From an uncultured Gilliamella sp. (lineage in GTDB: Bacteria > Pseudomonadota > Gammaproteobacteria > Enterobacterales > Orbaceae): DNA of 64,000 nucleotides. Where the stretch lies: the NCBI GenBank assembly GCA_945271295.1, contig CALYPG010000006.1, positions 1 to 64,000 of the forward strand, read 5' to 3'. This document shows positions 1 to 64,000 of the stretch, in pieces (position 1 is the stretch's first letter; every line of letters begins with the position of its first letter). The translations under genes and the position numbers were made by a program. The notes under the pieces were generated by a model. The model was not told the DNA's origin. It made no database searches and was given only the letters and a program-made list of their open reading frames with translations.

Positions 1-223
1 CGGCTCTTATATCAAAATCAGTAGTCAAGGGATAGAGCTTGGAACATCAGGGAATGTTTATTTGAAGTGTAATGCTATGCAAAAGATGGGGCCAAATACA
101 AGAGCAATAGCTCCGCTAAAATTGCCAAATATCATATCGGAAATTAACGAAAGAATTTGTTTACCATGCTTGCTCCGAGCTGCAGAAAAAGCACAAATGT
201 TAGTTATACTAGGAGAAGAATAA
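1..223 (+). CDS. vgrG: VgrG (T6SS spike), C-terminal end only
   Basis: Reading from base 2 gives 73 codons ending at TAA 221-223; the 5' part lies outside the window. The segment containing IKISSQGIELGTSGN and QKMGP matches the end of the DUF2345 beta-helix region of the complete VgrG at 53167-56007 almost residue for residue, so this is the tail of a second, related spike protein. After QKMGP it has only about 40 residues and lacks the long C-terminal extension of the other VgrG. The stop overlaps the start of the next gene (TAATG), so spike, adaptor and effector are translationally coupled. The VgrG trimer tips the T6SS tube and carries effectors. Confidence 0.85.
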   Translation, partial: GSYIKISSQGIELGTSGNVYLKCNAMQKMGPNTRAIAPLKLPNIISEINERICLPCLLRAAEKAQMLVILGEE

Positions 224-729
224 TGCTAAACCAACATATTGCTTTTCAAACACTTTTACATCGACAATCACTATCGCGGCATACACTTGCTCTTTACACT
301 CTTGTAGATGGACTAGAGTATGAGCGTTTATATCAAAAAGAGATCATTCAAGATAAAAACATGTTGCCACTGTTTATCCGTCCAAGTAATAAAGAAGTTG
401 CATTTGCAGGACCTTGGATTATTAATATTACACAAACGGATAAAAGTATACAAAATTCACTATTTCAACTTGAACAAACCTATCCAGCCGTATCATGGTT
501 AATTTCAACGCTGCGATTTGAACATTTATTCAATCAATTAGAAAATCAACTACATTTGCAATTACCAGATAAACGTAATGCATTATTGCGTTACTACGAT
601 CCACGTGTGTTAAACAAATTGCTACACGTTTTAAATCCGGATCAATTTAAATTATTTACGTTAAATATCGATGAATGGATTTATTATCATAATAATCATT
701 ACTACTCACTAATAGGAGGTAAATTATAA
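223..729 (+). CDS. DUF4123 T6SS effector adaptor (Tap/TEC family)
   Basis: A 168-residue protein starting at ATG 223, which overlaps the vgrG stop. An upstream ATG at 157 lies inside vgrG and is not used here. The sequence has the DUF4123 pattern: an N-terminal LYTLVDG segment, a central FAGPWII block, and the family hallmark LLRYYDPRVL. DUF4123 proteins are cytoplasmic adaptors that load a specific effector onto its VgrG and are normally encoded between the two, as here. Overlapping start and stop codons on both sides (TAATG) make this one transcription unit with the genes at 729 and 1083. The adaptor should serve the nuclease effector at 1083-2174. Confidence 0.85.
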   Translation: MLNQHIAFQTLLHRQSLSRHTLALYTLVDGLEYERLYQKEIIQDKNMLPLFIRPSNKEVAFAGPWIINITQTDKSIQNSLFQLEQTYPAVSWLISTLRFEHLFNQLENQLHLQLPDKRNALLRYYDPRVLNKLLHVLNPDQFKLFTLNIDEWIYYHNNHYYSLIGGKL

Positions 730-1073
730 TGGAATTTTGTAATGAGCAAATTGATGCTATTTTGCAACAAGAAGAAGATGACTATATTTGGCAAGTCATT
801 CATAAAATAAAAGATGATGAGCGTTTAACCTTACCAAATGAAGATATTAAAGATTTATTTAACCGTCTAAAAGAGACTTATCATTACCTTATAGGACTGG
901 GTTTTACCAAAAAAAATCTTATTGAAGCTTATTTATATGGTGAAGCAGTGACGCCTGGTTATAAAGATAATCCAATAATCAAAAGTTGGGTCGAAAAAGA
1001 AAATCACAACCCTGAAGAACAATACCAGGATTTGCTGATTATTGCTGAAAAAAAGCAAAAAGGTTTACTATAA
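729..1073 (+). CDS. Small T6SS cargo-associated protein, unknown function
   Basis: A 114-residue acidic, soluble protein with no signal peptide or membrane segment. Its ATG overlaps the stop of the DUF4123 gene, and the effector gene follows after 9 bases. I do not recognise the family. Position between adaptor and effector suggests a secondary chaperone or accessory of effector loading, but that is inference from context. The sequence looks mainly helical (for example NEDIKDLFNRLKETYHYL) and ends in a lysine-rich tail. It is unlikely to be the immunity protein, because the candidate immunity genes lie after the toxin. Confidence 0.6.
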   Translation: MEFCNEQIDAILQQEEDDYIWQVIHKIKDDERLTLPNEDIKDLFNRLKETYHYLIGLGFTKKNLIEAYLYGEAVTPGYKDNPIIKSWVEKENHNPEEQYQDLLIIAEKKQKGLL

Positions 1074-1082
1074 GGAATAACA

Positions 1083-2174
1083 ATGCCGATATTATACTTT
1101 CTGGAAGAATTATTAGTTATAATGGCTGCCTCTATAATTGGCAATCAAACAAGCAAGGAATCATCAATTTATCCGCCAGGTTATGAAACTAGCACCGTTC
1201 CTGTTTGGGACACTTACACAAAATCACCTTCTGTTACGCAACCAAATATCTATCCCAAATATCAAAATTCTTTAGTTTTTTCATTAATCATTAAAGAGAT
1301 TCAAAAAGTAAGTACTGAATTTACGTCGTGTACTTCCAATATAATCGATAAAACAGAAGATGACATAGAGCCAGATACACCGCAGGCAATAGCTAAGTTA
1401 GAAAAAGAGGTCGAAAAATTAACATATGAAATAGCTTATTATGAAGAAGAACTTGAAAGATTAGAAAAGGGTCTCCCCCCACGTGGTGCCAAATATACAC
1501 CTAGAGAATTATCAGGAGTTATTGCCGAAATCAATCAAGAAATTGCAGATTTACGACAAGATATTGAAACATTAAAATATGGTAGTTTAAGAACTTTAAC
1601 TGATACTGAAAAAGATAAAATTAAGATTGAAGTTGCCGAAAAAATGGTGAAGATTAAAGAGGAACAGCTTGAAAAAACCAAACACTGTAATTGCTCTATT
1701 ACACCTTATATCAAACCTAATATATTTCGACGAAATATGAGTGATTTATCCGCTGACTATCAAGCAACAATAGCTGGATCTACTTGGGATAGAACCAAAA
1801 ACCCTAAAACCGGTATAATGTCTGTAGAAATAAAAGAATGGTTATATGATGGACCAACAGATAAGGTTGAGTTTGATGGTTGGCTTCGTGAATTTTGTCT
1901 ATTGTTAGAAATGAAAGCTAGTTATGATAGACTGATGTTTAGTCGTTCACAGTCTTTACGCATGGGAAAACCTGTTTTAAAGCAAATAGGGATATCAAAA
2001 ATGGATAGTTTATGTAAACAAGCTGAGCGACACAATAAGGTATGCTTAATGCACCCTCCAGCGGCGCGTTGTTGTTGGGTTTTTATGACGCCTATGCTAT
2101 ATGATACGTTTTTGGAAATACTTAATTTAGGCCGCTATCCGGCAATAACTGCGATTTTAATTCCATTACCCTAA
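1083..2174 (+). CDS. T6SS effector with Tox-REase-5-like nuclease domain
   Basis: A 363-residue protein; the start at 1083 is supported by AAGGA 5-10 bases upstream. The N-terminal ~100 residues have no clear domain. Residues ~100-200 are charged and predicted coiled coil, and the C-terminal ~120 residues resemble restriction-endonuclease-fold toxin 5: WLYDGP, then D265 in EFDGWL, then E276-x-K278 in LLEMKA, then a C-terminal WVFMTP block. D..ExK is the expected metal-binding nuclease core, so the likely target is DNA in the recipient cytoplasm. TseT of Pseudomonas carries this domain type. No PAAR domain is seen, consistent with loading through the adaptor at 223. Nuclease activity is inferred from motif and context. 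Confidence 0.7.
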   Translation: MPILYFLEELLVIMAASIIGNQTSKESSIYPPGYETSTVPVWDTYTKSPSVTQPNIYPKYQNSLVFSLIIKEIQKVSTEFTSCTSNIIDKTEDDIEPDTPQAIAKLEKEVEKLTYEIAYYEEELERLEKGLPPRGAKYTPRELSGVIAEINQEIADLRQDIETLKYGSLRTLTDTEKDKIKIEVAEKMVKIKEEQLEKTKHCNCSITPYIKPNIFRRNMSDLSADYQATIAGSTWDRTKNPKTGIMSVEIKEWLYDGPTDKVEFDGWLREFCLLLEMKASYDRLMFSRSQSLRMGKPVLKQIGISKMDSLCKQAERHNKVCLMHPPAARCCWVFMTPMLYDTFLEILNLGRYPAITAILIPLP

Positions 2175-2189
2175 AAAAAGGTAAATCTT

Positions 2190-2945
2190 ATGAGTATACG
2201 TGGTCAAATCGATTTTATGCAATTTGATGTTATAATCCATCCCCCAAAAGTATGGCAACTTAACGTGGTTGGAATAAGTGAACAACTTGATAAAGCATTA
2301 GCAGTCTATCAAAAATACGTTAATCCTAAAGTAAATTGGTATTATTTTAATGATTCAAAAATAATTAAACCGGAGCTTTTAGTTTACAATAACGAAGGAT
2401 TGACTGAATTAGTAGCTAAAAAACTGACATCGGAATTAAAAAAAATGGAAAAAACGGGCGATCTATTGATATCGTTTACAGATGATGTTATTGATCCCTA
2501 TCTTGAAGGGGATTTAGTAATGTACTCTGCTATGAAGTTTTTTAATGAACCAATAAAATATAAGATAGATTTCTTTTTTAATAAATATAAAAATGCACAA
2601 ACATATAATAGTATTGTTCAATTTATCACCGGATTAGCGGAAGTTTTCAATCAATGTTATATTGAAATTAATTTGGGATATACTTTTAAACTAAGTAAAT
2701 CTATGTTCCCTAACCGAATCGGTACATCGATGATTGTGTATATTCCCGTTCCATTAAATGCCAAAGATTACCCGGAAGCCTATAAAATTATCCCGATCAA
2801 TCATGACGATAAACAAGTTGGTACCGTAATTGTATCGCTCGATCATTTTCCGAATCGTGATAATATTGAAGATGTAAAAACTATAAATCGTCTGGATATG
2901 AGATTACGTGAAGCAGATTTATTACCTGTAAGAACTGATTTATAA
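2190..2945 (+). CDS. Probable cytoplasmic immunity protein for the nuclease effector (Imm52-like candidate)
   Basis: A 251-residue protein without signal peptide, 15 bases after the toxin stop and in the same frame. Its position directly after a Tox-REase-5 toxin, cytoplasmic character and later amplification all point to the cognate immunity protein. Imm52 is the family usually paired with this toxin, but I assign it by pairing rather than by a diagnostic motif. The start has a weak AAGG-type ribosome site after a run of seven A. The same protein appears as the C-terminal half of the two fusion genes at 3214 and 5060; against the first of these it is nearly identical, differing in a few residues near the N-terminus. 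Confidence 0.65.
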   Translation: MSIRGQIDFMQFDVIIHPPKVWQLNVVGISEQLDKALAVYQKYVNPKVNWYYFNDSKIIKPELLVYNNEGLTELVAKKLTSELKKMEKTGDLLISFTDDVIDPYLEGDLVMYSAMKFFNEPIKYKIDFFFNKYKNAQTYNSIVQFITGLAEVFNQCYIEINLGYTFKLSKSMFPNRIGTSMIVYIPVPLNAKDYPEAYKIIPINHDDKQVGTVIVSLDHFPNRDNIEDVKTINRLDMRLREADLLPVRTDL

Positions 2946-3006
2946 TGCGTGTCAACGTAATAGCGGTTGGATTAATAAACCGACCGCGCTATGAGTTGTC
3001 GATAAT

Positions 3007-3060
3007 GTTCCTTGTTCACCCACATCATATTCACCATGCTTAAAATAAATTAATTGAGAA
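3007..3060 (-). pseudogene. Antisense remnant of the secreted-protein gene at 6853-7383
   Basis: These 54 bases align without gaps to 7127-7180 with 48 identities. That segment encodes roughly residues 68-86 of the secreted protein on the minus strand, including the GDQGT motif, which reads as GEQGT here. The remnant lies in the spacer between immunity copies 1 and 2. It shows that an array once contained, or recombined with, a second copy of the downstream gene, now reduced to a scar. The rest of the 2946-3213 spacer holds no gene that I can see. Confidence 0.7.
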
Positions 3061-3213
3061 ATATGACTCAGATAAAAATATAATTAGTAATGCAACAACT
3101 AATTATGTCTAAAGTAAAAACAATATGGAAAATGCCAATTTCAAATATTTAATAATAAAAAGTAATAAGTGAATATTGAAGAAATAGGTTACAAATTGAA
3201 ATGGAGTTAGGCC

Positions 3214-4791
3214 ATGAAAAGTATTTTATTCAGTAGTTTATTATTAATTTTAGGATCATGTTTTGTACAGGCATCGGAACTTAATTCGAGTAAAAATAAT
3301 CACTATACCTTAATGCAAGATAGATTAAACGAACAAACTGAACTAAAAGATGAAAGGGAAAAATTAATAAATATTTTTAATGATTTAATTAAAGGTGACC
3401 CTCAAAAGATGAGTATATCCGGCTGTGACGTTAACCGGGTTGAAATTTCAAAAGCAAAGATCAATGCAGCATTAAGTAAAATAAATTTTTATAGCGATTA
3501 TAATCAACAATTAAAGAAATATAACTTGTCTTTAAATGAGATTAAACGACTTTATACCATTGATGAATCAAATTTATCTAATGCTTGTATTGGGTTTAAT
3601 GTCAAAGCTATTATTCAGCTAGAAAATAATCAACTGATGATCCCTTATAACAATCTGCTAGTTTTCTATAAACCATTATCCGATGAAGATGAAAACAAAA
3701 TAACTGATTTAAAAAATAATGAACAATGCCTCGAAACAGAGCAAGGTGAAATGGAGAGGGCTGCTATTTGTTATTATGAAAATATGACGATTTTGGAAGT
3801 CTATAATGCCATGAGTTTTTATCCAAACTATATATTTAGAAACACCATTGAAGCAGGTAAAAATTTTTCCGCAACTTATGCCGATAAAAATGTTAATGTG
3901 GAATACAAATGGTCAGGAAAAAATAAATTAGAAATCACCCAACATTTTGAGGGTGGTGTAAATAATTATACGTTTATCTATCAAGACAATAAAACAAAAT
4001 TAATATCTGTTGCTTCTCTAAAAAAGGTAAATATTATGAGTAATCGTGATCAAATCGATTTTATGCAATTTGATGTAATAATCTATTTCCCAAAAGTATG
4101 GCAACTTAACGTGGTTGGAATAAGTGAGCAACTTGATAAGGCGTTAGCAGTCTATCAAAAATATGTTAATCCTAAAGTAAATTGGTATTATTTTACTAAT
4201 TCAAAAATAATTAAACCGGAGCTTTTAGTTTACAATAACGAAGGATTGACTGAATTAGTAGCTAAAAAACTGACATCGGAATTAAAAAAAATGGAAAAAA
4301 CGGGCGATCTATTGATATCGTTTACAGATGATGTTATTGATCCCTATCTTGAAGGGGATTTAGTAATGTACTCTGCTATGAAGTTTTTTAATGAACCAAT
4401 AAAATATAAGATAGATTTCTTTTTTAATAAATATAAAAATGCACAAACATATAATAGTATTGTTCAATTTATCACCGGATTAGCGGAAGTTTTCAATCAA
4501 TGTTATATTGAAATTAATTTGGGATATACTTTTAAACTAAGTAAATCTATGTTCCCTAACCGAATCGGTACATCGATGATTGTGTATATTCCCGTTCCAT
4601 TAAATGCCAAAGATTACCCGGAAGCCTATAAAATTATCCCGATCAATCATGACGATAAACAAGTTGGTACCGTAATTGTATCGCTCGATCATTTTCCGAA
4701 TCGTGATAATATTGAAGATGTAAAAACTATAAATCGTCTGGATATGAGATTACGTGAAGCAGATTTATTACCTGTAAGAACTGATTTATAA
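3214..4791 (+). CDS. Signal-peptide domain fused in frame to nuclease-immunity domain (copy 2)
   Basis: A 525-residue ORF with a good ribosome site (GGAGTTAGGCC before ATG). Residues 1-~21 are a Sec signal (hydrophobic LLLILGSC, then VQA); a lipobox reading is possible. Residues ~22-268 form an unrecognised periplasmic-type domain with several cysteines. From M275 (ATG 4036) the sequence is the immunity protein of 2190-2945. The junction codons CTA AAA AAG contain the slippery heptamer A AAA AAG at 4020-4026. A -1 shift would give five more residues and stop at TAA 4041-4043, overlapping the internal immunity start. The gene may therefore yield a fusion, a short secreted protein and an internally started immunity protein. 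The function of the first domain is unknown. Confidence 0.7.
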   Translation: MKSILFSSLLLILGSCFVQASELNSSKNNHYTLMQDRLNEQTELKDEREKLINIFNDLIKGDPQKMSISGCDVNRVEISKAKINAALSKINFYSDYNQQLKKYNLSLNEIKRLYTIDESNLSNACIGFNVKAIIQLENNQLMIPYNNLLVFYKPLSDEDENKITDLKNNEQCLETEQGEMERAAICYYENMTILEVYNAMSFYPNYIFRNTIEAGKNFSATYADKNVNVEYKWSGKNKLEITQHFEGGVNNYTFIYQDNKTKLISVASLKKVNIMSNRDQIDFMQFDVIIYFPKVWQLNVVGISEQLDKALAVYQKYVNPKVNWYYFTNSKIIKPELLVYNNEGLTELVAKKLTSELKKMEKTGDLLISFTDDVIDPYLEGDLVMYSAMKFFNEPIKYKIDFFFNKYKNAQTYNSIVQFITGLAEVFNQCYIEINLGYTFKLSKSMFPNRIGTSMIVYIPVPLNAKDYPEAYKIIPINHDDKQVGTVIVSLDHFPNRDNIEDVKTINRLDMRLREADLLPVRTDL

Positions 4792-4852
4792 TGCGTGTCA
4801 ACGTAATAGCGGTTGGATTAATAAACCGACCGCGCTATGAGTTGTCGATAAT

Positions 4853-4906
4853 GTTCCTTGTTCACCCACATCATATTCACCATGCTTAAAATAAATTAAT
4901 TGAGAA
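4853..4906 (-). pseudogene. Second copy of the antisense secreted-protein remnant
   Basis: Duplicate of the scar at 3007-3060, carried by the repeated spacer 4792-5059. The bases are the same in both spacers, so the scar predates the last duplication. In the third spacer (after 6640) only the first dozen bases of the scar survive before similarity ends at 6713. Confidence 0.65.
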
Positions 4907-5059
4907 ATATGACTCAGATAAAAATATAATTAGTAATGCAACAACTAATTATGTCTAAAGTAAAAACAATATGGAAAATGCCAATTTCAAATATTTAATA
5001 ATAAAAAGTAATAAGTGAATATTGAAGAAATAGGTTACAAATTGAAATGGAGTTAGGCC

Positions 5060-6640
5060 ATGAAAAGTATTTTATTCAGTAGTTTATTATTAATTTTAGG
5101 ATCATGTTTTGTACAGGCATCGGAACTTAATTCGAGTAAAAATAATCACTATACCTTAATGCAAGATAGATTAAACGAACAAACTGAACTAAAAGATGAA
5201 AGGGAAAAATTAATAAATATTTTTAATGATTTAATTAAAGGTGACCCTCAAAAGATGAGTATATCCGGCTGTGACGTTAACCGGGTTGAAATTTCAAAAG
5301 CAAAGATCAATGCAGCATTAAGTAAAATAAATTTTTATAGCGATTATAATCAACAATTAAAGAAATATAACTTGTCTTTAAATGAGATTAAACGACTTTA
5401 TACCATTGATGAATCAAATTTATCTAATGCTTGTATTGGGTTTAATGTCAAAGCTATTATTCAGCTAGAAAATAATCAACTGATGATCCCTTATAACAAT
5501 CTGCTAGTTTTCTATAAACCATTATCCGATGAAGATGAAAACAAAATAACTGATTTAAAAAATAATGAACAATGCCTCGAAACAGAGCAAGGTGAAATGG
5601 AGAGGGCTGCTATTTGTTATTATGAAAATATGACGATTTTGGAAGTCTATAATGCCATGAGTTTTTATCCAAACTATATATTTAGAAACACCATTGAAGC
5701 AGGTAAAAATTTTTCCGCAACTTATGCCGATAAAAATGTTAATGTGGAATACAAATGGTCAGGAAAAAATAAATTAGAAATCACCCAACATTTTGAGGGT
5801 GGTGTAAATAATTATACGTTTATCTATCAAGACAATAAAACAAAATTAATATCTGTTGCTTCTCTAAAAAAGGTAAATATTATGAGTAATCGTGATCAAA
5901 TCGATTATATGCAATTTGATGTAATAATCTATTTCCCAAAAGTATTGCAACTTAATGTGGTTGGAATAAGTGAGCAACTTGATAAGGCATTAGCAGTCTA
6001 TCAAAAATATGTTAATCCTAAAGTAAATTGGTATTATTTTAGTGATCCAGTAAAAATTGAACCGGAGCTTTTAGTTTACAATAACGAAGGATTGACTGAA
6101 TTAGTAGCTAAAAAACTGACATCGAAATTAAAAGGAATGGAAAAAACGGGCGATCTAATGATATTGTTTACATCTGATGATGTTATTGATCCCTATCCTG
6201 GAGGAAATTTAATAATTTACGATGCAGCAAAGTTTCTTAATAAACCAATAAAATCGAAGATAGATTTCTTTTTTAAGAAATATCAAAATGCAGAAAAATA
6301 TAATAGTATTGTTCAATTTGTCACCGAATTAGCGGAAGTTTTCTATCAAAGTTATATTGAAATTGATTTGAAGTTTACTTTTGAACCAAACGAAGTCATG
6401 TTCTCTAACCGAATCGGTACATCGATGATTGTGTATATTCCCGTTCCATTAAATGCCAAAGATTACCCGGAAGCCTATAAAATTATCCCGATCAATCATG
6501 ACGATAAACAAGTTGGTACCGTAATTGTATCGCTCGATCATTTTCCGAATCGTGATAATATTGAAGATGTAAAAACTATAAATCGTCTGGATATGAGATT
6601 ACGTGAAGCAGATTTATTACCTGTAAGAACTGATTTATAA
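5060..6640 (+). CDS. Signal-peptide domain fused to a diverged immunity domain (copy 3)
   Basis: A 526-residue ORF. Residues 1-~280 are identical to the copy at 3214, including signal peptide, junction CTA AAA AAG (heptamer 5866-5872) and internal ATG at 5882. The immunity half keeps identical first ~50 and last ~75 residues, but its centre differs at many positions. Examples are SDPVKIEPE for TNSKIIKPE, an extra residue at FTSDDVID, and FTFEPNEVMFSN for FKLSKSMFPN. That pattern suits divergence of a specificity region between conserved ends, perhaps to neutralise a variant of the toxin. The conflict between a secreted N-terminus and a cytoplasm-acting C-terminus is the same as in copy 2. Confidence 0.7.
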   Translation: MKSILFSSLLLILGSCFVQASELNSSKNNHYTLMQDRLNEQTELKDEREKLINIFNDLIKGDPQKMSISGCDVNRVEISKAKINAALSKINFYSDYNQQLKKYNLSLNEIKRLYTIDESNLSNACIGFNVKAIIQLENNQLMIPYNNLLVFYKPLSDEDENKITDLKNNEQCLETEQGEMERAAICYYENMTILEVYNAMSFYPNYIFRNTIEAGKNFSATYADKNVNVEYKWSGKNKLEITQHFEGGVNNYTFIYQDNKTKLISVASLKKVNIMSNRDQIDYMQFDVIIYFPKVLQLNVVGISEQLDKALAVYQKYVNPKVNWYYFSDPVKIEPELLVYNNEGLTELVAKKLTSKLKGMEKTGDLMILFTSDDVIDPYPGGNLIIYDAAKFLNKPIKSKIDFFFKKYQNAEKYNSIVQFVTELAEVFYQSYIEIDLKFTFEPNEVMFSNRIGTSMIVYIPVPLNAKDYPEAYKIIPINHDDKQVGTVIVSLDHFPNRDNIEDVKTINRLDMRLREADLLPVRTDL

Positions 6641-6713
6641 TGCGTGTCAACGTAATAGCGGTTGGATTAATAAACCGACCGCGCTATGAGTTGTCGATAA
6701 TGTTCCTTGTTCA

Positions 6714-6852
6714 ATTATTTGGAAAATACTATTGCAAAGATTAGTATTATTAATTAACAAAGTTGCCACACAAACATCACTTAAATAAAGTAAGCATAGA
6801 AAACATCATTTAGCATAGCCTGTTATTTTAAAAAAATTCCTAACTAGTTATA
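6714..6852. other. Spacer between immunity array and convergent secreted-protein gene
   Basis: AT-rich, and unrelated to the earlier spacers after the repeat breakpoint at 6713. It separates convergent genes; I see no ORF, RNA gene or strong terminator in it. Confidence 0.5.
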
Positions 6853-7383
6853 TTACACTGCGTCTGCTGGATATTTGATGAACGTTATTTCAAACTTGCT
6901 GATTTTATCCCAATCTTTGCGGTCTCTTACGTCCGGGCGTTCTGTAGAACTAATTATTATTCTTAAATATACATCTTTTTCATTATTAAAATTAGCAAAA
7001 AGTGAATCGCTTCCCCATCCACCAACTAATCGCTCTATACGAGCAATGTGATATTTATCCAATAACCATTTTTCAGCCGATAAAGCGTAAATACCACCAT
7101 TTATCCAACCCTTGATGACTAGCGGAGTTCCTTGATCACCCGCATCATATTCACAATGCTCAAAATGAATAAATTGAGAATTTTTTGCTTCTAATTCATT
7201 CCAAAATTGATGACAATCTTCAAAAATTTTATCTGCAACAATTTCTTTTATCGAATCCCAATTATTATATATAAAATCCTTATAACTCAAATTGTTATCA
7301 ATACTATCCTTTTCTTGATTGGCTGAAACAGATAGACTAAATAAGCTAGCAATAAGTAATATGATAGTGTTAAACAATTTCAT
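6853..7383 (-). CDS. Secreted protein of unknown family, likely island-associated
   Basis: A 176-residue protein with a clear N-terminal Sec signal (MKLFNTIILLIASLFSLSVSA, cleavage expected after SANQ or SA). Ribosome site GGAGAG precedes the ATG. The mature part is rich in tryptophan and aromatic residues and contains HFEHCEYDAGDQGT. I do not recognise the family. Fragments of the same gene lie in the spacers of the neighbouring immunity array (3007-3060, 4853-4906), which ties it to the T6SS cargo island. A periplasmic immunity protein is a reasonable guess, not shown. It is transcribed toward the array. Confidence 0.65.
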   Translation of the reverse strand: MKLFNTIILLIASLFSLSVSANQEKDSIDNNLSYKDFIYNNWDSIKEIVADKIFEDCHQFWNELEAKNSQFIHFEHCEYDAGDQGTPLVIKGWINGGIYALSAEKWLLDKYHIARIERLVGGWGSDSLFANFNNEKDVYLRIIISSTERPDVRDRKDWDKISKFEITFIKYPADAV

Positions 7384-7521
7384 TAATAAACTCTCCTAAT
7401 ATCATAACTATATGGTAAAGCAGTCGACGTTCCAATGTTCTGGCTATCATAACTATTCTCCAATTCGTAATTAAATTACCGTATATAAACCCATATTGTG
7501 GTTAGTGATTTACAAAATAAC

Positions 7522-9201
7522 TTATTGTTTATAAACGATTTTACCACCAACGATAGTAGTTAGCACTTTAATTTTATGTATATCAGTTGATGCAATATTA
7601 AACGGGTTACGATCCAATATAATAAGATCGGCAAATTTACCTGGTTCAATTGATCCTATAAACTTATCTTGTTGTAACACATATGCCGCATTAATTGTTG
7701 CACAACGTAATACTTCAGTGACAGTCAAATTGCGATCATTATTTAATCGTGGCGAATCTCGATCAATTTGTCTGGTCATAGCAACTTGGAAATCATACCA
7801 TTCATTTAATGGATCAATTGGCCAATCACTACCAAATGCACAGGTAACACCTGCATCAATATATTGACCATGTGCTTCAAGACCGCTATAGCGTTCTGAG
7901 CCAAATAAACTATGGTATTGTTCAATCATTGCTGAGCTACATCCAGCCCATTGGAATGAAAAGATAACACTGGTATTCAATTTTTTATAACGATCAAACT
8001 GGTGTGTGGCACTCAGTTCGTTATGAGCGGTGCTCGGGCGAATATCAGCATCCGGTAATGTTTGGCGCATTTTTTCAATGGCATCAAGAACAACCTCAAT
8101 AGCACCTTCACCAACGGTATGCATATGTGGATGAAAGCCCGCTTTTGCTGATTCAAGGATTAACGCATCTAACATTTCAGGTGAATAGTAAAGATCGCCG
8201 TAACGATCTTGTTCTGTTGGCAGATGATACGGTTGTAGTAAGCGAGCTGTCATTAATGGTGCTTGCATGACACCATCAACAAATAATTTAGTATGTGAGA
8301 TCTTAATACCTGGTTTGGGTTGCCAATTTTTATCATTATAATGGTTGGCAAATTGTTTGACTTTATTTATCACATTAGGGATAGCATCGATTGTTGAAAT
8401 ATCATCCGGAGGGAGTTCATGTGCACCAAATAAACGGATTGACAATTGATCTTGTTGTTGAAGACTTAAAAATGCATCAGCTTGGGTTTGAGTAATTCGA
8501 GCATCCATTACAGCAGTTACCCCTTGTTTATTTAATTCAACCTGCGCTGATTTGGCAACACTAATGGCCTGTTCGGTTGTAAGTTTAGAAATACTATCAA
8601 AAGCTCGCATAGCCGGTGCATCTTCCAAAATACCATTTAATTCACCATCTATAGTGCGACCTATTTTTCCATCTGGAGGTTCAGGTGTATTTTGATTAAG
8701 GCCAAATTTTACTAATGCGACAGAATTAGCGACTAATGTGTGGCAATCATTAGAAAATAAAATGACTGGACGATCAGTATTAAGCTTATCAAGATCAAAT
8801 CGAGTAATATCTGTGCCAAGCGGTAAAACCTCTTGGCGTAACCAACCACGAACTTGCAACCAATTATTACTATCTTTATTTATATCTTCGTCTAAATATG
8901 TCTGAATAATAGTTAAAGTATCAACAACGGTTAAACTTTGGTAATTTAAACTACACGAAGATAGTTGCATTCCTCCCCAAAAAGTATGAAGATGAGAATC
9001 TATAATTCCAGGCATCATTGTTTTGCCATACAGATCATGAATAACTGTGTGATTATCAACATAATTATTGTTATTTATTTCTTGAGTGCTACCAACGGCT
9101 ATAATATAGCCATTTCGGACTGCAACCGCTTCGCAGATGGTATCATGCTGGTCAGCAGTGTAAATATAGCCATTTATATAAATAACATCAGCTTTAGCCA
9201 T
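7522..9201 (-). CDS. YtcJ-type amidohydrolase
   Basis: A 559-residue amidohydrolase-3 family protein. It has an N-terminal beta-sandwich opening (ADVIYINGYIYT), the metal-binding GIIDSHLHTFWGG motif near residue 70, a central FVDGVMQAPLM segment, HPHMHTVGEGAI, and the C-terminal metal aspartate in FGSDWPIDPL. It ends with SIEPGKFADLIILDRNP, typical of the family. Such enzymes hydrolyse amide or imine bonds of small molecules in the cytoplasm; the substrate cannot be told from sequence. The gene appears to be monocistronic, divergent from matP, with no sign of decay. Confidence 0.85.
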   Translation of the reverse strand: MAKADVIYINGYIYTADQHDTICEAVAVRNGYIIAVGSTQEINNNNYVDNHTVIHDLYGKTMMPGIIDSHLHTFWGGMQLSSCSLNYQSLTVVDTLTIIQTYLDEDINKDSNNWLQVRGWLRQEVLPLGTDITRFDLDKLNTDRPVILFSNDCHTLVANSVALVKFGLNQNTPEPPDGKIGRTIDGELNGILEDAPAMRAFDSISKLTTEQAISVAKSAQVELNKQGVTAVMDARITQTQADAFLSLQQQDQLSIRLFGAHELPPDDISTIDAIPNVINKVKQFANHYNDKNWQPKPGIKISHTKLFVDGVMQAPLMTARLLQPYHLPTEQDRYGDLYYSPEMLDALILESAKAGFHPHMHTVGEGAIEVVLDAIEKMRQTLPDADIRPSTAHNELSATHQFDRYKKLNTSVIFSFQWAGCSSAMIEQYHSLFGSERYSGLEAHGQYIDAGVTCAFGSDWPIDPLNEWYDFQVAMTRQIDRDSPRLNNDRNLTVTEVLRCATINAAYVLQQDKFIGSIEPGKFADLIILDRNPFNIASTDIHKIKVLTTIVGGKIVYKQ

Positions 9202-9326
9202 TATTCGTGATTCCTTAAATTAAGATCAAAACTAAAATCAAACGATAGCAGATTTATAAAAAATTTGTCAAATGCAATAATTTTCTTTATTGTGTAACAT
9301 GATTATGTTACAAATAATCCATCTTA

Positions 9327-9339
9327 GTTACAGCGTCAC
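9327..9339 (+). promoter_or_regulatory. matS-like site in the matP upstream region
   Basis: GTTACAGCGTCAC fits the E. coli matS consensus GTGACRNYGTCAC at every position except the third (T for G). It lies 11 bases before the matP start codon. MatP binds matS sites to organise the replication terminus region, so this could be a terminus site or an autoregulatory operator. One mismatch in a 13-base pattern can arise by chance, but the location favours function. Confidence 0.45.
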
Positions 9340-9350
9340 ATGGTAATCAA

Positions 9351-9815
9351 ATGAAATATCAACAACTTGAAAATCTTGAATGTGGTTGGAAGTGGCACTA
9401 TCTAGTAAAAAGGCATTTAGAAGGTGAGCCTATTACTCGTTATATTGAGAAAAGTGCTGCCCAACATGCCGTTAATGAATTATTGTTATTGGAACATAAT
9501 CCAACTGATGTGGTTGGTTGGATAAAAGAACATTTGAATCCCGATTTAGATAATCGTATGAAGCAAACAATACGAGCTAAACGGAAACGACATTTTAATG
9601 CGGAACAACAAAATACACGCAAAAAATCCATTGATTTAGAATTTTTAGTTTGGCAACGACTCGCTAATTTAGCTAAACGAAGATGTTCAACGTTATCAGA
9701 AACAATTACGCAACTAATTGAAGATGCAGAGCAGAAAGAGCAATATGCAACAAAAGTATCGACAATTAAAGATGATTTACAGTCATTGCTTGACGTGAAC
9801 AATGATAGTAAATAA
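9351..9815 (+). CDS. matP: Macrodomain Ter protein MatP
   Basis: A 154-residue protein matching MatP closely. The N-terminal helical domain begins [15 protein letters not shown], the middle has VVGWIKEHL and a basic KRKRHFNAE stretch, and the C-terminal half is a ribbon-helix-helix fold ([16 protein letters not shown], then TLSETI). MatP dimers bind matS sites and condense the replication terminus macrodomain. E. coli MatP is about 150 residues, so this is full length. The gene stands 29 bases before topA in the same orientation, so the two may be cotranscribed. A matS-like sequence lies in its leader. Confidence 0.93.
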
Positions 9816-9844
9816 TACAAACAACATGATAAATAGGTTTAATT

Positions 9845-12445
9845 ATGGGAAAATCCCTTGTTATTGTGGAATCACCAGCCAAAGCAAAAACAATTAATAA
9901 ATATCTTGGTAAAGATTTCGTGGTTAAATCAAGTGTTGGTCACATTCGCGATCTACCTGTAAGTGGAAGTAGTCAACGCACCGAGAAAACCAGCAAAGAT
10001 AAAACAGAAAAAAAAGTAAAACGATCTGAAAAGCAAATCTTAGTCGATCGTATGAGCGTTGATCCTTATAATGGTTGGCAAGCACATTACCAAATTTTAC
10101 CTGGCAAAGAACGGGTAGTTTCAGAACTTAAAAAATTGGCTAAAGATGCTGACCTGATTTACCTCGCGACCGACTTGGATAGAGAAGGGGAAGCTATAGC
10201 GTGGCATCTTAAAGATGTAATTGGTGGTGAAGATAGCAAATATCGCCGCGTGGTATTTAATGAAATTACTAAAACGGCTATTAAAAATGCATTTAATGAG
10301 CCATCCATGCTCGACATGGATCGCGTTAATGCCCAGCAAGCTCGCCGATTTATGGATCGCGTTGTGGGTTTTATGTTATCACCGTTATTATGGAAAAAGG
10401 TTGCTCGAGGGTTATCAGCGGGCCGTGTACAATCGGTTGCAGTTCGCTTAGTTGTGGAACGTGAACGCGAAATCCATGCATTTATTCCTGAGGAGTATTG
10501 GGATCTTTATGCGGACTTAAATACCGCTAACCATGATTTATTAACCCTACAAGTTACTCACTATAAAGACGAAGCCTTTGAGCCAAAAGATAAACTTGCC
10601 ATTGATATTGCTTTAACTCAATTAAATAAGAACCAATATCAAGTTGCTAATATTGAAGAAAAACCAACTAAAAGTAACCCAACAGCACCTTTTATTACAT
10701 CCACTTTACAGCAAGCTGCTAGTACTCGTCTCGGTTTTGGTGTTAAAAAAACCATGATGTTAGCCCAACGGCTTTATGAGGCAGGTTATATCACTTATAT
10801 GCGTACTGACTCAACCAATTTAAGCCAAGATGCTTTAGCTATGGTACGCGATTATATTGTTAAAAATTTTGGTGATAAATATTTACCTAAATCACCTAAT
10901 GTATACAGCAGTAAAAAGAATTCTCAAGAAGCGCATGAAGCGATTCGACCATCAGATGTGATGGTATTGGCTGAAAACCTTAGTGATGTTGAAGCTGATG
11001 CAAGTAAATTGTATCAATTAATTTGGCGACAATTTGTGGCTTGTCAAATGACATCCGCTGAATATAACTCAACCACTATAACAGTTAAATCAGGTGATTT
11101 TCTTTTAAAAGCGAAAGGTCGTACCTTACGTTTTGATGGTTGGACTAAAGTACAACCACAACTTAGTAAAAATAGTGGAGATAAAATATTACCTAAGGTC
11201 GCAATTAATGACAAATTAGATTTACAAAACTTGAATCCAAATCAACATTTTACTAAACCACCAGCACGTTATAATGAAGCATCCTTAGTTAAAGAACTTG
11301 AAAAACGCGAAATAGGTCGACCGTCGACTTATGCAACAATTATTTCTACCATTCAAGACCGCGGTTATGTTCGTTTGGATAATCGTCGATTTTATGCTGA
11401 AAAAATCGGCGAGATAGTTACAGACAGATTAAGTGAAAATTTCAACGACTTAATGAGTTATGATTTCACTGCCCGTATGGAGCAAGCGCTTGATGAAATA
11501 GCCAATAAAAAACAAGAATGGCGCGAGGTTTTAGACCAATTTTTTAGCGATTTTAGCGATCATCTTGAGATCGCCGAGCAAGAACCTGATAAAGGTGGAA
11601 TGCAATTAAATCCATTAGTTTTAACACCTGAAATTAAATGTCCAAATTGTGGTCGGGAGATGGGTATTAAAACAGCTGGCACTGGCGTGTTTTTGGCTTG
11701 TTCAGGTTATGCCCTACCACCTAAATTGCGTTGCAAACAGACTATTAACCTAATTCCTGAACACGAAACATTAAATATTTTAGAAGAAGGCGACACGGCC
11801 GAAACCGATGCATTAAGAGCACTTAAACGTTGTCCAAAATGTCATACAGCTATGGATAGTTATTTACTCGATAGTGAACGTAAATTGCATATATGTGGTA
11901 ACAACCCAATTTGTGATGGTTTTATTGTTGAAAAAGGTAACTTCAAGATCAAAAGTTATGAAGGTCCGATTATTGAGTGTGAAAAGTGTGGTTCAGAAAT
12001 GCATTTAAAATCTGGGCGTTTTGGTTTATATATGGGTTGTACTAATACGGATTGTAAAAATACGCGTAAAATCTTAAAAAATGGAGAAGTTGCTCCACCT
12101 AAAGAAGATCCAGTAGATTTACCGGAACTTAAATGCACTAAGTCTGATGCACATTTTGTATTACGTGATGGTGCATCGGGTGTTTTTTTAGCTGCGCATA
12201 ACTTCCCAAAATCACGGGAAACTAGAGCTCCGTTGATCGAAGAATTACAGCGTTTTAAAGATCGTTTACCTGAAAAATTCTTATACTTAACTGAAGCACC
12301 AAATAAAGATCCGGATGGTAATTTAGCTATTGTTCGTTTTAGCCGCAAAAGTAAGCAACAATATGTTACCTCTGAAGTAAATGGCAAATCGACTGGTTGG
12401 GTGATGCAATATGTTGATGGTAAATGGGTAAATAGTAAAAAATAG
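9845..12445 (+). CDS. topA: DNA topoisomerase I
   Basis: An 866-residue type IA topoisomerase that relaxes negative supercoils. The Toprim domain starts at the N-terminus ([14 protein letters not shown]) and has the acidic [16 protein letters not shown] motif near residue 105-120. The catalytic tyrosine is Y318 in [10 protein letters not shown], equivalent to E. coli Y319. Three C-terminal zinc-ribbon units follow ([26 protein letters not shown]), then ribbon-like C-terminal domains. Length equals the enteric enzyme. TopA followed by cysB is the gene order also seen in E. coli. Confidence 0.97.
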
Positions 12446-12610
12446 TTAATTATGCCTGAGGCATTTGTAAAAATGTTTCAGGAAAAGCATACGTTTTAGT
12501 ATAAAAAATCTATTCTGGTTTGTGCCAAAGTATGAAAGGAATTACCTTATGACTTCTTTTAGTTAAACACCAATAAAGGAGGATAGTATAAGGTTAAAGG
12601 AGCCTTTATC

Positions 12611-13582
12611 ATGAAATTGCAGCAACTACGCTATATTGTTGAAGTGGTTAATAATGATCTTAATGTATCGTTAACATCCGAAAAACTTTATACTTCGCAG
12701 CCAGGTATTAGCAAGCAAATTAAATTACTGGAAGATGAACTTGGAGTTCAGATTTTTACACGTACTGGCAAACATCTATCTGAGGTAACGGCGGTTGGGC
12801 AAAAAATTGTTGCTTTAGCGAGGGAAGTACTAAATAAATCACAAGACATAAAAATTATTGCCAAAGAGTTTAGTCAACCCAATCAAGGTTCTTTAACCAT
12901 TACGACCACTTATACCCAAGCTCGTTATAGTTTACCTAAAGTCATACAACAGTTTATGAAACAGTATCCCAGTATTACCTTGCATATGGAACAAGGATCT
13001 TCAAGCCAATGTATTTCACAAGCTCAGTCTGGGCAAGCTGATTTTGCTATTGTTACCGATCTTTCACAACTTAGTGATGATATGATTGCTTTGCCTTGTT
13101 ATCACTGGAACCAAGCTGTGATAGTGATGAAGGATCATCCATTAGCAAAAAGCCATTTAATTTCGATTAACGAATTATCGAAATATCCATTAGTCAGTTA
13201 TGATTTTACTAATGATGGTTCGGATTTAAATCAAGCATTTATAAAAGCCAATCAATCGCCTAATATTGTCTTTAGCACTACTGATGCCGACCTGATTAAA
13301 ACTTATGTAAAATTGGGAGTAGGTGTGGGGATCGTGGCCAAAATGGCCGTAACTACTGCATCTGATGATGATTTAGTTGTGCTTAATGCTGGACACATTT
13401 TCCCTTATAGTACCACTTATATTATCTTTGCTCGCTCGTTATTTTTACGTCGTTATATGTTCGATTTTATCAGTCAGTTTTCACAGCATTTAAACCAACA
13501 AACTATTGAACAACTCCTTTCATGTGAAAATAATACTGAAGTTTTAGCAAGATTTAATGGGGTTAAATTACCAATTAAATAA
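12611..13582 (+). CDS. cysB: LysR-type cysteine regulon activator CysB
   Basis: A 323-residue LysR-family regulator. The N-terminal winged helix-turn-helix opens MKLQQLRYIVEVVN and contains TSQPGISKQIKLLEDELG, nearly the E. coli CysB sequence. The effector domain has TTYTQARYSLP, LPCYHWNQAVIV and TTDADLIKTYVKLGVGVGI, all CysB hallmarks for N-acetylserine and sulfate sensing. CysB activates sulfate assimilation and cysteine synthesis genes. A GGAG ribosome site precedes the ATG. It is downstream of topA and ends at a strong bidirectional terminator. Confidence 0.95.
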   Translation: MKLQQLRYIVEVVNNDLNVSLTSEKLYTSQPGISKQIKLLEDELGVQIFTRTGKHLSEVTAVGQKIVALAREVLNKSQDIKIIAKEFSQPNQGSLTITTTYTQARYSLPKVIQQFMKQYPSITLHMEQGSSSQCISQAQSGQADFAIVTDLSQLSDDMIALPCYHWNQAVIVMKDHPLAKSHLISINELSKYPLVSYDFTNDGSDLNQAFIKANQSPNIVFSTTDADLIKTYVKLGVGVGIVAKMAVTTASDDDLVVLNAGHIFPYSTTYIIFARSLFLRRYMFDFISQFSQHLNQQTIEQLLSCENNTEVLARFNGVKLPIK

Positions 13583-13640
13583 CCTTTAAGTTTCTTGTTG
13601 TTAGTCGACATAATGATAATGAAATAAGTTAACTACAAAA

Positions 13641-13664
13641 AAAACGTCGCGACAGCGACGTTTT
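13641..13664. terminator. Bidirectional rho-independent terminator between cysB and the PTS genes
   Basis: Perfect 10-bp stem (AAAACGTCGC / GCGACGTTTT) with loop GACA, with A and T runs on both sides, lying between the convergent cysB and IIC genes. It can stop transcription in both directions. Confidence 0.9.
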
Positions 13665-13670
13665 ATTTAT

Positions 13671-15086
13671 TTACTTATTATTTGATTGATATTCTTTATT
13701 GCGTTTTTTCATCTCAAAGGCATACCAAATAAAGATTAATAGATAAGCCGCTAATGCAAGAGCCGCATATAAAATTGCTTGTCCAGCACCGGTTGATGCT
13801 TGTCCAACTAAATAGGCCAAGAATTTTTCGATTGGTCCTTCCATTGTCGTTTGTGAAATTAATGCATTTGATGATATTGAGGCAGGGAAAGCACCCACTA
13901 ATTTAGCGGTAGAAGTCACAAAACTAGCCATTAATGTACCCGCCCATAAAAAGATAGGTAATTCAATTGCGCCAATAATAATCATTCTTAATAGTTTGCC
14001 ACGAGTCACCACTAATAATGCTGGTGTTGCACCCATAGCAATAATACCACCCAAAGGTAAAAGTCCATTTCCAGGCAAAACTAAAGCCTCAATTAACATA
14101 ATAGGCGCTAGAATATTGGCAGCCGCCCACATCTCAGCTCGTCCAGCGATGAATGGCCAATCCAAACCAATGTTTAAAGTACGGCCTTTTAGACGTTTAT
14201 TTGCAAAATCAGTAATACCTTGTGATAGCGGTTCAACTGCTGCAATAAACCAAGTACCTATCATTGAAAATAATTCTAAACAGACACCAGCGGTAAACGC
14301 TAAAGCACAAATCTCTTTAGGGTTTTGTTTGGACAATAAGCCGACAAAAATTCCCAGATAAATACCTATAGCAAATTTACTTCCCCAAAAACCGATTTTT
14401 TTGTTTAGTTTAGCGGCATCAAAGTCATATTTATCTAACCAGAAAAACAATTTATCAAAAATTTTGTTTAATAACATGATGACAGGGTTCATCATATAAT
14501 TCATATGAGTGGTGGTCATTGGATTCGAGGCAGGGACATTTAATAAATCATTAAATGTAGGTTTCATTAAATCAGAGTTAATAATTTTCAATACACCGAT
14601 AAAGATGACAAGTATCGTTGCGGTCACTAAATTAGCGCCACAAAACATACACATTAAACCTACAAACGATAAATGCCAAATATCAAAAATATCAACATCT
14701 AGCGTGTTGGTTTTCTTCAATGCAAGCATTAAAATATTTACAATTACCATTACCATCAAAAAATAAAGTGTATAAGGCGAACCCCAAGTTATAGTTGCCA
14801 GAGGCGCCCAACCCACATCGGTGATAGTCAACTCAATACCCGTTGATTGTACAAATTGCGTTAATGCTCCGGAAAAAGCCGTTGTTAATATACCGATGAT
14901 TGCCCCGATACCGGTTAAGGCGATGGCTAGTTTTATACCGCCTTCAAGGGCTTTGGTAAATTTGACTCCAACTAATAATGATACAATTGTTAAAATAATC
15001 AACATTAAAGGTGGAGCACCAAGATTAATTAAAGGGGTAAAAATGGTGTTAGCTAATTCAATAATATCCATGAAAGGATCCTCCAT
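13671..15086 (-). CDS. gatC: PTS system IIC component, galactitol family
   Basis: A 471-residue polytopic membrane protein of the GatC permease family: many hydrophobic segments, KFTKALEGGIKLAIALTGIGA near the N-terminus, and a central GLDWPFIAGRAEMWAAANI. It is the sugar channel of a phosphotransferase system in the inner membrane. It overlaps the IIB gene by one base and is the last gene of an IIA-IIB-IIC operon facing away from the regulator. Family membership suggests galactitol, but the pathway enzymes next door fit galactose 6-phosphate, and no galactitol-phosphate dehydrogenase is present in the window. The substrate is therefore open. Confidence 0.87.
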   Translation of the reverse strand: MEDPFMDIIELANTIFTPLINLGAPPLMLIILTIVSLLVGVKFTKALEGGIKLAIALTGIGAIIGILTTAFSGALTQFVQSTGIELTITDVGWAPLATITWGSPYTLYFLMVMVIVNILMLALKKTNTLDVDIFDIWHLSFVGLMCMFCGANLVTATILVIFIGVLKIINSDLMKPTFNDLLNVPASNPMTTTHMNYMMNPVIMLLNKIFDKLFFWLDKYDFDAAKLNKKIGFWGSKFAIGIYLGIFVGLLSKQNPKEICALAFTAGVCLELFSMIGTWFIAAVEPLSQGITDFANKRLKGRTLNIGLDWPFIAGRAEMWAAANILAPIMLIEALVLPGNGLLPLGGIIAMGATPALLVVTRGKLLRMIIIGAIELPIFLWAGTLMASFVTSTAKLVGAFPASISSNALISQTTMEGPIEKFLAYLVGQASTGAGQAILYAALALAAYLLIFIWYAFEMKKRNKEYQSNNK

Positions 15087-15394
15087 TAACTTTTATTTAA
15101 TGAACTAATTACTTTAATCATTTGTTCATAAACTGGTTCTGCCAAACTTGGCATTCGGTATAAAATTGCGCCACAATCTACAACAGGTATGGTTATATCA
15201 AAACCTAAATTGGTTGTTGTTATTGGTGCAAAAATATCATATTTGGCTAACATATCTTCAGTAATATCTTTAACCATTACTGCATCACAATGTATATCAA
15301 ACCCCTTTTCCTTAAGATTGTTTTCTAAAGCCTCTTTAATTTGGTGACTTGAATTAACTCCTGCGCCACAAGCTGCTAATATTTTAATAACCAT
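15086..15394 (-). CDS. gatB: PTS system IIB component, galactitol family
   Basis: A 102-residue cytoplasmic phosphocarrier. C9 in LAACGAGVNSS is the expected phosphocysteine, which passes phosphate from IIA to the incoming sugar. Length and P-loop-like start are typical of lactose/galactitol-class IIB proteins. It sits between IIA and IIC, overlapping IIC, with a good AGGAG ribosome site. It should work as a complex with the membrane component. Confidence 0.9.
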   Translation of the reverse strand: MVIKILAACGAGVNSSHQIKEALENNLKEKGFDIHCDAVMVKDITEDMLAKYDIFAPITTTNLGFDITIPVVDCGAILYRMPSLAEPVYEQMIKVISSLNKS

Positions 15395-15428
15395 AACATT
15401 TCTCCTAATAATCCATTGTAGTCATTGA

Positions 15429-15911
15429 TTAAATTGGTTTAAAGTTTGCCGTTAACAAAGTATAAATTTGTTGAGTCGTTTTTGCAGAAAAAAGAGATTG
15501 CAAAGTTTCTAATGGAGTGGTACTTAAAAATTCCATAATACTGGCTAAAATACTTGCTTGCTCTTCTTTTAAATTATTTAAAATCATAAAAATAAAGTTA
15601 ACTTTTAATGTGTTATCAGTACTCATCATGTTTTTAAATTCGATAGGATGTTCTAATTTGATTGGAACAATCAATGTTTGATTAACAAATTCACTTTCAG
15701 TATGTGGAATGGCAATATTGAGTAATTGACTATTAATTGGCGATAGATCAATACCGGTAGGGTAATTCTTTTCACGTTCTAATAGTTCTTTTAAAAATTG
15801 TTCTTTCACTAAATTGTCTTTGAGTAAAATGTTATAAACCTCTTCAAATACGTCTTTCTGATTTTTTTTATCTGAAATAAAAATATATTTTTGTGAAAAG
15901 AGATTGTTCAT
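15429..15911 (-). CDS. gatA: PTS system IIA component
   Basis: A 160-residue cytoplasmic IIA domain of the fructose/mannitol fold. H70 in LNIAIPHTES is the expected phosphohistidine, charged by HPr. It is the first gene of the operon, facing the DeoR-type regulator across a 328-base AT-rich region. A later segment, PIKLEHPIEF, fits the same fold. It supplies phosphate to the IIB partner downstream. Confidence 0.87.
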   Translation of the reverse strand: MNNLFSQKYIFISDKKNQKDVFEEVYNILLKDNLVKEQFLKELLEREKNYPTGIDLSPINSQLLNIAIPHTESEFVNQTLIVPIKLEHPIEFKNMMSTDNTLKVNFIFMILNNLKEEQASILASIMEFLSTTPLETLQSLFSAKTTQQIYTLLTANFKPI

Positions 15912-16239
15912 ATGATCACCATTCGTAAGATTTCATAATACACATTTATGTTTAATTATGATTGAATTTGTTTTTCTTTGTCCGATTATATTTATTAAAA
16001 ATAGTAATAGTCAACAAGTGTTTATAACTATTTTCTGATTTGAGATATTGCTCACACTTTTATGTTTTCACATTGAATGTTTGTTTATTTTTGTTATTAT
16101 TATGTAAAAAAACAAATTTAAACTATATTAAACATAATTAAATAAACTTAAAAGCAAGTGACAAGTAAAATATAGTAATTTAAATTCAGTACCGTCAATT
16201 TAATGTGCAAGTACCACAATCTATAAAAAAGGTGATGAC
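15912..16239. promoter_or_regulatory. Divergent promoter region between PTS operon and deoR-type regulator
   Basis: A 328-base, extremely AT-rich gap between divergent transcription units. It must hold promoters for both. Two inverted partial matches flank it: TGTTTAATTATG near 15950 and its approximate complement near 16130 (AACATAATTAAA). They could be operators for the adjacent repressor. I cannot assign -35/-10 elements with confidence. Confidence 0.4.
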
Positions 16240-17019
16240 GTGTTAAAAAAAGAAAGATTGGTTACGATATTAAATTTAGTTAATCAAAGTGGCATTGTTA
16301 CAGTTAATCAGCTAATTGAACAGCTTGGTGTTTCTGATATGACTATTCGTCGGGATCTAGCTGATTTAGAAAATAGCAACAAGCTCATCCGAATGCATGG
16401 TGGTTGTCAAAGCCTAACCTATAACATGAAAAATGAGTTAGCGCATGACGAAAAAAAATCAGTTTTTAAAAAGGAGAAAATGGAAGTTGCTGAAATTGCA
16501 ACATCTTATGTTGAAGAAGGCGACACCATTTTCCTTGGCACTGGAACAACAATTGAATTGTTTGCTCGATATTTTGATCAAAATTTTATCCGCATAGTGA
16601 CCAATAGCTTGCCTGTTTTTGAAAGCTTACAAGATCGTGTGGATAAATATGATGTAATTTTATTAGGTGGCAATTATCGAAAAAAAACAGGTGCATTTGT
16701 TGGTAGTATCACCAACAGTGTGCTAGAAAAGATGCGGTTTTCGAAGTCATTTATCGGCGTAAATGGCATAAATAATGACTGTATTAGTAACTCAAATTCA
16801 GAAGAAGGTTCAACACAACAATTAGCATTAAATTGTGCTGAAAAAAAATATATTGTTGCTGATTTACATAAATTAAACAAAAGTGATTTCTACTGTTTTT
16901 ATAATTTGAGTGATATCGATGGATTAATTACTAATTCAAACTTAGAGAATGAAATAAGAAGGCATTATTCAAATTATACACAAGTGATCAGTGACACGTA
17001 TAAAAAATATATTAATTAA
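16240..17019 (+). CDS. DeoR/GlpR-family sugar repressor
   Basis: A 259-residue regulator starting at GTG 16240 with GGTGATGAC just upstream. Residues 1-57 are the DeoR helix-turn-helix (ERLVTILNLVNQ, VSDMTIRRDLADLE). The rest is the sugar-phosphate-binding DeoRC domain, with GTGTTIELFARYF and the GGNYRKKTGAFVG block. Proteins of this kind repress sugar operons and are released by a phosphorylated pathway intermediate such as tagatose 6-phosphate. It heads the lacA-lacB-lacC-gatY run and faces the PTS operon, so it probably controls both. Confidence 0.9.
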   Translation: MLKKERLVTILNLVNQSGIVTVNQLIEQLGVSDMTIRRDLADLENSNKLIRMHGGCQSLTYNMKNELAHDEKKSVFKKEKMEVAEIATSYVEEGDTIFLGTGTTIELFARYFDQNFIRIVTNSLPVFESLQDRVDKYDVILLGGNYRKKTGAFVGSITNSVLEKMRFSKSFIGVNGINNDCISNSNSEEGSTQQLALNCAEKKYIVADLHKLNKSDFYCFYNLSDIDGLITNSNLENEIRRHYSNYTQVISDTYKKYIN

Positions 17020-17038
17020 TATTGAAGAGGAAAGAACT

Positions 17039-17467
17039 ATGAAAATAGCAATTGGAGCAGATAAAGACGGCTTCAAATTAAAAGAGTTAATTAAAAAAAT
17101 CGTAATAGGGGAAGGGCATGAAGTCCTTGACGTAACCACTGAACCAGCTGATGATTTTGTTGATTCTTCTTTAGCTGTGGCTAAAGCTATATTAAGTAAG
17201 CAAGCCGACCGTGGTATTATGCTCGATCGATATGGTGTAGGATCTTATATGGCAAGTAATAAACTGAAAGGAATGATTACAGCAAATGTTAGTGATGAAT
17301 ATTCAGCAAGAATGACATTTAATCATAATGATGCAAGAGCTATTGCTATTGGTGTTGATATTGTTGGTGAAGCATTAGCTATTAGCATCGTCACCTCATA
17401 TATCAATTCGCATTATGCTGGTGGACGCCACCAAGTTCGTGTCGATATGTTAGATAAAATGCTTTAA
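17039..17467 (+). CDS. lacA: Galactose-6-phosphate isomerase subunit LacA
   Basis: A 142-residue RpiB/LacAB-fold protein. I use ATG 17039, preceded by GAAGAGG; an upstream in-frame start at 16991 lies inside the regulator gene. The sequence MLDRYGVGSYMASNKLKGM and the end GGRHQVRVDML match LacA of Gram-positive tagatose pathways. LacA lacks the catalytic cysteine loop, which LacB supplies, so it works only as a LacAB complex. The complex converts galactose 6-phosphate to tagatose 6-phosphate. LacAB type enzymes are commoner in Firmicutes than in gammaproteobacteria. Confidence 0.87.
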   Translation: MKIAIGADKDGFKLKELIKKIVIGEGHEVLDVTTEPADDFVDSSLAVAKAILSKQADRGIMLDRYGVGSYMASNKLKGMITANVSDEYSARMTFNHNDARAIAIGVDIVGEALAISIVTSYINSHYAGGRHQVRVDMLDKML

Positions 17468-17504
17468 TTATTAGAGAACAATCAATAATTAATAGGAGAA
17501 AATT

Positions 17505-18026
17505 ATGATTATTGCACTAGGTTGTGATCACATTGTTACAGACATTAAGATCAAAATTTCTGATTATTTAAAAAGTAAAGGCTATGAAGTTATCGATGTC
17601 GGCACTTATGATTTTACGCGTACCCATTATCCAATTTATGGCAAATTAGTAGCCGAAACTGTGGTGTCCAAACAAGCTGACTTGGGTATAACATTATGTG
17701 GAACCGGAGTAGGTATTACTACAGCGGCCAATAAAAATATAGGTGCTCGCTCAGCTTTAGTCAGAGATGTAGCTAGTACTATTTATGCCAAGCAAGAACT
17801 AAATGCTAATATTATTGGATTTGGTGGCAAAATTGTGGGGGATAATTTGATCTATGATATTATTGATGCATTTATAAACACACCTTATAAACCTACCCCT
17901 GAAAACCGAAGTCTTATCAATAAAATTGACAGTATTAGTCCTAGTGATTTATCGAATCAAACCGGCAATATGCACTTTTTTGATGAAGAACTTAAAAAAT
18001 GGGATGAAAACTATTATCATGATTGA
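17505..18026 (+). CDS. lacB: Galactose-6-phosphate isomerase subunit LacB
   Basis: A 173-residue RpiB-family protein with the active-site loop [14 protein letters not shown], including the catalytic cysteine that the LacA partner lacks. The N-terminus [15 protein letters not shown] and the [11 protein letters not shown] block fit LacB. AGGAG precedes the ATG. It is 37 bases after lacA and forms the heteromeric galactose-6-phosphate isomerase with it. The family also includes ribose-5-phosphate isomerase B, but pairing with LacA, LacC and a tagatose aldolase supports LacB. Confidence 0.9.
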
Positions 18027-18097
18027 TAAATGTCTTTTCAATGTTTGTAATTTATTATATAAAATAATAAGTTAAATATTAAACAAAAGGGGGATAA

Positions 18098-19904
<1,807 letters not shown>

Positions 19905-20046
19905 TCAATACAATCTATTAGGTTAATAACATTTATCAGCTAATTATAAATACATTAATATGAGAAATATAAAGTGATAAATAATAAATTAGTCTTGATA
20001 GTCAATACAATATTAATTTAAAAATAGTTAATCAAGCTTGATTATA

Positions 20047-20070
20047 AAAGTGCGAAATCAATCGCACTTT
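20047..20070. terminator. Hairpin terminator between gatY and hisI
   Basis: Nine-bp perfect stem AAAGTGCGA / TCGCACTTT with a 6-base loop, in the gap between convergent gatY and hisI. It is followed by T-rich sequence on the plus strand (CTTCTT) and by TTTTAT on the minus strand. It probably ends the his operon and may serve the sugar operon too. Confidence 0.7.
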
Positions 20071-20081
20071 CTTCTTGATGA

Positions 20082-20701
20082 TTATTTATGTCTGGCTTTT
20101 AAAATACCAATCACATCTTGCAATGACAAATTTTGATCTTGCAGTAATACCAATAAATGGTAAATTAAGTCGGCTGACTCATTTTTTAGCTCTTCTTGAT
20201 CATGAACTGTAGCTGCTAATGCGGTTTCAACGCCTTCTTCACCGACTTTTTGGGCAATTCGTTTGGTGCCATCATGGTATAGTTTAGCCGTATAAGAGGA
20301 TTTTGGATCAGCACTTTTACGTGAAGCAAGTAATTGTTCTAATTCAAATAAGAATCCCCATTCGCTTTTAGTTGAGGTAAAACAGCTATTTGAACCGGTG
20401 TGACAAGTTGGGCCAGTAGGATCGACCAAAATTAGTAGTGTATCATTATCACAATCTGCACCAATATCAATAACATTTAAAAAGTTACCGGAAGTCTCGC
20501 CTTTGGTCCAAAGTCGTTGTTTGGTGCGTGAATAAAAAGTGACTTTCCCACTATCTAATGTTTGGGTTAAGGCATCTTGGTTCATATAACCCAGCATTAA
20601 AACATCACCAGAAACATAATGCTGAATAATAACTGGCATTAAATTATTCACTTTTTGCCAATCAAGTTGTGATAGGTTTAGTGTTGTGACTGAATTTGAA
20701 T

Positions 20702-20708
<7 letters not shown>
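20082..20708 (-). CDS. hisI: Bifunctional phosphoribosyl-AMP cyclohydrolase / phosphoribosyl-ATP pyrophosphatase
   Basis: A 208-residue HisIE protein. The N-terminal cyclohydrolase half has [27 protein letters not shown] and the metal-binding [11 protein letters not shown]. The C-terminal pyrophosphatase half has [13 protein letters not shown] and [13 protein letters not shown]. It does steps 2 and 3 of histidine synthesis. It is the last his gene, overlapping hisF by 7 bases, and length is normal for the fused enteric enzyme. Confidence 0.96.
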
Positions 20709-22802
<2,094 letters not shown>

Positions 22803-23870
22803 CTACAGTACTCCTTTTGAGCTAGGTAACTGATTACTTTCAATTTTAATCGCTTGCTTTAAGGTTCGGGCAAAAGCTTTAAATAGGCTTTCGATTTTAT
22901 GGTGATCATTGTCTCCTTCAGTGGCAATATGCAGTGTTATTGCCATAGCATAACTAATTGAATAGAAGAAATGTTCAACCATTTGCGTGCTCATGTCGCC
23001 CACTTTAGGCGTTGTAAACTGTGCTGAAAATTTGAGGTAAGGCCGACCTGAAATATCCATTGCACATTGGGCTAAACACTCATCCATTGGGATCACTGAG
23101 GCATAACGGGTAATGCCACGTTTATCACCAAGGGCTTTTTTCAAGGCTTCCCCTAAAGCGAGTCCGGTATCTTCGATAGTGTGATGATCGTCGATATGTA
23201 AGTCGCCTTTAACTTGGATATTGAGCTTTATGCCACCATGAGTAGCTATCTGATCTAACATATGGTCAAAAAAGCCAATTCCGGTATTAATTTTGCTACC
23301 ACCTTGGCGGTCAAGCCAAACTTCGACTAGTATTTTAGTTTCTTTGGTATTGCGTTCAACTTTAGCATAACGATCAGTTGTTGTTAAGCGTTGGGCGATT
23401 TCGTTCCAATTTAAACTTTCAGGATCATAATGAAGTCCTTTTATTTGCATATTTTCGGCTAGTTGCATATCAGTAGCTCTATCACCAATAACGTAACTAT
23501 TATCTTTATCCAGTTTACCACTGGTTAAATAAGGTAATACTAATTTGATTTTAGGTTTTCTGCATTCACAATTATCATCCGGAAAGTGTGGGCAAATAAG
23601 TACCTGTTCAAAGTTAACGCCCTGTGATGTAAATATTTGCATCATCAGATTATGTGGACCATCAAAATCTGCTTGCGGATAACTATTTGTACCTAGACCA
23701 TCTTGATTGGTGACCATTACTAATTTATAGCCAGAAGCTTGCAGTTTTAGTAGTGCAGGAATCACATTAGGTTCAAAAGCAAGTTTATCAAAGCGATCAA
23801 CCTGAAAATCGATAGGTGGTTCGGTAATTAAAGTACCATCACGATCAATAAATAAGTATTTCTGTAACAT
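22803..23870 (-). CDS. hisB: Bifunctional histidinol-phosphatase / imidazoleglycerol-phosphate dehydratase
   Basis: A 355-residue fusion as in enterics. Residues 1-~165 are a HAD phosphatase with D9-R-D11 in FIDRDGTL and a zinc loop ([14 protein letters not shown]). The rest is the dehydratase with [17 protein letters not shown] and [17 protein letters not shown]. It does two non-consecutive steps of histidine synthesis. It lies 8 bases after hisC. Confidence 0.97.
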
Positions 23871-23878
23871 TATCGCTC

Positions 23879-24949
<1,071 letters not shown>

Positions 24950-26248
24950 TTATGCTTGTTTAGCTTTTAAAACTGCTAAACGAAGTGCAACAGCTTGCTT
25001 ATGTGCTGTCAGTTGTTCTGCTTGCGCCATCAATTCAACGGCATTGCCAATGGCTGTTAATCCATCGGGTGATAATTTTTGCACCGTCATGCGTTTTTGG
25101 AAGTCAGCCAGTCCAAGACTTGAATAGGTGGCAGTATATCCATAAGTTGGCAACACATGATTGGTGCCAGAAGCATAATCTCCCGCTGATTCTGGCGACC
25201 AATCGCCTAAAAATATTGAACCGGCACTGTTAATTTTATTGACTAATTCATCTGCATTGCGAGTTTGGATAATTAAATGTTCTGGTCCATAACGATTGCT
25301 GATATTTATACATTGTTCTAAATCTTGAGTGACAATTAAGCGACTTTGTTGTAGCGCTTTTTGTGCAATATCTCGTCTTGATAATTGTGCTAATTGATTA
25401 TCAACCTCAACAGCGACGGCTTTAGCCATCTTTTCATCTGGCGTGAGTAAAACAACTTGTGAATCTGGTCCATGTTCTGCCTGAGATAATAAATCAGCGG
25501 CTATAAATGCAGGATTAGCCGAACTGTCAGCAATCACCAGCACTTCAGAAGGGCCGGCCGGCATATCAATTGCCGCGCCATCAAGGCGTTGACTAACTTG
25601 GCGTTTAGCTTCAGTAACGTAAGCATTACCTGGACCAAAAATCTTATCCACTTTAGGTACTGACTCAGTGCCCAGTGCCATCGCCGCTATAGCTTGAGCA
25701 CCACCAAGTTGATAAATTTTCGTTACCCCGCAAAGTTCAGCGGCATATAGAATTTCGTCAGCAATTGGTGGGGGTGAACATAAAATGATTTTACGACAAC
25801 CAGCAATTTTTGCTGGTGTGGCTAGCATTAATACCGTTGAGAATAGTGGGGCAGAACCACCAGGAATATACAGACCTACAGAATCAATGGGTCGGGTCAC
25901 TAGCTGACATTGTATACCGGGCATTGTTTCCACGGTAATAGTTTGTTTAACTTGTGCTTGATGAAATTTTTCAATATTAGCAACCGCTAATTGCATTGCT
26001 TGTTTTAATTTAGCATCAACACGACTTGTGGCTAATTTAATTTCTTGTTGGGTAAGTTTGATTTGTTTGATTTGTACTTTATCAAATTTGTTGCTAAAGG
26101 CTTTTAAGGCTTCATCACCATTTTGTTTTACTTGGGCTAAAATATCTGACACCGCTTGACTAATTGAATCTGATGCCGCCACAGCCGGACGAGTTAATAA
26201 TTTTGCTTGCTGTTGATCATTACAATGTTGCCAATAAGAAAGTTGCAT
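24950..26248 (-). CDS. hisD: Histidinol dehydrogenase
   Basis: A 432-residue zinc enzyme that oxidises histidinol to histidine in two NAD-dependent steps. It has [47 protein letters not shown] and AEHGPDSQV, all signature blocks. It ends at a normal length, 4 bases downstream of hisG. No anomalies seen. Confidence 0.97.
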
Positions 26249-26252
26249 ATTA

Positions 26253-27152
26253 TTACTCCATCATTTTTTCGATTGGTAGTACTAAAATTGAGCTAGCGCC
26301 CAGTGCTTTTAGTTTTTCCATGGTTTCCCAAAACAGGGATTCACTGCTAACCATATGTAGAGCAACTCTATTTTGTTCACCGGTTAATGGCAAAATGGTT
26401 GGGTTTTCTGCACCAGGTAAAAGGGCAACAACTTCATCTAATACTGCTGTTGGCGCATGTAACATAATATATTTGGATTCTCGTGCCTGGATAACCCCTT
26501 GCATACGCGTCATCACTTTATCAATTAATGCTTGTTTTGCAGAGTTCATTTCACCTTGACGTTGAATTAAACAGGCTTTTGATTTATAAATCACCTCGAC
26601 CTCTTGCAGACCATTGGCTTCTAAAGTTGCCCCGCTAGACACTAAATCACAAATTACATCAGCCAGCCCCGCTCTTGGTGCTACCTCAACCGAACCGTTA
26701 AGTAAACAGGTTTTAAATGTCACATTATATTGAGCTAAATAGCGACGAAGTAGGTGAGGGTAAGTGGTGGCGATACGTAGGTTATTGAGGCATTCAGGGC
26801 CGGTATACTCAAAATCACGTGGTGCAGCAATGGATAGCCGGCAACCGCCAAAGTCTAAACGGCGTAGTTTTTTATATTGAGGATTTTCCCCTTCAGCTTG
26901 TCTATCGAGGACTTCCTCTTCTAAAACATTTTCACCCACAATACCAATATCAACAACGCCATCAATAACTAAACCAGGAATGTCATCATCACGAACACGT
27001 AAAATATCAATAGGCATATTTTCAGCAAAAGCAATTAAACGTTGTTCTTGAAGATTGATTTTAATACCACATTGAGCCAGTAATTTTTTTGACTCATCAC
27101 TTAAACGACCAGATTTTTGCATAGCAATGCGTAAACGTGAATTATCCAACAT
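26253..27152 (-). CDS. hisG: ATP phosphoribosyltransferase (long form)
   Basis: A 299-residue enzyme that commits PRPP and ATP to histidine synthesis. I start at 27152 ([17 protein letters not shown]) with GGAGAA upstream; an upstream in-frame ATG at 27251 lies across the attenuator and is not the start. Blocks include [12 protein letters not shown] and [19 protein letters not shown]. The C-terminal ~75 residues are the histidine-binding feedback domain of the long form. First structural gene of the operon, controlled by the leader upstream. Confidence 0.96.
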
Positions 27153-27195
27153 ATTATTCTCCAACTTATCCAAAAAATGTATAAACCACAAACAA

Positions 27196-27229
27196 AAAAC
27201 CCTCGGAAGCTTGACCTTCCGAGGGTTTT
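27196..27229 (-). terminator. his operon attenuator (rho-independent terminator)
   Basis: Perfect 14-bp stem (AAAACCCTCGGAAG / CTTCCGAGGGTTTT) with a 6-base loop and a T-run on the minus strand. It lies between the His-rich leader peptide and hisG. This is the position and form of the enteric his attenuator: ribosomes stalled on His codons should favour an alternative fold and let transcription continue. Confidence 0.92.
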
Positions 27230-27294
27230 CTATTTGCTTTCGCGTTATCACCGGAAGATCAAATGTCTTCCAGCACCAAACGCCCGAAGACTAT

Positions 27295-27348
27295 TCAGGG
27301 ATGATGATGGTGATGATGTTTAATAACTGAAACGCAAAAACAATTCAT
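27295..27348 (-). CDS. hisL: his operon leader peptide with six consecutive histidines
   Basis: A 17-codon minus-strand ORF, MNCFCVSVIK followed by six His codons (CAT CAT CAC CAT CAT CAT), then CCC TGA. The stop is 65 bases upstream of the attenuator stem. E. coli HisL has seven His in a similar place. Shortage of charged tRNA-His would stall the ribosome on this run and release attenuation of the his operon. The peptide itself probably has no other role. It is too short for normal gene finding. Confidence 0.92.
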   Translation of the reverse strand: MNCFCVSVIKHHHHHHP

Positions 27349-27552
27349 AAAATACAAACCATTAATTAAATATAAACACAAACTAGTGAACAAAATATAA
27401 CAGAAATTGATTACTCGCAACTCTTTTTTTATTATTAGTTAAAAATTCACCTAAATATTTGTAATAACGTTAATTTAAAATATTTAAGAAGGTATTGGTT
27501 ATTTGAATACAATATCAATGTAATAATTAAATAATACCGATTATCGCATTAA

Positions 27553-27945
27553 TTAAATAATTGCTTTCAATTGGTGATTAACTTTATATCGACAGTAGGG
27601 CTCGATTTTTTCGATGAATACTGATAGATTTTGTGGGGTAAAACTGCTTTTTATAAAATAGCAACCCTCTCCCGTAATCTTATAAAATTCAAGAATTTCT
27701 TGGAAAGATTTAACGATTTTTTCAAATAATTCAAATTGGTTTGAATTCATAAAAATAGTAATAAATTGGGTATATTCTGTTTTTTCCTTAATTGTGAACT
27801 TTTCAATAACATTATTTGCTTGCAGTTCATATACTCGCTGTCCAACGGCTTGTCCAGATAAAAATACTTTGTTGCCAATCTCTTTCCATGATTGGCGGCT
27901 GTTAATTTTGAGTTGATCTAAAATAGCGCGATCTTTTTTATCCAT
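27553..27945 (-). CDS. Lrp/AsnC-family regulator
   Basis: A 130-residue protein. The N-terminal helix-turn-helix begins MDKKDRAILDQLKINSRQSWKEIG and is typical of AsnC-type regulators. The C-terminal part is a short ligand-sensing RAM-like domain, with GEGCYFIKSSF instead of the usual glycine-rich motif, so the ligand may differ. At 130 residues it is slightly shorter than typical Lrp. It is divergent from the isochorismatase-like gene 109 bases away and likely controls it. The ligand is unknown. Confidence 0.82.
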   Translation of the reverse strand: MDKKDRAILDQLKINSRQSWKEIGNKVFLSGQAVGQRVYELQANNVIEKFTIKEKTEYTQFITIFMNSNQFELFEKIVKSFQEILEFYKITGEGCYFIKSSFTPQNLSVFIEKIEPYCRYKVNHQLKAII

Positions 27946-28054
27946 ATTATTTCACCATGAAAGCAAGTAATAAAGATTGCTTTCAATTGACTATGTTAGT
28001 GATTGCATGATTATCGCATAATTATAAATAGAAGCCTAACGCAAGGAAAATCAA

Positions 28055-28600
28055 ATGAAACAAGCCCTAATTATTATTGATGTGCAAAACGACTATTTCC
28101 CTAATGGAAAATATAGTTTAACTAATAGCGAAGTAGCATTACAAAATACCTTAAAATTGCAACAATATTTTCGTGTAAAACGCTTACCGATTTACTATAT
28201 TCAACATATCAAATCCGATCCTAATGCAAATTTTTTTGTTAAAGGCAGTCATGGCGCTAAAATTCACCGTAGCTTATTACCTATTTACCCACACGAATAT
28301 ATTATCCCTAAAGCCTTTCCCAATAGTTTTTACCAAACTGAATTACAACCAAAATTACAACAGGAAAACATCGAACAACTGGTCATTTGTGGCATGATGA
28401 GTCATATGTGTGTTGATTCAACTACCCGCATGGCAGGTGAACTAAATTATCAACCAATACTAATTCATGACGCCTGTGCAACTTGCGATCTACAGTTTAA
28501 CGATATAATTATTCCTGCTCAAACAGTACATGACAGTTTTATGTCTGCTCTAATGAATTTCGCAAAAATTGTTAGTTGCCAAGCGTTAATTACTAACTAA
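28055..28600 (+). CDS. Isochorismatase-family cysteine hydrolase
   Basis: A 181-residue alpha/beta hydrolase of the isochorismatase/nicotinamidase superfamily. D9 in LIIIDVQNDYF is the first catalytic residue, a lysine is expected in the IIPKAFPNSF block, and the nucleophile is the cysteine in GMMSHMCVDSTTR. The family hydrolyses small amides or vinyl ethers; the substrate is not evident. AAGGAAA precedes the ATG. It pairs with the divergent AsnC-type regulator, which suggests induction by a small metabolite. Confidence 0.87.
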   Translation: MKQALIIIDVQNDYFPNGKYSLTNSEVALQNTLKLQQYFRVKRLPIYYIQHIKSDPNANFFVKGSHGAKIHRSLLPIYPHEYIIPKAFPNSFYQTELQPKLQQENIEQLVICGMMSHMCVDSTTRMAGELNYQPILIHDACATCDLQFNDIIIPAQTVHDSFMSALMNFAKIVSCQALITN

Positions 28601-28720
28601 AAGAAACACCCAAACTACACTTATTTTTTCTTTAAAAAATTAGTTTAGATAATTGATAAATTAGCAGTATTGCGATGGATAAAATATACTCTTAAATCAA
28701 AATAATAGCTCAATCTAAAA

Positions 28721-29131
28721 TCATTGGCATATTAATTTAGCTTCACTATTAGTCTGATAAGCAGTACAAGTTTTAACATTTTCAATAGCTTTGTTAAGTC
28801 GAATTAAACCATTAGCATAAATACAACTAATAAAAACAGTTTCTTTATTGCTATCTAACCATTTCCATGTGGGAGGATTATCATCTTCATTATAAGGTTT
28901 TAATTCTGACTTCTGATTAGGATGTCCACTATATAATGCAATTCCATTAGTATAAATAGGGATGTTATCACTAAGGAGCAGCGAAAAATCATCCAGAGGG
29001 GTTACAGATATGTTTTGAATACCTTGCACATTTATTGATAGTGGGCATAGGATAGTTTTTTTTTGAGCGTAACATAGTGGTGTTGCTAGTAATAAAAAAT
29101 AAACTAATAACAACCTTATTTTATTAAACAT
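28721..29131 (-). CDS. Small secreted protein resembling the STY0301 family
   Basis: A 136-residue protein with a Sec signal (LLLVYFLLLATPLCYAQ). The mature part has cysteines in ILCPLSI, FISCIYANG, VKTCTAY and LICQ. The pattern of an early cysteine, then an FISCIYANGLIRL-like strand and a terminal cysteine resembles STY0301-family periplasmic proteins, sometimes found near secretion cargo. I hold this family call loosely. It stands alone between a hydrolase and an autotransporter, on the opposite strand to both. A periplasmic immunity role is possible but unproven. Confidence 0.6.
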   Translation of the reverse strand: MFNKIRLLLVYFLLLATPLCYAQKKTILCPLSINVQGIQNISVTPLDDFSLLLSDNIPIYTNGIALYSGHPNQKSELKPYNEDDNPPTWKWLDSNKETVFISCIYANGLIRLNKAIENVKTCTAYQTNSEAKLICQ

Positions 29132-29616
29132 AATATTCTCCTATATTATTTAATTAATAAGATGGTATCAGAATTATGACAAGAATCTAGATAATATCCA
29201 TTAGTATTCTTTCCCTGGCTACTAAAAATTATAAATATCCGCCTTTTAAAAAACTCACGGTCTTTAAATTTTGTATTAGGGTTTCACTGCCGGTAAATAT
29301 ATTGCCCACAAACGGTAAACTACATTGAGTTGAGTAATATTAGACGGTATAGACTCCTGAATAAATTTTACAGGCAGGCGATATTGTGATTAAAGCTAAA
29401 GATAGCAACAGTAGTGGCACAATTCAATTGTGGATATAACGAGTCCAATTAGAAGCCAATTTCATGTTATAAGCGTACTAATCAAAATAGTACCGCAGTG
29501 AATTAAATAGCCTTAAAGGCAATGTCAGTTTAGAGGTTCGAGTTGATATGCGTATTGAATATCATTTGCTTTATGTTAAGCTATTTAAGATTTTAGGGAT
29601 AAATGGGAAGAAAACA
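29132..29616. other. 485-base gap upstream of the autotransporter, with a possible decayed reading frame
   Basis: No intact gene. Around 29376-29440 the plus strand reads AGDIVIKAKDSNSSGTIQL before a stop, and just before 29548 it reads KGNVSLEVRVD in another stretch. These phrases resemble beta-helix repeats of haemagglutinin/CdiA-type exoproteins and may be decayed adhesin sequence. The autotransporter promoter should also lie here. Evidence is weak. Confidence 0.3.
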
Positions 29617-31605
29617 ATGAAAAACAAATTAATCGTTGGCCTAGCTTTTGCTACACCGCTCACGGCTATGGCATTGGAGTTACAAGGCAATCAGACTTAT
29701 ACAGATGAGATAAATATTCCTGTTACTCATAATTGGAGTGAAGTTGATGGAATAGGAACAGGATATTCAGGTATTGAAATACATGAAAACAGTAATACTA
29801 CTTTTGCAAAAAATGTCACCATCATAGAATCGAATGGAAACAACAATAATGATTTTCTTCACGGCATTAGAGTATGGGCCATTACAGGTTCCTCATCTAC
29901 TATTTTTAATGGTGATCTTAATATTCATCTACATGGTAGTGATTCTATTGGTATCGATATGGGAGCACCTAATAGTTCAATTATAGTTAATGGAAAAACT
30001 ACTTTAAATGTTGATGATAGTGAATATTCATATGCCCTTGATATAGATGACGGCAGCTTAACTTTGAATGGTGAATCATTAATTAACGGCAAAATTATGG
30101 TGATGGCGGGAGGAAATCTAAAAATTAATAATCAATCAATAATCAATGGTGATATAGAAGCCTATGATGGTGGAGTAATTGAATTACATTTGCAACCTGG
30201 CTCAAAAATAATAGGATCTATACATAGTAATGCCGACCCTGATTACCCAGATGATGATGCTGGTACCCTTATAATGGATCTTGCTAAAAATGCATCTTGG
30301 GATATTACTAGTAACGATTCTTATATTACTCAGTTATCAGGACAGGGAAATATAAGATTTATTAACGATAACCTTAATATTACTTATGCTAATCATACTA
30401 ATAATTTTGGCCAGTTAATTATTGAAAATTTGAAAGGTGGTTCTAATTTCGACCTACGTAGCAACATTGTAACCGGACAAAGTGATAAAATTGTTGTTAC
30501 AAATTCAGCAGAAGGAACACATATAATTAATCTGACTAATAATGGCGCTTCTAATACTTCCGGTGAAGAAAAATTAACCTTAGTTGAAATTGATGATAAT
30601 GCTGCCAATACTGCTGTTTTTAAAATTAATCATGATGTTGATTATGGTGGTTATCGCTATAATTTGAATAAAGACGGCAATAATTGGGTTTTAAGGAGTA
30701 ATTCTCTTTCATCATCAGCCATGGCTAGTGCCGGGTTCCTTAATGGTAACTACTTGATGAGTTATGTGGAAACGCAAACACTGTTAAAACGTTTAGGTGA
30801 TATGCGTAATAGTGGTGAATTTGGTGATGTGTGGTTGCGTGGTTTTTCTGGTAAATTGGATTCGTTTGCCGGTGGCAAATTAAGTAAATTCGATATGAGT
30901 TATCATGGTTTCCAATTTGGTGCCGATAAACAGTTAGCTGACTATTCACCTTTTGTCGTTGGGGCTTTTGTTGGTCAAACTTATGGTGATCCTAACTACC
31001 GCAAAGGCGATGGCTCATTACGTTCATTTAATGCCGGCCTTTATACCTCTTATTTTGATTATACTGGATTATACGTTGATGTTGTGGGTAAATATGCTCG
31101 TCAACGCAATCATTTTAAAGTTAGGGACACTGCCAATAACCGAGTCCAAGGTAATGGTCATACCAATGGTTTAGGTCTATCCATGGAATTAGGTAAAAAA
31201 TATATGTTCCAACGTTTTTATATTGAACCACAAACACAATTATCGTACAGCCACCAAAATGGTACATCGATAAATGCAACTAACGGTTTGCGAGTCAAAT
31301 TAGGCAACTATAATTCACTTATTGGCCGGGCGTCGGCTTTATTTGGTTATGAAATTCGTAACGAAAATAATAACATCAACCTGTATGCTAAAACCGGGAT
31401 TGTAAGGGAATTTAATGGTGACACTTATTATAAATTAAACAATAATAAAGAGAGCCACTCATTTAAAGGTAACTGGTGGAATAATGGCTTGGGTGTAAGT
31501 GCAAACATCAATCACCAACATACTATTTATTTTGATTTAGAAAGTTCACCAGGGCATAAATTTGATTTATTACAAGTTAATGGTGGTTATCGATATTCAT
31601 TCTAA
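29617..31605 (+). CDS. Autotransporter (type Va) with pertactin-like passenger
   Basis: A 662-residue protein. I choose ATG 29617 (MKNKLIVGLAFATPLTAMALE), which gives a clean signal peptide and has GGGAAG upstream. The ORF extends to 29548, but that adds a 23-residue tail before the signal. Residues ~25-400 are Asn/Gly/Ser-rich beta-helix passenger. Residues ~400-662 form the beta-barrel translocator (GDVWLRGFSGK, then FQFGADKQL), ending in YRYSF with the terminal phenylalanine needed for BAM insertion. No protease motif is seen, so adhesin or surface structure is the likely role. Orphan immunity genes follow it. Confidence 0.88.
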   Translation: MKNKLIVGLAFATPLTAMALELQGNQTYTDEINIPVTHNWSEVDGIGTGYSGIEIHENSNTTFAKNVTIIESNGNNNNDFLHGIRVWAITGSSSTIFNGDLNIHLHGSDSIGIDMGAPNSSIIVNGKTTLNVDDSEYSYALDIDDGSLTLNGESLINGKIMVMAGGNLKINNQSIINGDIEAYDGGVIELHLQPGSKIIGSIHSNADPDYPDDDAGTLIMDLAKNASWDITSNDSYITQLSGQGNIRFINDNLNITYANHTNNFGQLIIENLKGGSNFDLRSNIVTGQSDKIVVTNSAEGTHIINLTNNGASNTSGEEKLTLVEIDDNAANTAVFKINHDVDYGGYRYNLNKDGNNWVLRSNSLSSSAMASAGFLNGNYLMSYVETQTLLKRLGDMRNSGEFGDVWLRGFSGKLDSFAGGKLSKFDMSYHGFQFGADKQLADYSPFVVGAFVGQTYGDPNYRKGDGSLRSFNAGLYTSYFDYTGLYVDVVGKYARQRNHFKVRDTANNRVQGNGHTNGLGLSMELGKKYMFQRFYIEPQTQLSYSHQNGTSINATNGLRVKLGNYNSLIGRASALFGYEIRNENNNINLYAKTGIVREFNGDTYYKLNNNKESHSFKGNWWNNGLGVSANINHQHTIYFDLESSPGHKFDLLQVNGGYRYSF

Positions 31606-31875
31606 TATATTACTCATAAAGAATTATCTTATTAATTTGATAATATTGCATTAAATATACACTTGCATATAGTTTAGGATGTATAGGCACAATCAATAGA
31701 TAGTTGTTTAAATTCAAGACTAAATTTGTTGATCATGATGATTCTCCTAGGATTTTTTATTTATACCATAGGAGAAGCTTCAGGTTTATTTTGGGTGAGG
31801 ATCATCGTAATTATTAAGGAGTAAAAGTTATTGTAGATAGTAACTCGCTTAATCCTAAATCATTAAGGTAACAAA
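31606..31875. other. Gap after the autotransporter with an imperfect inverted repeat
   Basis: 270 bases without an intact gene. An inverted repeat, TCTCCTAGG ... CCATAGGAGA at about 31742-31773, could form a hairpin with an AT-rich loop. It is not followed by a clear T-run, so terminator function is uncertain. Confidence 0.3.
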
Positions 31876-32140
31876 ATGATCGAATATTACGGTTGGATAT
31901 CCGTGAATGATTCAGTCCCTCAAAAAACAAATGAAACAGCATTGCATTAGCATAATCAATAATGCCAAAAAAGGGCGGGGGAGATGGATTTTCATCTGAT
32001 CTGCCTAATTTGAGGATTTTGCTATAGTGTATGTGAACCAAGGCAGCGTTGGGTTCATGGTGAACGCTGATCTACAAAACTATCGAGGATATTACGAGAT
32101 AGAACATATTGCTAAACTCCCCAATTTAGGGCAAAAAACT
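31876..32140 (+). pseudogene. Decayed Imm7-like immunity gene
   Basis: ATG 31876 opens MIEYYGWISVNDS, very like the MxEYHGW start of Imm7 proteins, after an AGGTAACAAA leader. The frame then breaks. Related coding text continues in other frames: KKGGGDGFSSDLPNLRILL around 31970-32020, then YVNQGSVGFMVNADLQNYRGYYE around 32030-32105. At least two indels are needed to rejoin them. Antisense and partial ORFs here are by-products. This is an immunity gene without a toxin partner, losing function. Confidence 0.5.
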
Positions 32141-32230
32141 ATATCTCAAAGCTGTAAGGTTATCGTCATAATAACAAATCGTTTGTATAAGGCTCTAAAT
32201 TCAGCCGTAAACAAATAATTAGAGGCATTT

Positions 32231-32620
32231 GTGAGTATTAATTTAAATCATCCCATCAAAATCATTTTTGATGAGATAGAAATAGATCATTATTTACCAT
32301 CAATTAAATTTAAAATTGATCTCCATCTAAAGCAGTTTACTCATTTTTTAGCATACAGTGGTGAAATTTGGATTGATTGTAACAATTGGGATCAGTTTTC
32401 CAAAGCGTTATCCGAAGGAGGTGATGCCATATTAAATGATATGGATAATAGTTTTTTTATACATATAATAAAAACTAATGGCTCGATAGTATTTACATGG
32501 TCAATTAACAGACAAGATCCAGATGGAAATGTTATGAGTGCAGGCTATAGCAGTAACATTACTGATGATGCATACGCGGTCATCAGAAATGAGTTTATTG
32601 ATTATCCTAAGTGGTGGTAA
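32231..32620 (+). CDS. Orphan small protein, candidate immunity protein
   Basis: A 129-residue cytoplasmic protein starting at GTG 32231 with AGAGG 6 bases upstream. It has a beta-rich look (FLAYSGEIWIDCNNWDQF, then SIVFTWSINRQDPDG) and ends DYPKWW. I do not recognise the family with confidence. It sits between an Imm7-like remnant and other small proteins including a CdiI homologue, with no toxin alongside. Orphan immunity is the best reading from context. Confidence 0.5.
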   Translation: MSINLNHPIKIIFDEIEIDHYLPSIKFKIDLHLKQFTHFLAYSGEIWIDCNNWDQFSKALSEGGDAILNDMDNSFFIHIIKTNGSIVFTWSINRQDPDGNVMSAGYSSNITDDAYAVIRNEFIDYPKWW

Positions 32621-32750
32621 GTAAAAAGATCCATTCGCTTAAATTGTAGGATTTTTTTATTACTTTTATTTAGAGAAAAAATAATTAACCAACGGATAAC
32701 AACAGTAATTCTGTCAATAATTTGATTTTATGTAAAAAATAGGGAATGTT

Positions 32751-33227
32751 ATGTCAAATGATGTATATGGTTATATATTACCTGATCCAAATACAGACTA
32801 TAAATTAACATTGGAACGTTACCTACAAACATGTTCCCTTAATATTCGGCAAATTGAACAAAGCGAATTATTTGACTATCCAACATATTTAATACCACAT
32901 ACAGAGTCTTTTATATTCGATATTAGTGATGGTCCAAATTCTATTAATGCTACTTATTTAATTGATTATGACCAATATGCACCAGATACAGATATTGGTT
33001 TTCCGGCTGATCCTAAAGCACGACTAGATATACTGATCAATACATTGATTGATATGATCAAAATTACTAATACATCCAAAATGGTGGTATCCATGACTGA
33101 ATGTAATCAAATAGAAACGATAAGAAGAATAAAATTCTCTGATATGCGAAAAGTTATTCATGCTGATTTCAAGGCGTATCAAGGCCCACCAAATACACTT
33201 TATGAAATCATACTATGCAGGTTTTAA
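32751..33227 (+). CDS. Unknown small cytoplasmic protein in the immunity cluster
   Basis: A 158-residue acidic protein beginning MSNDVYGYILPDPN, with GGAATGTT upstream of the ATG. No signal peptide, membrane segment or known motif. Its opening resembles that of the short ORF at 33288 (MNNYIFGYLAG), so the two may be an intact gene and a truncated relative. Context suggests an orphan immunity protein; function is not shown. Confidence 0.5.
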   Translation: MSNDVYGYILPDPNTDYKLTLERYLQTCSLNIRQIEQSELFDYPTYLIPHTESFIFDISDGPNSINATYLIDYDQYAPDTDIGFPADPKARLDILINTLIDMIKITNTSKMVVSMTECNQIETIRRIKFSDMRKVIHADFKAYQGPPNTLYEIILCRF

Positions 33228-33287
33228 AAGCTAAGTGAAAATCGAGTTGGTAAAAGACTTGATAAGGTGTAAGTTAAGGACAATTAA

Positions 33288-33374
33288 ATGAATAATTATA
33301 TTTTTGGATATCTAGCAGGAATTAAATGTAACAACAGTAACTCTATTTTAAAAAAAATGGCAATAAATTTATAA
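33288..33374 (+). pseudogene. Truncated relative of the 32751 gene (28 codons)
   Basis: A 28-codon ORF with a good AAGGA ribosome site 8 bases before ATG. Its start, MNNYIFGYLAG, is like MSNDVYGYILPD of the upstream gene, then diverges and stops. It is probably the preserved start of a deleted paralogue, since the ribosome site is intact but no domain follows. A functional micro-protein is not excluded. Confidence 0.35.
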
Positions 33375-33431
33375 AACCATTGATTAAGTTAAAAATCAAG
33401 GTGTTAACATGATTATAACATAGGAGAAATA

Positions 33432-33941
33432 ATGGATTTTACCAAACAAGAAAAATATAGCGCTGTGGCATATTTTAATCAAGATTTAATTTTTCTACAA
33501 ACTTATTCAGGTTTTAGAATGATGGCTATTGATCCTGATGTAAAAGAGCTTTTATTACCCACCGATGTATCAGATCTAGAATTAGGTCAGGCAGCATTAT
33601 TAGCCTTATCTAAAAGCCGACAAATAGCTCAAAGTGAAATTGCGGATTATTTTGATAATACTAAAACAAATGATACTTATAATAAATGGGTAAATAGATT
33701 AATTGAAATATATAAGTATAAGACCAAACGCGCTTTATTTAAAAATATGAAGCATTGTATGCTTGAGATTAGAGGTGAATTTTTGACCATAATGCCGACT
33801 TGTCACGAAAAACTACAAGCTTGGAGCGGACATGGTTTAACAAAAAACGATGATGTTGTTTTACCTATTGATAGTTCAGCCGAAAAAATTGGTGCCGGAT
33901 TAAGATTAGCGTTCAGTCGCTGTCGTAGCCGTTGTCGTTAA
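33432..33941 (+). CDS. cdiI: CdiI-family (DUF1436) contact-dependent inhibition immunity protein
   Basis: A 169-residue protein preceded by AGGAG. Strong DUF1436/CdiI signatures: LLPTDVSDLELGQAALLALSKSR, YKTKRALFKNMKHC, the block TCHEKLQAWSGHGL, and the end VVLPIDSSAEKIGAGLRLAF followed by SRCRSRCR. CdiI proteins bind and neutralise the C-terminal toxin of a CdiA delivered by neighbouring cells, in the cytoplasm. No intact cdiA or cdiB is present in the window, so this is an orphan immunity gene or the rest of a lost CDI locus. Confidence 0.82.
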   Translation: MDFTKQEKYSAVAYFNQDLIFLQTYSGFRMMAIDPDVKELLLPTDVSDLELGQAALLALSKSRQIAQSEIADYFDNTKTNDTYNKWVNRLIEIYKYKTKRALFKNMKHCMLEIRGEFLTIMPTCHEKLQAWSGHGLTKNDDVVLPIDSSAEKIGAGLRLAFSRCRSRCR

Positions 33942-34352
33942 TTTTAACTCCATCTTAGTTTTTGTTTTTTATCGCTAAAAGGTGATCGTTAATCCTGTCA
34001 GTAAATTCGATAATAAATTGACATAGCATTCTTTTACTGTTTAAACCTCCCTTATTGCTTTATAACTAATTTGCCTGGCTTTGTTTTAATCAGCCGCAAT
34101 CTTGTTACTATAAATGTCAAGTTAATTAACCATTAAAGGCAAGCTTCATCATTTAAATAAAGATACTCGGTTAAAACAAACAATCGCTATTGGTAGAAAA
34201 TTTAACTAATTCAAATCGTGGTTGAATTTACCTTAGACTTATTAGATAACAGCATAACTGTGATGAGGTGACGGCGAGTCGCTATCATATTGACTTATTG
34301 AACGTTAATTTTATACTGTCGTCCATATTATTCACAATTAAAAGATGTCGCT
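33942..34352. other. 411-base gap upstream of the SDR gene
   Basis: AT-rich, with no ORF showing coding character, no RNA gene recognised and no clear terminator. It presumably carries the promoter of the SDR-ligase pair. Confidence 0.4.
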
Positions 34353-35180
34353 TTGATTAATTTGCTTTATTTTTTGCTATTCCCAGTACGCAAACCAAAT
34401 ATGCTTCGTTTAAGACAGCGTTTACAGCATAAAACTATCATTATAACTGGGGCTAGTTATGGTATTGGTGAATCACTTTGTCATCTTTTGGCGGATATTG
34501 ATTGTAATCTAATACTCGTTGCGCGCACTGCTGATAAATTACGGGAATTAAAGCAACAGCTCGCTATGTGCAGAGCTAAAATTGACTTATATGAGGCTGA
34601 TTTGCGCGATTCGCAGCAAATCGATGAATTTATACAATATATACAAGCTTTCCCCATTGACATATTTATCAACAATGCCGGCAAATCGATTTGCCGTCCA
34701 ATTATGCAATCTTTAGATCGACTGCATGATTTTGAAAGAACCATAAAACTAAACTATTTGGCACCAGTACAATTATGCTTGGCTCTCATCCCTAAACTAA
34801 AGCAGAGCCAAGGGTTGATAGTTAACGTTTCGGCAATAAATGTACTACTAGCACCAACAGTAAACTGGGCCGCTTATCAAGCTTCAAAAACCGCCTTCGA
34901 TCAGTGGCTATGCTGTGCAACGGCTGAACTGCAAAACCAGCAAATCAAAGTATCGACCGCTTATTTACCCTTAGTAAAAACCAGAATGATCGAACCGAAC
35001 ATAGCTTATAAAAACCTACCCGCATTACAACCGAAGCAAGCCGCTTTAATTATAAGTCGGTTGTTGCAAACGCAAAAACGGCAATATAAACCTTGGTGGA
35101 CGATTATAGGGCAAATCGCTTCCGTACTATTTAATGGTATCTGGCTCATATTAAATCGCTATTATATAAAGAGAAAATGA
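34353..35180 (+). CDS. Short-chain dehydrogenase/reductase
   Basis: About 275 residues if it begins at TTG 34353; ATG 34401 (MLRLRQRLQHKT) is an alternative, and neither has a strong ribosome site. The classical SDR pattern is complete: TGASYGIGES for cofactor binding, NNAGKS, the serine in VSAIN, and catalytic YQASK. A hydrophobic C-terminus (SVLFNGIWLILNRYY) may anchor it to the membrane. The last 4 bases overlap the acyl-CoA ligase start (ATGA), so the two are coupled. Together they suggest modification of a fatty or aryl acid; the substrate is unknown. Confidence 0.82.
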   Translation: MINLLYFLLFPVRKPNMLRLRQRLQHKTIIITGASYGIGESLCHLLADIDCNLILVARTADKLRELKQQLAMCRAKIDLYEADLRDSQQIDEFIQYIQAFPIDIFINNAGKSICRPIMQSLDRLHDFERTIKLNYLAPVQLCLALIPKLKQSQGLIVNVSAINVLLAPTVNWAAYQASKTAFDQWLCCATAELQNQQIKVSTAYLPLVKTRMIEPNIAYKNLPALQPKQAALIISRLLQTQKRQYKPWWTIIGQIASVLFNGIWLILNRYYIKRK

Positions 35181-36706
35181 TGATAAAAACGATTAAAGCT
35201 CTCTATACCACTCGGCTTCTTACTTTTAAGGGGATTGGTTATTTATTAATGAGTATTGGCGCAGTAGGTATGAATTTAATGGCTTTGCTCTATGTTCGCC
35301 AAAAACTCAGTCCAACCCAAATAGCGATAAATGAAGATGACAACTGCATAACGTACCAAACGCTCTATACTCAGTCCCAACATTTGGCTAAACAATTAGC
35401 AGCACATTGCCATATACAACCACGTCAAAAAATAGCCATAATGGCAAGCAATCATACTATTATGGTGCAGACACTGTTTGCCGTGTCGCGATTAGGAGCG
35501 GATATTTATCTACTCAATACCGAACTATCTGCTTCACAATTACAAAATATTCATGGTATGGTCAAGTTCAATTGGATCATACATGATCCGCAAATCACCA
35601 CCTTAGCCACTGTTAAATCCTTACCGACTAATCATCCTGAACAAGTATCGATTTACTCGCTATTGAACGATGCAATTTTGCCTAATTCTTCCAAACTTAA
35701 TGTCACCCATTTTACCAAACTCACTGTATTAACCAGTGGCACCACAGGGCGATTTAAGATGGCCGGGCGGAATAGCAAAGCACAAAATTTTATTAGTCCT
35801 TTTTATCAATTATTGATGAAATTAAATCTTAGCCAGTATAGCAAAATCTATATTGCAACACCGATTTATCATGGTTTTGGTATTGCTACTCTATGCATGT
35901 CGGTATTATTAGGTGCTACCATGTTTATCTGCCAACGCTTTGAAACCGCCAAAGTCTGCCAGCTAATCGATAAACATCAAATCGAAGTTGTCACCCTAGT
36001 ACCATTAATGCTCAACAGAATGCTGAACTACTCAGCAACACAGCTATACAGCTTACGTTGTATTATTACTGGTGGTGCACCGATTACTGCAATCTTGGTT
36101 AAACGAACTCTAAATCAACTCGGTAAGGTATTATTTAATTTATATGGAACATCAGAAGCCGGCTTATCCATGATCGCTACGCCAGATGATTTAATGATTC
36201 ATCCAACCACCATCGGCAAACCGCTTAAGGGGTTATCGGCAAAATTAATGGAAAACGATAAGCTGGACGCTATAAAAGGTGAACTCTATATTCAATGTGC
36301 ATGGTCAACGCAAGGTAACAACTGGATAGCTACTGGCGATATAGCTCAAAAAGATAGTGAAGGGTATTACTATCTAAATGGTCGGGTTGACGATATGATA
36401 GTTTCAGGTGGCGAAAATGTTTATCCATTCGAACTTGAACAATGTTTATTAAGCCATCCTAATATTAATGACACAGCCGTTATCGGTATTGAAGATGATG
36501 AGTTTGGACAAAGATTAGTGGCATTTGTGGTATTAACCACTAATACCCAACAAACCGAAAGTACAATAAAAGACTGGTTAAAATCACAAATTGCACGTTA
36601 CCAAATGCCCAAAAAAATCATAGTGCTTGATGAGCTACCCATGACGCACATTGGTAAAGTCGATCGAAAGGCATTGCGCAAAATAATATCAGAAAACACC
36701 GATTAA
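35177..36706 (+). CDS. AMP-binding acyl-CoA ligase/synthetase
   Basis: A 509-residue adenylate-forming enzyme. It has the P-loop-like LTSGTTGRFKMAGR, the NLYGTSEAG block, the ATGDIA aspartate motif, GRVDDMIVSGGENVYPFELE, and the catalytic lysine region GKVDRKALR. It activates a carboxylic acid as acyl-AMP, usually then acyl-CoA. An N-terminal hydrophobic stretch (~20-42) hints at membrane association. It overlaps the upstream SDR gene by 4 bases. The combination resembles fatty-acid or lipid remodelling operons, but no carrier protein is near. Confidence 0.85.
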   Translation: MMIKTIKALYTTRLLTFKGIGYLLMSIGAVGMNLMALLYVRQKLSPTQIAINEDDNCITYQTLYTQSQHLAKQLAAHCHIQPRQKIAIMASNHTIMVQTLFAVSRLGADIYLLNTELSASQLQNIHGMVKFNWIIHDPQITTLATVKSLPTNHPEQVSIYSLLNDAILPNSSKLNVTHFTKLTVLTSGTTGRFKMAGRNSKAQNFISPFYQLLMKLNLSQYSKIYIATPIYHGFGIATLCMSVLLGATMFICQRFETAKVCQLIDKHQIEVVTLVPLMLNRMLNYSATQLYSLRCIITGGAPITAILVKRTLNQLGKVLFNLYGTSEAGLSMIATPDDLMIHPTTIGKPLKGLSAKLMENDKLDAIKGELYIQCAWSTQGNNWIATGDIAQKDSEGYYYLNGRVDDMIVSGGENVYPFELEQCLLSHPNINDTAVIGIEDDEFGQRLVAFVVLTTNTQQTESTIKDWLKSQIARYQMPKKIIVLDELPMTHIGKVDRKALRKIISENTD

Positions 36707-36861
36707 CTAATTATGTTCTTTTGCAAGTTACCAAATTAATAACACCTGAACTGGCCCAACCAAATGGCTAATTTACTAATAACTTGTTATTTATTATTCA
36801 CAAATAACAATTTATTCTTGCATATGTTAAAATTTATTCCCTTTTTTAATTTTTATAACAA

Positions 36862-37521
36862 ATGAATGAGATGAAAAAAATAAAATATACTTTGCTACTT
36901 ATTTGTAGCTTAATGCTAGTCGGCTGTTTTGAAAAGACTTCTATTGAGCATTGGATAGATAATCCGACTACTAGCGATATAAAGGTTGTCATTGACGGTA
37001 ATGAATTAGCGATACCGGCAAACTCAGGTGTTAATTATAAATTTGAATTTGGTCAACATAACCTGTCTTATAATAATGACACGGTTAATTTTACGGTTGA
37101 CTCTTCACAGTCTTTTGCAATTATTAATCCAACACTCAGTAACTATGTAATTTATAGAATTGAATATAAAAAAGATTCTGTATTAGGAGGAGTAAGTGAC
37201 ATTATAAGTATTGCAGCTGGGAAAAAAGATGAGGATGATTATAAAACGTCGATAATTATAAATGGTGAATTAGTAGAAATAGAAGCTCCGTTTAAGGCCA
37301 TTAATGATTTATTCATTAATAAAGAGCAGTATAAATGGGATTATTTTCTCGATGATCCTGTTCCGGATAGTGTGAAATTACGAAAATTTAAATCTAAATC
37401 GATAAAAATGAAAATATTTCGTGAAAATGATTTTTTCAAATTTTTGAAAAAAATAGGCGTTAAAGATGAGATGAGATTCCCTGCTAATTCCAAAAAATTG
37501 AGTGATTTCACTCAACAATAA
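36862..37521 (+). CDS. Lipoprotein of unknown function
   Basis: About 219 residues; starts at 36862 or 36871 are both possible and neither has a strong ribosome site. The N-terminus has a lipoprotein signal with lipobox LMLVGC, so the mature protein should be lipid-anchored. Residues ~30-90 form a compact beta-type region (IDNPTTSDIKVVIDGNEL ... IPANSGVNYKFEFG). The rest is lysine-rich and unrecognised. No partner genes are evident. Confidence 0.7.
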   Translation: MNEMKKIKYTLLLICSLMLVGCFEKTSIEHWIDNPTTSDIKVVIDGNELAIPANSGVNYKFEFGQHNLSYNNDTVNFTVDSSQSFAIINPTLSNYVIYRIEYKKDSVLGGVSDIISIAAGKKDEDDYKTSIIINGELVEIEAPFKAINDLFINKEQYKWDYFLDDPVPDSVKLRKFKSKSIKMKIFRENDFFKFLKKIGVKDEMRFPANSKKLSDFTQQ

Positions 37522-38035
37522 TGATTAAATTTGCAAGAATATTATTTATATTTACAAGGTTAGAGTTCTTTATTCGATTATAAACTCAAGCTTATTGTTT
37601 TTTAACTTACGTGAACTAAATATCCTAATTGCGCAATTAGGATATTTAAATTGTCACATTACATTTTATAACAAACTAAATTTATCTTTCCGCCACTTAA
37701 TCTATTTAAATCATGATGACAGCAAATGTTTAATAATAATTATCAAATTTGAGGTGAGGATATTTAAACAGTTAGCCTATTTCAACATCAATATTAATCA
37801 CTTCAATCTGTCTGGTAAGAAAATATATAACAATAGTCAATAAAAAAGGCCATAACAGGCTTATATAATTTTGTAATGATCTTCATTTTCTTATCTTATA
37901 AAAGTCACATACTACCTAGTTAAGCTTGATAGACAGATATCAATTATTAATATAATTATATATATCAATTGGTTAAGTAAATAGCCATTGGTAGCCAGTT
38001 AAAAATAAGGTGCATAAAATAATATAAACAAATTA
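37522..38035. other. Gap after the lipoprotein gene, no gene recognised
   Basis: Very AT-rich. An 82-codon ORF at 37595-37843 lacks a ribosome site and coding character, and its opening spans a TATCCTAATTGCGCAATTAGGATA palindrome (about 37620-37643) that looks like a terminator or repeat. I leave the rest unannotated. Confidence 0.5.
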
Positions 38036-38064
38036 TTTACAATAGTGAAAAAGTTGTCTAATAT
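38036..38064 (+). promoter_or_regulatory. Near-consensus sigma-70 promoter upstream of rtcB-prfH
   Basis: TTTACA at 38036-38041, a 17-base spacer, and TAATAT at 38059-38064, one mismatch from consensus in each box. Transcription would begin near 38071, leaving a leader of about 380 bases before rtcB. Confidence 0.75.
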
Positions 38065-38098
38065 ACGCGCCATTATTATTAGCAAAGGAGAATTAATT

Positions 38099-38140
38099 AT
38101 GATTTGTTTAACTAGCATTTGCAGGTTCATCACCAACTAA
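38099..38140 (+). CDS. 13-residue leader peptide upstream of rtcB
   Basis: ORF MICLTSICRFITN with a very strong AAAGGAG ribosome site 8 bases before the ATG, about 28 bases after the predicted transcription start. No product of this size would be kept as an enzyme, so a translated leader is likely. Bases 38121-38127 inside it (GCAGGTT) are complementary to 38189-38195 (AACCTGC), so ribosome position could switch the fold of the transcript. The peptide has no codon run of one amino acid, unlike hisL, so a ribosome-state or arrest-peptide sensor is more likely than amino-acid attenuation. This is inference. Confidence 0.55.
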   Translation: MICLTSICRFITN

Positions 38141-38451
38141 TTAAGTAATTACCTTCTGTTTTTTGCTTCAATTTATTCTGCTGATCTTAACCTGCCAACT
38201 TAACTTATACCCATTGTTTAAAGATATTACATTGATGAAATCAATTCAGTTATTAACTGACAATTGATTTAGCAGTGATTAAATCACATTAAAACTGCAT
38301 AGATAAAACATTGCATAGATAAAATGCTGGAATTTATAAAACCGTGTTTAATGCTAAATAAGTTGTTTTATTGATAGACTTTTCATCTTTAAATTATTGT
38401 CTTTGAACACCATCAGGGTACAACAATAATATTTATTAAATGGATTGAAAC
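38141..38451 (+). promoter_or_regulatory. Long untranslated leader of rtcB with hairpins and a short direct repeat
   Basis: 311 bases between the leader ORF and rtcB. It contains AACCTGC (38189-38195), the antiparallel match to the leader ORF, small hairpins such as CAGTTATTAACTG (near 38246) and GTGATTAAATCAC (near 38273), and a direct repeat TGCATAGATAAAA at 38296-38308 and 38312-38324. No classical U-tailed terminator is evident. Confidence 0.45.
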
Positions 38452-39540
38452 ATGGACACTTCTATTAAAGTGCTATCGGATAAAGCATTAATGATAGCAT
38501 CTAAAAATACTTGGATCGACGGTTTGGCGATTGAACAATTACTAGCAACGGCAAACTTGCCGAATATGCATAAAGTGATCGGGATGCCAGATTTACATCC
38601 GGGGCAAGGTTACCCTATCGGAGCAGCATATTTAAGTCATGGACTTATTTATCCGGTGTTGATAGGGAGTGATATCGGTTGTGGAATGGCTTTTTGGCAA
38701 ACCGATATTAATTTAGCGAAATTAAGTATCGATAAACTTGAACGCCGTATTGGTAATATCGATCAGCCTGATAGCCGTCATAACTATAATCTTGGTACGA
38801 TTGGCGGTGGCAATCATTTTGCTGAACTGCAAAAAGTAAGCCAAGTTTATAATGAACAACTTTTTAATCATTACCAGCTTAATGCTAAAAAGTTGTTTTT
38901 ATTGGTGCATTCGGGTTCCAGAGGACTCGGGCATGCTATTTTACAAAAGCAATTAGCGCGCTTTGGTTATCAAGGTTTAGTTGAAAATAGTCCTGAAGCA
39001 CTAGATTATTTAGCTAAACATGATAATGCGGTAAATTTTGCCATATTAAATCGAAAAATTGTGGCGCAAAGGCTCATGACAAACCTTAATACTCAAGGGC
39101 ATGAAGTACTTAATGTCTGTCATAATTTTTTGCAAAAAGTTACTTTAGCTAAGCAAGATTATTGGTTACACCGTAAAGGTGCATCATCAGCCATGGATGA
39201 AATTGTGATTGTACCGGGTTCACGCGGTGATTACAGCTATTTAGTCAAGCCAATGCCGCGTGAAGAACTGTTACTTTCATTAGCGCACGGTGCCGGGCGC
39301 AAATGGCGACGTGCTGATTGTAAGGGTAAACTAGAAAATCGCTATAGTGTAAATGATATGATGCGCACTAAACTAGGTAGTCGCGTTATTTGTGCTGATA
39401 ATAGTTTAATTTTTGAAGAAGCACCCCAAGCATATAAATCAATCGATAGTGTGATTGAGTCAATGCAACAAGCCAATATTATTACTGTTATTGCCCAACT
39501 TACCCCTATATTGACCTATAAAACGCAGGGGGAAAATTGA
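38452..39540 (+). CDS. rtcB: RNA ligase RtcB, PrfH-associated type
   Basis: A 362-residue RtcB-family RNA ligase, shorter than housekeeping RtcB (about 400-480). The active-site residues are in place: C77 in [16 protein letters not shown] with N121-H122, HSGSRGLGH, and H279 in LAHGAGRKW for guanylylation. RtcB joins 3'-phosphate or 2',3'-cyclic phosphate to 5'-OH RNA ends. The short form is usually encoded with PrfH, as here. The published role of the pair is repair of ribosomes cut in the 16S decoding centre by colicin E3-type toxins. Expression probably depends on the leader element upstream. Confidence 0.92.
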
Positions 39541-40160
39541 TGACATTATTATATTTTTCTGCGGCAAAAGGTCCGGATGAGTGCACTTTAGCGGTGGCTA
39601 AGGCAGTAAATCAATTTATGCAAGAAGCGTTAGCATTAAATGTGTCTGCAGATATATTGGAAGCGGTGCCGGGTGAAAAATCCGGCACCTTTCGCTCAGT
39701 ACTCATTGCAATAGAAGGGGAGCAAAAAGATCAATTGAGTGCGCGTTGGCAAGGCACTTTACAATGGGTTTGCCAAAGCCCCTATCGACCTAAGCATAAA
39801 CGTAAAAATTGGTTTATTGGTGTAACTTGCTTACTTAATCCGGCACCAATCACGGATAGTGCAATTGAATTTTCGACTATGAAATCATCGGGTGCTGGGG
39901 GGCAGCATGTAAACAAAACCGAATCAGCGGTGCGGGCAACCCATATTGCAACCGGTATAAGTGTCAAAGTACAAACGGAACGCAGCCAACATGCCAATAA
40001 ACGATTAGCTAAATTATTACTGTTACATAAACTCTGCCAATATAAAGCTAATCAACAACAGCAACAAAAAACAGCCTTACATCAATTTCACCAGTCTATT
40101 CCACGCGGTGGTAGTGGCTTGGTGTTCTATGGTGAAGGATTTGGTGAACAAAAGGGTTAA
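39540..40160 (+). CDS. prfH: Peptide chain release factor homologue PrfH
   Basis: A 206-residue protein starting at ATG 39540, which overlaps the rtcB stop (TGATG) and has AGGGGG upstream. A TTG three bases earlier is less likely. It is a single release-factor catalytic domain with [23 protein letters not shown] is at about residues 120-122. It lacks the codon-recognition domain of RF1/RF2. PrfH hydrolyses peptidyl-tRNA on damaged ribosomes so that RtcB can reseal the rRNA. Translational coupling keeps both at similar levels. Full length. Confidence 0.93.
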
Positions 40161-40178
40161 TTAAAAGATCAAAACGAA

Positions 40179-41561
40179 TTACGTTTGCTCTGTTTTTTCA
40201 GCTTCAACTGACTTACTTCTTAATAAAATCCGCTCTAATATGGCCGAGTAGAGCGGTACGCCACCTAATGCTTGGGCAATTAGGGTTGCGCCTAAACAAG
40301 TAATAATCATTGGTAATATTAGCTGATAGTTATCTGACATTTCCATCACCAATACAATGCCTGTTAATGGAGCCCGCACGGTGGCGGCAAATAAACCTCC
40401 CATGCCGATAATAGCGCAAGCGCCTAGTTCAATATGATAATTGGGGAAAATTTGCTGAGTGAATAACCCAAAAACAATCCCAATCGTGGTACCGAGAGCT
40501 AAAGTTGGTGCAAAAATGCCACCGGGTGCACCGGAACTGAAACATAAAACTGTGGTAATAAAACGCATCAATAAGATCAAAAATAACGTACCAATAGCAT
40601 ATTTACCAAAAGTTGCGTCAGGAATAAAATCAAATCCGCTACCAGTTATTTCTGGCAAAATGAAGCTAGTTACGCCAAAAATACCCGCTAACAAGAAGCC
40701 GGTGAGTAAAAAATTAGACGATTTGCATTGATAAAATTGTCGATAACGGTCTTGCATCAATAATATACATTTATTGGAAATCACCCCAATACAACCAAAT
40801 AATACCCCTAAAATTAAATAGAGCCACAAAGATTGGATTGGCACAGCACTAAAATGACCAATTTGAAACACTGATGTTTGATTAAATAGGAATTGGTACA
40901 TAATGCTCGCCATAATCACACCCACAAATATGGCTTTGATGGAAGTTAAATTATAACGAAACTGTGGGCGCATCTCTTCAATAATAAATAAAATGCCGGC
41001 GAGGGGAGCATTAAAGGCGGCAGTGATCCCGGCGGCAGCACCCGTGGCTAAAAAAGTATGTCGATAAGCAATATTTTTAATTTTAAGAAGATCACAAATC
41101 ATGGCTCCAACATTACCACCAATTTGCACAGTTGGGCCTTCACGCCCTAACACCATACCCGAACCTAAAGCCCCGAGTCCGCCTATAAATTTAACCGGCA
41201 ATACATAACGCCAGCGTACTGGGCGTAAGTTCATTAAGGCACCTTCAATTTCCGGAATACCTGAACCACCCGATTCCGGTGCCCAGCGTTTAACTAAATA
41301 GTAGGCAAATAGCCCCATAGCTCCGGTTATGCAAAAAATGGCTAAGTAAGTTAACCAAATATTATCAAATAAATGTAGTATTAATAATTTGCGGATGCTG
41401 ATAACCCAATTGACAGCATATTGAAACATTACCCCAATAATACCGGTAATGGTTCCTATAACCCCAGCAATAATTAGCACCATCAAAGGCGCTTTTTCTT
41501 GGATACGTTTAATCTTATGAAAAAGATGCAAGTGTTTTTTTATGGATGAATAACTAGGCAC
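40179..41561 (-). CDS. clcA: H+/Cl- exchange transporter (ClcA type)
   Basis: A 460-residue polytopic CLC protein. Selectivity and gating motifs are all present: GSGIPEIEGAL (residues ~99-109), GREGPTVQIGG with the gating glutamate E141, the proton glutamate in ILFIIEEMRP, and APGGIFAPTLALGT near the C-terminus. These glutamates mark an exchanger rather than a channel. It exports protons in exchange for chloride during acid stress at the inner membrane. It is convergent with prfH, 18 bases away. Confidence 0.94.
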   Translation of the reverse strand: MPSYSSIKKHLHLFHKIKRIQEKAPLMVLIIAGVIGTITGIIGVMFQYAVNWVISIRKLLILHLFDNIWLTYLAIFCITGAMGLFAYYLVKRWAPESGGSGIPEIEGALMNLRPVRWRYVLPVKFIGGLGALGSGMVLGREGPTVQIGGNVGAMICDLLKIKNIAYRHTFLATGAAAGITAAFNAPLAGILFIIEEMRPQFRYNLTSIKAIFVGVIMASIMYQFLFNQTSVFQIGHFSAVPIQSLWLYLILGVLFGCIGVISNKCILLMQDRYRQFYQCKSSNFLLTGFLLAGIFGVTSFILPEITGSGFDFIPDATFGKYAIGTLFLILLMRFITTVLCFSSGAPGGIFAPTLALGTTIGIVFGLFTQQIFPNYHIELGACAIIGMGGLFAATVRAPLTGIVLVMEMSDNYQLILPMIITCLGATLIAQALGGVPLYSAILERILLRSKSVEAEKTEQT

Positions 41562-41649
41562 AATGTATAATAATTTTTAGAATAATAAGGGATTTTACTA
41601 TTATAATTGAGAAAAACAAGGTACCGAATTTACCTTTAAGGAATAAAAC

Positions 41650-42003
41650 ATGAGAAAGATATGGTATTTGGTACTGTTATCAACCTCTTTTTTTGCCACT
41701 GCTACCGATTGTGAATTATTAAATCAACAAGCTACAGAAAATAGTGTGATGATTTCTCCTCTCGAAACCTACCAACTAAAAAACAACAATGGTGAAAAGG
41801 TTTACTTATATTCAGCTCCCAATGAAGCTTGCCGAACCGATACGTTGTTGCGAGCTGATGAAATTTCTACGCTAATTGTATATTCTGATTATGGTAATTT
41901 TTATTATGTTATGTACTTTTTAAAAGACCATCCGGAAGATATATCGGGTTGGGTGAAAATACGCAACTTAAAGCCAACCGATTCTCGTCTAAGTCCGCAA
42001 TAA
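41650..42003 (+). CDS. Small secreted protein with SH3-like features
   Basis: A 117-residue protein with a signal peptide (MRKIWYLVLLSTSFFATA, cleavage near ATATDC) and AAGGAATAAA upstream. The mature part reads like a bacterial SH3 domain: VYLYSAPNEACR, an LIVYSDYGNFYYVMY strand, and GWVKIRNLK. It has cysteines at C20-21 and C60-61 that could pair. Function unknown; such domains bind peptidoglycan or proteins in the periplasm. Confidence 0.6.
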   Translation: MRKIWYLVLLSTSFFATATDCELLNQQATENSVMISPLETYQLKNNNGEKVYLYSAPNEACRTDTLLRADEISTLIVYSDYGNFYYVMYFLKDHPEDISGWVKIRNLKPTDSRLSPQ

Positions 42004-42054
42004 AGCAATTATTATGCTAATAACTCAGTTAACGTAACCATGTGTCAGGACAAA

Positions 42055-42513
42055 ATGAACACATTTGTTGAATTAAAAAAAGAAAATAACTTAAGCACAT
42101 TTAAATTTATTCTATGGACATTGATTACCTTTGGTATTTACCAGTTTGTGTGGATTTATAGAGTTAATAAATCAATAAAAAAATTGCTAGGGGTTGAGGT
42201 AAAAAGTAATGCTTATATCATTACGTTAATTATTTTGAACTATTCACCATTTTTCATTGCCTTAATCGGTATTATAACGTCGTTGGCGTTTTTAGAATCA
42301 GTTAACAGTATCATTGATTTTATTTCTTTTTTTATATTGATTGAGTGGGCAAATTTTGCCAGATATGTATTAACTTATTATAGTTTGGGTGAATACAATA
42401 TCAAATTAAAAACTAAATCCTTTTATATTATTATCTTTAATATTTTTTATATTAATTACCTCATCAACTATTTAGGCGATGAAAAACGTTTCAATGCTAA
42501 CCAATCGGATTAA
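42055..42513 (+). CDS. Small inner-membrane protein, DUF4234-like
   Basis: A 152-residue protein beginning MNTFVELKK at ATG 42055, with AGGAC upstream; an earlier ATG at 42040 lacks one. Three or four hydrophobic segments follow, the first being FILWTLITFGIYQFVWIYRVNKSI, a pattern shared with DUF4234 proteins. Function is unknown. Its 3' end includes the left arm of a long inverted repeat. Confidence 0.65.
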   Translation: MNTFVELKKENNLSTFKFILWTLITFGIYQFVWIYRVNKSIKKLLGVEVKSNAYIITLIILNYSPFFIALIGIITSLAFLESVNSIIDFISFFILIEWANFARYVLTYYSLGEYNIKLKTKSFYIIIFNIFYINYLINYLGDEKRFNANQSD

Positions 42514-42566
42514 TGTTTGTATTGATAACCTCTTATTAACCATTTTATGGTTGATTGGTTAGCATT
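42493..42566. repeat. Nested inverted repeat with 14-bp perfect arms
   Basis: AATGCTAACCAATC (42493-42506) and GATTGGTTAGCATT (42553-42566) are perfect complements, enclosing a 46-base loop that holds a 5-bp hairpin AACCA/TGGTT (42538-42552). It lies between convergent genes. There is no U-tract, so it may be an mRNA-stabilising or bidirectional end structure, or the scar of a mobile element. Confidence 0.6.
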
Positions 42567-42571
42567 AACTG

Positions 42572-43897
42572 TTAAGCCATAATATGTTGTTTAGAGCGGT
42601 TAATCCAAATCACTAAAAATAATGTGCGCCCAAGACTAAATAAAATATAAGACAGCCACAATCCATCATTCCCCCAAATAGGCACACAGATATATTGTGA
42701 TATTAGCCATAATGCTAAGGCTAAGATCATCGAATCGCGAATGGATGCGGTGTAGCTGATCCCAGAAAAAACGCCATAATAAATCAACCCACCCGCCACT
42801 ACAATAGGGAAGATGATTAACCAATATTGATAATCAAGGCAGATGGCGATAATTTCGCTCTGATTAGTTAAAAGCTTGATAATATGCGTGTCAAATCCAA
42901 ACCATATCACAATTAAAATAATTGGACAGATGATGCAGGCAAGTAGTGACCAATGTAAGGTTTGCTTATATAATGTCAAATCTTTTGTCCCTTTTGCTTT
43001 GCCACTAAAAACGCTAGAAGCATTGGCAAAACCATCAAAAAGGTAAGCCATTAGATAGTGAATCTGGAATAAAACGGCATTAGCGGCTAAAACTTCGGTG
43101 TTAAAACTCGAACCGATAGCAATAAAATGATTGGTGACAATTAATAAACAAATGGTACGAATCATTAAGTTGGTATTGACCAAAATCACCCCTTTTAGTG
43201 ATTGCCAAGATAAAATTGATCTTAGATCGGTTTTTTGCTCAGCCTTGGGTAAATAACTAAAGATAAACCAAACCCCTAATAAACTGCAAATAACTTGGGC
43301 ACTTAATGTTGCCAAAGCAACACCTTCAATGTTCCAATGCAATTGCCAAACAAAAATAATTGCCATAACAATATTAAGTAGATTGATCAGCACTTGTAAA
43401 AATAATACTGCTTTCACTTTTGCCATGCCCATTAACCAACCCACTAAAACGTAATTGATTAACACAAAAGGTGCACCCCAAATTAGGATGCTAAAGTAAA
43501 TATCTGCATAATGTTTGACTTCATCATTAGGCTTTATGACTTGCATGGAGGCAGCAAAAATCACCTTTTGAAAAACAATAAAGATGATACCTAAAAAGAT
43601 CGCAATAAATAGCGGCCGGATCAGTGATGCTCTTAACAAAATAGGATCATCTAAAGCTTGGGCAGCAAAACCGGTGGTACTGACTCGCAAAAAACCAAAT
43701 AACCAGTAAATAGTATTAAAAATAACCGCGCCAACGGCAATGCCAGCAATAAACGCCGGATTGGGTAAATGGCCGACTAAAGCGGTATCGACCACACCAA
43801 GTAGGGGAGTGGTGATGGTTGAGATAATAAAAGGAATAACCAGGGCTAGGTAATTTTTAAAACGATATTGCCTAGGCGGCAGTGTTGCTGTTGTCAT
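42572..43897 (-). CDS. dinF: MATE-family efflux transporter, DinF type
   Basis: A 441-residue membrane protein with about 12 hydrophobic segments. The N-terminus (PFIISTITTPLLGVVDTALVGHL) and FLRVSTTGFAAQA match DinF-branch MATE exporters. Such transporters move organic cations or bile salts out using a sodium or proton gradient. It starts 4 bases after nikE ends on the same strand, so it may be read through from the nickel operon, although functional linkage is not implied. The substrate is not known. Confidence 0.85.
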   Translation of the reverse strand: MTTATLPPRQYRFKNYLALVIPFIISTITTPLLGVVDTALVGHLPNPAFIAGIAVGAVIFNTIYWLFGFLRVSTTGFAAQALDDPILLRASLIRPLFIAIFLGIIFIVFQKVIFAASMQVIKPNDEVKHYADIYFSILIWGAPFVLINYVLVGWLMGMAKVKAVLFLQVLINLLNIVMAIIFVWQLHWNIEGVALATLSAQVICSLLGVWFIFSYLPKAEQKTDLRSILSWQSLKGVILVNTNLMIRTICLLIVTNHFIAIGSSFNTEVLAANAVLFQIHYLMAYLFDGFANASSVFSGKAKGTKDLTLYKQTLHWSLLACIICPIILIVIWFGFDTHIIKLLTNQSEIIAICLDYQYWLIIFPIVVAGGLIYYGVFSGISYTASIRDSMILALALWLISQYICVPIWGNDGLWLSYILFSLGRTLFLVIWINRSKQHIMA

Positions 43898-43901
43898 AAT
43901 G

Positions 43902-44681
43902 CTAAAAACCTAAAATCGATTCCAGAAGTTGTTTTGAATAACTGTTTTGAGTTTGACTGAGTTGTGCCATATTATCAATGCTCTCGACGATTTCACCTTG
44001 TTGGAAAAAAATGACGCGATTACATAAATAGGTGATGGTGGTTAAATCATGGCTAATAAAAATAGAGGTAAGATTTAACTGTTTTTGTAAGTCAGTTAAT
44101 AAAGTTAAAATTTGTGTTTGTACTGAAATATCTAAAGAACTCACTGCTTCATCGAATAAAATGAATTTTGGATTACAAGCAATCGCCCGAGCAATACAGA
44201 CGCGTTGCAATTGGCCACCGCTCATTTCATGCGGGAAACGATGATAAAAGCTAAGATCTAAACCAACTTGTTCTAATAATTGTTCAATTCGTTGTTGGCG
44301 AGCTTTTTTAGGCATGTTTGTGTAAATATTGATTGGTTCGCCAATAATTTGCGCCACCTTAAAGTAAGGATTGACCGACGCATTATAATCTTGAAATACT
44401 GCACTTAATTGTCGTTGTAGTTGCAATTTTCGCCATGTGCGGGTTTGCATTTCATGACCATCAAAGTAAATTTTGCCATGGTCGGGCTTTTCTAAACCTA
44501 AAATTAGTTTACCCAGCGTACTTTTGCCGCTGCCACTTTCACCAATAATGCCTAGGCATTCACCTTGATTTAAGCTTAACGATACATTTTTAATGATCGG
44601 CGTTTTTTGTCGATTAAATAACCCTTGGTTAGGTTGTAAATAAGCTTTGCTTACATTTTCAATCTGCAATAACGCTGACAT
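43902..44681 (-). CDS. nikE: Nickel/oligopeptide ABC transporter ATP-binding protein NikE
   Basis: A 259-residue ABC ATPase. Walker A is GESGSGKSTLGKL, signature MSGGQLQRVCIARAI, Walker B ILFDEAVSSLD, and H-loop IFISHDLTT. It is adjacent to nikD and forms the nucleotide-binding pair of the importer. Order and family place it as NikE, but DppF-type proteins are close relatives; the NikA-like binding protein at the operon start decides. Confidence 0.86.
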   Translation of the reverse strand: MSALLQIENVSKAYLQPNQGLFNRQKTPIIKNVSLSLNQGECLGIIGESGSGKSTLGKLILGLEKPDHGKIYFDGHEMQTRTWRKLQLQRQLSAVFQDYNASVNPYFKVAQIIGEPINIYTNMPKKARQQRIEQLLEQVGLDLSFYHRFPHEMSGGQLQRVCIARAIACNPKFILFDEAVSSLDISVQTQILTLLTDLQKQLNLTSIFISHDLTTITYLCNRVIFFQQGEIVESIDNMAQLSQTQNSYSKQLLESILGF

Positions 44682-45548
44682 TTAGCAAGACTCCATGGTT
44701 GATTTTTGCGAATTAGGGTGAATAATCGCATTAAATTTAGTTAACAGTTGTAACCGCGCATTGATTAAGTGATGGGTATATTCACTGTTAGCATGGTGAA
44801 AAATTTGATCGCGGCTGCCTTGTTCTACAATTGTGCCTTGATGCATGACTAAAATATGATCGGCAATGTGATGAATTACCCCTAAATCATGCGAGATAAA
44901 AATCATCGTCGTTTTCGATTGTTGTTTAATTTTGGCCAACATTTTTAAAATGTGATACTGGCTGATTGAATCCAATGCGGTTGTTGGTTCATCGGCAATA
45001 ATTAGCTCAGGTTCCAGCATTATTGCAATGCCAATCATGATGCGTTGTAACATGCCGCCACTTAGTTGATGTGGATATTTATTGAATATTTGTTTAGGAT
45101 TACTCAATCCTACCTCAGTTATCATATCTAGTGCTTTGACAACGGCTTGTTTTTTGGTGATTGTTTGGTGAGCCAGTAAGGTTTCGATAATTTGATCGCC
45201 GATTCGATATAAAGGATCGAACGAATTCATAGGGTGTTGCAAGATCATCGCAATTTCCTTTCCACGAATACGGCGTAAGGTTTCTGGGCTTTGTTTAAGT
45301 AAGTCACCCTGCTCAGGTAAGTTAAGTTGCGGCTGTTTTGGCATAAAAAGGATTTGCCCTTTAATCGAAAAATAGGGCTCTAACAAACCAATGATTGCTT
45401 TACTGGTCAAGCTTTTACCACTACCACTTTCACCGACTATGCCTAAACATTGATTATGTTCAATTGCAAACGAAATATCATTAAGTAAAACCTTACCATT
45501 ATCTAGCATCACAGTGAGATGGCTAACTTTGAGCAATGGGTTATTCAT
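44682..45548 (-). CDS. nikD: Nickel ABC transporter ATP-binding protein NikD
   Basis: A 288-residue ABC ATPase starting at 45548 (MNNPLLKVSHLTVML); the longer ORF start at 45593 lies inside nikC. Walker A is GESGSGKSLTSKA, signature LSGGMLQRIMIGIAI, Walker B LIIADEPTTALD, and H-loop IFISHDLGV. It overlaps nikC by 8 bases and works with NikE to drive import through NikBC. Confidence 0.87.
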   Translation of the reverse strand: MNNPLLKVSHLTVMLDNGKVLLNDISFAIEHNQCLGIVGESGSGKSLTSKAIIGLLEPYFSIKGQILFMPKQPQLNLPEQGDLLKQSPETLRRIRGKEIAMILQHPMNSFDPLYRIGDQIIETLLAHQTITKKQAVVKALDMITEVGLSNPKQIFNKYPHQLSGGMLQRIMIGIAIMLEPELIIADEPTTALDSISQYHILKMLAKIKQQSKTTMIFISHDLGVIHHIADHILVMHQGTIVEQGSRDQIFHHANSEYTHHLINARLQLLTKFNAIIHPNSQKSTMESC

Positions 45549-46374
45549 GTTTATGCTCCTTTGGATCAAGAATATCGCGTAAACAATCGCCAAGCATGTT
45601 AAATGCTGCCACCACCACTAAAATTGCTATTCCAGGGAAGACCATTTGCATGGGGTGCTGTATCATTACATTTTTAGCTTCACTTAACATTAATCCCCAT
45701 TCAGCGGTTGGGGCTTGAACGCCAAGGCCAATAAATGAAAGTGCTGAGATATTTAAAATAACCCAACCGGTATCGAGCGTTGCTAATACGACTAATTCCG
45801 ACATAACATTTGGTAATAGATGGTGGCGAATGATAAATGTATGCGGAGCACCAATTGCTCGCGAAAATAAGATATAGTTTTTACGGCTATATTTGATAAC
45901 CGAACTACGAATCATACGGCTATACCATGCCCATTTTACCACAATGTTAGCGATGATAACGTTTTCAATACCAACCCCAAGTACTCCGACGATAGCCAGT
46001 ATCATTACTTGACTAGGGAATGAAAGCATAATATCGCACATTCGCATAATACATTCATCAAGTTTGCCACGATTGTAACCTGAAATTAAGCCTATAATGG
46101 AACCAATTACAATGGTGATTATCATCGTCAGTAGGGATAAAAACACGGTTGCCCGAATACCATATAATAGCCGTGACAAAATATCTCGGCCTAAATGATC
46201 GCAGCCTAACCAGTGTTCGGCCGAAATGCCCGCGTATTTACGAATTATCCTGACTTTGTTAGGATCAAATGGGGCTATATAAGGTGCTAAAATCCCCAAA
46301 ACGATAATAATGGCTATGATGATTAAACAACACAGTGCAGTTTTATTTTTAATAAGTTGTGGTAATAAATTCAT
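45541..46374 (-). CDS. nikC: Nickel ABC transporter permease NikC
   Basis: A 277-residue inner-membrane permease of the DppC/NikC family. It has the periplasmic segment LGCDHLGRDILSRLLYG, typical of this family, and the cytoplasmic EAA loop (RAIGAPHTFIIRHHLLPNV) that docks the ATPases. Five to six membrane segments. It overlaps nikB by 4 bases and nikD by 8. Confidence 0.88.
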   Translation of the reverse strand: MNLLPQLIKNKTALCCLIIIAIIIVLGILAPYIAPFDPNKVRIIRKYAGISAEHWLGCDHLGRDILSRLLYGIRATVFLSLLTMIITIVIGSIIGLISGYNRGKLDECIMRMCDIMLSFPSQVMILAIVGVLGVGIENVIIANIVVKWAWYSRMIRSSVIKYSRKNYILFSRAIGAPHTFIIRHHLLPNVMSELVVLATLDTGWVILNISALSFIGLGVQAPTAEWGLMLSEAKNVMIQHPMQMVFPGIAILVVVAAFNMLGDCLRDILDPKEHKHE

Positions 46375-47315
46375 GCAATACCACCATTATCACGTAATCT
46401 TGGATCAAGCATTTGATGTAGTACATCCACAATAAAGTTACATACCACAAACAAAATTGCCATAATTAAGATATAAGCTTGAATCACCGGATAATCTCGA
46501 TTCATAATTGCGGCAATACACAAACGCCCAAGGCCCGGCCAAGAAAAAATGTACTCCACCACAAAAGAACCGGCAATTAATTGAGGAATAGTCATGCCGA
46601 GGGCGGTAATGGTGGTATGTAATGAATTGACTAATACATGTTTAAGGATGATTTTAGGTTGGCTTAAACCGCGGCACCTAGCATAAAAAATAGAATAGTT
46701 ATGCATATTTTCCAACATATTGTTACGGATAAAACGAATATAGGTGGAAATATAAACAAATGACAAGGTTACGGTTGGCAAAATTAAATTTTGCCATGTA
46801 CCATAGCCAGTAGTTGGTAATAAATCGAGATAATTTGCAAAAAACCAAATAAATAATAACCCAAGCCAATAACTAGGCATTGCCGTACCTAAGAAAATAA
46901 AAAGACGCAATACCTGGTCAAACACTGAATTAGCAAAAATAGCACATAACACCCCAAACACTAAACTAACGATTAGCGTAAAGATAAATGATGAAGTAGC
47001 TAAAACCAAAGTGGGTTTTAAGCTACGTATAATCTCATCCCAAACCATTCTATCTCGATGGACAAATGAACGACCAAAATCCAGATGAAAAACGTTATAC
47101 AGCCAGCTAAAATAGCGGCTCCAAAAAGGTTCATTCAAACCGAGTTCTTGACGCATGCTTTCAATGGCATCAGGTGTAGGCATAATTTCATTCAAGCGCA
47201 ACGCAACTTCAGCTGGATCGGAAGGGGCTAAATTAATGAGTAGAAAAGCGATAAATGAGATACCGATTAAAATCGGTATCATCATGATTAAACGTTTAAT
47301 TATGTAGTTCAACAT
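46371..47315 (-). CDS. nikB: Nickel ABC transporter permease NikB
   Basis: A 314-residue permease beginning MLNYIIKRLIMMIPILIGISFIAF, characteristic of DppB/NikB proteins. The EAA loop ARCRGLSQPKIILKHVLVNSL and the C-terminal MLDPRLRD are present. It forms the membrane channel with NikC. It starts 26 bases after nikA. Confidence 0.88.
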   Translation of the reverse strand: MLNYIIKRLIMMIPILIGISFIAFLLINLAPSDPAEVALRLNEIMPTPDAIESMRQELGLNEPFWSRYFSWLYNVFHLDFGRSFVHRDRMVWDEIIRSLKPTLVLATSSFIFTLIVSLVFGVLCAIFANSVFDQVLRLFIFLGTAMPSYWLGLLFIWFFANYLDLLPTTGYGTWQNLILPTVTLSFVYISTYIRFIRNNMLENMHNYSIFYARCRGLSQPKIILKHVLVNSLHTTITALGMTIPQLIAGSFVVEYIFSWPGLGRLCIAAIMNRDYPVIQAYILIMAILFVVCNFIVDVLHQMLDPRLRDNGGIA

Positions 47316-47341
47316 TATTATTAATTATGACAATAAGCAAA

Positions 47342-48907
47342 CTAATAGTACATTTTGTCAAAAGGAATATCAAATTGTGATGGTGCAAATTCAATACCTT
47401 TTAATGATTTAACCGCTATAACACGATTACGTTCATAAGTTAAAGGGATATATACTGCTTCATTATGCAGTGTTTCTAACACATAACGATAAAGTTGTTG
47501 CCGTTCTTGATCATTATTAGCAATCAGCGCTTTACTTATATTAGCATCAATTTTTGCTTTTTCTGGTAATCCTTGTTGAGCAATATAATCACCATACACC
47601 GGTAATTTCATGGCGGCTAAGAATGATTGCGGATCGTACGGCATACCCCAGGAAATATCAAACACCATATCAAAATCACCTGCTTTTTGACGATCGCGAT
47701 AACCTTGTTCCTCTTCACCATGGATATTAAGTTTTAGACCAATCTGTTCAAATTCATCTTGCATATATTGAGCAATGGTTTTTTGTGACGCAGTATTACT
47801 ATCGTAATACAGTGTGATTTCAAAGGGTTTGCCATCTTTTTGACGATAATTTTCATCCTTAACTTTCACCCAACCCGCTTTATCAAGCAGTTGCTCTGCT
47901 AGTTTTGTATCATATTGATAAGGTTTTAAACCAATATTAGCAAAAGGAATATTGGTTGCCAATAAAGTATCTGCTGGAGCTTCACTTCCATTGAAAATAC
48001 CTTCAGAAATATCATTTTTATTGATGATATGTTCAATAGCACGACGAACATTGGCATCACTTAGCGCAGAACGAGTGGTATTCATCAATATCATTCGGCT
48101 AGAAACAGGCTTTGACATTAAGGTTTGAAACTTATCCATCTGTGAAAAACGTTCAAATGAGTCAGCATCCACCATGTTTTTGCCATAGATTAAATCAATT
48201 TCACCTTTTTCCAGAGCCATTAAGCGACTTTGATTGTCAGCAATAACCTTCATGGTAATGGTTTTTAACTGCGGTTTTTTACCCCAGTAAGTAGGATTCA
48301 GGTTAAAAACGGCGTATTGATCTTTTTTATGATCGCCTAAAACATAAGGGCCAGTGCCGATATAAGATTTAACGCCATCTTTAGTGGTACCATCAATCAT
48401 TGAATTTGGCGAAATGAACCGCATTGGTCTTGTAACCGAAATTTCAATTAAAAATGGATAATAAGGTTCAGATAGATTAACTTGCAGAGTGTAGTCGTCA
48501 ACGGCTTTAACTTCAGTAATTAACCGCACCATTTCCAGCCATGTATGGCGGAATTTATTCGCTAATACAGCATCCCAATTTAGTTTGGCACTATGGGCAT
48601 CAAACTTAGCCCCATCGCTAAAGGTAACATCTTTTCGCAGTTTAAAAGTATAGGTTTTATCATCATTGCTAATGGTCCAACTTTCTGCCAGCCAAGGTGA
48701 AAAGGTGCCATCCTCATTATAATGCACCAGTGATTCATAGAGCATATTTTGTGCCCACATTTCCCCGGAATAAAGGTGAGGGTTCAAATCTCGAATATCA
48801 CGGAAGTTAGCGAAGGTAAGATCATCTTTAGCTAAACAATTAAAACTAAATATTGATAATAATAAGACAATTAAAAAATTTTTGAGGTAGTTAAATTTAA
48901 AAAACAT
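47342..48907 (-). CDS. nikA: Periplasmic nickel-binding protein NikA
   Basis: A 521-residue SBP family 5 protein with a Sec signal (FLIVLLLSIFSFNCLA). It follows E. coli NikA across its length, including LNPHLYSGEMWAQNM, GTGPYVLG, and WGMPYDPQSFLAAMK. It captures nickel chelates in the periplasm for NikBCDE. First gene of the operon, with two palindromic sequences upstream that may be operators. Heme or other metallophore transport is a related possibility. Confidence 0.87.
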   Translation of the reverse strand: MFFKFNYLKNFLIVLLLSIFSFNCLAKDDLTFANFRDIRDLNPHLYSGEMWAQNMLYESLVHYNEDGTFSPWLAESWTISNDDKTYTFKLRKDVTFSDGAKFDAHSAKLNWDAVLANKFRHTWLEMVRLITEVKAVDDYTLQVNLSEPYYPFLIEISVTRPMRFISPNSMIDGTTKDGVKSYIGTGPYVLGDHKKDQYAVFNLNPTYWGKKPQLKTITMKVIADNQSRLMALEKGEIDLIYGKNMVDADSFERFSQMDKFQTLMSKPVSSRMILMNTTRSALSDANVRRAIEHIINKNDISEGIFNGSEAPADTLLATNIPFANIGLKPYQYDTKLAEQLLDKAGWVKVKDENYRQKDGKPFEITLYYDSNTASQKTIAQYMQDEFEQIGLKLNIHGEEEQGYRDRQKAGDFDMVFDISWGMPYDPQSFLAAMKLPVYGDYIAQQGLPEKAKIDANISKALIANNDQERQQLYRYVLETLHNEAVYIPLTYERNRVIAVKSLKGIEFAPSQFDIPFDKMYY

Positions 48908-48955
48908 ACAAAATCCTAACAGGCAAAATACAGGGGATAAATAGTAGCACAGCCA

Positions 48956-48978
48956 GTAATGATAATAAATATCATTAC
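48956..48978. promoter_or_regulatory. Palindromic operator candidate upstream of nikA (Fur/NikR-like)
   Basis: GTAATGATA-ATAAA-TATCATTAC, perfect 9-bp arms, 49 bases before the nikA start. The core (48960-48974) matches the 7-1-7 Fur pattern TGATAAT-N-ATTATCA with one mismatch. The half-sites also resemble NikR arms GTATGA/TCATAC, but with different spacing. Confidence 0.5.
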
Positions 48979-48993
48979 AATCTTTTTGTTAAG

Positions 48994-49018
48994 AAACATA
49001 ATAAAAATCATTATGTTT
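48994..49018. promoter_or_regulatory. Second palindromic operator candidate upstream of nikA
   Basis: AAACATAAT-AAAAATC-ATTATGTTT, perfect 9-bp arms with a 7-base spacer, 38 bases further upstream in the same gap. A metal-responsive repressor site is plausible; the binding protein is unknown. Confidence 0.4.
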
Positions 49019-49100
49019 ATGTTAAAAGTCGTTAATACTGTGAAAAAGCTATTTACAAATTTATCTAGCTTGCCATCCCAATATTAATTGTAAAAAACCA

Positions 49101-49138
49101 AAAATACTAAAATACTAAAATACTAAAATACTAAAATA
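49101..49138. repeat. Octamer tandem repeat (AAAATACT)4 upstream of rhlE
   Basis: Four perfect copies of AAAATACT followed by AAAATA, 87 bases before the rhlE ATG. Octameric simple repeats of this length can change copy number by slippage, so it might modulate rhlE or nik promoter spacing. No other gene lies in the 48908-49224 gap. Confidence 0.75.
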
Positions 49139-49224
49139 ATGAAATAATCAGAAACTAATTACTGAATTGCTTTATAATGTTGATTGATTATTCACTTATT
49201 TATATTTTTATTTAGGAACATTGC

Positions 49225-50556
49225 ATGTCATTTGACTCGCTTGGCTTAGACGCTAAGCTTTTACAAGCTATTCAAGAGCAAAACTATACAGAACCAACAC
49301 CCATACAACAGCAAGCCATTCCTGTTATTTTATCCGGTAAAGATTTAATGGCCAGTGCCCAAACCGGTACCGGTAAAACCGCCGGATTTGGTTTACCCAT
49401 TTTGCAAAAATTATTGGATCAACAAACCAATACTACTAATAAGCCTGAAGCTAAAAAGGGTAGACGGCCATTATATGCGCTAATTTTAGCCCCCACTCGG
49501 GAATTGGCTGCGCAAATAGGTGACAACATTCGTGATTATAGCCGCTATTTGCCAATTCGTTCATTGGTGGTGTTTGGAGGGGTTAGTATTAATCCACAAA
49601 TGATGAAGTTACGGGGTGGGGTGGACATTTTGATTGCCACCCCAGGGCGGTTATTGGATTTAGTGCAACAAAATGCTGTTGATTTAGCTACCGTTAAAGT
49701 TTTAGTGCTGGATGAAGCCGATCGTATGTTGGATATGGGTTTTATTCATGATATTCGCCGCGTGATTGCTAAGTTACCTAAAAAACGGCAAAACCTGATG
49801 TTTTCGGCCACTTTTTCTGATGACATTAAAGTGTTAGCCAAATCTATTTTGCATGATCCACAGTCAATTGCGGTGGCTAAAACCAATAGTGCCTCAGAGC
49901 AGATCACCCAATATGTTCATCGAGTTGATAAACGTCGTAAACGCGAACTGTTGTCATATTTAATAGGCAAAAATCAGTGGCAACAAGTGCTGATCTTTAC
50001 CCGCACTAAATATGGCGCAAACCACTTAGCCGAGCAATTAACTAAAGATGGCATTAAAGCCGCAGCTATCCATGGCAATAAAAGTCAAGGCGCCCGCACT
50101 AAAGCCTTAGCCGATTTTAAACATGACCAAATTCGCGCTTTAGTGGCGACTGATATTGCGGCACGGGGTTTGGATATTGAATTATTACCTTATGTGGTTA
50201 ACTATGAACTGCCACAAGTGGCCGAGGATTATGTGCACCGCATTGGTCGCACCGGTCGGGCACAAAACAAAGGGCAGGCTATCTCGTTAGTTTGTATTGA
50301 TGAACTGCCACAACTAAAAGCCATTGAAAAGTTAATTAAAATGCCGATCCCGGAATTAACCACTCAAGGTTTTGCGGTTGATCCAACGATTAAAGCAGAA
50401 CCAGCGAAAAAAACAGCACCTCGTCGTGCACAAGGTAAATCGCAATCAACCAATAATCGCTCAGCCCCGACAAATAAAAGTAGTGGCAATGCAAATAGTG
50501 GTAAACTAGCTAAAAGGCAGGCTACTTCTAAACATAAATCAAGTTATACTCAATAA
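49225..50556 (+). CDS. rhlE: DEAD-box ATP-dependent RNA helicase RhlE
   Basis: A 443-residue helicase. The Q motif is TPIQQQAIP, Walker [15 protein letters not shown] in [16 protein letters not shown] in LMFSATFSD, and the C-terminal HRIGRTGRA. It matches E. coli RhlE along both RecA-like domains. After about residue 395 the tail is Lys/Ser/Asn-rich and disordered, shorter than in E. coli. RhlE remodels RNA in ribosome assembly and RNA decay. AGGAAC precedes the ATG. Confidence 0.96.
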
Positions 50557-50574
50557 AGAAAAGGAACGCAAATC

Positions 50575-50910
50575 ATGGTAAATCGCAGTCGACGTTTACG
50601 TAAAAAATTACATATCGATGAATTTAAAGAATTAGGTTTTACTATTAGTTGGTCATTCAATGAAGGTACTGATGAAGCCACTTTGGACAAAGTTGTCGAT
50701 CAGTTTATCCGTGAAGTCATTGAACCGAATGGCTTAGCTTATGAAGGTAGCGGTTTTTTAAATTGGCAAGGGATTATTTGCACCCAAAAACTAGGTAATT
50801 GTACTGAAGAACATCGCACTTTGGTTACTGCTTGGCTAGAAAGCCATGGGTTAACCAATGTCGAAGCGAGTCCACTTATCGATATTTGGTGGGATGAGTT
50901 GAATTTTTAA
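50575..50910 (+). CDS. yggL: YggL family 50S ribosome-associated protein
   Basis: A 111-residue DUF469 protein. The opening NRSRRLRKKLHIDEFKELGF and the core VIEPNGLAYEGSGFLNWQG are very close to E. coli YggL, which binds the 50S subunit. AAAGGAACG lies before the ATG. It follows rhlE by 18 bases and precedes a terminator, so the two form a small RNA/ribosome operon. Confidence 0.94.
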   Translation: MVNRSRRLRKKLHIDEFKELGFTISWSFNEGTDEATLDKVVDQFIREVIEPNGLAYEGSGFLNWQGIICTQKLGNCTEEHRTLVTAWLESHGLTNVEASPLIDIWWDELNF

Positions 50911-50935
50911 TATTACCAATAATTAGTTTATAAAT

Positions 50936-50961
50936 AAATAGCCACAGCTGTGGCTATTTTT
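50936..50961. terminator. Bidirectional terminator between yggL and ybiT
   Basis: Stem AAATAGCCACAG / CTGTGGCTATTT, 12 bp with essentially no loop beyond the centre, flanked by A on one side and T on the other. It separates convergent yggL and ybiT and can act on both strands. Confidence 0.88.
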
Positions 50962-50995
50962 ATGGAATAAGTTTTTTATAACAACGTTGTTGGCA

Positions 50996-52588
50996 TTATT
51001 CTATACCTTGGCTACGCAAATAATCCTCATAATTACCGGTATAATCGATCACTTTGTCTGGCGTGATTTCAATAATTCGTGTCGCCAGTGAACTTACAAA
51101 TTCACGGTCATGGGACACGAAAAATAATGTACCTTGATAAAGCTCTAATGCAGTATTGAGTGATTCAATTGATTCCATATCTAAATGATTGGTGGGTTCG
51201 TCCATCACAATAATGTTAGGGCGTTGCATCATCAATTTACCAAATAACATCCGACCTTTTTCACCACCAGAAAGGACTTTTACTTGTTTTTTGATATCGT
51301 CTTGCGAAAACAATAATCGTCCTAATATACTGCGCACTGATTGCTCGTCATCTGTAGGTTGCTTCCACTGGCTCATCCAGTCAAATACGCTTAGATCCTC
51401 AGCAAATTCATATTCATGATCTTGGGCATAATAACCAATATTGGCATTTTCCGACCATTTTATGTCACCTTGATCGGGAAGTAGTTCACCCATTAAGGTT
51501 TTTAACAAGGTAGTTTTACCGATCCCATTGGTTCCTAAAATTGCCACTTTTTCGCCCACTTCAACCATTAAATTAAGATCTTTAAACAGTGGTCCATTAT
51601 CAAATCCTTTAGTCAGATTTTCGACAACTAGGGCATTACGGAATAACTTCTTGTCTTGCTCAAAGCGAATAAATGGATTTTGCCGACTCGAGGCTTTGAC
51701 TTCCTCCAGTTTGATTTTTTCAATCTGTCGGGCACGCGAGGTGGCTTGTTTAGATTTAGAGGCATTAGCACTAAAACGGCTGACAAATGATTGTAATTCA
51801 TTGATTTGGGCTTTTTTCTTAGCATTATCGGCAAGTAAGCGTTCGCGTGCTTGGGTCGAAGCGGTCATATAATCATCATAATTACCCGGATAAATCCTTA
51901 ATTCACCATAATCCATATCGGCCATATGGGTGCAAACCATGTTCAAAAAATGACGATCATGCGAGATAATGATCATAGTGCTTTCACGTTCATTTAAGGT
52001 ATTTTCTAACCAACGAATAGTATCAATATCTAAGTTATTGGTGGGTTCGTCTAATAGTAAAATATCCGGATTGGAAAACAGTGCTTGGGCTAATAACACA
52101 CGTAACTTCCAACCCGGAGCAATTTCACTCATTAAGCCATAATGTTGTTCGGTCGGAATGCCCACGCCTAATAGCAGTTCGCCGGCTCGGGCTTCGGCAC
52201 TGTAGCCGTCCATTTCCGCATATTGGGTTTCTAAGTCGGCAACTTTAAAGCCGTCTTCTTCACTCATTTCCGCTAATGAATAAATGCGATCGCGCTCTTG
52301 TTTAATTTGCCACAATTGTGTGTGCCCCATAATCACCGTATCAAGGACGTTATATTGTTCAAAAGCAAACTGATCTTGGCGTAATTTACCTAATCGTTCA
52401 TGGGGATCTAAACTCACATTGCCGGATGTGGGTACTAAATCACCACCAATTATCTTCATAAAGGTTGATTTACCACTACCATTGGCACCAATTAAGCCAT
52501 AACGATTGCCATTACCAAATTTAACAGAGATATTCTCAAATAAAGGCTTACTGCCAAATTGCATGGTCATATTATTTGTTGTTAACAC
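50996..52588 (-). CDS. ybiT: ABC-F family ATPase YbiT
   Basis: A 530-residue ABC-F protein with two ATPase domains and no membrane segment. Walker A motifs are GANGSGKS and GTNGIGKT, both followed by signature and Walker B blocks ([22 protein letters not shown]), with an interdomain arm linker. The start [25 protein letters not shown] fits YbiT. ABC-F factors act on ribosomes and help with stalled translation. Monocistronic. Confidence 0.93.
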
Positions 52589-53166
52589 AAAAATGTACTC
52601 TCTAAATTAAAGTCACTTTCAACTCAAAATATGAGTAAAGTCGCTGAATTAAAATTTGGCGCACATTATGCCATAATTTTCTTCTTTTTGAGGATTATTC
52701 TTTTATAAACTCCAATCATATTTAGTTAATTGGACAATTCACTATTATTAAAACAGATAAGTTGTGTAAGAGTTATATTTATCTTTACTTAAATCAAAAA
52801 TGTCATTAGCTAATAGTTAACGTGGCATTAGAGTTACTAAACTCCCGTTTAACACTAACCATACATAAAATAAATAAAACCATAAATTATTAAACTAATT
52901 TACTTATCAAAAGTGAAAATGAGAAATTATTGCAATAATATCAAAAAATAGTATATTAAATATACATTACAGATTATCAAGTTGCATTATTCAATACCAA
53001 TAATCTTAATCAATTGGCAAGTAATAACTACTCAAAATGTGCATAAGAATAAAATGTTAACCTCAAATTATTTAGTAAAAAAGGTATATTCTTAATTGAA
53101 ACTAAATTGAACAAATAAATAACAACTTGTTATGGATAATAATTAAACAATGTAAAGGAAAATAAC
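52589..53166. other. 578-base gap between ybiT and the second T6SS island
   Basis: Very AT-rich, with no ORF of coding character and no RNA gene recognised. It must hold the ybiT promoter and that of the vgrG operon, but I cannot fix either. AAGGA lies just before the vgrG ATG. Confidence 0.4.
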
Positions 53167-56007
53167 ATGGCGAACGTATTAAATGACCTCATTAATCAAT
53201 TTAGTGAAGGTTTAATCAATGGATTAATCGGTAAGGTTAGCCATAATCGTTACACTTTAACCATTGATAAACTTAGTTCACCAATTTCGATTTTACGGCT
53301 TGAAACTCAAGAACAGTTAAATCAACCATGGCGTTACACCATTGCTTTTACCAGTTCAGATAAAATGTTATCAATTAATTCTGTGCTCAACCAACAAGCC
53401 ACGTTTTCATTTAATCCTGTTACTGACACATTATTAAACACAGCGATACATTCACTCAGCGATTTACCATCCATCAATAATCCACGCCGGATGTATGGTG
53501 TGATAACCGAGTTTAGTCAATTATCGGTTAATAAAGACGAAGCACTTTATCAGGTAGTATTATCATCGAGACTAGCAAGACTTGCCTTAAACCGTAATAA
53601 TGCAATATTTCAAAATATGAGTGTAGTAAGCGTAGTTGAAGAAGTACTACGTAGTCACGGATTTACTGGTATTGATTATCGCTTAGCATTAAAAGATAGC
53701 TATCCGATACGCGAATTTATTACCCAATGGAACGAAAGTGATTTGGAATTTATTCAGCGTTTACTGGCAGATGTGGGGATATGGTTTCGTTTTGAAAGTC
53801 ATACCCAACATGATTGCGACGTAATGGTATTAAGTGATTATGAGCAAGGTTATCATCAAGCGACTGACATTGATTACAAACTTGAAACAGGAACGCTCGA
53901 CAGTGAAGTAGAAAGTGTTTGGGAGATGGCATTACATAGTCAAATAGTGGAATCATCGGTAAAAGTGCAAGATTATAACTATCGTAAAGCCGATGAAAAT
54001 CTATTGTGCGAAATGAATACTCAACCGACAGATATCACAACATATGGTACAAACTACCGTTACGCGGAGCATTATAAAAGTACCGGTGGTGACAAACAAA
54101 ACAGTAATACCCAAGATAACAATCATGACAATAGTGGTAATATTGAAAGCGGTCAATGGTATGCCCGAATTCGTCATGAACATGCAATTAGCCGACAAAT
54201 TCTTATAACCGGAAAAAGCAATAGCTACACCTTAGCGCCCGGTCAGCATATACGCATTACCGGCAATCCATTACCTGCACTGCAAGAAGGCGTAATAATA
54301 TTAACTATAAATGGGCAAGGAAATCGTACTGATGCCTTTGAACTGAGCTTTACCGCCATTGCTTACCAGGTTTTAAAACCCTATCGCCCGGCTCCAATAG
54401 CGTGGCCCAAAGCCGTAGGTACATTACCTGCTCGAGTGACCAGTCCGGATAACGATATTTACGGTTATATCGATACCCAAGGGCGTTACCGGGTTAAGTT
54501 TAATGTTGACTTAAAAAACTGGAAAAATGGTCAAGAAAGTCTGTGGGTCAGACTGGCTAAGCCGTATGCCGGTCATACCTATGGATTTCACTTCCCACTT
54601 ATTAATAACACTGAAGTAGCCATTGGCTTTATGGATAATAATCCAGATCGCCCCTATATTGCGCATGCCATGCATGACAGTGCTCACCCTGATCATGTAA
54701 CAACGGTAAATAAACATCGCAATGTCATCCGTACGCCAACTAACAATAAGTTACGCATGGACGATAAACGAGGTAAAGAGCATATCAAGCTTGCTACCGA
54801 ATACGGCAAAACGCAACTAAATATTGGTCATTTAGTGGATCAAAACAAAGAACAACGTGGTGAAGGGTTTGAGCTACGAACTGATGAATGGGGAGCTATC
54901 GCTGCTGAAAAAGGTTTATACCTAACCAGCCAGACCGAGCCAAAAGCACAAGGCAAACAACTTGATATGCAAGGTGCGATAACGCAACTTGAAAATGCGC
55001 TATCAATCGCTAAAGCACTGCAAAATGCAGCAAACAGCTCACAAGCACACACCGCTGAGACGGATAGCCAGGCGCAACTTAAAACATCATTAACTCAACT
55101 AGCTGAAAGCGGAATATTAGCTTATGCACAAGAAGGTATTGCCTTAACCAGTCCGGAAGATATTCAGCTATCAACCAGCAATAACGTAACTGTCACTGCT
55201 GAAAACCAAACGGATATCAGTGCTTTAAAAAATATCACCGCATCATCGGCCGAAGCAATAGGTCTGTTTGCCCATAAATCAGGTATGAAAGTATTTACCA
55301 ATCAAGGCGATATAGAAGTGCAAGCGCAAAATGCCAATTTAGCCATGGCGGCCAAACAAGACATTAAAATAGATAGTGTAGAGGGTAAAGTAAGTATAAC
55401 CGCCAGTGAAAACATCACGTTAATTTGTGGTGGTTCATATATTAAAATCAGCAGTGAAGGCATTGAGCTAGGTACCTCCGGAAATATCTATCTAAAATGC
55501 AATGCGTTACAAAAAATGGGGCCAGCATCTTTATTTGCACCAACCATCGAGCTTCCTTTAGGGGCAATTACTCTTTCACAACTTCCTTGTCAACTGAATC
55601 TTAAAATCAGCGATATTCCAGGTAGAAATGGTATTAATTATGCTAATTCAGATTGGCGAATTGTATTAGCCAATTGTTCAGATGATGCGCTAATGACCGA
55701 TGAGGTTATCTCAGAAGGAAAAACAACACCACAAGGTGAATTAGCGATATCACCAGATGACTCGAAAGAATTGATAAAACAATATAATAAACATCCAGGA
55801 TTCCTATGGATAGTGACTAATAATATTGCTTATCAGCTACAATTTACGACTTTAGGAAATGAAGATAGTTTGAAAAAAAATATTAAAGCGGCTCATGCGA
55901 TGGGATATAACACCAAAATGTTAAAAGAGCAAAAAAGATTCTTAAATGCAGTTGAAAGTAACTCACAAATCAACAAGAATCAATTAATTAACTCAATAAA
56001 AAAGTAA
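53167..56007 (+). CDS. vgrG: VgrG (T6SS spike) with C-terminal extension
   Basis: A 946-residue TssI protein. Residues ~25-400 are the gp27-like base, with an unusual Asn/Gln-rich insert (~residue 310-325). A gp5-like OB region follows (RYRVKFNVDLKNWK, LWVRLAKPYAG), then the DUF2345 beta-helix (~540-780) ending QKMGP. The last ~160 residues look like a transthyretin-type or effector-docking domain (LKISDIPGRNG ... NSDWRIVLANC) plus a helical tail. The phospholipase gene begins 10 bases later, so this spike should carry it. AAGGA precedes the ATG. Confidence 0.93.
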   Translation: MANVLNDLINQFSEGLINGLIGKVSHNRYTLTIDKLSSPISILRLETQEQLNQPWRYTIAFTSSDKMLSINSVLNQQATFSFNPVTDTLLNTAIHSLSDLPSINNPRRMYGVITEFSQLSVNKDEALYQVVLSSRLARLALNRNNAIFQNMSVVSVVEEVLRSHGFTGIDYRLALKDSYPIREFITQWNESDLEFIQRLLADVGIWFRFESHTQHDCDVMVLSDYEQGYHQATDIDYKLETGTLDSEVESVWEMALHSQIVESSVKVQDYNYRKADENLLCEMNTQPTDITTYGTNYRYAEHYKSTGGDKQNSNTQDNNHDNSGNIESGQWYARIRHEHAISRQILITGKSNSYTLAPGQHIRITGNPLPALQEGVIILTINGQGNRTDAFELSFTAIAYQVLKPYRPAPIAWPKAVGTLPARVTSPDNDIYGYIDTQGRYRVKFNVDLKNWKNGQESLWVRLAKPYAGHTYGFHFPLINNTEVAIGFMDNNPDRPYIAHAMHDSAHPDHVTTVNKHRNVIRTPTNNKLRMDDKRGKEHIKLATEYGKTQLNIGHLVDQNKEQRGEGFELRTDEWGAIAAEKGLYLTSQTEPKAQGKQLDMQGAITQLENALSIAKALQNAANSSQAHTAETDSQAQLKTSLTQLAESGILAYAQEGIALTSPEDIQLSTSNNVTVTAENQTDISALKNITASSAEAIGLFAHKSGMKVFTNQGDIEVQAQNANLAMAAKQDIKIDSVEGKVSITASENITLICGGSYIKISSEGIELGTSGNIYLKCNALQKMGPASLFAPTIELPLGAITLSQLPCQLNLKISDIPGRNGINYANSDWRIVLANCSDDALMTDEVISEGKTTPQGELAISPDDSKELIKQYNKHPGFLWIVTNNIAYQLQFTTLGNEDSLKKNIKAAHAMGYNTKMLKEQKRFLNAVESNSQINKNQLINSIKK

Positions 56008-56017
56008 TGGTATACCA

Positions 56018-58552
56018 ATGACGGAACATAATAAAACATACGTTTTACTTGATAAAAATAATAAAGAAGACTACACCTCGACTGTCACCGATGATATTTG
56101 GCTATATGATATAAATGAACAAAATATTAGGAATAATTTTGCCGAACCAACACATAAAAATAGTGTTAAAGGATATGTACAATCCTATGAATACTTTCAG
56201 GATTTGATTACTGAAATTAGAAGTGCCGAAAAAGAAATCTACATAACTGGATGGCAAGTCAATTGGGATGCAAAGCTAACACCTGATTTACGCTTAATAG
56301 ATGTACTACTTGAAGTGGTACAAAAGAATAAAAATTTACAAATTTTTATTTTGCCCTGGAGACATCAATACCCAATGAATACAGGCGATCATGAAACCAT
56401 GATTGTATTAAGAAATTATATTAATGAATATATAGGACGCGAAGCAATAGCGGTAAGATCTCATCAATCTTTAAATGATGAATCTTCTCCTGTAACCACA
56501 AGGTTTTACTCTCATCATCAAAAAAGTATTATTATCGATAAGAAAATAGCGTTTGTTGGAGGGATTGATTTAGCCTATGGTCGCTATAGTCATGGTTATG
56601 ATTTGGATCCTAAAGCTGATAATCGGCAAGTACTGAATCGATATAATCCATGTGTAGTATTAATGGGAGATGCGAAAAAAAAATTATCCCTCACTTTTGA
56701 CCCGACGGATCGATCGTTTTCATCACTAAAATTGTACAAACATTTACAGGATCAGGTATTTATCAAAAAATTAGCTCAACCAACTAAAGTGACATTAGCC
56801 GATAATCAACCTATCATGCCATGGCAAGATATTCATGTCAAAATTGAAGGTAAAGCAGTATTTGATTTAGCCATCAATTTTATTTTGCGTTGGAATCAAG
56901 CTGAGAACAAAAATGAACATTCTAAAAATGTAACTTATAACAACCGTTCACAAAATTGGCCTCCAACAAATCAAGATGTAAATTTCCCTCCTGAAAATGT
57001 ATCTGATGAATGTCTTCACCGTAAGATTCCCTTACCGACTCAAGAAAATTATGATGACATAAGCGATACAGGTAATATCAGCGTCCAAATCTTAAGAAGT
57101 GCATCAAAATCTATGCGAGTTAATGAGGCACAGGTAGTACTACATGATGCTGTCAATGATATACTTTCAGGTAAAGAGGGAGTAAAGAACCGCCCTCCAA
57201 ATGTTGAAAATAACGTAAAATTTACAAACCAACCTCAAAGTGATATTTATCAAGTAATGCTTAAATTAATCAAAAAAGCCAAACGTTATATTTATATAGA
57301 GAATCAATTTTTTATCTCTGATTATGGTCAACCTTTTGCGGGTTTATCTAAGCTATCCAAACCAGCTGAGACTGAAAATGGATTAACCCCCTTTTTAACA
57401 AGATTGCTATCTTTCAGTGGAGATGAGTTACCGGAAAATCAAATTGTACAAGCATTGAGTGATAAGATAGCTAATGTAATCTTTGCTTATCAACCGCAAC
57501 CTTTTCATATTTATATTACCATACCTGTACATCCGGAAGGTATGTTAAGTGAAGGTGCAATTATCACTCAGACTCATCACACCAGGCAAACTATTTCTTT
57601 TGGGACAGATAGTTTGCTCAACCGTATTCGTAAACATTTATGGGTTTATCAACAACTTAACAATGATAAAGTACCACGTAAACAATGGAATAAACTGCGC
57701 CCAACCTATTATGATAAGATGGGTGATGAATACAAAACCGTCCCGTTAGAAGAGTGTGCTAAATATGTTACTTTGCTTAATTTACGTAGTTGGACGCAGT
57801 TAGGCGATCGTAGCGTAACCGAACAAATTTATGTACATAGTAAATTAACCATTGTTGACGATCTATATGTATTGGTGGGCAGTGCCAATATTAATGATCG
57901 TAGTTTGTTGGGTGATCGGGATTCTGAATTGGCAGCATTAATTGTCGATAATGATGCCCAAACAATACAATGCCCGGAACGTGGTATTGAGATACCGGTT
58001 AGAAAGTTTGCTTATCAATTACGTAAAAAAATCTGCCAAGGTTTGTATGGTGAGGGGTTAGAACAAGCAATTAAAGTACCTGAACTAGCCAGTAGCGTTA
58101 AAGCCATTCAATCTAGAGCTAAAGCTAATACTGATATTTTTGAATCGGTTTTTCCATTTATACCGAGGAATTATTTTAAAGAAAAAGTTGGCATGGATGT
58201 TACGGTTGAATTTGCTTCAATTTGGCCGGCTTTAGATTATAAAAAATTAGAAAAACGTAATAGTGAAAAATGGCAAGAGATTAAAGCTAGAACCGAAAAA
58301 AACAAGGGACAATATCCAAAATACGAATCGGTCCCTATTGATGACATAGAAGAGTTAGCTAAAGATAACATGGCATATTATTATTTTAAACACGAATTAT
58401 TAATGCCTTTTAATACTGTTTTTTGGCAAAATTATACTATTAATCAACCTTCCGAATTACAAAAAGTCAAAGGGTATATTACATTGGTACCTATCCATTG
58501 GACCGAAGGTGAAAATAATGCCATTCCTTATCATATAAGGTTAGTGACTTAA
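56018..58552 (+). CDS. T6SS phospholipase D effector (Tle5 type)
   Basis: An 844-residue phospholipase D superfamily protein with two HKD motifs: H167-Q-K169...D174 in SHHQKSIIIDKK and H607-S-K609...D614 in VHSKLTIVDDLY, the second followed by GSANINDRS. It has no signal peptide, as expected for a toxin delivered by T6SS into the periplasm of a neighbour, where it would cut membrane phospholipid head groups. Position between its VgrG and a set of periplasmic immunity genes supports the Tle5 role. Length is usual for PLD effectors of this family. Confidence 0.88.
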   Translation: MTEHNKTYVLLDKNNKEDYTSTVTDDIWLYDINEQNIRNNFAEPTHKNSVKGYVQSYEYFQDLITEIRSAEKEIYITGWQVNWDAKLTPDLRLIDVLLEVVQKNKNLQIFILPWRHQYPMNTGDHETMIVLRNYINEYIGREAIAVRSHQSLNDESSPVTTRFYSHHQKSIIIDKKIAFVGGIDLAYGRYSHGYDLDPKADNRQVLNRYNPCVVLMGDAKKKLSLTFDPTDRSFSSLKLYKHLQDQVFIKKLAQPTKVTLADNQPIMPWQDIHVKIEGKAVFDLAINFILRWNQAENKNEHSKNVTYNNRSQNWPPTNQDVNFPPENVSDECLHRKIPLPTQENYDDISDTGNISVQILRSASKSMRVNEAQVVLHDAVNDILSGKEGVKNRPPNVENNVKFTNQPQSDIYQVMLKLIKKAKRYIYIENQFFISDYGQPFAGLSKLSKPAETENGLTPFLTRLLSFSGDELPENQIVQALSDKIANVIFAYQPQPFHIYITIPVHPEGMLSEGAIITQTHHTRQTISFGTDSLLNRIRKHLWVYQQLNNDKVPRKQWNKLRPTYYDKMGDEYKTVPLEECAKYVTLLNLRSWTQLGDRSVTEQIYVHSKLTIVDDLYVLVGSANINDRSLLGDRDSELAALIVDNDAQTIQCPERGIEIPVRKFAYQLRKKICQGLYGEGLEQAIKVPELASSVKAIQSRAKANTDIFESVFPFIPRNYFKEKVGMDVTVEFASIWPALDYKKLEKRNSEKWQEIKARTEKNKGQYPKYESVPIDDIEELAKDNMAYYYFKHELLMPFNTVFWQNYTINQPSELQKVKGYITLVPIHWTEGENNAIPYHIRLVT

Positions 58553-58563
58553 GGAAAAATATT

Positions 58564-59622
58564 ATGAAAAGAGTGATATTATTAACCGCTTTGCTCGGTA
58601 GTTGTTTTGCCTCTCAAGCGGTTGAATTGAACTATAAAACCGAGTGTATAGGCTCTTATACTGTAAATTTACCGGATAACCTTGAAATTGCACTTTACCC
58701 GACAGCTCAATATCTACAGCCAAAATCTAAATATTCTGTCTATTTTGCAGATGGTAAATGGGCTATTTTATCTGGATTTAACTATAATGATAATAAATTG
58801 TCTATTACAGCAGATTGGGATAATAATGAATTAATTAATGCTAAAAAACAACTAATTGATTCTAGTAAAAAAGTTAAAATTGATAATCCTGATGAGTCAG
58901 TCGAATTATGGGAAAAAACCAATGGCTTTGGCTTCTATGCTAAAAGCGGATCTTTTGTAAATTTTATTGAGAAGAATAAAATATATACATTTTTTACTTC
59001 TAGCCATTATCAAGGTGAAGAAAGGAATTTTGACTTTTATAAACAAAATGCTGAAGCGATTATTAATGGATTTTCTACCCGTGAACTGTTTGAAGTGCCA
59101 CAAACGGCCGGTAAGTGTATTCCCTATGGTTTTGTCGCCGGTAATGATTCAACTACACCGCTCAATCTTACCGTATCTTTTCGTTTAAATGATCATCCTG
59201 ATATTGTGATTTCGTTCTCAGAAAATACCCGTTAATTTACTAATTCGTTTAGTTTTAAGGCGAAAGATGAAATAAACCTTTTTTGGAACGATAATTATGA
59301 TATCAACAATAATAATATCAAAGACATCAAATTATTGGGTTTCCCAACAAAATATAGAGATATAGAAATGGATGGACGAAACGGAACCGCCGGATTTGTT
59401 GAGATACGTTATAAAGATAAATCGCCTTCGGATTATGGTTATTACGGTGTGGTCTCCTATTATTCAAGAAATGACAAAAGTCAGGTCAATCATCCATGGT
59501 TACTGTTAACGGTAATTGGTAAACGTGATGAAGCGAAAGGGCATACGCCACTCAGTAAAGATGAGATTTATCAACTCGCCAAAACCATTGAAGCTTCAAT
59601 AAAACGCCGACCAACCGAATAG
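58564..59622 (+). CDS. Tli4-like periplasmic immunity protein, copy 1, with in-frame TAA at 59233
   Basis: Starts at ATG 58564, 11 bases after the effector stop. A signal peptide (LLTALLGSCFASQA) is followed by an N-terminal domain of ~200 residues that ends at TAA 59233-59235 after ENTR. The same frame continues for another 128 codons to TAG 59620, encoding the C-terminal domain that is joined in copy 4. The C-terminal block (KYRDIEMDGRNG, then ASIKRRP) resembles the Tli4 C-terminal domain. The first half alone is 223 residues. Whether the stop is read through, the halves are made separately, or the gene is broken is the open question. Confidence 0.6.
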
Positions 59623-59688
59623 TGCTTCAAACATCCAAAAATAACAGACAAAGCGATAGTTTAGGTAAAAAGGGAAAAGGGTAACAGT

Positions 59689-60750
59689 ATGATAAGGAGA
59701 GTGATATTATTAACCACTTTGCTCGGTAGTTGTTTTGCGGCTCAAGCGGTTGAATTGAACTATAAAACCGAGTGTATAGGTTCTTATACTGTAAATTTAC
59801 CAGATAATCTTGAAGTTGCGCTTTACCCTACAGCTCAATATCTACAACCAAAATCTGAATATCCTGTCTATTTTGCTGATGGTAAATGGGCTATTTTATC
59901 TGCTTTTAATTATAATCGAAATGATTTAAGCATTACAGCAAATTGGGATAATAACGAATTAATTGATGCAAAAAAACAACTAATTGATTCTAGTAAAAAA
60001 GTTAAAATTGATAATCCTGATGAGTCAGTAGAATTGTGGGAAAAACCCAATAGCTTTGGCTTCTTTGCAAAAAGCGGATCTTTTGTAACTTTTGTTGAAG
60101 GGAAAAAAATATACTCATTTTTTTCATCTAAACGTTACCAAGGTGAAGAAAGGGATTTTGACTTTTATAAACAAAATACCGAGGCGATAATTAATGGATT
60201 TTCTACCCGAGAACTCTTTGAAGTACCACAAACGGCCGGTAAGTGTATTCCATATGGTTTTGTTGCCGGTAATGATCCAACTACACCGCTCAATCTTACC
60301 GTATCTTTTCGTTTAAATGATCATCCTGATATTGTGATTTCGTTCTCAGAAAATACCCGTTAATTTACTAATTCGTTTAGTTTTAAGGCGAAAGATGAAA
60401 TAAACCTTTTTTGGAACGATAATTATGATATCAACAATAATAATATCAAAGACATCAAATTATTGGGTTTCCCAACAAAATATAGAGATATAGAAATGGA
60501 TGGACGAAACGGAACTGCCGGATTTGTCGAGATACGATATAAAGATAAATCGCCTTCGGATTATGGTTATTATGGCGTGGTCTCCTATTATTCAAGAAAT
60601 GATAAAAGTCAGGTCAATCATCCATGGTTACTGTTAACGGTAATTGGTAAACGCGACGAAGCGAAAGGGCATACGCCACTCAGTAAAGATGAAATTTATC
60701 AACTTGCCAAAACCATTGAAGCCTCAATAAAACGCCGACCAACAGAATAG
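59689..60750 (+). CDS. Tli4-like immunity protein, copy 2, with in-frame TAA at 60361
   Basis: 224 codons to the stop after ENTR, then the same frame to TAG 60748-60750. Signal peptide LLTTLLGSCFAAQA. The N-terminal domain is the closest to copy 1 (shared KKVKIDNPDESVELWEK), with changes in the centre. The last 95 residues are identical to those of copies 1 and 3 although the DNA differs from copy 1 at about a dozen third-codon positions. Same reservations about translation of the second half. Confidence 0.6.
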
Positions 60751-60814
60751 AGCTTCAATCGCAAAAATAACAGGCAAAGCGTGGTTTAAGTAAAAGAGGG
60801 GGAAGTAAAACAGT

Positions 60815-61876
60815 ATGATAAGGAGAGTGATATTATTAACCGCTTTACTCGGTAGTTGTTTTGCTACTCAAGCGGTTGAATTGAACTATAAAACCGAATG
60901 TATAGGCTCTTATACTGTGGATTTACCAGATAATCTTGAAGTTGCGCTATATCCTACTAAACAGTATTTAGAACCAAAACCTGAATATCCTATCTATTTT
61001 GCCGATGGTAAATGGGCTATCTTATCTACTTTTAATTATAATCGAAATAAATTATCTATTACTGCAAATTGGGATCATAACAATTTAATCGAAGCAAAAA
61101 AACAAATGATTGAATCCAATCAGAGTGTTAAAGTTGATTATCCTGATGATTTAGTTGAATTGTGGAACAAAAAAAATGGTTTTGGTTTTTATGCAAGTGG
61201 TGGATCTCATGTAACTTTTGTTGAAGAAAATAGGGTATATTCATTCTTTTCATCTAAACATTACCAAGGAAAAGAAAGGGATTTTGACTTTTATAAACAA
61301 AATACCGAGGCGATAATTAATGGATTTTCTACCCGAGAACTCTTTGAAGTACCACAAACGGCCGGTAAGTGTATTCCATATGGTTTTGTTGCCGGTAATG
61401 ATCCAACTACACCGCTCAATCTTACCGTATCTTTTCGTTTAAATGATCATCCTGATATTGTGATTTCGTTCTCAGAAAATACCCGTTAATTTACTAATTC
61501 GTTTAGTTTTAAGGCGAAAGATGAAATAAACCTTTTTTGGAACGATAATTATGATATCAACAATAATAATATCAAAGACATCAAATTATTGGGTTTCCCA
61601 ACAAAATATAGAGATATAGAAATGGATGGACGAAACGGAACCGCCGGATTTGTTGAGATACGTTATAAAGATAAATCGCCTTCGGATTATGGTTATTACG
61701 GTGTGGTCTCCTATTATTCAAGAAATGACAAAAGTCAGGTCAATCATCCATGGTTACTGTTAACGGTAATTGGTAAACGTGACGAAGCGAAAGGGCATAC
61801 TCCACTAAGTAAAGATGAAATTTATCAACTGGCCAAAACCATTGAAGCCTCAATAAAACGCCGACCAACAGAATAG
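60815..61876 (+). CDS. Tli4-like immunity protein, copy 3, with in-frame TAA at 61487
   Basis: 224 codons to the shared stop, then the same frame to TAG 61874. Signal peptide LLTALLGSCFATQA. The centre differs from copies 1 and 2 (YPTKQYLEPKPEYP, VKVDYPDDLVELWNKKNG, YASGGSHVTF), whereas the segment from DFYKQNTEAIINGFS on is identical in amino acids to copy 2. The C-terminal 95 residues equal those of copies 1 and 2. Confidence 0.6.
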
Positions 61877-61942
61877 TGCTTCAAATATCCAAAAATAACA
61901 GACAAAGCGATAATTTAGGTTAAGGGGGAAAAGGGAAACAGT

Positions 61943-63001
61943 ATGATAAGGAGAGTTATATTATTAACTACTTTACTCGGTAGTTGTTTTGCCATTCAAG
62001 CGGTTGAATTGAACTATAAAACCGAGTGTATAGGCTCTTATACTGTAAATTTACCAGATAATCTTGAAGTTGCGCTTTATCCGACTAAACAGTATTTAGA
62101 ACCCAAATCACATTATCCAGTCTATTTTGCTGATGGTAAATGGGCTATTTTATCTGCTTTTAATTATAATCGAAATAATTTAAGCATTACAGCAAATTGG
62201 AATGCTGATGAATTAACCAATGCAAAAAAACAATTAACTAATTCCTTTTTAAGTATTAAAAATAATAATCCAGATCATTTATTTGAACCGTGGGAAAAAG
62301 AAGACAGCTTTGGTTATTTTGAAAAAGGTGCATCTCGAGTAATTTTTATTAAAGAAAATAGAATTTATTCTTTTCGAAGTTCTAATTATTATGACGGAGA
62401 TAAAAAAGGTTTTGATTTTTATAAGCAAAATGCTGAAGCAATTATTAATGGATTTTCTACCCGAGAACTTTTTGAAGTGCCACAAACAGCCGGTAAGTGT
62501 ATTCCATATGGCTTTGTCGCCGGTAATGATCCAACTATTCCGCTCAATCTTACCGTATCTTTCCGTTTAAATGATCATCCTGATATTGTGATTTCGTTTA
62601 CTGAAAATACAAATATTTTTACCAATTCATTAAGGGTTGGCGCCGAAGACGAGATACGTCATTTTTGGGGTTACAATTATGATAATGGTAATAGAAATAT
62701 CAAGGATATTAAATTACAAGAAAAACCTAAATATAAAGATATAGAAATGGATGGACGAAAAGGAGTGTCAGGATTTGTTGAGATACGTTATAAAGATGCA
62801 TCGCCTTCGGATTATGGTTATTATGGTGTAGTTGACTATGATTCAATAAACAAGAAAAGCCCAAATAAGCATCCATGGTTACAGTTAATGGTAATTGGTA
62901 AACGCAACGAAGCGAAAGGGCATACGCCACTAAGTAAAGATGAAATTTATCGACTGGCTAAAACCATTGAAGCCTCAATAAAACGCCGACCAACAGAATA
63001 G
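61943..63001 (+). CDS. Tli4-like periplasmic immunity protein, copy 4, intact two-domain form
   Basis: A 352-residue uninterrupted protein: signal peptide (LLTTLLGSCFAIQA; possible lipobox LGSC), N-terminal domain to about 222, C-terminal domain to 352 ending ASIKRRPTE. At the position of the stop in other copies it has ATT in ENTNIFTNS. Its C-terminal domain is diverged (KYKDIEMDGRKGVSGF, DASPSDYGYYGVVDYDS). This copy shows the ancestral fused design and should protect against the adjacent phospholipase or a relative, in the periplasm. Confidence 0.72.
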   Translation: MIRRVILLTTLLGSCFAIQAVELNYKTECIGSYTVNLPDNLEVALYPTKQYLEPKSHYPVYFADGKWAILSAFNYNRNNLSITANWNADELTNAKKQLTNSFLSIKNNNPDHLFEPWEKEDSFGYFEKGASRVIFIKENRIYSFRSSNYYDGDKKGFDFYKQNAEAIINGFSTRELFEVPQTAGKCIPYGFVAGNDPTIPLNLTVSFRLNDHPDIVISFTENTNIFTNSLRVGAEDEIRHFWGYNYDNGNRNIKDIKLQEKPKYKDIEMDGRKGVSGFVEIRYKDASPSDYGYYGVVDYDSINKKSPNKHPWLQLMVIGKRNEAKGHTPLSKDEIYRLAKTIEASIKRRPTE

Positions 63002-63065
63002 AGCTTCAATCGCAAAAATAACAGGCAAAGCGTGGTTTAAGTAAAAGAGGGGGAAGGAAAACAGT

Positions 63066-64000
63066 ATGATAAGGAGAGTGATATTATTAACCGCTTTGCT
63101 CGGTAGTTGTTTTGCTACTCAAGCGGTTGAGTTGAACTATAAAACCGAGTGTATAGGCTCTTATACTGTGGATTTACCAGATAATCTTGAAGTTGCGCTT
63201 TATCCGACTAAACAGTATTTAGAACCCAAATCACGCTATCCAATCTATTTTGCTGATGGTAAATGGGCGATTCTATCAACATTTAATTATAATGATAATA
63301 AATTGTCTATTACTGCAAATTTGGATCATAGCAATTTAATCGAAGCAAAAAAACAATTATCGAATTCTATTCAAAATATTAAAATTAAAAATCCGAATCA
63401 TTTAGTTGAACCATGGGAAAAAACGGATAGTTTTGGTTTTTACTCAACAGAAGCTTCACGAGTGATCTTTATAAAAAAAAATAGAATTTATTCTTTTCGT
63501 ACTTCTGAACGTTATCAAGGTGAAAAAAGAAATTATGACTTTTATAAACAAAATACCGAGGCGATAATTAATGGATTTTCTACCCGTGAGCTGTTTGAAG
63601 TGCCACAAACGGCCGGTAAGTGTATTCCATATGGCTTTGTCGCCGGTAATGATCCAACTACACCGCTCAATCTTACCGTATCTTTTCGTTTAAATGATCA
63701 TCCTGATATTGTGATTTCGTTCTCAGAAAATACCCGTTAATTTACTAATTCGTTTAGTTTTAAGGCGAAAGATGAAATAAACCTTTTTTGGAACGATAAT
63801 TATGATATCAACAATAATAATATCAAAGACATCAAATTATTGGGTTTCCCAACAAAATATAGAGATATAGAAATGGATGGACGAAACGGAACCGCCGGAT
63901 TTGTTGAGATACGTTATAAAGATAAATCGCCTTCGGATTATGGTTATTACGGTGTGGTCTCCTATTATTCAAGAAATGACAAAAGTCAGGTCAATCATCC
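63066..64000 (+). CDS. Tli4-like immunity protein, copy 5, with in-frame TAA at 63738, truncated by window
   Basis: 224 codons to the shared stop after ENTR; the frame then continues to the window edge at NHP. The signal peptide is identical to that of copy 3 (LLTALLGSCFATQA). The centre resembles copy 4 (NPNHLVEPWEKTDSFGFY, RIYSFRTSERYQGEKRNYDFYK), so copy 5 is a mosaic: copy-4-like middle joined to a stop-bearing 3' half like copies 1-3. More copies may follow beyond the window. Confidence 0.6.

Follow-up and report, generated by a model that had tools for sequence, protein, structure and literature searches.

One in-frame stop codon shared by four of five tandem type VI immunity genes of Gilliamella, very probably spread by gene conversion

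Introduction

In Pseudomonas aeruginosa, the immunity protein Tli5a (PA3488) and the tandem Tli5b1-3 are encoded beside the phospholipase D effectors PldA and PldB, a system that is among the closest known to the locus described here. Within the PldA-PA3488 complex, replacement of PA3488 Asp273 by alanine raised the KD from 3.07e-11 to 1.73e-8 M, according to excerpts of the corresponding study (PMC9550806). Two other systems bear on the fate of immunity genes rather than on their targets: excerpts of one report describe recombination among esaG and tipC, tandem immunity paralogues of type VII secretion, for which RDP4 was used (PMC9484751), and excerpts of another describe nonsense mutations acquired by immunity genes in Snodgrassella alvi, a bacterium of the bee gut (PMC5727410). 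The locus that is the subject of this report combines a phospholipase D-type effector gene with a row of five immunity genes, most of which are interrupted by one and the same stop codon.

The immunity gene array and its surroundings

The window, a stretch of 64,000 nucleotides, belongs to a draft genome of 2.8 Mb in 50 contigs. Toward its 3' end lie, in this order, a VgrG gene, a gene with two PLD motif matches, and five tandem genes that carry the Tli4_C domain:

53167..56007, + strand: VgrG spike protein gene of the type VI secretion system (Pfam Phage_GPD, T6SS_Vgr and DUF2345; NCBIfam TIGR01646 and TIGR03361 above cut-off)
56018..58552, + strand: phospholipase D-type (Tle5-like) effector gene, open over 844 aa (PF00614 in two stretches, giving two PLDc motif matches)
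58564..59622, + strand: immunity gene copy 1; TAA at 59233-59235 closes the reading frame (223 aa), and the frame is then open to TAG at 59620-59622
59150..59387, + strand (copy 1 coordinates): tract of 238 bp, identical in DNA and common to copies 1, 2, 3 and 5, which holds the TAA
59689..60750, + strand: immunity gene copy 2; TAA at 60361-60363 closes the reading frame (224 aa); tract at 60278-60515
60815..61876, + strand: immunity gene copy 3; TAA at 61487-61489 closes the reading frame (224 aa); tract at 61404-61641
61943..63001, + strand: immunity gene copy 4; intact, 352 aa; cassette DNA only 77% identical over the tract
63066..64000, + strand: immunity gene copy 5; TAA at 63738-63740 closes the reading frame (224 aa); tract at 63655-63892; the frame ends at contig position 64127, past the window

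Since copy 5 runs past the end of the window, its remaining part was read further along the contig (the gene spanning 63066 to contig position 64127); its normal end deviates, with a TAA, then a few repeated bases and a TAG. The spacers between the copies (59623-59688, 60751-60814, 61877-61942 and 63002-63065) are of two alternating types, spacer 1-2 being 91% alike to spacer 3-4 and spacer 2-3 being 98% alike to spacer 4-5, with 74-79% for the other spacer pairs; this alternation suggests that the array may have grown by two-gene units. On the 3' side of the array, from about 64.7 kb of the contig (G000:C6, L023), the start of a 282-aa ORF recurs almost word for word further on, and neither this ORF nor the 146-aa ORF that precedes it has a Pfam match. 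The same genome holds two further pairs of Tli4_C genes (G000:C2:53872-55465 and G000:C3:121171-122983), which have much higher Pfam scores, both genes of the latter pair scoring identically. A PADLOC search gave no matches, and neither did an NCBIfam search with copies 1 and 4.

The sequence-only reading on which this analysis followed up had called the five genes Tli4-like. The Tli4_C domain (PF18426) is indeed present: copy 4 scores 32.7 bits against a curated cut-off of 25, over profile positions 1-161 and with a match that starts at residue 177, and the truncated copy 1 scores 28.7 bits, yet over profile positions 1-45 of 161 only. The best protein match is PA3488 (Tli5a), an immunity protein to a phospholipase D effector, and by effector, sequence and fold the array is closer to Tli5a than to Tli4, the array protein sharing the fold of PA3488. 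One model, built on 16 sequences, had a mean pLDDT of only 42.2 and was set aside. The model of copy 4 includes a predicted N-terminal helix, and periplasmic export is a candidate feature. The immunity genes adjoin the genes for a phospholipase D-type type VI effector and VgrG, an arrangement found likewise in the genome G026; in G001 the array is located near a VgrG gene, with an intervening 408-aa ORF that lacks a Pfam match. The five array genes likely protect the cell against its own phospholipase effector.

The shared stop codon and the tract that carries it

As had been claimed from the sequence, copies 1, 2, 3 and 5 share an in-frame TAA (at 59233, 60361, 61487 and 63738, respectively), set in the motif GAAAATACCCGTTAATTT, while copy 4 is intact, and in all four interrupted copies the frame behind the stop remains open to the normal end. 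The protein encoded behind the stop comprises 128 residues and is identical in the four stop-bearing copies; its identity had been recognized previously, but as a segment of 95 residues in copies 1-3, a length that corresponds to the ORF whose TTG start lies 34 codons past the stop. Between copies 1 and 2 there are 12 post-stop base differences, all synonymous, in agreement with the dozen or so silent differences counted at first.

Identity at the DNA level had been placed in about 33 codons just behind the stop. It in fact extends on both sides, since the 238 bp that copies 1, 2, 3 and 5 share without any difference start 27 codons ahead of the stop and end 50 codons behind it. Across the conserved part of these four copies, 24 of 567 positions are variable; 10 of them precede the stop (nine synonymous) and 14 follow it (all synonymous), and the first variable site behind the stop is found at codon +51. 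A lead this clean among 128 third positions has a hypergeometric P of 6e-4 (post hoc), and an invariant run of this length was reached in the conserved part by one of 20,000 shuffles of all sites and by none of 20,000 at third positions, figures that are descriptive, the tract having been seen first and tested after.

Outside the tract the copies tell a different history. Among copies 1, 2, 3 and 5, dS amounts to 0.30-0.78 in codons 1-168 and to 0 within the tract, and the pairwise identical runs nest round the stop: the run that copy 1 shares with the others starts 27 codons upstream, the one between copies 2 and 3 covers 71 codons on the upstream side, and the one between copies 3 and 5 opens 32 codons ahead of the stop and continues through the end of the gene. 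Nested runs, an invariant tract and diverged 5' parts together form the pattern of local gene conversion, as opposed to that of four independent mutations or a short recoding element. Whole-gene tandem duplication as the carrier of the stop was rejected as well, given the differences between the 5' parts; for copies 3 and 5, and for this pair only, a partial duplication is possible.

It is therefore very probable that the stop arose once and was then passed on among the copies by gene conversion, which would leave truncated, probably inactive proteins in four copies and one intact gene. A single mutation to TAA would have arisen in the cassette of one copy, after which conversion, with homologous recombination as its presumed agent, would have carried the stop-bearing tract into other copies while their flanks stayed copy-specific; the stop itself appears to be young. 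Copy 4 would have escaped through a cassette that recombines poorly with those of the other copies. This cassette is diverged from close to codon ~199 onward, and such divergence may be the reason why copy 4 did not receive the stop. Several observations weigh against the conversion reading: the donor event itself is not seen, the closest relatives having been compared as proteins; homogenized tails would look alike under readthrough too; copy 4 falls outside the homogenized segment (77%); and a draft assembly could have collapsed some copies.

The last of these points can be taken further, to an assembly artefact in which the stop is present in one copy and the near-identical tracts were collapsed by a short-read assembler. 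A draft in 50 contigs, with a 238-bp tract identical four times over, lends itself to such an error. The tract is nonetheless bounded by variants, the upstream one in copy 1 at 84 nt from the stop and the downstream one in copy 2 at 155 nt; the truncated copy 3 is recorded as a protein (P0010) on three contigs, which are perhaps not independent; and two single-contig genomes show the same homogenized segment. We regard an artefact as improbable.

Intact relatives and homogenization in other genomes

The sequence-only reading had proposed a search for the same TAA in related genomes. None of 11 full-length or near full-length genes from five other genomes carries a stop, in a comparison that takes one genome per species and in which other strains of this species are represented by proteins only. 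The four other Tli4_C genes of the same genome have no internal stop either. With up to two mismatches, the stop context occurs in one of 44 family genomes, namely this one, four times, a count in which diverged cassettes would escape matching even if stop-bearing.

At the protein level, all 11 close relatives picked from 33 matches have a residue at the stop position. Four of them (P0003, P0006, P0012 and P0014) match at 128 of 128 post-stop residues, and P0004 equals copy 2 at all compared residues bar the stop and one other. P0014 is a chimera, in which the 5' part of copy 4 (196/196) is joined to the common tail (128/128), with a switch near codon 199. A search of genome contigs with P0003 found no relative, near records possibly being left out of it, and the cassette DNA had no matches in viral contigs. 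A profile search yielded 69 homologues, of which 62 have at least 340 aa, four shorter ones read across the stop point, two fail to reach it or to align there, and one ends at it, this being P0010, copy 3 itself; the homologues are representatives of 90% clusters, and as the truncated copies 1, 2 and 5 are absent from the list, other truncated forms may be hidden too. P0037 (229 aa) was rejected as an independent truncation, its C-terminal part being kept and its N-terminal part missing. C-terminal remnants are also seen beside full-length copies in G001 (L020, G001:C1:1624858-1625031) and G026 (L021, G026:C1:1585674-1585823), and a decayed copy with several stops is present in G002 (L011, G002:C14:77689-77931).

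Intact genes of other genomes are homogenized over the same segment. Identity within a genome is 93-97% in the tract against 81-99% in codons 61-168 for G026, 93-99% against 62-95% for G001, and 93-97% against 62-67% for G040; one pair each in G026 (99%) and G001 (95%) is near-identical upstream as well, so that the contrast rests on the remaining pairs. In G026, one of the three genes is located about 0.41 Mb away from the other two. Over the tract, 10 of 19 within-genome pairs exceed every between-genome pair, six of these 10 being pairs of the stop-bearing copies themselves, and over codons 61-168 none of the 19 does so; the four pairs involving copy 4 reach only 77% in the tract. In region trees, G001a groups with G034 upstream and with G001c in the tract, G001a and G034 both shifting their position between trees. 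High-identity blocks with variable blocks between them, mosaic genes and conflicting region trees are thus all found, as in a recombining array. Gene conversion, which the sequence-only reading had named beside translational explanations, is well supported by the identical tract, the variable flanks on both of its sides, the homogenization elsewhere, and the chimera of copy 4 and common tail.

Translation beyond the stop

The translational explanations start from the same open tail. In one, the TAA would be read through at a useful efficiency and full-length immunity proteins would be made from copies 1, 2, 3 and 5, in keeping with an open post-stop frame, 128 identical residues in four copies, and variable sites that are synonymous in 14 of 14 cases. 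It had been argued that in a dead tail the changes would not all be silent. This argument fails here, since the silent changes are found beyond the identical tract and for that reason are most likely older than the stop, dating from the time when the genes were whole; similarly, as close relatives are intact and the tract is identical, the apparent constraint most likely predates a young stop.

What was found at the stop itself also speaks against readthrough. The 95 nt that follow it fold like shuffled sequences (z 0.11, with 102 of 200 shuffles folding at least as well, pseudoknots being outside this test), and variation behind the stop starts only at codon +51. The proposed recoding signal just after the stop is not supported, its folding being average and the tract extending upstream too. 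Nor is the stop conserved: it is missing from the 11 genes of the five other genomes and from the four other Tli4_C genes of this one, and the single cluster representative among 69 that ends there is copy 3. ARAGORN reported no TTA, CTA or TCA anticodon among 42 tRNA matches; this list is incomplete, with 150 of 227 candidates scored and expected tRNAs such as tRNA-Glu absent, and a suppressor tRNA may have escaped it. In bacteria, UAA usually terminates translation tightly. Readthrough at a useful level is accordingly very improbable, low-level readthrough being possible, and translation presumably ends at the stop in copies 1, 2, 3 and 5.

The tail could alternatively be reached by reinitiation, with a separate C-terminal fragment that complements the truncated N-terminal part. 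In-frame start codons are available at +34 (TTG), +45 (ATG) and +72 (GTG) codons. None in any frame occurs in the 32 nt that follow the first base of the stop, however, and the out-of-frame ATG at +34 nt closes two codons on; by eye, no clear ribosome-binding site precedes the in-frame TTG or ATG. A search for the post-stop segment as a homologue of 70-222 aa returned 13 candidates, none at E <= 0.001; P0037, whose 229 aa are beyond this range, does contain the C-terminal part along with a piece upstream of it. Reinitiation, also suggested in the sequence-only reading, is the least probable of the explanations considered, to the point of being hardly credible.

The truncated products

With the spread of the stop by gene conversion as the preferred reading, the question arises of what the shortened genes encode. 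The stop had been placed at a domain boundary; it falls instead inside the Tli4_C domain, which is matched from residue 177 and of which the truncated copy 1 covers profile positions up to 45 of 161. In the model of copy 4, the equivalent of the stop is located in a predicted loop that follows strand 215-222, and a helix (234-245), five strands and a last helix are predicted beyond it. A product ending at the stop would be about 129 residues shorter and would lack most of the Tli4_C fold. The alignment to PA3488 ends at residue 260 of the latter, near the stop position, and Asp273 is found some 13 residues further on; because the alignment ends there, the Asp273 contact would be lost by homology. 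In addition, three of 12 columns that are invariant among 58 homologues sit in the lost part.

These observations also bear on whether the proteins of 223-224 aa might themselves be the functional form, the stop having been favored during its spread. Such selection would suit its presence in four of five copies, and the N-terminal part retains the region matching several of the PA3488 contacts described in excerpts of PMC9550806. It is difficult to reconcile with a stop that, by the copy 4 model, would interrupt the Tli4_C fold after strand 215-222, with the position of Asp273 past the matching point, with the invariant columns of the lost part, and with the finding that no listed representative ends there save P0010 of copy 3. 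A functional short form is therefore highly unlikely, and the truncated proteins of copies 1, 2, 3 and 5 are probably inactive.

Implications and comparison with known systems

The recombination by which tandem immunity genes are homogenized could equally distribute a null allele among them, and a cell that seems to be protected fivefold may rest on a single diverged copy. It is of note that, in a gene family under concerted evolution, purely silent differences downstream of a common stop do not count as evidence of readthrough, a trap into which genome scans for recoding could fall again. A more speculative idea, which we consider unlikely, is that the array acts as a self-silencing and self-restoring store of immunity: conversion would spread the stop cassette and divergent N-terminal specificities would go off together, one cassette too divergent to be converted would be shielded and kept as the working gene, and a later intact cassette would restore the silent ones. 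Were this so, strains should differ in which copies are live.

Programmed readthrough of stop codons resembles the array in having an in-frame stop with an open tail, and differs from it in that no conserved stop, RNA structure or restart was found here. No report of gene conversion among type VI immunity genes in tandem was found in the open-licence literature, though such reports may exist. According to the excerpts of PMC9484751, the esaG and tipC arrays share with this locus tandem paralogues in which high-identity and variable blocks alternate and whose copies recombine with one another, and esaG4 likewise has a premature stop; they belong to another secretion system and protein family, and the stop there is described in one copy of RN6390, compared to four of five copies here. 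Snodgrassella alvi, in the excerpts of PMC5727410, offers a second parallel, being a bee gut symbiont whose immunity genes bear nonsense mutations; those genes are Rhs immunity genes described as orphaned from their toxin, whereas in the present array the adjoining effector gene is open over 844 aa. The process itself is known, and what differs here is one stop across four of five copies beside an effector gene that is still open.
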